This document shows, piece after piece, positions 1 through 35,023 of a DNA stretch of 35,023 nucleotides. How positions within the stretch are numbered: the first letter of the stretch is position 1; each line of letters starts with the position of its first letter. The translations under genes were made by a program, and so were the position numbers. The notes below the pieces were generated by a model. It ran no database searches, was not told where the DNA came from, and saw nothing but the letters and a program-made list of their open reading frames with translations. The DNA comes from Syntrophomonadaceae bacterium (GTDB lineage: Bacteria > Bacillota > Syntrophomonadia > Syntrophomonadales > Syntrophomonadaceae), in assembly GCA_012718855.1 (NCBI GenBank), contig JAAYBS010000017.1:1-35023 (forward strand), given 5' to 3'.

Positions 1-83
1 TGGTGTCGGAGGGGGGACTTGAACCCCCACCCTCGCGGATACGCCCCTCAAACGTACGTGTCTGCCCGTTCCACCACTCCGAC
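1..83 (-). tRNA. tRNA-Leu (anticodon GAG), CCA encoded
   Basis: Reverse complement GTCGGAG...TACGT-TTGAGGG-GCGTA...GGGGGTTCAAGTCCCCC...CTCCGAC ACCA folds as a class II tRNA with long variable arm; anticodon loop TTGAGGG. Confidence 0.95.
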
Positions 84-136
84 GTAAATACTGTTTTCAG
101 GTTAGAAATACTATAGTGCTTCCAAACCCATGCGTA

Positions 137-166
137 ATTATACAACAGCATTTGAGGCGGTGTCAA
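137..166 (-). promoter_or_regulatory. sigma-A promoter for tRNA-Leu(GAG): TTGACA-N18-TATAAT
   Basis: Minus strand TTGACA (166..161), 18-nt spacer, TATAAT (142..137), about 50 nt upstream of the tRNA. Confidence 0.8.
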
Positions 167-200
167 TTGTGAGCGGCTTTACGGTCCCATTTCAATTGAG

Positions 201-1844
201 TTATTTCCCGGATTTAGGCTTAGGATTTTCGGCTGTATTATCCAGGGATGGTTTTATTAACTCCAGCTTATACCAGTCTATCATTTCCATACTATTAACC
301 TGCAGATTTTTAACCTGTTGGCCGGCAATTTTGGCAGCTCGTTTTTGAAATAGCCAGATAGCTGGCGCATCATCGACTATCATTGCTTCCGCTTTAGCCA
401 GCAGTTCAATACGTTTTTGGCTGTTCCCGGTCTGGAGGCGGGATTCATCAAGAATTTTATCCACCTGGGGATTTTGATAACCTGAATAATTGGTAATACC
501 CAATTGAGAGCTATGATAGAGGCTATATAAAAAGCTGTCTGCGTCCGGATAGTCAGCCTGCCATCCTATTCTAAATAAACCCAGACTATTTTTAGCCAAC
601 TGTTTTTTGTAATAATCCCATTCCATTTCCTGCAGCTCAACTTCAATTCCAATCTCCTGCAGTTGTTGGGCAATCATTTCAGCTACCATCTGATGTCCTT
701 CGTCTTCGTTATAGTAAAGGGCAAGTGGTTTTAGCCCTTCCCCGTCCGGGAATCCGGCATCAGCCAGCAGGTCTCTGGCTTTTTGCTGATCAAAACTGTA
801 TCCTCGCATTTGTTGGTTGTATCCAGGCAGTCCGGCAGGTATGGCTCCTTTTGCCGGTCGATAGCTTCCTTCCAGGACTTTCTCTATAATGGCATGACGA
901 TCAATAGCATAATTTAAGGCGCGCCGTAATTGGTAGTTATTATTCCAGGGTTGTTTATACAGATTAAATCCAATCGAATAGGTTTCCAGCAACATCCTTT
1001 CTATATAGCCATCCTGGTATTGCGGATCTTTTTTCAGGTTTTTTATTTCCTTTAACGGTACTTTATCCAGATAATCCAGCTTTCCTTCTTTAAATTGGTT
1101 GAAGGCTTCATCTTCATCAGGAAGAATTTTTATCGCCAAAGCGGTAATCCTTGGTTTACCTCGATGATAGTCATCGTTGCGCAGCATGGTAATATTGCAG
1201 TTATCCTTATTATCACTAATCCGGTAGGGGCCGGTACCGGCCAGAGGTGAAGTTTGCTGTTCAGTATCATATACCCAGAATATCGGATTAGTAAGCATAT
1301 AGATGAAGGCAGAATTCGGTTGGGAAAATTTTATCCTGACCGTGTTATTGTCTGCTATAATTCCGGAAATATCAGCCGTTTTACCTTCCAGTCTATCCCG
1401 GCTGCCAGAAATAGATAGGAATAGACAGACATTGGCCCAATCACGGGCAGTAGAAAAGTTTCTTTCCCATGAAGCTTTAACATCTTTGGCAGTGAGCTGC
1501 TTTCCATTATGAAATTTAATTCCCTTTTTTAAATTAAGGGTCAGAGTTTTACTATCAGATGAATACTGCCAGTTTTTCAGCAACAAGGGTTTAAGGCTAT
1601 GGCTTTCTTCATCATAATAAACCAGACTCTCATACATAGCTGAAGCAATCAGGGTTTCCTCATGATTATCAAGCAATGCCGGTTCCAAAGAATCAATTTT
1701 ACCGACCAAACCGATGTTAATCGCCCGGGAGTCAAGACTGGCTGCATATTCCAACTGATTATGCTGATATATTGCAACTGTTGATATAAATGCAATTACC
1801 AATATAATTGCCGCAAATACTATTCGTCGGGATGTTATTAACAA
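201..1844 (-). CDS. Peptide/oligopeptide ABC transporter substrate-binding protein (SBP family 5)
   Basis: 547 aa; N-terminal hydrophobic segment; SBP_bac_5 features (LEPALLDNHEE..., LTAKDVKASWER, GTGPYRI, LRRALNYAIDR); TTG start with GGGGG SD. Confidence 0.9.
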   Translation of the reverse strand: MLITSRRIVFAAIILVIAFISTVAIYQHNQLEYAASLDSRAINIGLVGKIDSLEPALLDNHEETLIASAMYESLVYYDEESHSLKPLLLKNWQYSSDSKTLTLNLKKGIKFHNGKQLTAKDVKASWERNFSTARDWANVCLFLSISGSRDRLEGKTADISGIIADNNTVRIKFSQPNSAFIYMLTNPIFWVYDTEQQTSPLAGTGPYRISDNKDNCNITMLRNDDYHRGKPRITALAIKILPDEDEAFNQFKEGKLDYLDKVPLKEIKNLKKDPQYQDGYIERMLLETYSIGFNLYKQPWNNNYQLRRALNYAIDRHAIIEKVLEGSYRPAKGAIPAGLPGYNQQMRGYSFDQQKARDLLADAGFPDGEGLKPLALYYNEDEGHQMVAEMIAQQLQEIGIEVELQEMEWDYYKKQLAKNSLGLFRIGWQADYPDADSFLYSLYHSSQLGITNYSGYQNPQVDKILDESRLQTGNSQKRIELLAKAEAMIVDDAPAIWLFQKRAAKIAGQQVKNLQVNSMEMIDWYKLELIKPSLDNTAENPKPKSGK

Positions 1845-1951
1845 AAAAAATGCCCCCTTTCTACACGTATTGTTCTGGGGACATTATATTAGTTTGTCTA
1901 TTAATATATTCCGGTTATTGTATATATTTTCCAAATATCCAATGATGCAAC

Positions 1952-2521
1952 TTAATCGTAAATCGCCTGATAGGCTTCATAATTTTTCAACACATTAGCG
2001 ACATATTCTCTGGTTTCCTTAAATGGTATCTGTTCAAGGCTTTCCCGACTTCCATCCCATACATTCTGTTCCAGCCATTTGTTGACGGTTCCTCTTCCGG
2101 CGTTGTACGCTGCAATTACCACAGGGGTTTCCCCATTAAATTCCTGTTCCAGATCAGCCAGATACCAGCAGGCAAACTTGATATTGGTTTCAGGATCATG
2201 CAGCTGTTCGATATTAAAATCGGCAATATCATGCTTACTGGCAATCCACTCAGCCGTTTCGGGCATTATCTGCATCAACCCTTTAGCACCTGCCGAAGAT
2301 TGTGCACCAGTCTGGTATTTGCTTTCGGCCCGCATTATGGCAAATACCAGCCAGGGGTCAATCTGAGTTTCAGCGGCAGCAGTAAGAACTTCCTCCTGGT
2401 GTGGTTGGGGATAAAATATAGTAATCCATTGGGGGAAAGTCAAAACCGCCACTAAAAAAAGGAGTATACCTGACCATAAAATAATCGATAAGCGGTTTCT
2501 TGCTTTGAGTCTCATACCCAT
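1952..2521 (-). CDS. Lytic transglycosylase (SLT domain), membrane anchored
   Basis: N-terminal TM; motifs MRAESKYQTGAQSSAGAKGLMQIMPETAEW and AAYNAGRGTVNKW; second ATG at 2515 also possible. Confidence 0.93.
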   Translation of the reverse strand: MGMRLKARNRLSIILWSGILLFLVAVLTFPQWITIFYPQPHQEEVLTAAAETQIDPWLVFAIMRAESKYQTGAQSSAGAKGLMQIMPETAEWIASKHDIADFNIEQLHDPETNIKFACWYLADLEQEFNGETPVVIAAYNAGRGTVNKWLEQNVWDGSRESLEQIPFKETREYVANVLKNYEAYQAIYD

Positions 2522-2558
2522 ACCCCCAACTATAATAGCAGCAATTAATACATATATA

Positions 2559-3161
2559 TTATATTTGCCCCAGAATAGTTTTGTAATATCTGGTGGCGGT
2601 CTCTATTGTTTCCTCCATTGAATGACGGTTGTCGATAACGACATTGGCACGCTTGGCTTTTTCATCTAAATTCATCTGCGCATCAATTCGTTTAATAGCA
2701 TCCTCACGCCCGAGGCTATCTCTCTTTATCAATCGCTCAATCTGGATTTCTTCATCTACCCAGATTACCCATACCTCATCACATATTCTTTCCATATGAG
2801 TTTCGTAAAGCAAAGGAACCTCAATAAAAACTACCGCATCCGGCTGATCTGCTTTTATGGTCTGCAGTATTTGTTTAAAATGTTCCATTACACGAGGGTG
2901 GGTTATCTGGTTAAGCTCCTGTAAAAGTTGCAGGTCGTCAAAGACAATGCCCCCGAGTTTATCCCGGTTGATTGTATGGTCTTCATGCAGTATTTCCGCT
3001 CCGAACAAGTCCACTATATCTTCCCAGGCAGGCTTGCCCGGTTCAACAATAGAGTGGGCAACTTCATCGGCATCGATTACAATGGCCCCCAGCTCCCGTA
3101 ACGCCCTGGAAACTGTGCTTTTGCCGCTTGCAATCCCACCAGTCAAACCGATGATTCTCAT
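2559..3161 (-). CDS. coaE: Dephospho-CoA kinase
   Basis: MRIIGLTGGIASGKSTVSR Walker A, DADEVAHSIVEPG; ATG at 3161 chosen over the upstream TTG. Confidence 0.95.
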   Translation of the reverse strand: MRIIGLTGGIASGKSTVSRALRELGAIVIDADEVAHSIVEPGKPAWEDIVDLFGAEILHEDHTINRDKLGGIVFDDLQLLQELNQITHPRVMEHFKQILQTIKADQPDAVVFIEVPLLYETHMERICDEVWVIWVDEEIQIERLIKRDSLGREDAIKRIDAQMNLDEKAKRANVVIDNRHSMEETIETATRYYKTILGQI

Positions 3162-3176
3162 CAATTATCACCGACT

Positions 3177-3806
3177 TTACATAATTTCTAATAGCCCAAT
3201 TAAAATAAATATACACCCTGATAATAAGGTTGAAACACCTTTCAACCTGTTACCCGGACAAATTCCGCCCAGATACATTCCGCTATATATTAATATAAAT
3301 TTTAACATACCTACGCACAAGGCTGTAAACAAAATGTTAAAACCAGCCATAGCCATACCTGCACCTGCACCTAAAGCATCCATGGCCAGTGCCAGGCCTA
3401 AAAATACGGCTTCTTTAATACTTATCTCTCCGGATAAATCCATATCAGCGCTGGCTGGTTCCTTGAGAATCTGTACTATGACCCCCAGAGGTTTTACATT
3501 AAAACTAAGCAGTTCCTCATCATCGCTGAGACTCCCAATATGATCACGCAGTGCCCCCAGCAAGAAATATCCACCTATAATCATAAGCAACACTGCTCCA
3601 ATTTTCTGTGCCCAATCGGATGGAATAACAGCTGACAAACCCCGTCCACAGTACATAGATATTGTTACTGCCAGAGCGGATGACAACGCAATCAGCAGAA
3701 GTGGCAACAGTGGAATTCGAATCTTTTTAACCCCATAAGCCAGACCGGCAATTAATCCATCCGCACTTACGGCCAGGGCAAATAATGGTACTGCCAACCA
3801 CTCCAC
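3177..3806 (-). CDS. ytaF: Sporulation membrane protein YtaF / MntP-like family
   Basis: Multi-TM; ALAVSADGLIAGLAYG and ALAMDALGAGAGMAMAG repeats; located between coaE and mutM. Confidence 0.85.
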   Translation of the reverse strand: MEWLAVPLFALAVSADGLIAGLAYGVKKIRIPLLPLLLIALSSALAVTISMYCGRGLSAVIPSDWAQKIGAVLLMIIGGYFLLGALRDHIGSLSDDEELLSFNVKPLGVIVQILKEPASADMDLSGEISIKEAVFLGLALAMDALGAGAGMAMAGFNILFTALCVGMLKFILIYSGMYLGGICPGNRLKGVSTLLSGCIFILIGLLEIM

Positions 3807-3884
3807 CTGAAGACACCCCTATCCACGCAGTTATATACCAATACTATATGGATAGGGAATATAAAGTGTTACCGATATTAGCCC

Positions 3885-4691
3885 TTACAGCTGGCAATGT
3901 TCACAGTAATGACTGCTGCGTCCTCCAATACGATCACAGCAGATTAATTTACCACATACGGGACACGGCAGGTTTTTACGGCCATAGACCTGTAAATTAT
4001 TTTGGTTATTGCCGGTCTCATTATTTCCATCCCGATAATCACGAAAAGTAGTACCCCGTTGCTCAATGCCCATTTGCAAAACATCTTTTATGGACCTTGA
4101 TAAGCGGATAATTTCTTCGTTGCTCAACGTACCTGCCGGTCGTGAAGGAAGAATTCCCGCCTGAAATAAAGCTTCATCTGCATAGATATTGCCGATTCCG
4201 GCAATCAGGCTTTGATTAAGCAACAAGCTCTTAATGGCAATTTTACGATTTTTTATGACCTCAGCCAAATACACGGCATTAAAATCTTCCCCTAAAGGTT
4301 CTTTTCCCATACGTCTGAAAAATGATGCTAAATCCTTAACCAGCCATAATCCGCCGAACCTGCGTGCGTCCTGATAAAGTAATTTGCGCTGGTTATCCAG
4401 CACTATTTCCGCATGTATATGCGGTTCTTGCAGCTGCTCCTGAACGCCAAGCATAAAAAAACGGCCGCTCATACCTAAATGAACAACGAGGTTTCTTTGG
4501 CTGGTTGCAGATAAAATCAAATACTTGCCCCGCCGTTCGATAGACTTGATTTTTTTACCGCATAATTCTTCCGGCTTAAAATCCTGGCGCCTGAGAACTG
4601 CCGGATGATTTATTTTTATGACCATAAATTTTGCTCCGATATTGGTTAACAGGGAGCGTTTTACGGTTTCAACTTCGGGTAACTCTGGCAT
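3885..4691 (-). CDS. mutM: Formamidopyrimidine-DNA glycosylase
   Basis: MPELPEVETVKRSL N-terminus (start moved to ATG 4691 with GGAGG upstream), H2TH region, C-terminal zinc finger CPVCGKLICCDRIGGRSSHYCEHCQ. Confidence 0.97.
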   Translation of the reverse strand: MPELPEVETVKRSLLTNIGAKFMVIKINHPAVLRRQDFKPEELCGKKIKSIERRGKYLILSATSQRNLVVHLGMSGRFFMLGVQEQLQEPHIHAEIVLDNQRKLLYQDARRFGGLWLVKDLASFFRRMGKEPLGEDFNAVYLAEVIKNRKIAIKSLLLNQSLIAGIGNIYADEALFQAGILPSRPAGTLSNEEIIRLSRSIKDVLQMGIEQRGTTFRDYRDGNNETGNNQNNLQVYGRKNLPCPVCGKLICCDRIGGRSSHYCEHCQL

Positions 4692-4720
4692 ATATATTTC
4701 TCCTCCCAACGGTTCCAGTG

Positions 4721-7327
4721 TTAAATCTCCTGCATATCATACCAATTGCTCCCCACTTTTAAACATACTTCCAGGGGAACCTTGAGAGTACAAGCATTCT
4801 CCATTTTATCTTTTAAAATTCCCATTACCAAATCCAATTCTTCCCGGGGAACTTCCAATACCAGATCATCATGCACCTGCAAAAGCATGCGGCTCCGCAG
4901 GTTACGGGCCTGCAGTTCATTATATATATCAATCATGGCCAACTTTATAATATCAGCGGAACTTCCTTGAATAGGGGTATTAAGTGCCATACGCCGGGCA
5001 AAAGATTGTACCATTTTATTGCGTGCATTTAAGTCCGGTAAATAGCGCCGTCTTTTCAATATGGTTTCTACATAGCCGTTGCGCATACCAAACTCCACAA
5101 TGTCCTCCATGTATTGCTTGACACCGGGATAACTGGCTAAATAGTTATCAATATACTGACGGGCCTCCTTACGGCTGACTCCGGTATCACGGGAAAGTCC
5201 AAAATCACTGATTCCATAAATAATACCGAAATTAACTGCTTTGGCCCGCCTGCGTAAATCCTCATTAACTTCTTCAAGAGATACATGAAATATTTCTGAG
5301 GCTGTACGGGCATGAATATCAATCCCCTGATGAAAGGTCTCAATCAAAGTATTATCGCCGCTGATATGTGCCAAAGCCCGCAAATCAATCTGGGAATAAT
5401 CAGCTGACAGGAGGTACCAATCATCTGCCGGCGCTGTAAACGCTTTGCGAATCCGGCGGCCCTCCTCCATCTTCACCGGGATATTCTGCAGATTAGGCTC
5501 CACGCTGGATAATCTGCCGGTGGCCGTCTGGGCCTGTTTAAAAATTGTATGTACACGACCGGTATCAGGGTGAATTAAATCCTGAAGAGCATCTGCATAA
5601 GTTGATTTTAATTTAGTCAACTGGCGATAAGTCAATATATATGTGATTATCGGGTGGTCATCACATAATTCCTCCAAAACTTCCGCTCCGGTAGCATAAC
5701 CGGTTTTGGTCTTTTTTATTACCCTCAGACCCAGGTCTTCAAATAATACTTTACCCAATTGTTTGGGAGAGTTAATGTTAAAACTTTGTCCGGCCAACCC
5801 AAAGATATTTTCCTCACTATGTTTAATACCGGCAGATAATTCTTCTGCAATAGTGACCAGGGTATCACGTTGCACTCTTACCCCGCAAAACTCCATGTTG
5901 GCCAATACTGTGGATAAAGGCATCTCCACCTCATCCAGTAAATGAGTCTGGTCAGGCGAGATAGAGTTAATTAAATGCGTATATAATTCGGGCAGTTTAC
6001 TGACCAATAAGGCATGATTGGCAGGAGTGGCATTAATATTCAGATGCTTTTGCATGGTTTCATGCAACAATTCCCCTTCAAAGGCCGGGTCTTTAATATA
6101 GGCAGCTAGCAGTGTATCGCCCTTTATTCCATGCAGTTCAATACCATATCGTTTTAATATTACCTGGGCAAACTTGGCATTATGAAATATTTTGGGTGTA
6201 TTAGCCGACTCCAATAACGGACGCAAAATATCCAACTGTCCGGCTGAATTCTCCTGCAAAGCCGCGCGGTATACAGTTTGACCATTATATAGATAAATTT
6301 CCTGTAATTTTGCCCACATGGGATGATGATAATCTGCCTCAATGACAACTGCCAAATCCTGTTCGGCCGACAGTGAATCAACTATACCAGCTATCTGTTC
6401 AGCACTATTTATATCAACTACTGGTAAAATCACTTCTTCGGCCTGCTGTTCCAATGTTTCACTTTCCTGCAGGGAGGCTAAAAAACTATTAAACTCCAAT
6501 CGGCGGTACAATTCTTTTAATTGGGCATAATCAGGTTCTTTGACACGGAAATCTTCCAGATCACAGTTTAATTCCATATCTCTTACAATGCGTGATAAAT
6601 CGCGGCTTAAATAAGCCTGGGCTTCATTTTCCGATAACCGCTCCACTAACTTCTTCCCGGTAATCTGGTCAATATTTTCATACAGGTTTTCCAGGCTTCC
6701 GTACTCACCAATTAACTTTATAGCCGTCTTTTCACCTATACCGGGAACTCCGGGAATATTATCCGAAGCATCCCCCATCAGAGCTTTGATTTCTATTAAT
6801 CGGTCCGGGGTTACCCCATAGCGGTTTGCAACTGCCTGGGGATCATAAGTTTCCATTTCGGTGATACCTTTTTTAGTCATCATAACGGTTACCTGTTCCG
6901 ATACTAATTGCAAGGTATCCTTATCTCCGGTCAAAATTATAGTCGGGATATCATTCTCTTCAGTTTGGCGACTGATTGTACCTATAATATCATCAGCTTC
7001 ATAACCCTGTTCTTCCAGAAAATCTACATTCATGGCAGTTAGAATTTCCCGCAGGAAGGTAAACTGATCTATTAGTTCATCCGGGGCAGACAAGCGATTG
7101 GCTTTATATTCATTAAACAGGGAATTTCGAAATGTCTGTTTATCCTTATCAAAGGCCACCAGTAAATGGGTAGGCTGTTGTTCAGCCTTTACCCGGTTAA
7201 ACATAGTAAGAAAACCATAAATACCGTTGGTATATATTCCTTCACGCGTATGCAGTAATGGCAGCGCATAAAAAGCACGGTATAACAGGCTGTTGCCATC
7301 TATCAGTAAAAATTTGGATTGGGTCAC
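4721..7327 (-). CDS. polA: DNA polymerase I
   Basis: 5' nuclease domain, Pol I motifs (LLSADYSQIDLRALAHISGD, RRAKAVNFGIIYGISDFGL, LLQVHDDLVLEVP). Likely GTG start at 7327 with AAGGTGG SD rather than the TTG at 7375. Confidence 0.96.
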   Translation of the reverse strand: MTQSKFLLIDGNSLLYRAFYALPLLHTREGIYTNGIYGFLTMFNRVKAEQQPTHLLVAFDKDKQTFRNSLFNEYKANRLSAPDELIDQFTFLREILTAMNVDFLEEQGYEADDIIGTISRQTEENDIPTIILTGDKDTLQLVSEQVTVMMTKKGITEMETYDPQAVANRYGVTPDRLIEIKALMGDASDNIPGVPGIGEKTAIKLIGEYGSLENLYENIDQITGKKLVERLSENEAQAYLSRDLSRIVRDMELNCDLEDFRVKEPDYAQLKELYRRLEFNSFLASLQESETLEQQAEEVILPVVDINSAEQIAGIVDSLSAEQDLAVVIEADYHHPMWAKLQEIYLYNGQTVYRAALQENSAGQLDILRPLLESANTPKIFHNAKFAQVILKRYGIELHGIKGDTLLAAYIKDPAFEGELLHETMQKHLNINATPANHALLVSKLPELYTHLINSISPDQTHLLDEVEMPLSTVLANMEFCGVRVQRDTLVTIAEELSAGIKHSEENIFGLAGQSFNINSPKQLGKVLFEDLGLRVIKKTKTGYATGAEVLEELCDDHPIITYILTYRQLTKLKSTYADALQDLIHPDTGRVHTIFKQAQTATGRLSSVEPNLQNIPVKMEEGRRIRKAFTAPADDWYLLSADYSQIDLRALAHISGDNTLIETFHQGIDIHARTASEIFHVSLEEVNEDLRRRAKAVNFGIIYGISDFGLSRDTGVSRKEARQYIDNYLASYPGVKQYMEDIVEFGMRNGYVETILKRRRYLPDLNARNKMVQSFARRMALNTPIQGSSADIIKLAMIDIYNELQARNLRSRMLLQVHDDLVLEVPREELDLVMGILKDKMENACTLKVPLEVCLKVGSNWYDMQEI

Positions 7328-7365
7328 CAGAAGTTCCACCTTTCCTGCATATAATTTCTTCCTAT

Positions 7366-7401
7366 AAAAATTCAATGGACAGGATACTATTCCCTGCCCA
7401 T
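7366..7401 (-). terminator. Rho-independent terminator after the anti-sigma gene
   Basis: Minus strand ATGGGCAGG-loop-CCTGTCCAT followed by TGAATTTTT. Confidence 0.6.
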
Positions 7402-7436
7402 TTTAATTATGTGCTATTTAATTATGCTTTAAGCTT

Positions 7437-8471
7437 TTAAGGATTTACTTCCTGAACCAGTTGTACCCTAATGGTTGCCATCTGTAATTCCTTTTCCAGC
7501 TTTACTTTTTTATCCTGCCACACTTGTAATTCAGTCTGTAATTTAATTCTGTTCGCCTCATCACTGCTATCCAGTTCACTAATTTGATTCTCCAACATTT
7601 GAATATGGTTAACAGCTTCACTGTATTGTTCCGTATAAACTACCTGATCACCTACCGGCATACCGGTTTGGCCAACAATCTCCAATTGTTTTAAGATTGC
7701 TCCCACCTGTTCGGAACTTACCTTAAAACTTACTTCACGAGTTATACCGTTTAACGCCTGAACCTCATTGCCAGCCTGCGTTACTCTGGCCTGGGCTCCA
7801 TTGGCTTCAGCAATTTGGACTACCTTGGTAACTGAGTCATTTAAATTATCAACTTTGATAGTTGACTTGAATACATCTGCCAGTTTTGGTTCAACCTGTA
7901 CCTTTTCTGGAATGACCTCTGTCGCTGGTTGCTCAGTAGAAGCAGGTCCCAAATTCTGTACTTTTCCCGGACTGGTGGCAGTAGTACCCTTATCAGCTAT
8001 TTGCTCTGGAGACTGAATATCCTTGTCCTGATGTCCCCACAGCTGAATTCTCTGAATAATATCATCTACCGCAACCGTAGTAGTTTTTTTCTGATTATTT
8101 TCTTTGTCCTGCCATAAATCTGCTACCATACCCATGGGCAATAAACTACTGGCATAAACACCCACAGTCAACGCCAAACCAGCCACACCTGCAGCAATCC
8201 ATGCCTGTTTGCGTGGCCTTTTCAGTTCCGGGTTTCTAAAAATAAGCGGCTGCTCATTCATAAGCCGACGATGAAAATCAGCTGAAAAATGTTCCGGTAA
8301 CTGAGGACTCTCCAGATTTCCCATCAGGGCAACCATACGCTGTAATTGTTTAAGTTCCCGTTTGCATTCCGGACACACCACAAGATGAGCCTCAACCATA
8401 CGAGTCTCTTTTTCGTTGGTCATCTGATCCATATATGGAGATAACAGCTCTCGCATTTGTTCACATCTCAT
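7437..8471 (-). CDS. Zinc-finger anti-sigma factor with C-terminal DUF4349-like domain
   Basis: N-terminal zf-HC2-like MRCEQMRELLSPYMDQ...HLVVCPECKREL, one TM, C-terminal coiled-coil DUF4349-like region; next to an ECF sigma gene. Confidence 0.82.
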   Translation of the reverse strand: MRCEQMRELLSPYMDQMTNEKETRMVEAHLVVCPECKRELKQLQRMVALMGNLESPQLPEHFSADFHRRLMNEQPLIFRNPELKRPRKQAWIAAGVAGLALTVGVYASSLLPMGMVADLWQDKENNQKKTTTVAVDDIIQRIQLWGHQDKDIQSPEQIADKGTTATSPGKVQNLGPASTEQPATEVIPEKVQVEPKLADVFKSTIKVDNLNDSVTKVVQIAEANGAQARVTQAGNEVQALNGITREVSFKVSSEQVGAILKQLEIVGQTGMPVGDQVVYTEQYSEAVNHIQMLENQISELDSSDEANRIKLQTELQVWQDKKVKLEKELQMATIRVQLVQEVNP

Positions 8472-8504
8472 GGTTCTATCCTCCTCGCTTATTAGACGAG
8501 GTGT

Positions 8505-9092
8505 TCAAGGCAAAAGTTCCCTGTCTATCAACTTTTTTCTCAGGACAGTTCGTGCCCGACTCAACCTGGATTTTACCGTACCTATGGAACAATCCAGGAC
8601 CTCTGCAATCTCCTCGTAACTAAGTTCCATCAAGTCACGCAGTACAATTGCATTTTTATGTTCGGGTTTCATTTCATCGAGAATGTCCTGTATGTATAAA
8701 GAGAACTCCTTTTGTTCATATAATATGTCTACCGTAGGAGATGTGTCCGCTATCTCTTTTTCCACTTCATCGCCATCCTGAGTTGCTAACGGTTCATCCA
8801 GCGATAAAGTTAAAACCCTTCGTTTCCTTTTTCGCAGCTCATCCAGGCATACATTGGTGGCTACCCGGTATAACCAGGTACCAAAACTGGAATCGCCTTT
8901 AAAAGAACGTAAAGAACGAAAGGCTTTAATAAATGCCTCCTGGGTCATATCATAAGCATCTTCCTCATTACCCATGTACCGATACGCCAGAGCGTAAATC
9001 TTGTTCTGATATTGGGCGACCAGTTCCTCAAAAGCCGCAGTATCCCCTAGAAGGCTTTTTTTAACCAGTTGCTCTTCATATGTCATCCTCAT
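8505..9092 (-). CDS. RNA polymerase ECF sigma factor (SigW/RpoE-like)
   Basis: sigma70 region 2 (YRYMGNEEDAYDMTQEAFIKAFRSL...FGTWLYRVATNVCLDELRKRKRR) and region 4 (LMELSYEEIAEVLDCSIGTVKSRLSRAR). Confidence 0.95.
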   Translation of the reverse strand: MRMTYEEQLVKKSLLGDTAAFEELVAQYQNKIYALAYRYMGNEEDAYDMTQEAFIKAFRSLRSFKGDSSFGTWLYRVATNVCLDELRKRKRRVLTLSLDEPLATQDGDEVEKEIADTSPTVDILYEQKEFSLYIQDILDEMKPEHKNAIVLRDLMELSYEEIAEVLDCSIGTVKSRLSRARTVLRKKLIDRELLP

Positions 9093-9282
9093 ACTTCTCC
9101 TTATGTAAAGTATGGAAATTATGGCTTTTTAAAAGATCCCATCATTAACATATTTATAATACACTTCTTTCGGCATTTATTGAAGTATATACTTTATAAT
9201 GATCTTTCCTCTTTGTGACAGAAGGGGTAAATTTTCCTTCACCCGAGCTAATGGTGCACCTACCACCATATTAATACAAATA

Positions 9283-9310
9283 AATACAGGGCTTGCAAGG
9301 CCCTGTATTA
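9283..9310 (-). terminator. Terminator hairpin downstream of the CoA-transferase operon
   Basis: AATACAGGGC-ttgcaag-GCCCTGTATT with an A/T-rich tail on both strands. Confidence 0.65.
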
Positions 9311-9336
9311 TCATATTTATAATTTTGATTTATATA

Positions 9337-10707
9337 TTAAAATGGAATCCGGTTGGTTCTGGACCAGAGTTTCATTTCTTTGGCCGCCTTTAACAATTCA
9401 TCACGGAAATCCGGATGGGCCAGTTCGATCAAACCTTCTGCCCTGCCCCAGGTAGATGTTGCCTTGAAGTTTTTTATTCCGTATTCAGTAACCAGATACT
9501 GGATTTGAGTACGGGGAACAGTTACCGCCGCCCCGGGTGTTAACAGCGGCTTTATACGCGAATGGATATTGCCCTCTTTGTCTTTGAAAGTCGAGCTGAA
9601 AGCCAGGATACCCTTGCCGCCTTTGGAATGAAAAGCTCCAATTACAAAATCCAGCTGTCCCCCGGTTCCCGATATCTGGCGAAGTCCAAATGATTCCGAA
9701 CAAACCTGGCTTAATAAGTCAACTTCCAGAATATTATTAATGGCAATCATATTATCCTGCAAAGCCACTTTGGCGGGGTCATTAGTATGAAGAACCGTAG
9801 TAGATGCACATCGAGGATTATCATTTAGAAAATCATAAGTTTCCTGCATACCCAGACAAAATGAATAGCTGCTCTTATTGATGTCATAAGCTTTTTTGGC
9901 GTTGGTTATTCTTCCTTTCTCATACATGGCTACAAAAGCATCGCAGAACATTTCGCTCTGTATTCCCAAATTCTTTAAATCCGAATCAGCTATCAAATGA
10001 CCGATAAGATTAGGAAGTGCTCCTATTCCCAGCTGCAAACAGGCTCCATCATGAATCTCTTCCAGAATATAGGCCGCAATTTTTCTTTCTTCCGGACTGG
10101 CCTCAGGAGACTTCGGGGTAGTAAATATTGGTGAATTTGAACCTTCTATAATATAATCAACTTCACTGATGTGAACATATTCATCATTACCGCCCAGACA
10201 TCTGGGCATATTCTCATTTACTTCAACTATGGCTATTTTAGCTCCCAGGGCCATACCACGATTATGAGAATTACCCAGTCCAAAATTAAAACAGCCATGC
10301 GCATCCATAGGGGTTACCTGTGCGCACCATACCTGCGGAGCTATACTTGAGTATTCTTCCAGGTTGTAAGCAAGCAGGGTTGCTTCATGATAATTAAAGG
10401 GGTTATGGGCTGCCAGTCCCATATCGGCAGCTTTACGGTCCAACAGAGTAAAATACCAGGAAAAGTATTGAAAGGTCTTCTGTTCAATATCATTTTTAAT
10501 TACTTCAGGAATAGGCAGTACTGAACCGGTTCCCCGGACAGCTACATTTTCTAAACCATCACCGGCACGTTTTCCCAGAGCCATATCAAAATCTACCGGT
10601 TTGGTCGCAAACATTCCATAATCAACTATCCCATTGGATTCAACCAACTTGGCCGCCTGTTCAGCAGTTATCAGTTTGTTTTTATACTCCTGCATATAAG
10701 TACTCAT
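9337..10707 (-). CDS. Acetyl-CoA hydrolase/transferase family CoA-transferase (butyryl-CoA:acetate or 4-hydroxybutyrate CoA-transferase-like)
   Basis: 456 aa; GIGALPNLIGHLI, GIQSEMFCDAFV (catalytic Glu context), GGQLDFVIGAFHSKGGK; SD GGAGGG. Confidence 0.88.
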   Translation of the reverse strand: MSTYMQEYKNKLITAEQAAKLVESNGIVDYGMFATKPVDFDMALGKRAGDGLENVAVRGTGSVLPIPEVIKNDIEQKTFQYFSWYFTLLDRKAADMGLAAHNPFNYHEATLLAYNLEEYSSIAPQVWCAQVTPMDAHGCFNFGLGNSHNRGMALGAKIAIVEVNENMPRCLGGNDEYVHISEVDYIIEGSNSPIFTTPKSPEASPEERKIAAYILEEIHDGACLQLGIGALPNLIGHLIADSDLKNLGIQSEMFCDAFVAMYEKGRITNAKKAYDINKSSYSFCLGMQETYDFLNDNPRCASTTVLHTNDPAKVALQDNMIAINNILEVDLLSQVCSESFGLRQISGTGGQLDFVIGAFHSKGGKGILAFSSTFKDKEGNIHSRIKPLLTPGAAVTVPRTQIQYLVTEYGIKNFKATSTWGRAEGLIELAHPDFRDELLKAAKEMKLWSRTNRIPF

Positions 10708-10781
10708 TAAAATCCCTCCAATTATCTAATTAAGTAAAGTAAATCCATACCATTCTTAGGCACCCGTGAGGTTATAAATCA

Positions 10782-11957
10782 TCATATTACTCCCGTACTT
10801 TTGAACCTTTCCAGGTTTGATAAGTCATATCCCAGTTCCATCAATATTTCATCAGTATGCTGACCAAACAGGGGTGGGGGCAACTGAATTTTTACAGGAC
10901 TCCGGCTAAATTTTACCGGTATACCTAAAAGCTTTATCACTCCTTCCACCGGATGATCTATTTCCTGAACCATTTGGCGATGATCAATCTGTTTATTTTT
11001 AAGTGCCTGTTCCAAATTATTAACCGGCGTTACACAAATATTTAGAGGCTCAAGAATATCCATCCATTCCTGCAGGCTCTTCTGAAGTGTTAGTGATTCA
11101 ATCTTTTGAATCATCTTCTCCTGAACATCAGGTGGTCCGAATTGAGTTTCAATAAATTCATCACAACCTATGGTTTTACAAAAAGAACTCCAGAACTTGA
11201 ACTCCAATAATCCGATGGCCAGATAACCTTTGTCAGCAGTTGGGTAAACATTATACCAGGCACTCACACCCATAAGGGGTTCATTACATCGTTCGGCAAA
11301 ATAATTATTGGTGAACAACTCTCCGGCAGTAAGCGTTTGGAAACTCAGGGCAGCTTCCTGAATGGAAACATCTATATACTGCCCGCAACCACTTTGTTCC
11401 CGTTCCCATAACGCAGCCAGCAGAGCAAAAGCGGTCCATAAAGATGCTGCCATATCAGCAATGGGAACTCCCGAAATAACCGGCTCACTATTTTTCCTTC
11501 CCACACCCTTAAGTATTCCGCTTATACCCTGCAGGTTTATATCATGAGCTGGGAAGGAACTATACGGTCCGGTTTGCCCATAAGCAGAAATAGAGGCCAT
11601 TATAATTCGGGGATTTCTTTCCTGTAATTGTGGATAATCCAGTCCAATCTTTTTTAATACTCCTGGTCGATACTGCTCAATGACTATATCAGCCGTATCT
11701 ACCAAACGCATAAATACTTCACGGCCTGAATCAGTCCAGATATCCAGTTTAATACTTTTCTTATTGCGATTCAGAGCCAGAAAATAACCGCTCTCCGACT
11801 TGCCCAGTGGTGGATACCAGCGAATAAAATCTCCCCCTCTGGGGTTTTCGATTTTGATAACCTCGGCTCCAAGATCACCAAGAGCCATTGTGCAATAGGG
11901 ACCGGATTGCAGCCTGGTAAGGTCAATTATTCGAATGTCCTTTAATAAACCTGCCAT
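10782..11957 (-). CDS. CaiB/BaiF family (class III) CoA-transferase
   Basis: DLTRLQSGPYCTMALGDLGAEVIKIENPRGGD and GVPIADMAASLWTAFALLAAL with expected catalytic Asp; SD GGAGG. Confidence 0.93.
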   Translation of the reverse strand: MAGLLKDIRIIDLTRLQSGPYCTMALGDLGAEVIKIENPRGGDFIRWYPPLGKSESGYFLALNRNKKSIKLDIWTDSGREVFMRLVDTADIVIEQYRPGVLKKIGLDYPQLQERNPRIIMASISAYGQTGPYSSFPAHDINLQGISGILKGVGRKNSEPVISGVPIADMAASLWTAFALLAALWEREQSGCGQYIDVSIQEAALSFQTLTAGELFTNNYFAERCNEPLMGVSAWYNVYPTADKGYLAIGLLEFKFWSSFCKTIGCDEFIETQFGPPDVQEKMIQKIESLTLQKSLQEWMDILEPLNICVTPVNNLEQALKNKQIDHRQMVQEIDHPVEGVIKLLGIPVKFSRSPVKIQLPPPLFGQHTDEILMELGYDLSNLERFKSTGVI

Positions 11958-12140
11958 TTTATTCCTCCATAACCCATTACCAATTGCTCAATTGTTTCAA
12001 ACCAGACACATCATTAGACCTTCCAGCTTAGTTTCCGAACCTGACTCTCAACTACTTATCCGGGAATAATTCCAGTAGAATAATTCATTAAAGTAATTAT
12101 CTCCCTCCTTTGGGTCAATAATGACCTTATGTAATGTATA

Positions 12141-12157
12141 TGCAAAATATTAGCCAA
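12141..12157 (-). promoter_or_regulatory. Predicted sigma-54 (-24/-12) promoter for the CoA-transferase operon
   Basis: Minus strand TTGGC-TAATATT-TTGCA: TGGC-N7-TTGC, the canonical GG/GC spacing, about 185 nt upstream of the CDS at 11957. Confidence 0.7.
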
Positions 12158-12208
12158 CTGAGGGATTAGCATATTACCCTTATTCTTTACCGCTTCGGTT
12201 TATATTGC

Positions 12209-12226
12209 TGTTTCATTTCCGAAACA
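12209..12226. promoter_or_regulatory. Palindrome TGTTTC-N6-GAAACA, candidate UAS
   Basis: Perfect 6-bp inverted repeat between sigma-54 promoter and activator gene. Confidence 0.45.
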
Positions 12227-12275
12227 TCCTTGGTCCGGCAACCTATTCGAACATACCAATTTGGTACCTTTTGAG

Positions 12276-12320
12276 AAGTTGTTGCAAATACGTTACACTG
12301 TTACATATTTGCAACAACTT
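12276..12320. promoter_or_regulatory. Perfect 15-bp inverted repeat with 15-bp spacer, candidate enhancer (UAS) for the adjacent activator
   Basis: AAGTTGTTGCAAATA-cgttacactgttaca-TATTTGCAACAACTT. Confidence 0.7.
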
Positions 12321-12380
12321 GTTTGATTATTCGGAATATATTTGCTATTCTATAATTAGTTTTAAAGGGGGCCTTTTTTT

Positions 12381-13817
12381 ATGGATAGTATTAAAAATAC
12401 TGATGTTTTTAATATGGAAGAGTCAGAAATGCTAAAACAAATTTTTAATCTTCCCTATGAAGGGGCGATCTTTGTTGACCACCAAGGCATCATACGTTTA
12501 GTAAATGATACCCTTTGCACTTATCTGGATTTAACTCAGGAGCAATTGATTGGACATCACATTGATGAATTTGAATTTGATCCCTATTTAATGAATGTGA
12601 TAAATACCGGCCGACCGGACCTTTTGGCCTTTTATCCCCATAATAAAGTACTGGCCACCCGCCAGCCGGTTATTGCTGATAATATAATTATTGGTGTAGT
12701 TGCCCGATATGAAGCATTTGACTTAACTTGTGTAAAAAAGAATCTCATAGACTTTGACGATTATATAAACATTATTTCCCGCATTAATACTCAGGATATA
12801 ATGCAAAATGTTGCCAAATTTATGCATGAATTAAAGTCCTATCAGGATGAATTCAACCTTGAACCGGTTGCCGGGGCAGGCAAGGAAATTATTAAAGGAA
12901 TGAGCCCAATTATTAAAGCTTTGCGGGAGACCATATTATGGATCGGCAGTTCTCCGTCCTCAGTACTCATTAGCGGAGAAAGCGGTACCGGCAAAGAATT
13001 ATTTGCCCAATCAATTCATTATAGCGGTGCGCGTGCTGAAAAGCCTTTCGTTAAGGTAAACTGTGCCGCCATACCTGAACCGCTTTTGGAATCAGAACTG
13101 TTTGGTTATGTTGAAGGAGCATTCACCGGAGCCCGCAAAGGAGGGAAAATCGGTAAGTTTGAACAAGCCAACGGCGGAACCATATTTCTTGATGAAATTG
13201 GCGATATGCCTCTATCGATGCAGGCTAAATTGTTAAGAGTTCTCCAGGAAAGAGAAATTGAGCGTATAGGTGATGATCATACCATCCCTGTGGATGTACG
13301 AGTCATTTCAGCTACCAACAAAGACTTGAAATGGATGATCAACCAGGGCACTTTCCGGCCTGATCTCTATTATCGGCTAAATGTTGTCAACCTTTATATT
13401 CCGCCTTTGCGGGAAAGAACTGAAGACATCCCCATTTTAGTCCATTATTATCTGGAGCAGCTTAATACCAAGCTGGGCTTAAAGATTCAATCCATAGAGG
13501 ATGATGCCATGCGGGCCCTGCTTCAATACAACTGGCCAGGGAATACCAGAGAATTAATTAATGTACTGGAAACTTCTATGAATTTTTGTCGTCACGCGAC
13601 TCTTACCAGTGACACTCTGCCTTTATTTCTTCACCGGCAATCGGTTGATGAAATTCCTGTAGATTATGATCTGAAATCAGGAAAAGAGGTGGCAGAAAAA
13701 GAACGGATCAGTACGGCATTAAAAAGGAGTTACGGTAATCGCCAGCAGGCTGCTGCCATATTAGGTATTTCCCGTACCACACTTTACCGATTGATGAAAA
13801 AGCACCAAATAGAATAA
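12381..13817 (+). CDS. Sigma-54-dependent transcriptional activator (PAS, AAA+, Fis HTH)
   Basis: N-terminal PAS-like region; Walker A GESGTGKE; GAFTGA sigma-54 contact loop; GGTIFLDEIGDMP; C-terminal NRQQAAAILGISRTTLYRLMKK. Confidence 0.95.
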   Translation: MDSIKNTDVFNMEESEMLKQIFNLPYEGAIFVDHQGIIRLVNDTLCTYLDLTQEQLIGHHIDEFEFDPYLMNVINTGRPDLLAFYPHNKVLATRQPVIADNIIIGVVARYEAFDLTCVKKNLIDFDDYINIISRINTQDIMQNVAKFMHELKSYQDEFNLEPVAGAGKEIIKGMSPIIKALRETILWIGSSPSSVLISGESGTGKELFAQSIHYSGARAEKPFVKVNCAAIPEPLLESELFGYVEGAFTGARKGGKIGKFEQANGGTIFLDEIGDMPLSMQAKLLRVLQEREIERIGDDHTIPVDVRVISATNKDLKWMINQGTFRPDLYYRLNVVNLYIPPLRERTEDIPILVHYYLEQLNTKLGLKIQSIEDDAMRALLQYNWPGNTRELINVLETSMNFCRHATLTSDTLPLFLHRQSVDEIPVDYDLKSGKEVAEKERISTALKRSYGNRQQAAAILGISRTTLYRLMKKHQIE

Positions 13818-13828
13818 TAGCTCTTTGC

Positions 13829-13857
13829 TTGACAACTATATGACCTCGCCTTATAAT
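13829..13857 (+). promoter_or_regulatory. Consensus sigma-A promoter TTGACA-N17-TATAAT for tRNA-Leu(CAA)
   Basis: Exact consensus hexamers with 17-bp spacer, 28 nt upstream of the tRNA. Confidence 0.88.
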
Positions 13858-13884
13858 TAATTCTGCTGAAATAATAGTTTACAG

Positions 13885-13969
13885 GCCAGAGTGTCGGAAT
13901 TGGCAGACGAGCGCGACTCAAAATCGTGTGCCGTGAGGCGTGTGGGTTCGAGTCCCACCTCTGGCACCA
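13885..13969 (+). tRNA. tRNA-Leu (anticodon CAA), CCA encoded
   Basis: GCCAGAG...CGCGA-CTCAAAA-TCGTG...GTGGGTTCGAGTCCCAC-CTCTGGC ACCA, class II with long variable arm. Confidence 0.96.
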
Positions 13970-13979
13970 TAGGTATTAG

Positions 13980-14005
13980 AGAGGATTACAGTCCTCTTTT
14001 TTTAT
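13980..14005 (+). terminator. Rho-independent terminator of tRNA-Leu(CAA)
   Basis: AGAGGA-ttacag-TCCTCT followed by TTTTTT. Confidence 0.8.
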
Positions 14006-14173
14006 TAAAATACCCCTTTATTCTCCAACATCTAGGTGTTGAGCCTCGCCCCCTATTTTCCCTATTTTATCAATCCTTAATTTTTCTTATTACATTATGA
14101 TACGTCCACTCCTTATATCCATACGAAACAGTAGTTATCCATTTTTCAATTGCCATACTGTTACAGTTTATAC

Positions 14174-14202
14174 TTGACGATTCGTTTGCTTATGTGTATT
14201 AT
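14174..14202 (+). promoter_or_regulatory. Sigma-A promoter TTGACG-N17-TATTAT for the GntR/ABC operon
   Basis: Near-consensus hexamers, 17-bp spacer. Confidence 0.75.
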
Positions 14203-14227
14203 GTGTACTATGAGTAGTAATACACAT
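14192..14227. promoter_or_regulatory. Inverted-repeat operator overlapping the promoter (ATGTGTATTA-N16-TAATACACAT)
   Basis: Perfect 10-bp arms; left arm covers the -10 element. Confidence 0.65.
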
Positions 14228-14261
14228 GGGTAGGCAACTGGAAATTTAGGGGGTGATTTAA

Positions 14262-14618
14262 ATTATCAGTGTTGATTTAAAAAATCCTAAACCAATTTAT
14301 GAACAGGTACGCGATGGGATAAAGAATTTGATTATCCGCGGTGTGCTGGAGCCAGATGAGAAAATTCCTTCGGTACGGGAAATGGCACAGAATCTGGCGA
14401 TAAACCCCAATACTATTCAAAAAGCTTATCGCGATCTGGAGGTTCAGGGGTTTGTCTATCAGGTCCCCGGCAAGGGTACTTTTGTTGAGTCTCGAACGCC
14501 CGGCCAAAACCGGGAGAAGATAGAACAATTAATGATGGAGATAAAGGACAGAATTCAGGAATTAGTCTATTTAGGGGTTAGCAAAGAGGAAATTAAACAG
14601 GTGCTCGAAGACCTGTAA
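14262..14618 (+). CDS. GntR family transcriptional regulator (YtrA-like), probable ATT start
   Basis: ISVDLKNPKPIYEQVRDGIKNLIIRGVLEPDEKIPSVREMAQNLAINPNTIQKAYRDLEVQGFVYQVPGKGTFV. Complete GntR wHTH needs codons upstream of the track start (TTG 14328); no ATG/GTG/TTG between the in-frame stop at 14259 and 14328; GGGGGTG SD fits ATT at 14262. Confidence 0.85.
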   Translation: MISVDLKNPKPIYEQVRDGIKNLIIRGVLEPDEKIPSVREMAQNLAINPNTIQKAYRDLEVQGFVYQVPGKGTFVESRTPGQNREKIEQLMMEIKDRIQELVYLGVSKEEIKQVLEDL

Positions 14619-14645
14619 TTTCGAATAGAGGAGGTTAGATAAAAA

Positions 14646-15539
14646 ATGATAAAAGTGCGTGGCCTAAGTAAGTCATTTGGGGACTTTCAGGCTTTACGGG
14701 ATGTAAATATTACTGTACCCAAATCCTCAGTCTATGGAATAGTAGGGCCAAATGGTTCGGGCAAGACTACCCTGATCAAGCATATTGTAGGCATATTAAT
14801 TCCTGACCGGGGTTCAGTAACAATTGGTGATATACCCGTTTATGATAACCCAATATTAAAAGAGTCCATCGCATACATACCTGATGATATTTACTTTTTC
14901 CCCCAGGCTGATTTAACTGAAATGATAAATTTTTACCGACAGGTGTATCCGAGCTTTAATGATGAGCGTTTGCAAAAGCTGATTCCGATTTTTCCTCTGG
15001 ATCATCATAGCCCGTTGCGTCGCTTTTCCCGCGGAATGAAAAAACATGCTGCTTTTATGCTGGCTTTGTGTATCATGCCCAAGGTTCTGGTCTTGGATGA
15101 ACCCATGGATGGACTGGATCCTGTAGCCCGCCGCAAAGTTTGGAGCCTTATTTTTCAGGATGTTTCCGAACGGCATACTACCGTGTTTATCTCTTCCCAT
15201 AATCTAAGGGAATTGGAGGATGTTTGCGATTGTGTTGGGATTATGCATAAGGGTGAAGTAGTATTGGAGCGTAATCTTGATGAATTGCAAAATAATATTT
15301 TCAAGCTGCAGTTGGCATTTCGCCAGGAAGTTCCGGATTTAAGCAACCTGACAGTATTGTCACAAAATCAGGTAGGCAGTGTGGTTCATCTGGTAGTCCG
15401 CGGGGAGAAAGAGCAGATTATCAGCCAGGCAGCTCAGTTGGATTCCATGATGATAGATGTGTTGCCGCTTTCGTTGGAAGAAATATTTATTCATGAGTTG
15501 GGGGGGATGGATTATGGCATCAGCAGCACCAATATTTAG
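14646..15539 (+). CDS. ABC transporter ATP-binding protein
   Basis: Walker A GPNGSGKTT, FSRGMKKHAAFMLAL signature region, Walker B VLVLDEPMDGLD. Confidence 0.93.
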   Translation: MIKVRGLSKSFGDFQALRDVNITVPKSSVYGIVGPNGSGKTTLIKHIVGILIPDRGSVTIGDIPVYDNPILKESIAYIPDDIYFFPQADLTEMINFYRQVYPSFNDERLQKLIPIFPLDHHSPLRRFSRGMKKHAAFMLALCIMPKVLVLDEPMDGLDPVARRKVWSLIFQDVSERHTTVFISSHNLRELEDVCDCVGIMHKGEVVLERNLDELQNNIFKLQLAFRQEVPDLSNLTVLSQNQVGSVVHLVVRGEKEQIISQAAQLDSMMIDVLPLSLEEIFIHELGGMDYGISSTNI

Positions 15540-17562
15540 CCGGGCCCTTTTCAGGAAAAACCTGCAACGTTTTTGGCCTATATTTACTTCCTATATATTT
15601 ATTGTTTTGTTAATTGGTTTTAATTTAACTTATAATCGCAGATTGGCCCCGGAACTATTTACACCGCTTACACCGCAATTATTTATGGATAGGGTTTATA
15701 GCCTATCCGGTATTCTGGCCCTTGTAGTAGCATTATTCAGTATAGTAGCAGCTACAGCAGTATTTTCCTATCTGTTTAATAATTCAGCAGCGGGAATGAT
15801 GAACTCCTTGCCTTATACCCGCCGTACCATGTATTTCAGTAATTATCTGTCAGGATTGTTTATGGTTATTCTGCCCTTGTTAGTATTCTTTCTGATCCTG
15901 ACGGGAATCGGAATAGTCCATAACTGTTTGGATTTCACGGCTCTGCTGGGATGGTTGTTCATATTTGTATCCCTAAGCTTGTTGCTGTTTTCTCTGGCAG
16001 TATTTATGGCCATGCTCACCGGCAACATGATTGCCCATATCGCCTTTTATGGTATTGCCAACATCATAATATTCGGCCTGCTGATGGTTATAGATGCCTT
16101 TCTCAGCCAGTACTTATATGGTTTTACCAGCTTGTTCACCCATAGTAATTCATATATTAATGCCCTGATGAACAAGTTAACTCCGGTAATATATACTTCC
16201 GAGCTCAGTGGCACTTATACCCAGCTCAATTGGTGGGTATGGATTGCTTATTTGCTGTTCGGCATGGTTTTGATCGGGGCAGCTTTACAGATGTATAACC
16301 GGCGTAAAATGGAAAAATCCGGAGATATAATCACTATTTCCGGACTGGAGCCAATTTTTAAATACGGAGTAACTATTTGTACCAGTTTGACCCTGGGAGA
16401 AATTATATTGCATGGATTTATCAATCCCTCTTCCGGATTATTGGTTTCCTGGTTGGTATTCATCCTGGCAGGTATGCTGGGATATTATGTTGCCGAAGCA
16501 TTATTGCGAAAATCGTTTAAGGTATTGGATAGCTATAAAGGCTTTGTCGTCTATGCACTAATAATGAGCCTGGTTATTTTATCGGCCTGGTATGACTGGT
16601 ATGGATATGCTACCCGCATCCCGGATGTAAATCAGGTTGAGGTCGTAGCTTTCAGTAGTAATTATGCTTATTACCATGAAAACATTTTACAGGCTGACCA
16701 CGGTCCGGTTTATTTTGATAACCTGCCCAATCTGCCTGAATCATTGGCTTTAACTTACGGAACCCCTATTAGTCCGGAAAAAGACCCCCAGACTAATGAA
16801 TATTTGTATCCGGCCATGGCTAATCTAACCCCGGAGGAAACCCGTCTGTTATGGTCAGCGAGCCGTGGGGTTTTCTCCCAGGCTGATAGTAAAGACCAGA
16901 TTGTGGCCTTACATCAGTATATAATTGATAATATTGATGTGGTCAGAGAAAAGTACCGGACAACTATGTTTATTGATGATAATAACCGGCAGTATAATAT
17001 AACTTTCGATTACCGTTTGAAAAATGGTAAAATAATGACCTGCAGATTTCCGGTTTACTTAGCCACTAATGCTCCGGAAGCATGGGAAACCCAAATGTTA
17101 GAACAGATGGCTTCTATAGCCGGGTGTGATGAAGAGCGCCAGAAGATGATAGCCGCGCTGGATATGTCTGCTAATCAGGTTAACCGGATAGTACTTGATA
17201 GTCTGGTTTCAAATGAAGCTCTGCTTGAAAATGAATCTGATGCTATAACACCCCGGCGGTATAATGAGGCTATTGAAATACACAGCCAGGACAGAGAAGA
17301 ATTGTTGACCGCTTTAACGTGGGATTTCCGGGATATGACGAATGAGCAAATCCTTAATTCACCAGGGAAGTTTATTGCCTCTATGGAGATATCATTTGAA
17401 AGACCGCAATTACCGGTGAATAATAAGTATCGCGATGCGAAGGGTTATTGGTACGATATTGGAGTTTATCACACTCATACTATAAAGTTTCTCCGCGATA
17501 AAGGATATATTGATGAAGATATTTACCAGTATGCATTGCGAAATGTGGCAGAGAAACGATAG
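15514..17562 (+). CDS. ABC-2 type transporter permease with large C-terminal extracytoplasmic region
   Basis: At least six N-terminal TM segments then a long soluble region; start at ATG 15514 (MASAAPIFSR) after GGGGGG, overlapping the ATPase stop by 26 nt. Confidence 0.8.
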   Translation: MASAAPIFSRALFRKNLQRFWPIFTSYIFIVLLIGFNLTYNRRLAPELFTPLTPQLFMDRVYSLSGILALVVALFSIVAATAVFSYLFNNSAAGMMNSLPYTRRTMYFSNYLSGLFMVILPLLVFFLILTGIGIVHNCLDFTALLGWLFIFVSLSLLLFSLAVFMAMLTGNMIAHIAFYGIANIIIFGLLMVIDAFLSQYLYGFTSLFTHSNSYINALMNKLTPVIYTSELSGTYTQLNWWVWIAYLLFGMVLIGAALQMYNRRKMEKSGDIITISGLEPIFKYGVTICTSLTLGEIILHGFINPSSGLLVSWLVFILAGMLGYYVAEALLRKSFKVLDSYKGFVVYALIMSLVILSAWYDWYGYATRIPDVNQVEVVAFSSNYAYYHENILQADHGPVYFDNLPNLPESLALTYGTPISPEKDPQTNEYLYPAMANLTPEETRLLWSASRGVFSQADSKDQIVALHQYIIDNIDVVREKYRTTMFIDDNNRQYNITFDYRLKNGKIMTCRFPVYLATNAPEAWETQMLEQMASIAGCDEERQKMIAALDMSANQVNRIVLDSLVSNEALLENESDAITPRRYNEAIEIHSQDREELLTALTWDFRDMTNEQILNSPGKFIASMEISFERPQLPVNNKYRDAKGYWYDIGVYHTHTIKFLRDKGYIDEDIYQYALRNVAEKR

Positions 17563-17588
17563 CCGTCTGGTCTGATTAAGAGGTTTTT

Positions 17589-17628
17589 AAAAAACGAGTC
17601 AGAGCTAATAAATTCTGACTCGTTTTTT
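17589..17628 (+). terminator. Rho-independent terminator of the GntR/ABC operon
   Basis: AAAAAACGAGTCAGA...TCTGACTCGTTTTTT, 15-bp arms. Confidence 0.92.
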
Positions 17629-17658
17629 ATATGCTTTATTTACCCTGGAACAGTCCGG

Positions 17659-17787
17659 GATTACTGATAAAGTCCCATAATTGTTATCCTGAGGAGCTGC
17701 AGGCGATGAAGAATCTCTTTTGGAAGTCCATAAGGCATCTTCCGCTATCGCTCATAATGACACGATGAGGGCACTTTTTCAATAGTC
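17659..17787. repeat. Degenerate MITE/REP-like palindromic element, copy 1
   Basis: Core TGTTATCCTGAGGAG...GCTATCGCTCATAATGACA (17682..17762), outer imperfect arms GATTACTGATAAAGTCCC / GGGCACTTTTTCAATAGTC. Confidence 0.6.
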
Positions 17788-18017
17788 TCGAACAGTTTTA
17801 ATTACACGCTTTAGCTAAAGCTGGAATCCCAGGTAAAATTAAGAGTTATTGCAATATTATGATTGTTCTTAATTATCAGAATTTTACAAAAGGATTTGCT
17901 TTATTTTCACAGAATATACATAACAATTTCAACTTTAAGTAATTGTAGCTCCAATCGTTTACCCCTGTATGGCTAATCAAAAGTTCAAATCATCAAAAAT
18001 TGTAAGGAGGAATGTTC

Positions 18018-19688
18018 ATGGCAAGAGAATTGACTTATTCCGACAAACCCTGGCTGAGAAACTACGCCCCTTCAGTACCGGGATACCTGAAATACCAGGA
18101 AATCTGTCTCCCGGAAATGCTGGAAGCAACCGTACGCGATTATCCTGATAATACCGCACTTATCTGTCAGGACTACATGATGACCTATAAGGAATTAAAG
18201 GATCAGGTTGATCGACTGGCTGCCTGCCTGGTTGATATGGGTATTCAAAAAAATGATACTGTGGCGGTTTTGCTGCCCAACTGCATCCCCATTGTCATTG
18301 CTTATTATGCGATTCTCAAAGCAGGCGCCATAGCAGTCATGAACAATCCTGTTTATGCTGACCGCGAACTCGAATATCAGTTCAAAGACTCAAATTCCAA
18401 ACTGTTAATTTGTCTCGACACACTTGTCGGCCGTATGCTCAATATCAAACCTGATACCAACATTGAAAATATTATCTGGGCTTCTGTCAATGACTACGCC
18501 CTGCCCGGCACATCCGGTGACGAATGTATTATTCCAGAAGCACCGGACATTTACCATTTTAAATATTTAATCGATAAATATGACCCCATTCCCCCAACTG
18601 TTCAAATAGACTGGGAGGATACCGCTATCCTGCAATATACGGGTGGAACCACCGGCCTGGCAAAAGCAGCCGTATTAACCCAGCGTAATCTCAGCACCAT
18701 GCTTCAACGCTATGAAACATGGTTTCACGACGGTATCAAAGGTCAGGACACTAATATGGCTGCCTCTCCACTGTTTCATATTCTCGGTATGCAGGTAGCC
18801 ATGAACCTTTCCATATATATGGGCTGGCGCAATGTTCTTTTACCCAAGGCCACTCCGGAGGCGATGCTGGAAGCTATTCGCAAATATCGGGTTAATTATT
18901 CGCCACTGGTTCCTGCACACTATATCGGCATGCTTCAGCACCCTGATCTGGGCAAAACGGATTTAACTTGCTTTAAAGGACTTTTTTCCGGGGGCGCTTC
19001 GCTGCCTATTGATATTCTGAGACGTTTCGAAGCTGTCTCCAAAGCCGAAATTTGTGAGGGTTTTGGTATGTCAGAGACCTCCCCCCAGACGCATCTGAAT
19101 CCATATCGGGGAGGCGGACCACGCAAACCAGGAAGCATTGGCATTCCCTGGCCGGATACGGAAATCAGAATCGTTGATCTGGAGACCGGTGAAAACGATG
19201 TACCAATTGGGGAAGCGGGAGAAATGCTTTTCCGGGGACCGCAAGTCACCCGGGAATATTATAATAAGCCTGAAGAAACCGCGATTGCCATTACTCCGGA
19301 CGGATGGCTGCATTCCGGAGATATTGCTTATATGGATGAAGACGGGTATTTCTTTGTGGTTGATCGTAAAAAAGACCTCATTATTTCCAGCGGCTTCAAT
19401 ATTTATCCCCGTGAAGTAGAGGAAGTGTTCTACGAGCATCCCGCTGTCAATAAAGTGGCTGTAATTGGTCTGCCTGATCCCAAACGCGGTGAAAGTGTTG
19501 GTGTTTTCTTAACCCTGAAACCTGATCAAAGTGCTACTGTTGAAGATTTTATGGAATTCTGCCAGCCCAAACTGGCCAAGTATAAATGGCCGGCTCTGAT
19601 AGAAATAAGAGATTCGCTGCCGGAAAGTAATGTCGGTAAATTGCTGAAAAAAGAACTGCGCGATGAAGTTCTTCAGCGCTATAAATAG
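18018..19688 (+). CDS. Long-chain fatty acid-CoA ligase (AMP-dependent synthetase/ligase)
   Basis: YTGGTTGLAKAAVLT P-loop, GFGMSETSP, DGWLHSGDIAYMDEDGYFFVVDRKKDLIISSGFNIYPREVE. Confidence 0.94.
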   Translation: MARELTYSDKPWLRNYAPSVPGYLKYQEICLPEMLEATVRDYPDNTALICQDYMMTYKELKDQVDRLAACLVDMGIQKNDTVAVLLPNCIPIVIAYYAILKAGAIAVMNNPVYADRELEYQFKDSNSKLLICLDTLVGRMLNIKPDTNIENIIWASVNDYALPGTSGDECIIPEAPDIYHFKYLIDKYDPIPPTVQIDWEDTAILQYTGGTTGLAKAAVLTQRNLSTMLQRYETWFHDGIKGQDTNMAASPLFHILGMQVAMNLSIYMGWRNVLLPKATPEAMLEAIRKYRVNYSPLVPAHYIGMLQHPDLGKTDLTCFKGLFSGGASLPIDILRRFEAVSKAEICEGFGMSETSPQTHLNPYRGGGPRKPGSIGIPWPDTEIRIVDLETGENDVPIGEAGEMLFRGPQVTREYYNKPEETAIAITPDGWLHSGDIAYMDEDGYFFVVDRKKDLIISSGFNIYPREVEEVFYEHPAVNKVAVIGLPDPKRGESVGVFLTLKPDQSATVEDFMEFCQPKLAKYKWPALIEIRDSLPESNVGKLLKKELRDEVLQRYK

Positions 19689-19749
19689 TATTGATGATGC
19701 CTGGCAATATCAAACAAAGAAGCAGCCCATGAACTGATAAAATTATCAT

Positions 19750-19782
19750 GGATGGACTCCACCAGGGGTCCATCCTGTTTTA
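19750..19782 (+). terminator. Rho-independent terminator
   Basis: GGATGGACTCC-acca-GGGGTCCATCC TGTTTTAT. Confidence 0.8.
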
Positions 19783-19912
19783 TCCCCATCTTTAATTTCC
19801 ATGGCAATTTACCTTATGGTATATAAATACTCCCCTTTTTGCAGCAATCAAAATTTTGTATTTCAACTTCTACTTTCAGGGGAGCATATTATAATTTTGA
19901 TTTTTTATTATT

Positions 19913-20692
19913 CTATTTACCCTGGAAGTTGGGTTTGCGTTTTTCAAAGAAAGCTTTGGGCCCTTCCTTGAAGTCCTCGGTACAGAAAAGGAAGGAGGAT
20001 CCCAACTGTTCAAATTGCAGACCTACGCTAAGGCTGGTATCCTGGGCCAGATTAATGGCTTTTTTGGCTACTCCAACCGCCAACGGTGGTTTGTTGGCTA
20101 TTTTTTTAGCTAATTTCTTAGTAAATTCCATAAGTTCATCATCTGGTACAACAAAGTCAACCAGACCAATACGGAAAGCTTCTTCTGCACTGATAAAATC
20201 GCCGGTCATAATCAGCCTTTTAGCCTGACCAGCACCAACTGCGCGGGTAAGCCGTTGGGTGGCTCCCATATCCGGAGAGAAACCAAAGTTTATTTCCGGC
20301 AGGCTGTATGTAGCGCTTTGATTTGAAATGCGTATATCACAGGCTAAAATATTTTCAATGGAACCACCGATACAGGTACTGTGAACAGCGGCAATAATCG
20401 GTTGGGGTATCTTTTCCCAGCGGTTATAATATTCCTGCAGTTTTTGAATATAGCGGACTGCATATTGAGGAGTACCGCTTTCTAGAATTGATACATCAAT
20501 TCCGGCTGAAAAGATTTTCCCTTTGGCAGCTAATACTACTACGCGAATATCCATATCCAATAAAATCTGATCCTGTATCCAGTAGAACTCCTCCAGCGTA
20601 TCCAGCGTAAAACTGTTTAAAGCTTCCGGGCGATTGATATAGACATAAGCTATATGCCCATCTTTTTCAAATATTAGATCTTTTAATTCCAT
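19913..20692 (-). CDS. Enoyl-CoA hydratase/isomerase family protein
   Basis: Crotonase fold: AYVYINRPEALNSFTLDTL, KIFSAGIDVSIL, CIGGSIENILACDIRIS, LPEINFGFSPDMGATQRL. Confidence 0.92.
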   Translation of the reverse strand: MELKDLIFEKDGHIAYVYINRPEALNSFTLDTLEEFYWIQDQILLDMDIRVVVLAAKGKIFSAGIDVSILESGTPQYAVRYIQKLQEYYNRWEKIPQPIIAAVHSTCIGGSIENILACDIRISNQSATYSLPEINFGFSPDMGATQRLTRAVGAGQAKRLIMTGDFISAEEAFRIGLVDFVVPDDELMEFTKKLAKKIANKPPLAVGVAKKAINLAQDTSLSVGLQFEQLGSSFLFCTEDFKEGPKAFFEKRKPNFQGK

Positions 20693-20847
20693 ATACTATA
20701 CCACCCTTTTTTAATAGTCTTTACCTTATGCATTCGACAGATGAGTGAAATATCCTATCCTTAAATATATTTTTATAAAGTGATTTAAATTTATTCTCGA
20801 TTGGGGAATTTTGGCTGATTATAAATTAAGTCTGTAAGCACAATAAC

Positions 20848-21012
20848 TATAAATGAGGATTTTGCAAAATTAACTTTACCTCTAATTTTCATGTTATTTT
20901 AGAATGTCATCCTGAGCGATAGTGAAGGATCTACTGTACTTATGAGACTCTTCGCTATCGCTCAGAGTGACAATGCTGGGGATTTTTGAATTATGCAAAA
21001 CTCTCATAAATA
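20848..21012. repeat. MITE/REP-like palindromic element, copy 2 (nested inverted repeats)
   Basis: Inner arms TGTCATCCTGAGCGATAGTGAAG / CTTCGCTATCGCTCAGAGTGACA (20905..20972); outer imperfect arms ATGAGGATTTTGCAAAATT (20853..20871) / AATTATGCAAAACTCTCAT (20989..21007). Confidence 0.7.
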
Positions 21013-21026
21013 CAAAAGGAGGTGTT

Positions 21027-21254
21027 ATGATGAGAATTAGTCAGGCTAACAAGTTAGTAGGTAAAATAATGGATGTCAAGTCTGGTCAGGATTTAACTGA
21101 AGTAATTATTGATATTGGTGATCGTCCCGTTTATTCAACTATTACCAATGGTGCTGCAGAGGCCATGAATCTTCATAAAGGCGATGAGGTATTTGCGCTG
21201 TTCAATTCGGTTGATGTTACGATTATCAAGGATAGTAAACGGCATGAAGAATAA
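21027..21254 (+). CDS. TOBE/Mop-domain molybdenum-binding-like protein
   Basis: MRISQANKLVGKIMDVKSGQDLTEVIIDIGDRPVYSTITNGAAEAMNLHKGDEVFALFNSVDVTI resembles a single Mop/molbindin domain; AAAGGAGG SD. ORF-track start at 20967 lies in the repeat and is rejected. Confidence 0.82.
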   Translation: MMRISQANKLVGKIMDVKSGQDLTEVIIDIGDRPVYSTITNGAAEAMNLHKGDEVFALFNSVDVTIIKDSKRHEE

Positions 21255-21300
21255 AGGTCATTTCCTCCATCAATAACCTAAGGTCATTTTTCAGAATAAA

Positions 21301-21328
21301 TTGTAAAATTATCCTGGATAATTTACAA
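21301..21328. promoter_or_regulatory. Inverted repeat upstream of the membrane protein gene
   Basis: TTGTAAAATTATCC-t-GGATAATTTACAA (one-base bulge). Confidence 0.5.
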
Positions 21329-21364
21329 TATACTCACAAGCTATGGTTAATGGAGGAATTTATA

Positions 21365-21793
21365 ATGAAAAAGGAATATTATTTCTTTTTTATTTTTGTT
21401 ATCGCCAGTGCAACTTTGATTGGCTCTACTATAGCAGTCATAAGTAATATGGGTAATATTGTAAATCATCAAAGTGCCACCCTAAATGATATAGAAGTCA
21501 AATCAGATAAAAGTACCGATAATACAACGACTACTAATGTAAATGCGAATAAAGATACTGTAACTGAAACCAATTATGAATTAATGGTAGTTTCTGATCT
21601 GGAACAACAACAAATAGATGCAATGCTTAAACAGTTAGGAAAAACTGATGCCCAGGATAACAGTCAGTTTATTAGTGAATTTCAACAGCTTAATTCTTTA
21701 CCCGCAACTGGAACGTTGGACTCGAAAACACTTCATTTGATAATTACCCAGGTGACACTTAACCAGGCTTCACGTGCAGCTGGCCGGATTTAA
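21365..21793 (+). CDS. Membrane-anchored protein with putative C-terminal peptidoglycan-binding-like (PG_binding_1) domain
   Basis: N-terminal TM YYFFFIFVIASATLIGSTIAVI, low-complexity linker, then IDAMLKQLGKTDAQDNSQFISEFQQLNSLPATGTLDSKTLHLI; start moved to ATG 21365. Confidence 0.65.
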   Translation: MKKEYYFFFIFVIASATLIGSTIAVISNMGNIVNHQSATLNDIEVKSDKSTDNTTTTNVNANKDTVTETNYELMVVSDLEQQQIDAMLKQLGKTDAQDNSQFISEFQQLNSLPATGTLDSKTLHLIITQVTLNQASRAAGRI

Positions 21794-21812
21794 TCCGGCC
21801 ATTTTAATTTTC
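21781..21812 (+). terminator. Terminator hairpin overlapping the preceding stop codon
   Basis: TGGCCGGAT-tta-ATCCGGCCA followed by TTTTAATTTT; TAA stop at 21791..21793 lies in the hairpin. Confidence 0.75.
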
Positions 21813-22018
21813 TATTTTTTCTTTATCCCATTATATCGGCCTTTTCTTATAGATTGTTGTGTCAGAATGCATAATCTTATTGCACTTACCATATTTCTCT
21901 AATTTTTTCGTTTTAATTATGCTATTATGTTATTAATGAGTGTGAAATTATTAATTATATCCTCATTTATAATTAATGAGGTGTTTTTCAGCGACTTTAT
22001 TTCATAATGATTAAATAG

Positions 22019-22039
22019 CCCGGGAAAATAATTCCCGGG
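22019..22039. terminator. GC-rich hairpin, possible terminator
   Basis: CCCGGGAA-aataa-TTCCCGGG; no strong T-tract. Confidence 0.35.
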
Positions 22040-22226
22040 ATTAATTCCTGGTTATATAACTTTTCTCCGCCTTAAAATAGGTTTTAATATGCATAGTGCA
22101 TATACAAGCCTTTAAAGGTATACACTGGATAAGGGAGGTGATTGGGAAAGTAAAAACAATTCGTAATGATTTATTCTTATTGTTTTCTGTCTGTTTGGTC
22201 ACCAATAAAACAAGGAGGTCTAGTGT

Positions 22227-23081
22227 ATGGAAGTAAATAAGGTTGCTGTCCTGGGTGCTGGCACCATGGGGATGGGAATTGCCTGGGCAGTAGCAGGTGC
22301 AGGCAAGAAAGTGGTTTTGTATGATATTAAACAGGAAATCGTTGACAAAACCTTAGAAAGAATTGGCAAAGGTCTGGCAAGAGCCGAGGAAAAAGGTCAA
22401 GCACCTGCCGGGGCCAAAGATTTTGTTACCGGAAATATTACCGGAACATCTACTTTGCAGGATATTGCTGATGTTGACTTCGTTATTGAGACCGTAGTAG
22501 AAAACATGGAAATCAAGAAAATAGTTTATGGAGAACTATCCTCCATTCTAAAACCAGAAATTATCGTTGCAACGAACACTTCTTCTCTTTCCATTACCGA
22601 AATTGCAGCGGCTTATGCCCGCCCGGACAAAGTTGTGGGCATGCACTTCTTCAATCCGGCTATGGTAATGGCTCTGATCGAAGTTATTCCCGCTTTACAA
22701 ACTTCGGATGAAACTACAGAAGCAGTTATGGAACTTTCCAAAGCCATTGGCAAAAAGCCAATCAAGGTAAAGGAAGGTCCGGGCTTTGTTGTCAATAGAA
22801 TACTTATTCCCGGTATGAACGAAGCCGCCTTCATTGCTATGGAAGGTCTGGCCAGCTATGAAGATATTGATAAGGCAATGAAACTGGGTGCAGGATGGCC
22901 TATGGGTCCCTTTACTCTGTGCGATATGGTGGGAATTGATATCGGCCTGGAAGTATGTAATGTATTATATCGGGAAACTGGCGATCCCAAATATCGTCCG
23001 GCCGGCTTATTAAAACAGATGGTACGGGCTGGATGGCTGGGAAGAAAAACCGGTAAAGGTTTTTATGATTACAGCAAGTAA
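22227..23081 (+). CDS. 3-hydroxybutyryl-CoA dehydrogenase
   Basis: [29 protein letters not shown] Rossmann motif; [43 protein letters not shown]. Confidence 0.95.
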
Positions 23082-23119
23082 CCTTAATTTGGTTACATAA
23101 GAAACAAGGGGGTTAATAA

Positions 23120-23914
23120 ATGTCTTATAGAGATAAACAATACGAAACATGTTTGGTATCGGTGGAAAATAATATTGGTACTATTCAACTTAATCGTCCA
23201 AAAGCTTTCAATGCTGTTAACATCAAGTTACTTGATGAATCCTACGAAATTATATCCGGCTTTAATGATGACCCGGAAGTAAGGGCTATTATTATGAGAG
23301 GTAATGAAAACGCCTTTGCTGCCGGCGCTGATTTAAAAGCTGTCAACAACTTTAACGCTTTTGAAGCCCGTAATTTCCTGGATAAAGTTCACAGAACTTT
23401 GTTTGCTCTCGAAGATAACCATAAACCTACGGTTGCAGCCGTTAACGGATTAGCTCTCGGTGGTGGTCTGGAAATGGTTCTGGCCGCCGATATCCGTGTT
23501 TTAGCTGATAATGCTACCCTGGGCTTACCGGAAATTAATATCGGTATATTCCCAGGAGCCGGCGGAACTCAGCGTTTTCCGCGCAGTGCTTCCATTTGTG
23601 TAGCTAAACAATACATTTTCACCGGTGACTTCTTTGATGCAGAAACTGCATACCGTATTGGACTGGCTAACATGGTGGTACCAGCTGCTGAAGTTGTTGA
23701 AACCGCTACCAAGATTGCGCGTAAATTAACCAAAAAGCCACCTCTGGCATTGAGAGAAGCAAAAGCATGCGTAAACAACTCAATGAATCTGGATATTAAG
23801 GCAGGATGCCGTGCAGAACAGATTGCCTGGTCAATGCTGTTCTCCTCCGAGGACCAAAAGGAAGGCATGGCGGCTTTCCTGGAAAACAGAAAAGCTGACT
23901 TTAAGGGAAGATAA
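23120..23914 (+). CDS. Enoyl-CoA hydratase (crotonase)
   Basis: IGTIQLNRPKAFNAVN, NAFAAGADLKAV, GLALGGGLEMVLAADIRVL, LPEINIGIFPGAGGTQR. Confidence 0.94.
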   Translation: MSYRDKQYETCLVSVENNIGTIQLNRPKAFNAVNIKLLDESYEIISGFNDDPEVRAIIMRGNENAFAAGADLKAVNNFNAFEARNFLDKVHRTLFALEDNHKPTVAAVNGLALGGGLEMVLAADIRVLADNATLGLPEINIGIFPGAGGTQRFPRSASICVAKQYIFTGDFFDAETAYRIGLANMVVPAAEVVETATKIARKLTKKPPLALREAKACVNNSMNLDIKAGCRAEQIAWSMLFSSEDQKEGMAAFLENRKADFKGR

Positions 23915-24059
23915 TCGTTTTTACTATTGGCTTATACCTGTGAGTGCATCTGTTCAGTAGGTGTGAATACCACTCAACCCTGCCACTGGCAGGATATTCT
24001 ACACTGCCATCACAGTTCAGCTGTACAAACAGGATTAGTAATGAATACACAAAAACACC

Positions 24060-24087
24060 GGGGACACGTATTAAACGTGTCCCCTTT
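24060..24087 (+). terminator. Hairpin terminator between convergent crotonase and pyk genes
   Basis: GGGGACACGT-attaa-ACGTGTCCCC TTTATATTTTG. Confidence 0.7.
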
Positions 24088-24406
24088 ATATTTTGTTTGA
24101 GCAGCTCGCCTTTATCTCCCTGCGCCAACCTTATTAGTGAAGCTAAAGCGGAACATATGGAGTACCCGGAGGGTGATACCTTAACCATACCCCCTGATTC
24201 AACCTGATTTGTGCTTATAACTATTAAATAATCGTCAGGTTAAGTCAGTCAAAATCCCCTTTCAGGGACAATGATGCTCCGCCAAAAGGCTTCGTAATTA
24301 ATATAACAGGTAAAGTCAGGTTCTAAAAATAAAAAAAATCTGTGAAAATCATATTAATAATCTGTGTTAATCTGTGTCTATTAAAGGATTTCCCCTCAGC
24401 CCTGCC

Positions 24407-26158
24407 TTACAACGCCCGGGCCAGGCCTTTGTAAACTCTGCCCCGCGGAGCATCTACCGTTACCAGCATGCCTTCCTGCAGCAGGTGGGTAGCATTTACT
24501 GCCCCAACAATAACTGGAATACGTGCATTTAATCCCATTATAGCTGCATCGGAAGTTAATCCCCCAGCTTCGGCAACCAGGGCAGCAATTCGTGGCAGAT
24601 AAGGAGTTAAACTGCTGTTGGCATCACCAATGGCTACAATATCGCCCGGCTCAATACGGGTGAGATCAGATTCGTCCCGTATGATACGGACAATTCCACT
24701 GGCAACACCACTGCCAATACCCATTCCCTGTACCAGGATTTCACCAACAATATGGACTTTCATCAGGCTGGTGGCTCCGGCTTTTCCGGTAGGAATCCCG
24801 GCCGTCAGGACTACTAGTTCTCCGTTGTTTATTAACCCGGCTTCCATTGCACAGCGAACAGATTCCTCGAATAATTCATCGGTTCCAACTGTTTCCGGAA
24901 TAAGAATCGGTTGAACACCCCATAATAGTGACAATTTATTTATAACCCTTTTATTGGTGGTGGTGGCTATAATATTAGTCTCGGGTCGGTACTTCGCTAT
25001 CATACGGGCAGTTTGCCCGGTCTGAGTAGCAGTAATAATTGCTGAGGCACCTAGATTAGCTGCCGTTGCGCAGGTAGCATAACTTATAGCATCGGTTACG
25101 GTCAGATTGGTACCCTGGCTTTTTTGGCGCAAAATTTCTTCATAATTTAATGATTGTTCAGCCCGATAAGCTACCCTGGCCATGGTTTCTACTACCCCGA
25201 CCGGATATTTCCCCGCCGCCGTCTCTCCGGATAACATAATAGCATCGGCTCCATCAAAGATGCCGTTGGCTACATCAGATACTTCAGCCCGGGTAGGCCG
25301 GGGGTTTACGATCATGGAATCCAGCATCTGAGTAGCAATTATGGCTGGTTTTCCTACTTTACTGCATTTTTTTAAGATCTCTTTTTGAATTAAGGGTACC
25401 TCTTCAGCTGCTATCTCGACTCCTAAATCGCCTCTGGCTACCATTATTCCATCAGCTATCTGAATAATATCTTCGAGATTATTAACCCCTTCCTGGCTTT
25501 CAATCTTGGCAATTACATCTATATCAGCATAGTTTTGTTCCAGGATACGTTTTATTTCAATTACATCGTCAGCAGTTCTTACAAAGGATGCAGCGATAAA
25601 ATCAACTTGCATTTCAATACCAAACAAAATATCCTCACGGTCTTTGTCACTCATAAAAGGCAGTTCAATTCTTACTCCGGGAACATTAACCCCTTTTCTT
25701 TCCCCCAGCTCTCCGCCGTTCATAACCCGACATATTATATCGGTATCAGTGGTTTCCTCAACTAATAGACTGATTAAGCCATCTGCCAGCAAAATGATAT
25801 TGTCTTTATGAACTTCACGCGGCAAATTGGCATAATTAATTTCCACCTGGGATTCATCACCTTTGATAGGACGATTGGTTAAAATAAATTGTTGTCCGCT
25901 TTTTAGCTGTACTTTCTTATTTTCCAATAATCCAGTGCGAATTTCCGGGCCTCTGGTGTCCAGCATAATAGCCAGCGGTAAACGCTTTTGTTGTCCTGCA
26001 TAACGCAGTTTTTCAATTCTCTGGCGATGTTCATCATGAGTACCATGCGAGAAGTTCAGGCGGGCCACATTCATACCAGCTTCCATCATCTGCATGATAA
26101 TATCCAAATCTTCGCTGGCCGGCCCGATAGTGCAAATAATTTTAGTTTTTCTCACCAC
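24407..26158 (-). CDS. pyk: Pyruvate kinase with C-terminal PEP-utilising domain
   Basis: MVRKTKIICTIGPASEDLD, MLDTRGPEIRTG, MVARGDLGVEIAAEEVP, MLDSMIVNPRPTRAEVSDVANGIFDGADAIMLSGETAAG; C-term GGLTSDAAIMGLNARIPVIVG. Confidence 0.97.
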   Translation of the reverse strand: MVRKTKIICTIGPASEDLDIIMQMMEAGMNVARLNFSHGTHDEHRQRIEKLRYAGQQKRLPLAIMLDTRGPEIRTGLLENKKVQLKSGQQFILTNRPIKGDESQVEINYANLPREVHKDNIILLADGLISLLVEETTDTDIICRVMNGGELGERKGVNVPGVRIELPFMSDKDREDILFGIEMQVDFIAASFVRTADDVIEIKRILEQNYADIDVIAKIESQEGVNNLEDIIQIADGIMVARGDLGVEIAAEEVPLIQKEILKKCSKVGKPAIIATQMLDSMIVNPRPTRAEVSDVANGIFDGADAIMLSGETAAGKYPVGVVETMARVAYRAEQSLNYEEILRQKSQGTNLTVTDAISYATCATAANLGASAIITATQTGQTARMIAKYRPETNIIATTTNKRVINKLSLLWGVQPILIPETVGTDELFEESVRCAMEAGLINNGELVVLTAGIPTGKAGATSLMKVHIVGEILVQGMGIGSGVASGIVRIIRDESDLTRIEPGDIVAIGDANSSLTPYLPRIAALVAEAGGLTSDAAIMGLNARIPVIVGAVNATHLLQEGMLVTVDAPRGRVYKGLARAL

Positions 26159-26171
26159 AATTCCACCTCTA

Positions 26172-27128
26172 TTAAATTGATAACATTCGAGCTAAAGCGA
26201 ACATACTAATCTCGGGACTCTTTTTCCCATATATTACTTCTGCCAGAGGAATAGGATAAATTTGTCCCTGATTTTCTGCAATCATCATATTTTCCATATT
26301 TTTATTTATACACTCAACGGCTTCTTTTCCCATCCAGGAAGCCAGTATACGGTCTGCGGCCGTCGGAGTTCCACCTCGCTGCACATGTCCCAAAATGGTT
26401 ACGCGAGTATCCTGATTAGTAGCCTGCTGTAAATTGGCTTTTAGTTCCATTATAGGGTAAACACCCTCTGCCACTACAATAATGCTGTGCAGTTTACCAC
26501 GTTTCATGCCATTATTAATCTTGGTAACTATTTGTTCAAAATCAGGGGCTATTTCCGGTATCAGGATAGATTCGGCTCCTCCTGCCACCCCGGCAGCCAG
26601 AGCAATTTCTCCGCAATCTTTGCCCATTACTTCAATTATAAAAACCCGCCCATGACTGGTAGCTGTATCACGAATCCGGTTAATTGCTTCCAAAGCCGTA
26701 TTAACCGCAGTATCAAATCCAATCGAGCGGGTGAAAACTATATCGTTATCTATGGTAGCAGGAATGCCAATAGCCCTTATGCCCAGATGTGAAAAAGCAA
26801 AGGCACCGGTTAAAGTTCCTTTACCTCCTATCACTATTAGGTTTTCAATATCCTGCTGTTTAAGATTATTGAGAGCTCGTTGTCGACCTTCGTCAGTCAT
26901 AAATCCACGGGATCGGGAAGTTTGCAAAATGGTTCCTCCACGATGGATAATGTCAGCTACCGAACCGAGTGACATAGGGTGAATGTTACCATTGATTAAA
27001 CCTTCATAACCATGTTGAACACCAAACACTTCCATGCCGTAGTATATGGCTGATCTTACTACTGCCCGAATGGCAGCATTCATACCCGGAGCATCTCCGC
27101 CACTGGTAAGAACGGCCAATTTTTTCAA
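26172..27128 (-). CDS. pfkA: 6-phosphofructokinase
   Basis: MKKLAVLTSGGDAPGMNAAIRAVVR, PATIDNDIVFTRSIGFDTAVNTA, GHVQRGGTPTAADRILASWMG. Confidence 0.97.
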   Translation of the reverse strand: MKKLAVLTSGGDAPGMNAAIRAVVRSAIYYGMEVFGVQHGYEGLINGNIHPMSLGSVADIIHRGGTILQTSRSRGFMTDEGRQRALNNLKQQDIENLIVIGGKGTLTGAFAFSHLGIRAIGIPATIDNDIVFTRSIGFDTAVNTALEAINRIRDTATSHGRVFIIEVMGKDCGEIALAAGVAGGAESILIPEIAPDFEQIVTKINNGMKRGKLHSIIVVAEGVYPIMELKANLQQATNQDTRVTILGHVQRGGTPTAADRILASWMGKEAVECINKNMENMMIAENQGQIYPIPLAEVIYGKKSPEISMFALARMLSI

Positions 27129-27208
27129 TCTATTGCAACCCCCTTTTAATACAGCCCGGCTGGATAGAAGGCAGTTCTTAAGTGGCCAGATACATGTCCG
27201 GCTTTAGG

Positions 27209-27454
27209 TTAAGAATTCCGGTTTATTGGGCTGTCACTGACTGCTACGCCAAATCGGTGAGTAATCTCTGCCTTACCGCGAATTTTCATAGCAGAAGTAT
27301 GTTCGGTAAATTGCAGGATCATTACCTCACCTTTATCCAGCTTTTCAGTATGGTGAAATTTGGTGTCTTTACCACGGGTAAGTCCGATGATAGTGACCCC
27401 ATTTTCCAAAGCTTTTATAATAATATAATCTTCTCCTGTGTTGACACCATTCAT
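27209..27454 (-). CDS. mtrB: trp RNA-binding attenuation protein (TRAP)
   Basis: 81 aa [56 protein letters not shown] closely matches the recalled B. subtilis TRAP core [45 protein letters not shown]. Confidence 0.93.
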
Positions 27455-27481
27455 GCATTTTCCTCCTTTTTTATTTAAAGC

Positions 27482-30400
27482 TTAACTATACCATACATTG
27501 TTTATTCCATAGATACTGATCAGGTCCTGCTTTAATCCTGTACTGGCCTTTACACGATAGTCATTCATAAGCAAGGGTTTGCTTCTGCCGGCAATATGTA
27601 AAAACACATCTAGTTCACCGGGATATTTTTTCAGTAACCTTAATAATAGCTGCTGGTTTTCACTATCATTCTTATCCTCAGTTATTCTTACCTGTACTTC
27701 ATTTAAGACTGTCGGCAGCTTATACATACGCCGTACCGCAATTTTAGGCTGTTCATCATGGGTATCAAAATACCCTTCTATAATAACAGCCTGGTCTTCT
27801 TCCAACTGATCAAGATTATTTTTGTAAGCCGTAGGGAAAACCAGCATTTCCATACGACCGGTTAAATCCTCCAGAAAAAATCGGGCATAAGTATCACCTT
27901 TCTTACTTATTTTACGGCTTAAATTAGTTATTACCCCTGCTACCCTGACATATATCTCATCATCTTTTGCATCTAAATCTGCCAGTTGATGAGAAGTAAC
28001 CAACGGTAATACTTCCCGATATTCATCCAGCGGATTGGCAGATACATAGAAACCTAATACTTCCTTTTCACGCGCCAGGCGCTCCCGGGCAGGCAGTTCA
28101 CCTTGTAAACGCGGTACCGGTTCTTCTATCATTTCCATAACATCACCAAATAAAGATGCCTGGTTACTGGAAGTTTCCTTCTGCACCTGGGAGGCCAAAT
28201 CCATACATTGATCCATAATCGATAAGTGCTGTTTCCGGGTTAAACCCAGGTTATCAAAACAACCTGCAATAATCAGGTTTTCCAGCATTCGTTTGTTAAT
28301 CTGGCCCAGGTCCATCCGTCGGCAAAAATCAAATAATGATACAAATTCTCCTTCTTTACGCACCTGCACAATGCTTTTAACTGCATTTTTACCTACATTT
28401 TTAATAGCCCCCAGCCCGAAACGAATGCCATCCCTGGCAGCAGTGAAGTTTTCAAAACTTTGATTGATATCGGGTGGCAGGATAGGAATACCCAGGCGCT
28501 GACATTCCCGAATATAAAAGACCACCTTATCCTGATTATCAATAACACTGGTTAGAAAGGCACACATATACTCTACCGGGTAATGGGCCTTTAACCAGGC
28601 AGTCTGATATGAAATTAAAGCATAGGCAGCTGAATGGCTTTTATTAAAACCGTAACCGGCAAAACTCTCCATAATATCAAACATACGGGTAGCTACCGGT
28701 TCATCTATATTATGACGCGCAGCTCCGGCAATGAATTTATCCCTTTGCCGGGCTAATTCCTCCGGTTTTTTCTTACCCATGGCCCGACGCAGACCATCCG
28801 CTTCCCCCATGGTAAAATCGGCCATCTGGCTGGCTATCTGCATAACCTGTTCCTGATACAAAACTACACCATAAGTCTCCTTTAAAATATTCTCCAATGC
28901 AGGGTGAATATATTTAATCTCCTGGCGACCATGCTTGCAATTTATAAAATCATCCACCATACCACTGCCCAGCGGCCCGGGACGATATAAAGCTATAACC
29001 GCGATTATCTCTTCAAAACGGTTCGGTTTAAGTTCACAAAGAATCCGGCGTAAACCGTTACTTTCCAGCTGAAATACCCCTACAGTATCCCCATTGGACA
29101 AGAGCTCATAAACGGCGGGATCATCCAGGGGAAGACCGTCAATATCAAGCATTACCCCCTGGGTCTTACTTATAATTTCCCGGGCATGATCAATAACGGT
29201 CAGGGTTCGCAATCCCAGGATATCCATTTTCAGCAGGCCGATATCTTCAACAGTTTCTTTGGCATACTGTGTAATTACATGACCTTCGGGAGTCTTTTGC
29301 AAAGGAAGAAAATAGCTGAGATCCTCCTGCCCGATTACTACCCCGGCAGCATGGATAGAAGCATGACGGGGCATTCCCTCAATAGCCCTGGCCGCATCAA
29401 TAATGCGGCGGGTATCATAATCATTTGCATAAGCCTGGGCCAGGTCAACCGACATTTCCAAAGCCCGTTCAATAGTTACCCCCAGTTCAGCAGGAATCAT
29501 CTTGGCTATACGATCAACCTCACCGTAGGGTACATCCAGCGCTCTGCCTACATCACGAATAGCTGCCCGGGCCGCCATAGTACCAAAAGTAATAATCTGA
29601 GCTACCCGGTCAGCCCCATATTTATCGATAATATATTCAATTACTTTATCCCGCTTCTGAAAACAAAAGTCGATATCTATATCCGGCATACTGACTCGTT
29701 CCGGATTTAAGAAACGTTCAAATAGCAGGCCGTAGTTCAAGGGATCTATGGTAGTAATTCCTAATACATAGGAAACCAGACTGCCGGCTGCAGATCCTCT
29801 GCCTGGACCTACCGGCACCCCATGGTTACGCGCCCAATTGACCAGATCCTGAACAATGAGAAAATAACCGGCAAAACCCATAGTCTTTATTACTCCCAGC
29901 TCATAGGTTAATCGGTCAGTTATCTCGGTGGTAAGGGTTTCATAGCGCTTTTGTGCCTGTAACCAAACTAATTCTTCCAGATAGGATTCGGGGGTGTAGC
30001 CGGAAGGTATATCAAAATTGGGCAAATACATGGTACCGAACTCAAAGTCCAGGTTACATTGTTCGGCAATCAGCAATGAATTAACCAGTACTTCCGGATG
30101 GTCAGGAAATAAGCTGCTCATTTCCTCAGCCGACTTCATATAAAATTCACTGCCGGGAAATCTCATCCGTTGCTCATTGGCAACAACTGACCCGGTTTGA
30201 ATACATAACAGTACATCGTGTACGGAAGCATCCTTACGGTTAATATAATGTAAATCATTGGTAGCCACCAGAGGAATTCCGGTTTCCTGACTGAGCTGTA
30301 CCATATGGGGAAATATCTGTTTTTGTTCACTCAAGCCATGATCCTGAACTTCCAGATAATAATTACCCTTACCAAACATCCGGTTATAGAACTGTGCAAT

Positions 30401-30871
30401 TTCCAGCGCGTCCTCATATTTACCCTGCAGCAGCAATTGAGGTATCTCTCCGGCTATACACCCCGACAAGGCTATTAAACCCTGGCTGTACTGTTCCAAT
30501 AACTCTCTGTCTACCCGAGGTTTATAATAAAAACCTTCCAGAAAAGCACGACTTACCAATTGTACTAAATTCCGATAACCCTGCTCATTTTGACATAGCA
30601 GAATTAAATGATAATACTGGTCATCTATCCGGGCTTCCTTATCCAGACGACTTCGAGGCGCTACATATACTTCACAGCCAATAATAGGCTTAATACCTTG
30701 CTTTTTAGCTTCCCGATAAAAATCAATTGCCCCATAAAGCACTCCATGGTCAGTTAGAGCAACCGCAGGCATTTCTAATTCTATCGCACGCGCGACCAGG
30801 TCTTTGATACGGCAGGCACCATCCAGCAAACTGTACTCAGAATGATTATGTAAATGAACAAATTGACTCAT
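27482..30871 (-). CDS. dnaE: DNA polymerase III subunit alpha (DnaE), PHP domain intact-looking
   Basis: 1129 aa; FVHLHNHSEYSLLDGACRI PHP, VGPGRGSAAGSLVSYVLGIT, PDIDIDFCFQKRDKVIEYI, GYGFNKSHSAAYALISYQTAWLKAHYP. Confidence 0.97.
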   Translation of the reverse strand: MSQFVHLHNHSEYSLLDGACRIKDLVARAIELEMPAVALTDHGVLYGAIDFYREAKKQGIKPIIGCEVYVAPRSRLDKEARIDDQYYHLILLCQNEQGYRNLVQLVSRAFLEGFYYKPRVDRELLEQYSQGLIALSGCIAGEIPQLLLQGKYEDALEIAQFYNRMFGKGNYYLEVQDHGLSEQKQIFPHMVQLSQETGIPLVATNDLHYINRKDASVHDVLLCIQTGSVVANEQRMRFPGSEFYMKSAEEMSSLFPDHPEVLVNSLLIAEQCNLDFEFGTMYLPNFDIPSGYTPESYLEELVWLQAQKRYETLTTEITDRLTYELGVIKTMGFAGYFLIVQDLVNWARNHGVPVGPGRGSAAGSLVSYVLGITTIDPLNYGLLFERFLNPERVSMPDIDIDFCFQKRDKVIEYIIDKYGADRVAQIITFGTMAARAAIRDVGRALDVPYGEVDRIAKMIPAELGVTIERALEMSVDLAQAYANDYDTRRIIDAARAIEGMPRHASIHAAGVVIGQEDLSYFLPLQKTPEGHVITQYAKETVEDIGLLKMDILGLRTLTVIDHAREIISKTQGVMLDIDGLPLDDPAVYELLSNGDTVGVFQLESNGLRRILCELKPNRFEEIIAVIALYRPGPLGSGMVDDFINCKHGRQEIKYIHPALENILKETYGVVLYQEQVMQIASQMADFTMGEADGLRRAMGKKKPEELARQRDKFIAGAARHNIDEPVATRMFDIMESFAGYGFNKSHSAAYALISYQTAWLKAHYPVEYMCAFLTSVIDNQDKVVFYIRECQRLGIPILPPDINQSFENFTAARDGIRFGLGAIKNVGKNAVKSIVQVRKEGEFVSLFDFCRRMDLGQINKRMLENLIIAGCFDNLGLTRKQHLSIMDQCMDLASQVQKETSSNQASLFGDVMEMIEEPVPRLQGELPARERLAREKEVLGFYVSANPLDEYREVLPLVTSHQLADLDAKDDEIYVRVAGVITNLSRKISKKGDTYARFFLEDLTGRMEMLVFPTAYKNNLDQLEEDQAVIIEGYFDTHDEQPKIAVRRMYKLPTVLNEVQVRITEDKNDSENQQLLLRLLKKYPGELDVFLHIAGRSKPLLMNDYRVKASTGLKQDLISIYGINNVWYS

Positions 30872-30891
30872 ACTGTTTCCCCTTTAACGGT

Positions 30892-31365
30892 TTACTCAGG
30901 CAGTATTGATACCATGCAAATACTACCCTGAGTAATTTCCTGAAGTTCCTGGCAGGAAATCGGCAGTGCCGACCGGTCATTGCCGGCAGCTGCATAAACT
31001 ACCGGATAGCGCCGTAGACTTTCATCTAAAAATATGGGAATTGGTGACGGGAGCGCAAAAGGGCAGACTCCCCCAATCTGAAATCCGGTAACGCTCTCTA
31101 CTTCTTCCGGAGAAGCCATACGTACCCGCGAACCAACCAAATCCTTCACTGCCTTATTATCTATACGGACATCACCCGCTGAAACAATCATAAAATACTG
31201 GTCATTTTTAGCTTTAAACAACATGGATTTGGCAATCTGTCCCACTTCCGTACCCAGTGCCTGGGCAGCCAGATATGAGGTGCTGGTATCCTGTTCAAAC
31301 TCAATAATTTTCAGTTCCGGATTACGGGCTTGAATAAACTCCCTTACCCGTTCAATTTCATTCAT
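30892..31365 (-). CDS. YbaK/EbsC (ProX-like) aminoacyl-tRNA deacylase family protein
   Basis: 157 aa; EVGQIAKSMLFKAKNDQYFMIVSAGDVRIDNKAVKDLVG, TGFQIGGVCPFALPSPIPIFLDESL. Confidence 0.9.
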   Translation of the reverse strand: MNEIERVREFIQARNPELKIIEFEQDTSTSYLAAQALGTEVGQIAKSMLFKAKNDQYFMIVSAGDVRIDNKAVKDLVGSRVRMASPEEVESVTGFQIGGVCPFALPSPIPIFLDESLRRYPVVYAAAGNDRSALPISCQELQEITQGSICMVSILPE

Positions 31366-31422
31366 ATTCTTACCTCTCCTGTTTACTATTTGAACTCTAC
31401 CCTTGATTATAAACTAACTGAC

Positions 31423-31466
31423 CAAAAAACGATAAGCCCGACAAGCTTTTTATGACTTGCGGGCTT
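31423..31466 (-). terminator. Terminator downstream of the SASP gene
   Basis: Minus strand AAGCCCGCAAG...CTTGTCGGGCTT followed by ATCGTTTTTT. Confidence 0.75.
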
Positions 31467-31495
31467 TCTTCAGATTTGGTTATGTTCATATAATC

Positions 31496-31675
31496 TTAAG
31501 ACTTTCGTTTTTCCTTCAGGCGTTTACTCATAATTCCGCCTACCCTTCCGCAGGCAGCATTGCTCAAAGACTCCCAACCGTCACGTTCGATCTGCTCACC
31601 TAAACCCAGTTCCCAGGCTATCTCCATCTTAAGCCGGTCCATTTCCGTTTCAATCTTTTTTTTCTTCTTTGCCAT
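31496..31675 (-). CDS. Small acid-soluble spore protein, alpha/beta type
   Basis: My translation: MAKKKKKIETEMDRLKMEIAWELGLGEQIERDGWESLSNAACGRVGGIMSKRLKEKRKS (59 aa, absent from the ORF track); MEIA.ELG and GRVGGIMSKRL match the SASP pattern; GGAGG SD. Confidence 0.88.
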   Translation of the reverse strand: MAKKKKKIETEMDRLKMEIAWELGLGEQIERDGWESLSNAACGRVGGIMSKRLKEKRKS

Positions 31676-31751
31676 TAGAATTTACCTCCACCCGGCTTAG
31701 TAAATAAAACTGATTCTGTGATTATAGTTCCCGCCCCAAGGAATAATATAA

Positions 31752-32459
31752 CTACAAGAAGTTAACAAACCAGTATAAATTGTCCAATGTGCCCCGATAA
31801 TCTGGAATATATCCATGCCCCTTATCAATTAATAGATTTTCAACTAAAAAAGTTTTCATGCCGACTTGGTTAGCTGGTAAATCCTCCCCGATATCATTTC
31901 CTATCATTAAGCATTCATGCGGCTTTACCTCAATAATGTCCGCAATTTCCAAATAATACTCCGTATGTGGCTTACAGAAATGCATCACTTCATAAGAGGT
32001 TATTAAATCATAATCAAAATGCCCTACGCCGGCCCATTCAAGCCGATGTTGCAAAGCCAAATGAGGAAATACGGCATTAGTTGCAATAACTACTTTTAGG
32101 TTTTTTTGCATTATCAGCTGCATCATCTCGGGAATTCCGGGAAAGGGTCGGGTGTGTTGTTTTAAAAGCGGAAATTCATTTATGTAAAATCGATCAAAAA
32201 AATCAACAAACTCCTCGCGGGGATAAGGCCAATGAGTAAAAAAATCTTCTAAAAAGACTTCTTCATTTCTAAGTGCCGGGTTTTTATTATTAATCATCAC
32301 CTCAGTAGACTTAAAAACCTGTTTAACTAATTGTTCGCTATGTTCATATCCTTCCCGAACTGCCATTTCCATCATTTTTCTAAAATAATGAGGCAAAAAA
32401 TCATTCATATCTATATCCAGCAAGGTGCCATCCAGATCAAACAAAATTGCTTTAAACAC
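31752..32459 (-). CDS. HAD-superfamily hydrolase
   Basis: FKAILFDLDGTLLDID motif I, VVIATNAVFP motif II, MIGNDIGEDLPANQVGMKTFLV; GTG start at 32459 with AAGGAGG SD preferred over track start 32483. Confidence 0.9.
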   Translation of the reverse strand: MFKAILFDLDGTLLDIDMNDFLPHYFRKMMEMAVREGYEHSEQLVKQVFKSTEVMINNKNPALRNEEVFLEDFFTHWPYPREEFVDFFDRFYINEFPLLKQHTRPFPGIPEMMQLIMQKNLKVVIATNAVFPHLALQHRLEWAGVGHFDYDLITSYEVMHFCKPHTEYYLEIADIIEVKPHECLMIGNDIGEDLPANQVGMKTFLVENLLIDKGHGYIPDYRGTLDNLYWFVNFL

Positions 32460-32497
32460 TATCAAGTCCTCCTTAGATGACAATCACATTATTGGTA

Positions 32498-32797
32498 TTA
32501 AGTCCAGGCATTAAGTGATGTTTTGATTACATCCATACTGCTGACGAAATAGGCTAATCGTATAGCCTCTTTGATCTCCTCTTCAGTTGCTCCTGCTTCA
32601 CGGGCTTGCCCGGCAAGTACTTTTACCCCTGCTTCTGCACCTTTTAATGTATCAAGAGCCAACAAGATTAAATAGCGGGTTTTCTCATCAAGAACTGTTG
32701 TTGATATTGCTTTTTGTAACCCCTCTTTTATCAAAGCATAATATTCGCTATCATAATCGTTCATTTTTTCAACAAACCACGGCAGCTTGCCATCCAT
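32498..32797 (-). CDS. Carboxymuconolactone decarboxylase (AhpD-like) family protein
   Basis: LDEKTRYLILLALDTLKGAEAGVKVLAGQAREAGATEEEIKEAIRLAYFVSSMDVIKTSLNA; no CxxC redox motif. Confidence 0.82.
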   Translation of the reverse strand: MDGKLPWFVEKMNDYDSEYYALIKEGLQKAISTTVLDEKTRYLILLALDTLKGAEAGVKVLAGQAREAGATEEEIKEAIRLAYFVSSMDVIKTSLNAWT

Positions 32798-32973
32798 AAA
32801 CTACCAGCCCCCCTATAGGTATTATCTACTATTATAGGCAACTGTTGGAGCAGGGGCAAATAATTAAATGCTATCATCAGTATTTAGAAATTTATTTTTC
32901 CATAAAGCAGGAAATTATGGTAATTTATAGAACTTACTTTATTGACACATTTTTACCTAAAGGAGGAGCAGGC

Positions 32974-34206
32974 ATGTTTTTTACTTTCCTTAACAAAGAA
33001 GAACCCCGTTTCCTGGACCAATCAGTTATGTTGGCCTACAAACCTGCTGAGGTTTTGTATTATTTTTATAATCGTCCCTTGTATATAACACTAAATGATT
33101 TTTATGCTATTGAACTGGAGTTGGCTTCCGGGAGTGAGCAGGCAGATAATGCACATTCATGGTTTAATCTGATTGAAGAACAATTGGAGGCAGTTGAAAG
33201 TCTAATCCCTTTTTCACAAAACGATTTTCTTGTAACCCTGGGGCCGTATTATTATCCGGTTACCAATTCCCGTTTTTATTTTATAAAAAATCGACCGGTT
33301 GACTCAGTATCCTTAACGGCCTCTGATTTATCAGTATTAGAAGAATTGGCCGTTTCACCACCAATTAATAACAAATTACAGCAATATGCCAAAACTCGTA
33401 AAGCACGCAAAGCTCTTAAAACTAATGATGAAATAATAACTGATATAGTAATGTGCATGCAGAGCCTTAAGGAAATAGAACAATTGAATCGTCATAGTAA
33501 CTATTTACGCAACGTTCTTTTACAAAGACAATACTTGATTGATCAAACTGAACTTTGCCCGGCAGAGCCTGATAATTCACCCTTAAAACCGATTCGAAAT
33601 GAAACTGTTAACAGCCTGGCAGATAATATCATCTCCTTTAGCCGCGTTAATCGCTGGAAAAAGCGGTCTGCCATTGATGAAGGCAGTCGTTTTAATCATG
33701 AAATGAAAGTATACATAATTCGTTATCGGGAATATGAAAAGGCGTGTGAGAGATATAAGATGGCTCTTGAGGATTGGAGTCTGACTTCTCAGGCCCTGCT
33801 GGATAATTGTCTTAATGAAATAAAAAAGGTTGAAGATATGTTGAAAGCTGCTAAAGGCAAAGAAGATATTTACCTTTCAATTTTAAACCGCTCACCTATT
33901 CATAACGATTATCAAAATCTGGATACATTGGCCATGTTCAAATATTTTCTGGAAACCGGCCGGGCATCTAATTTACAGGAATGCATGAATTTATTTGAAG
34001 AAGAAAAACATTGGAATGAGATTAAAGCCGGTCAGGACCGTATCGAAAACACCATATATTTTCTGCAAAATTGCTCTGAACCGGGGCGTTTGGCCAGTGA
34101 AGAACTGGATGCTATTGTTAAACAACAGCAGGGGGTTAATCAATCCAATCTCTCTGCTATTTATGAATCAAATCAGCAATCGGAACTGTCAAGCGTTGCT
34201 CGCTGA
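32974..34206 (+). CDS. Hypothetical protein, helical/coiled-coil C-terminal half
   Basis: Start at ATG 32974 (MFFTFLNKEEPRF) after AAAGGAGGAG; no family recognised. Confidence 0.75.
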   Translation: MFFTFLNKEEPRFLDQSVMLAYKPAEVLYYFYNRPLYITLNDFYAIELELASGSEQADNAHSWFNLIEEQLEAVESLIPFSQNDFLVTLGPYYYPVTNSRFYFIKNRPVDSVSLTASDLSVLEELAVSPPINNKLQQYAKTRKARKALKTNDEIITDIVMCMQSLKEIEQLNRHSNYLRNVLLQRQYLIDQTELCPAEPDNSPLKPIRNETVNSLADNIISFSRVNRWKKRSAIDEGSRFNHEMKVYIIRYREYEKACERYKMALEDWSLTSQALLDNCLNEIKKVEDMLKAAKGKEDIYLSILNRSPIHNDYQNLDTLAMFKYFLETGRASNLQECMNLFEEEKHWNEIKAGQDRIENTIYFLQNCSEPGRLASEELDAIVKQQQGVNQSNLSAIYESNQQSELSSVAR

Positions 34207-35018
34207 GATCTAAAGCGTAATATCAGAAGGATTATTGATAGCGATATTATCATTAAATACAGCAATGGGTAAAACCATTCTGCTACGCTCAGGGTGCTGG
34301 CCGGTACTCTGAATAAACTATTTATCCAGCGGAACAGGGCAAATAACAGGGTAAATACTAGAAAGGGAACTCCGGATGGTACTTTTTTACGGGATAGGTA
34401 TATGACAATTATCGTTATAATCAGGGCTGCCAGAAGTTCATAAATTTGTGTGGGATGGATTCCCGGTGAATTGATTAAGGCCAATGGGAACAGGCTTTTC
34501 TTTTCTATTATACCGGGCAAATAATGCTTATAGGGTATGCTGCCCACCGGGAAATGAACTGCCCAGGGCAAACCAGTAATCCTGCCAAAACAGCAACCGT
34601 TTAAGTAACACCCTATACGCATCAATATTATCCCGATTCCCAGTCCGGGAGCTACACTATCTGCCAGAGGCCACGGGTCAAAGTGCAGCCACCGTGACAG
34701 AATAATCCCGGTTAGAGCAGCCAGTATTAACCCTCCCATCAGAGAAAACCCGGTTAAATGCAATGACCATAACTTAGCCGGGTTTTGCTGATAAATAAGC
34801 GGATTGGTGGCAAAGTGCAATAATCTGGCCCCTAGCGGTACTGCCAAAGCCATAGACATCAACACCAGAAGCGATTTTTTTAGTGGCAATTGTCTTTTTT
34901 TTATACCGGCATAACTTATTGCCAGAACTGCCGTACAAGCCAGCCAAAAAAACAACCGATAGCTGGATATGCCTATTGATAAATTAGACCAGAAAGTCAA
35001 TTCCAGGTAAGGATACAA
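34173..35018 (-). CDS. Prolipoprotein diacylglyceryl transferase (Lgt)-like membrane protein; 5' end may extend beyond window
   Basis: Multi-TM; GARLLHF, GFSLMGGLILAAL, LMRIGCYLNGCCFGRITGLPWAVHFP, HPTQIYELLAALI; track start is a TTG at the window edge. Confidence 0.8.
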   Translation of the reverse strand: MYPYLELTFWSNLSIGISSYRLFFWLACTAVLAISYAGIKKRQLPLKKSLLVLMSMALAVPLGARLLHFATNPLIYQQNPAKLWSLHLTGFSLMGGLILAALTGIILSRWLHFDPWPLADSVAPGLGIGIILMRIGCYLNGCCFGRITGLPWAVHFPVGSIPYKHYLPGIIEKKSLFPLALINSPGIHPTQIYELLAALIITIIVIYLSRKKVPSGVPFLVFTLLFALFRWINSLFRVPASTLSVAEWFYPLLYLMIISLSIILLILRFRSQRATLDSSDC

Positions 35019-35023
35019 ACAAA

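Follow-up and report, generated by a model that had tools for sequence, protein, structure and literature searches.

A predicted double-dyad enhancer for a sigma-54 activator beside a divergent CoA-transferase operon in a Syntrophomonadaceae genome

Results

The palindrome at positions 12276–12320 of the window (the whole stretch of Syntrophomonadaceae DNA that was analysed, 35,023 nucleotides) is read from its sequence, with a probability of about 0.85, as a bipartite enhancer through which the adjacent PAS-AAA+-Fis activator would drive the divergent CoA-transferase operon. Its best parse is as two adjacent 18-bp TGT-N12-ACA dyads, TGTTGCAAATACGTTACA - C - TGTTACATATTTGCAACA, which, together with a third dyad, probably switch that operon on. 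A preliminary description had proposed a binding site for the adjacent Fis-HTH regulator at the sigma-54 promoter; this role most probably stands, while the division into 15-bp half-sites that came with it does not. The features are as follows.

12276..12320, no strand: inverted repeat AAGTTGTTGCAAATA-N15-TATTTGCAACAACTT, the outer frame of the double dyad, with flanks AAGT/ACTT
12280..12297, no strand: dyad 1, TGTTGCAAATACGTTACA, predicted TGT-N12-ACA enhancer site
12299..12316, no strand: dyad 2, TGTTACATATTTGCAACA, predicted TGT-N12-ACA enhancer site, mirroring dyad 1
12209..12226, no strand: third dyad, TGTTTCATTTCCGAAACA, of the same TGT-N12-ACA class
12141..12157, minus strand: sigma-54 -24/-12 element TTGGCTAATATTTTGCA, TTGGC-N7-TTGCA, with the canonical TGGC-N7-TTGC spacing
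12381..13817, plus strand: activator gene (PAS, AAA+ sigma-54 interaction domain, Fis-type HTH), the presumed binder
10782..11957, minus strand: class III (CaiB-type) CoA-transferase, first gene of the divergent operon, presumably activated
9337..10707, minus strand: butyryl-CoA:acetate CoA-transferase-like gene, presumed second gene of the operon (TIGR03948 below cut-off)

Palindrome, promoter and activator

The 15+15 bp inverted repeat is perfect, as first described, with zero mismatches, and its symmetry reaches inward to 22+22 nt about one central base (91% complementary). Among the short-range inverted repeats listed for the window, it ranks first together with one other. When 300 order-2 Markov versions of the window were generated, 1 held a perfect 15+15 repeat whose loop did not exceed 60 nt, so the palindrome is unlikely to be a product of chance even with conservation left aside. 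It occurs as a single copy in each of the two genomes of the genus. An intrinsic terminator was considered and rejected, the site having no G+C-rich stem followed by a T-tract; no terminator-like site was predicted in the gap on either strand, in agreement with the earlier reading.

The -12 element at 12142 places the inferred transcription start near 12130 and thus the palindrome centre (12298) at -168, the distance originally given, while the 83 bp from this centre to the ATG at 12381 match the roughly 80 bp reported before. The activator (478 aa) is intact, with matches to PF00158 (9.7e-71) and PF02954 (5.9e-13), a weak PAS match and the GAFTGA motif. Its best curated model is PrdR (NF041552), at 429 bits against a cut-off of 795, and it is a relative, not PrdR itself. 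RpoN is encoded in the same genome (PF04552, 2.7e-61).

Two complete dyads instead of two half-sites

Dyads 1 and 2 lie one base apart as mirror images, with their centres 19 bp from each other. The central 15 bp, previously written as N15, are not a neutral spacer but contain the inner half-sites of both dyads, and a recognition unit made of 15-bp half-sites across such a spacer was not supported. The genome scan with the half-site TTGTTGCAAATA that had been suggested was run and returned no regulon: the two exact copies were the palindrome itself, and one-mismatch copies exceeded the reversed control by a factor of only about 1.7. This outcome is explained if the recognition unit is the pair of 18-bp dyads and not the 15-bp half-site. 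Reading each arm as a separate dyad centred on TTGCAA was also tried and discarded, since the same-genus copy has TTGCAG there and yet keeps TGT...ACA intact.

The third dyad, overlooked in the preliminary description, stands alone on the promoter side. Measured from the inferred start, the dyad centres are at about -88 (third dyad), -159 and -178. The 35-kb window contains three matches to the consensus TGTWNC-N6-GNWACA (0.04 expected), each of them within the 423-bp divergent gap. Since this consensus is, beyond TGT/ACA, partly fitted to these very sites, the literature motif TGT-N12-ACA, fixed beforehand, was also tested: it gave four matches in the gap, a number reached in none of 20,000 shuffles and none of 5,000 Markov copies. 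The window as a whole shows no enrichment of the bare motif (6 against 6.4 expected), so it is the clustering that counts.

The fourth of these matches, a weaker one at 11993–12010 (TGTTTCAAACCAGACACA), falls downstream of the inferred start, within the CoA-transferase leader; it is found in the same-genus genome as TGTTTCAGACAACACACA and may be due to chance.

A search for further regulon members in the 83%-complete genome gave no clear candidate, and other single-dyad matches lay mostly inside open frames; single-dyad matches elsewhere in the two genomes of the genus were not counted as members. Exceptions outside open frames in the window's genome (G000) were C48:7693, between two genes, and C3:14402, just before another activator gene. 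At the latter position (C3:14402–14419, locus L150:1501–1518) the symmetric dyad TGTAACAGTTGTGTTACA is intergenic; the open frame that begins 48 bp further on encodes a different sigma-54 activator, for which the dyad is possibly the enhancer.

Conservation within the genus

The preliminary description had made its proposal depend on conservation in related divergent regions, and the arrangement is indeed kept in a same-genus genome, the one genome (G001) on which same-genus conservation rests. Its activator is 91% identical to that of the window, and its palindrome at 2504–2548 shares 40 of 45 bases and extends to 24+24. Dyad 1 is present as TGTTGCAGATATGTTACA, with changes confined to the inner N6, dyad 2 as TGTTACGTATCTGCAACA and the third dyad as TGTTTCATCTCTGAAACA; the -24/-12 element is kept as TTGGCTAATATCTTGCA. 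Over the three dyads, all 36 half-site bases are identical between the two genomes, against 12 of 18 in the inner N6; such a split of the changes (0/36 versus 6/18) has a hypergeometric chance of about 0.0007 by hand calculation. The gap stretches flanking the dyads are 53–56% identical. In G001 the stretch from promoter to double dyad is longer by about 170 bp, and survival of the predicted enhancer despite this extra DNA fits a looping, distance-tolerant element.

Relatives in the family and phylum

At the DNA level the palindrome core was found in both genomes of the genus, with no match in the other 52 family genomes. Orthologs of the activator were available at the same-genus level and then at 49–58% identity, with nothing between. 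Those at 49–58% mostly face a divergent acyl-CoA gene (class III CoA-transferase, thiolase or enoyl-CoA hydratase) with a -24/-12 promoter. Of the orthologs at 50–55% identity, most have different dyads, AGTCTCA-N4-TGAGACT, so that the geometry alone is kept family-wide and the exact letters are not.

The dyads vary with the recognition helix of the activator. The helix ISRATLFRLLKKHN is paired with AGTCTCA-N4-TGAGACT; the orthologs in G012, G041, G042 and G043 share the divergent-gap position, the 18-bp dyads and the -24/-12 promoter with the window and differ in this helix, these half-sites and a thiolase target. The closest helix, ISRTTLYRLMKKHQ, nearly identical to that of the window, belongs to a paralog on G012 contig C5 and is paired with TGTTCCAGTCCTGCGCCA-T-TGTGCCATCTTTGTAACA, of the same class and with the same 19-bp pitch. 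There, too, a divergent -24/-12 promoter faces acyl-CoA genes, with enoyl-CoA hydratase first, whereas the half-sites read TGTTCC/TGTGCC/TGTAAC, and CCA in place of ACA makes one of the dyads imperfect.

In three orthologs (G007:C188, G026:C1 and G044:C31; loci L149, L122 and L145) the open frame is about 580–593 aa long and includes additional N-terminal sequence similar to a further PAS-like copy; the window activator is shorter. The divergent class III CoA-transferase frame of G007 (L149:5233–5427, minus strand) stops after 65 aa, perhaps through a frameshift or an assembly error.

The double-dyad layout was searched in the 54 family genomes as TGTNNC-N6-GNNACA-N-TGTNNC-N6-GNNACA with one mismatch allowed, which gave nine loci in nine genomes and none in the reversed control. 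When the letters had to be exact and the gap could vary from 0 to 30, three loci matched, with gaps of 1, 1 and 2, one locus being new. The layout recurs at eight other family loci, for ten distinct loci overall, seven of which played no part in deriving the pattern. All ten have an outward -24/-12 match 84–297 bp away, where the background of 0.13 per kb per strand predicts about 0.09 per locus in the scanned stretches. As a search pattern, the double TGTNNC-N6-GNNACA with 1 bp between its copies located sigma-54 promoters at 10/10 family loci, the promoter itself being unused in the search. Among 399 phylum genomes the exact double dyad was found in the window alone, so this exact form is narrow.

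Discussion

Proposed mode of action and known systems

Two dimers of the PAS-AAA+-Fis activator would dock side by side at 12280–12297 and 12299–12316, with the third dyad at 12209–12226 closer to the promoter. Switched on by its signal, the activator would assemble at this enhancer, the DNA between enhancer and promoter would loop, and ATP hydrolysis would open the sigma-54 RNA polymerase at 12157–12141, leading to transcription of the divergent CoA-transferase operon. The autoregulation that the preliminary description also suggested may occur, as the end of dyad 2 is not far from where the activator's own promoter probably lies.

Upstream activating sequences of the TGT-N10-12-ACA class are described for the Clostridiales sigma-54 activators PrdR, CrbR, AhcR, XcgR and others; most activator groups have several sites, mostly 100–250 bp from the promoter, and the sites resemble those of NifA and FhlA (Nie et al. 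2019, PMC6615313). The window shares with this class the TGT...ACA dyads spaced by 12 bp, the multiple sites, the adjoining activator gene and the distance of about 100–250 bp to a -24/-12 promoter, the third dyad being slightly nearer than this usual range. The acyl-CoA metabolism targets are shared with AhcR, XcgR and CrbR. That PrdR is the closest curated family of the window activator and that the PrdR group has TGT-N12-ACA sites support the reading as activator dyads. Unlike the members of the class, the window dyads are 1 bp apart and mirrored, giving a 45-bp palindrome, and both the activator and the target operon are different ones.

The predicted enhancer belongs to a known bacterial kind, and the fixed double-dyad layout alone might prove distinctive. 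A speculative and rather unlikely extension is that mirror-image dyads at a fixed 19-bp pitch form a composite enhancer distinct to the family, where two dimers dock as a unit on one palindrome and perhaps seed the AAA+ ring. In that proposal, a hairpin-templated correction keeping the arms identical may even account for the mirrored change at 12287/12309, which falls in the bases between half-sites. The main reading assigns a concrete predicted binding site to a sigma-54 activator that would control CoA-transferase genes, in a lineage related to Clostridia for which few mapped enhancer sites were found.

Alternative explanations

The most serious competitor, though doubtful, is that the activator binds the double dyad chiefly as an operator of its own vegetative promoter just downstream (about 12323–12356), while the divergent operon would be left to the third dyad. 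The end of dyad 2 at 12316 adjoins a possible -35/-10 pair read by eye (TTGATT-N17-TATTCT), and the block 12321–12352 is 75% identical in G001. Moreover, between the window and G001 the distance from the dyads to the activator start is steadier (83 versus 104 bp) than that to the divergent promoter (168 versus about 340 bp). Nevertheless, the promoter scan shows no sigma-70 match there, the other double-dyad loci of the family always come with an outward -24/-12 element, and some of them have no activator gene within the few kb examined.

It is considerably less probable that the palindrome is a single 45-bp operator for an unrelated regulator sharing the region, e.g., a redox-responsive one or a GntR/TetR-type repressor. 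Its great length and near-perfection, the single mirrored arm change (12287, 12309) and the conservation of the outer flanks AAGT/ACTT would suit such an operator, but both halves fit the activator dyad class, an isolated third copy lies at 12209, the palindrome is single in each genome and the layout tracks sigma-54 promoters family-wide. An RNA hairpin in the activator 5' UTR, as leader structure or attenuator, is slightly more improbable again. RNA folding far exceeds that of shuffled sequences (z of -5.4 on the plus strand, -7.0 on the minus strand and -11 in G001), and the A-T to G-C change at 12287/12309 preserves a pair. Such folding is, however, expected of any palindrome; the changes at 12291/12305 (C-A against T-G) break Watson–Crick pairing, there is no terminator, and a hairpin accounts for neither the separate third dyad nor the family pattern. 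For a chance or mobile palindromic element, no specific point speaks in favour; the rarity of such a repeat in Markov windows and its single copy argue against it, and conservation well above that of the flanks in practice excludes it.

Other repeats in the window

Two further inverted repeats were observed in the window. At 17588–17629, a perfect 16+16 repeat just past a 701-aa open frame has A/T runs at the outer ends of its arms and looks like a bidirectional terminator. At 20905–20972, an inverted repeat of 28 nt with imperfect arms (TGTCATCCTGAGCGATAGTGAAGGATCT / AGACTCTTCGCTATCGCTCAGAGTGACA) has the look of a dispersed palindromic element, and one of the 176 loci examined (L033) contains its core CATCCTGAGCG.
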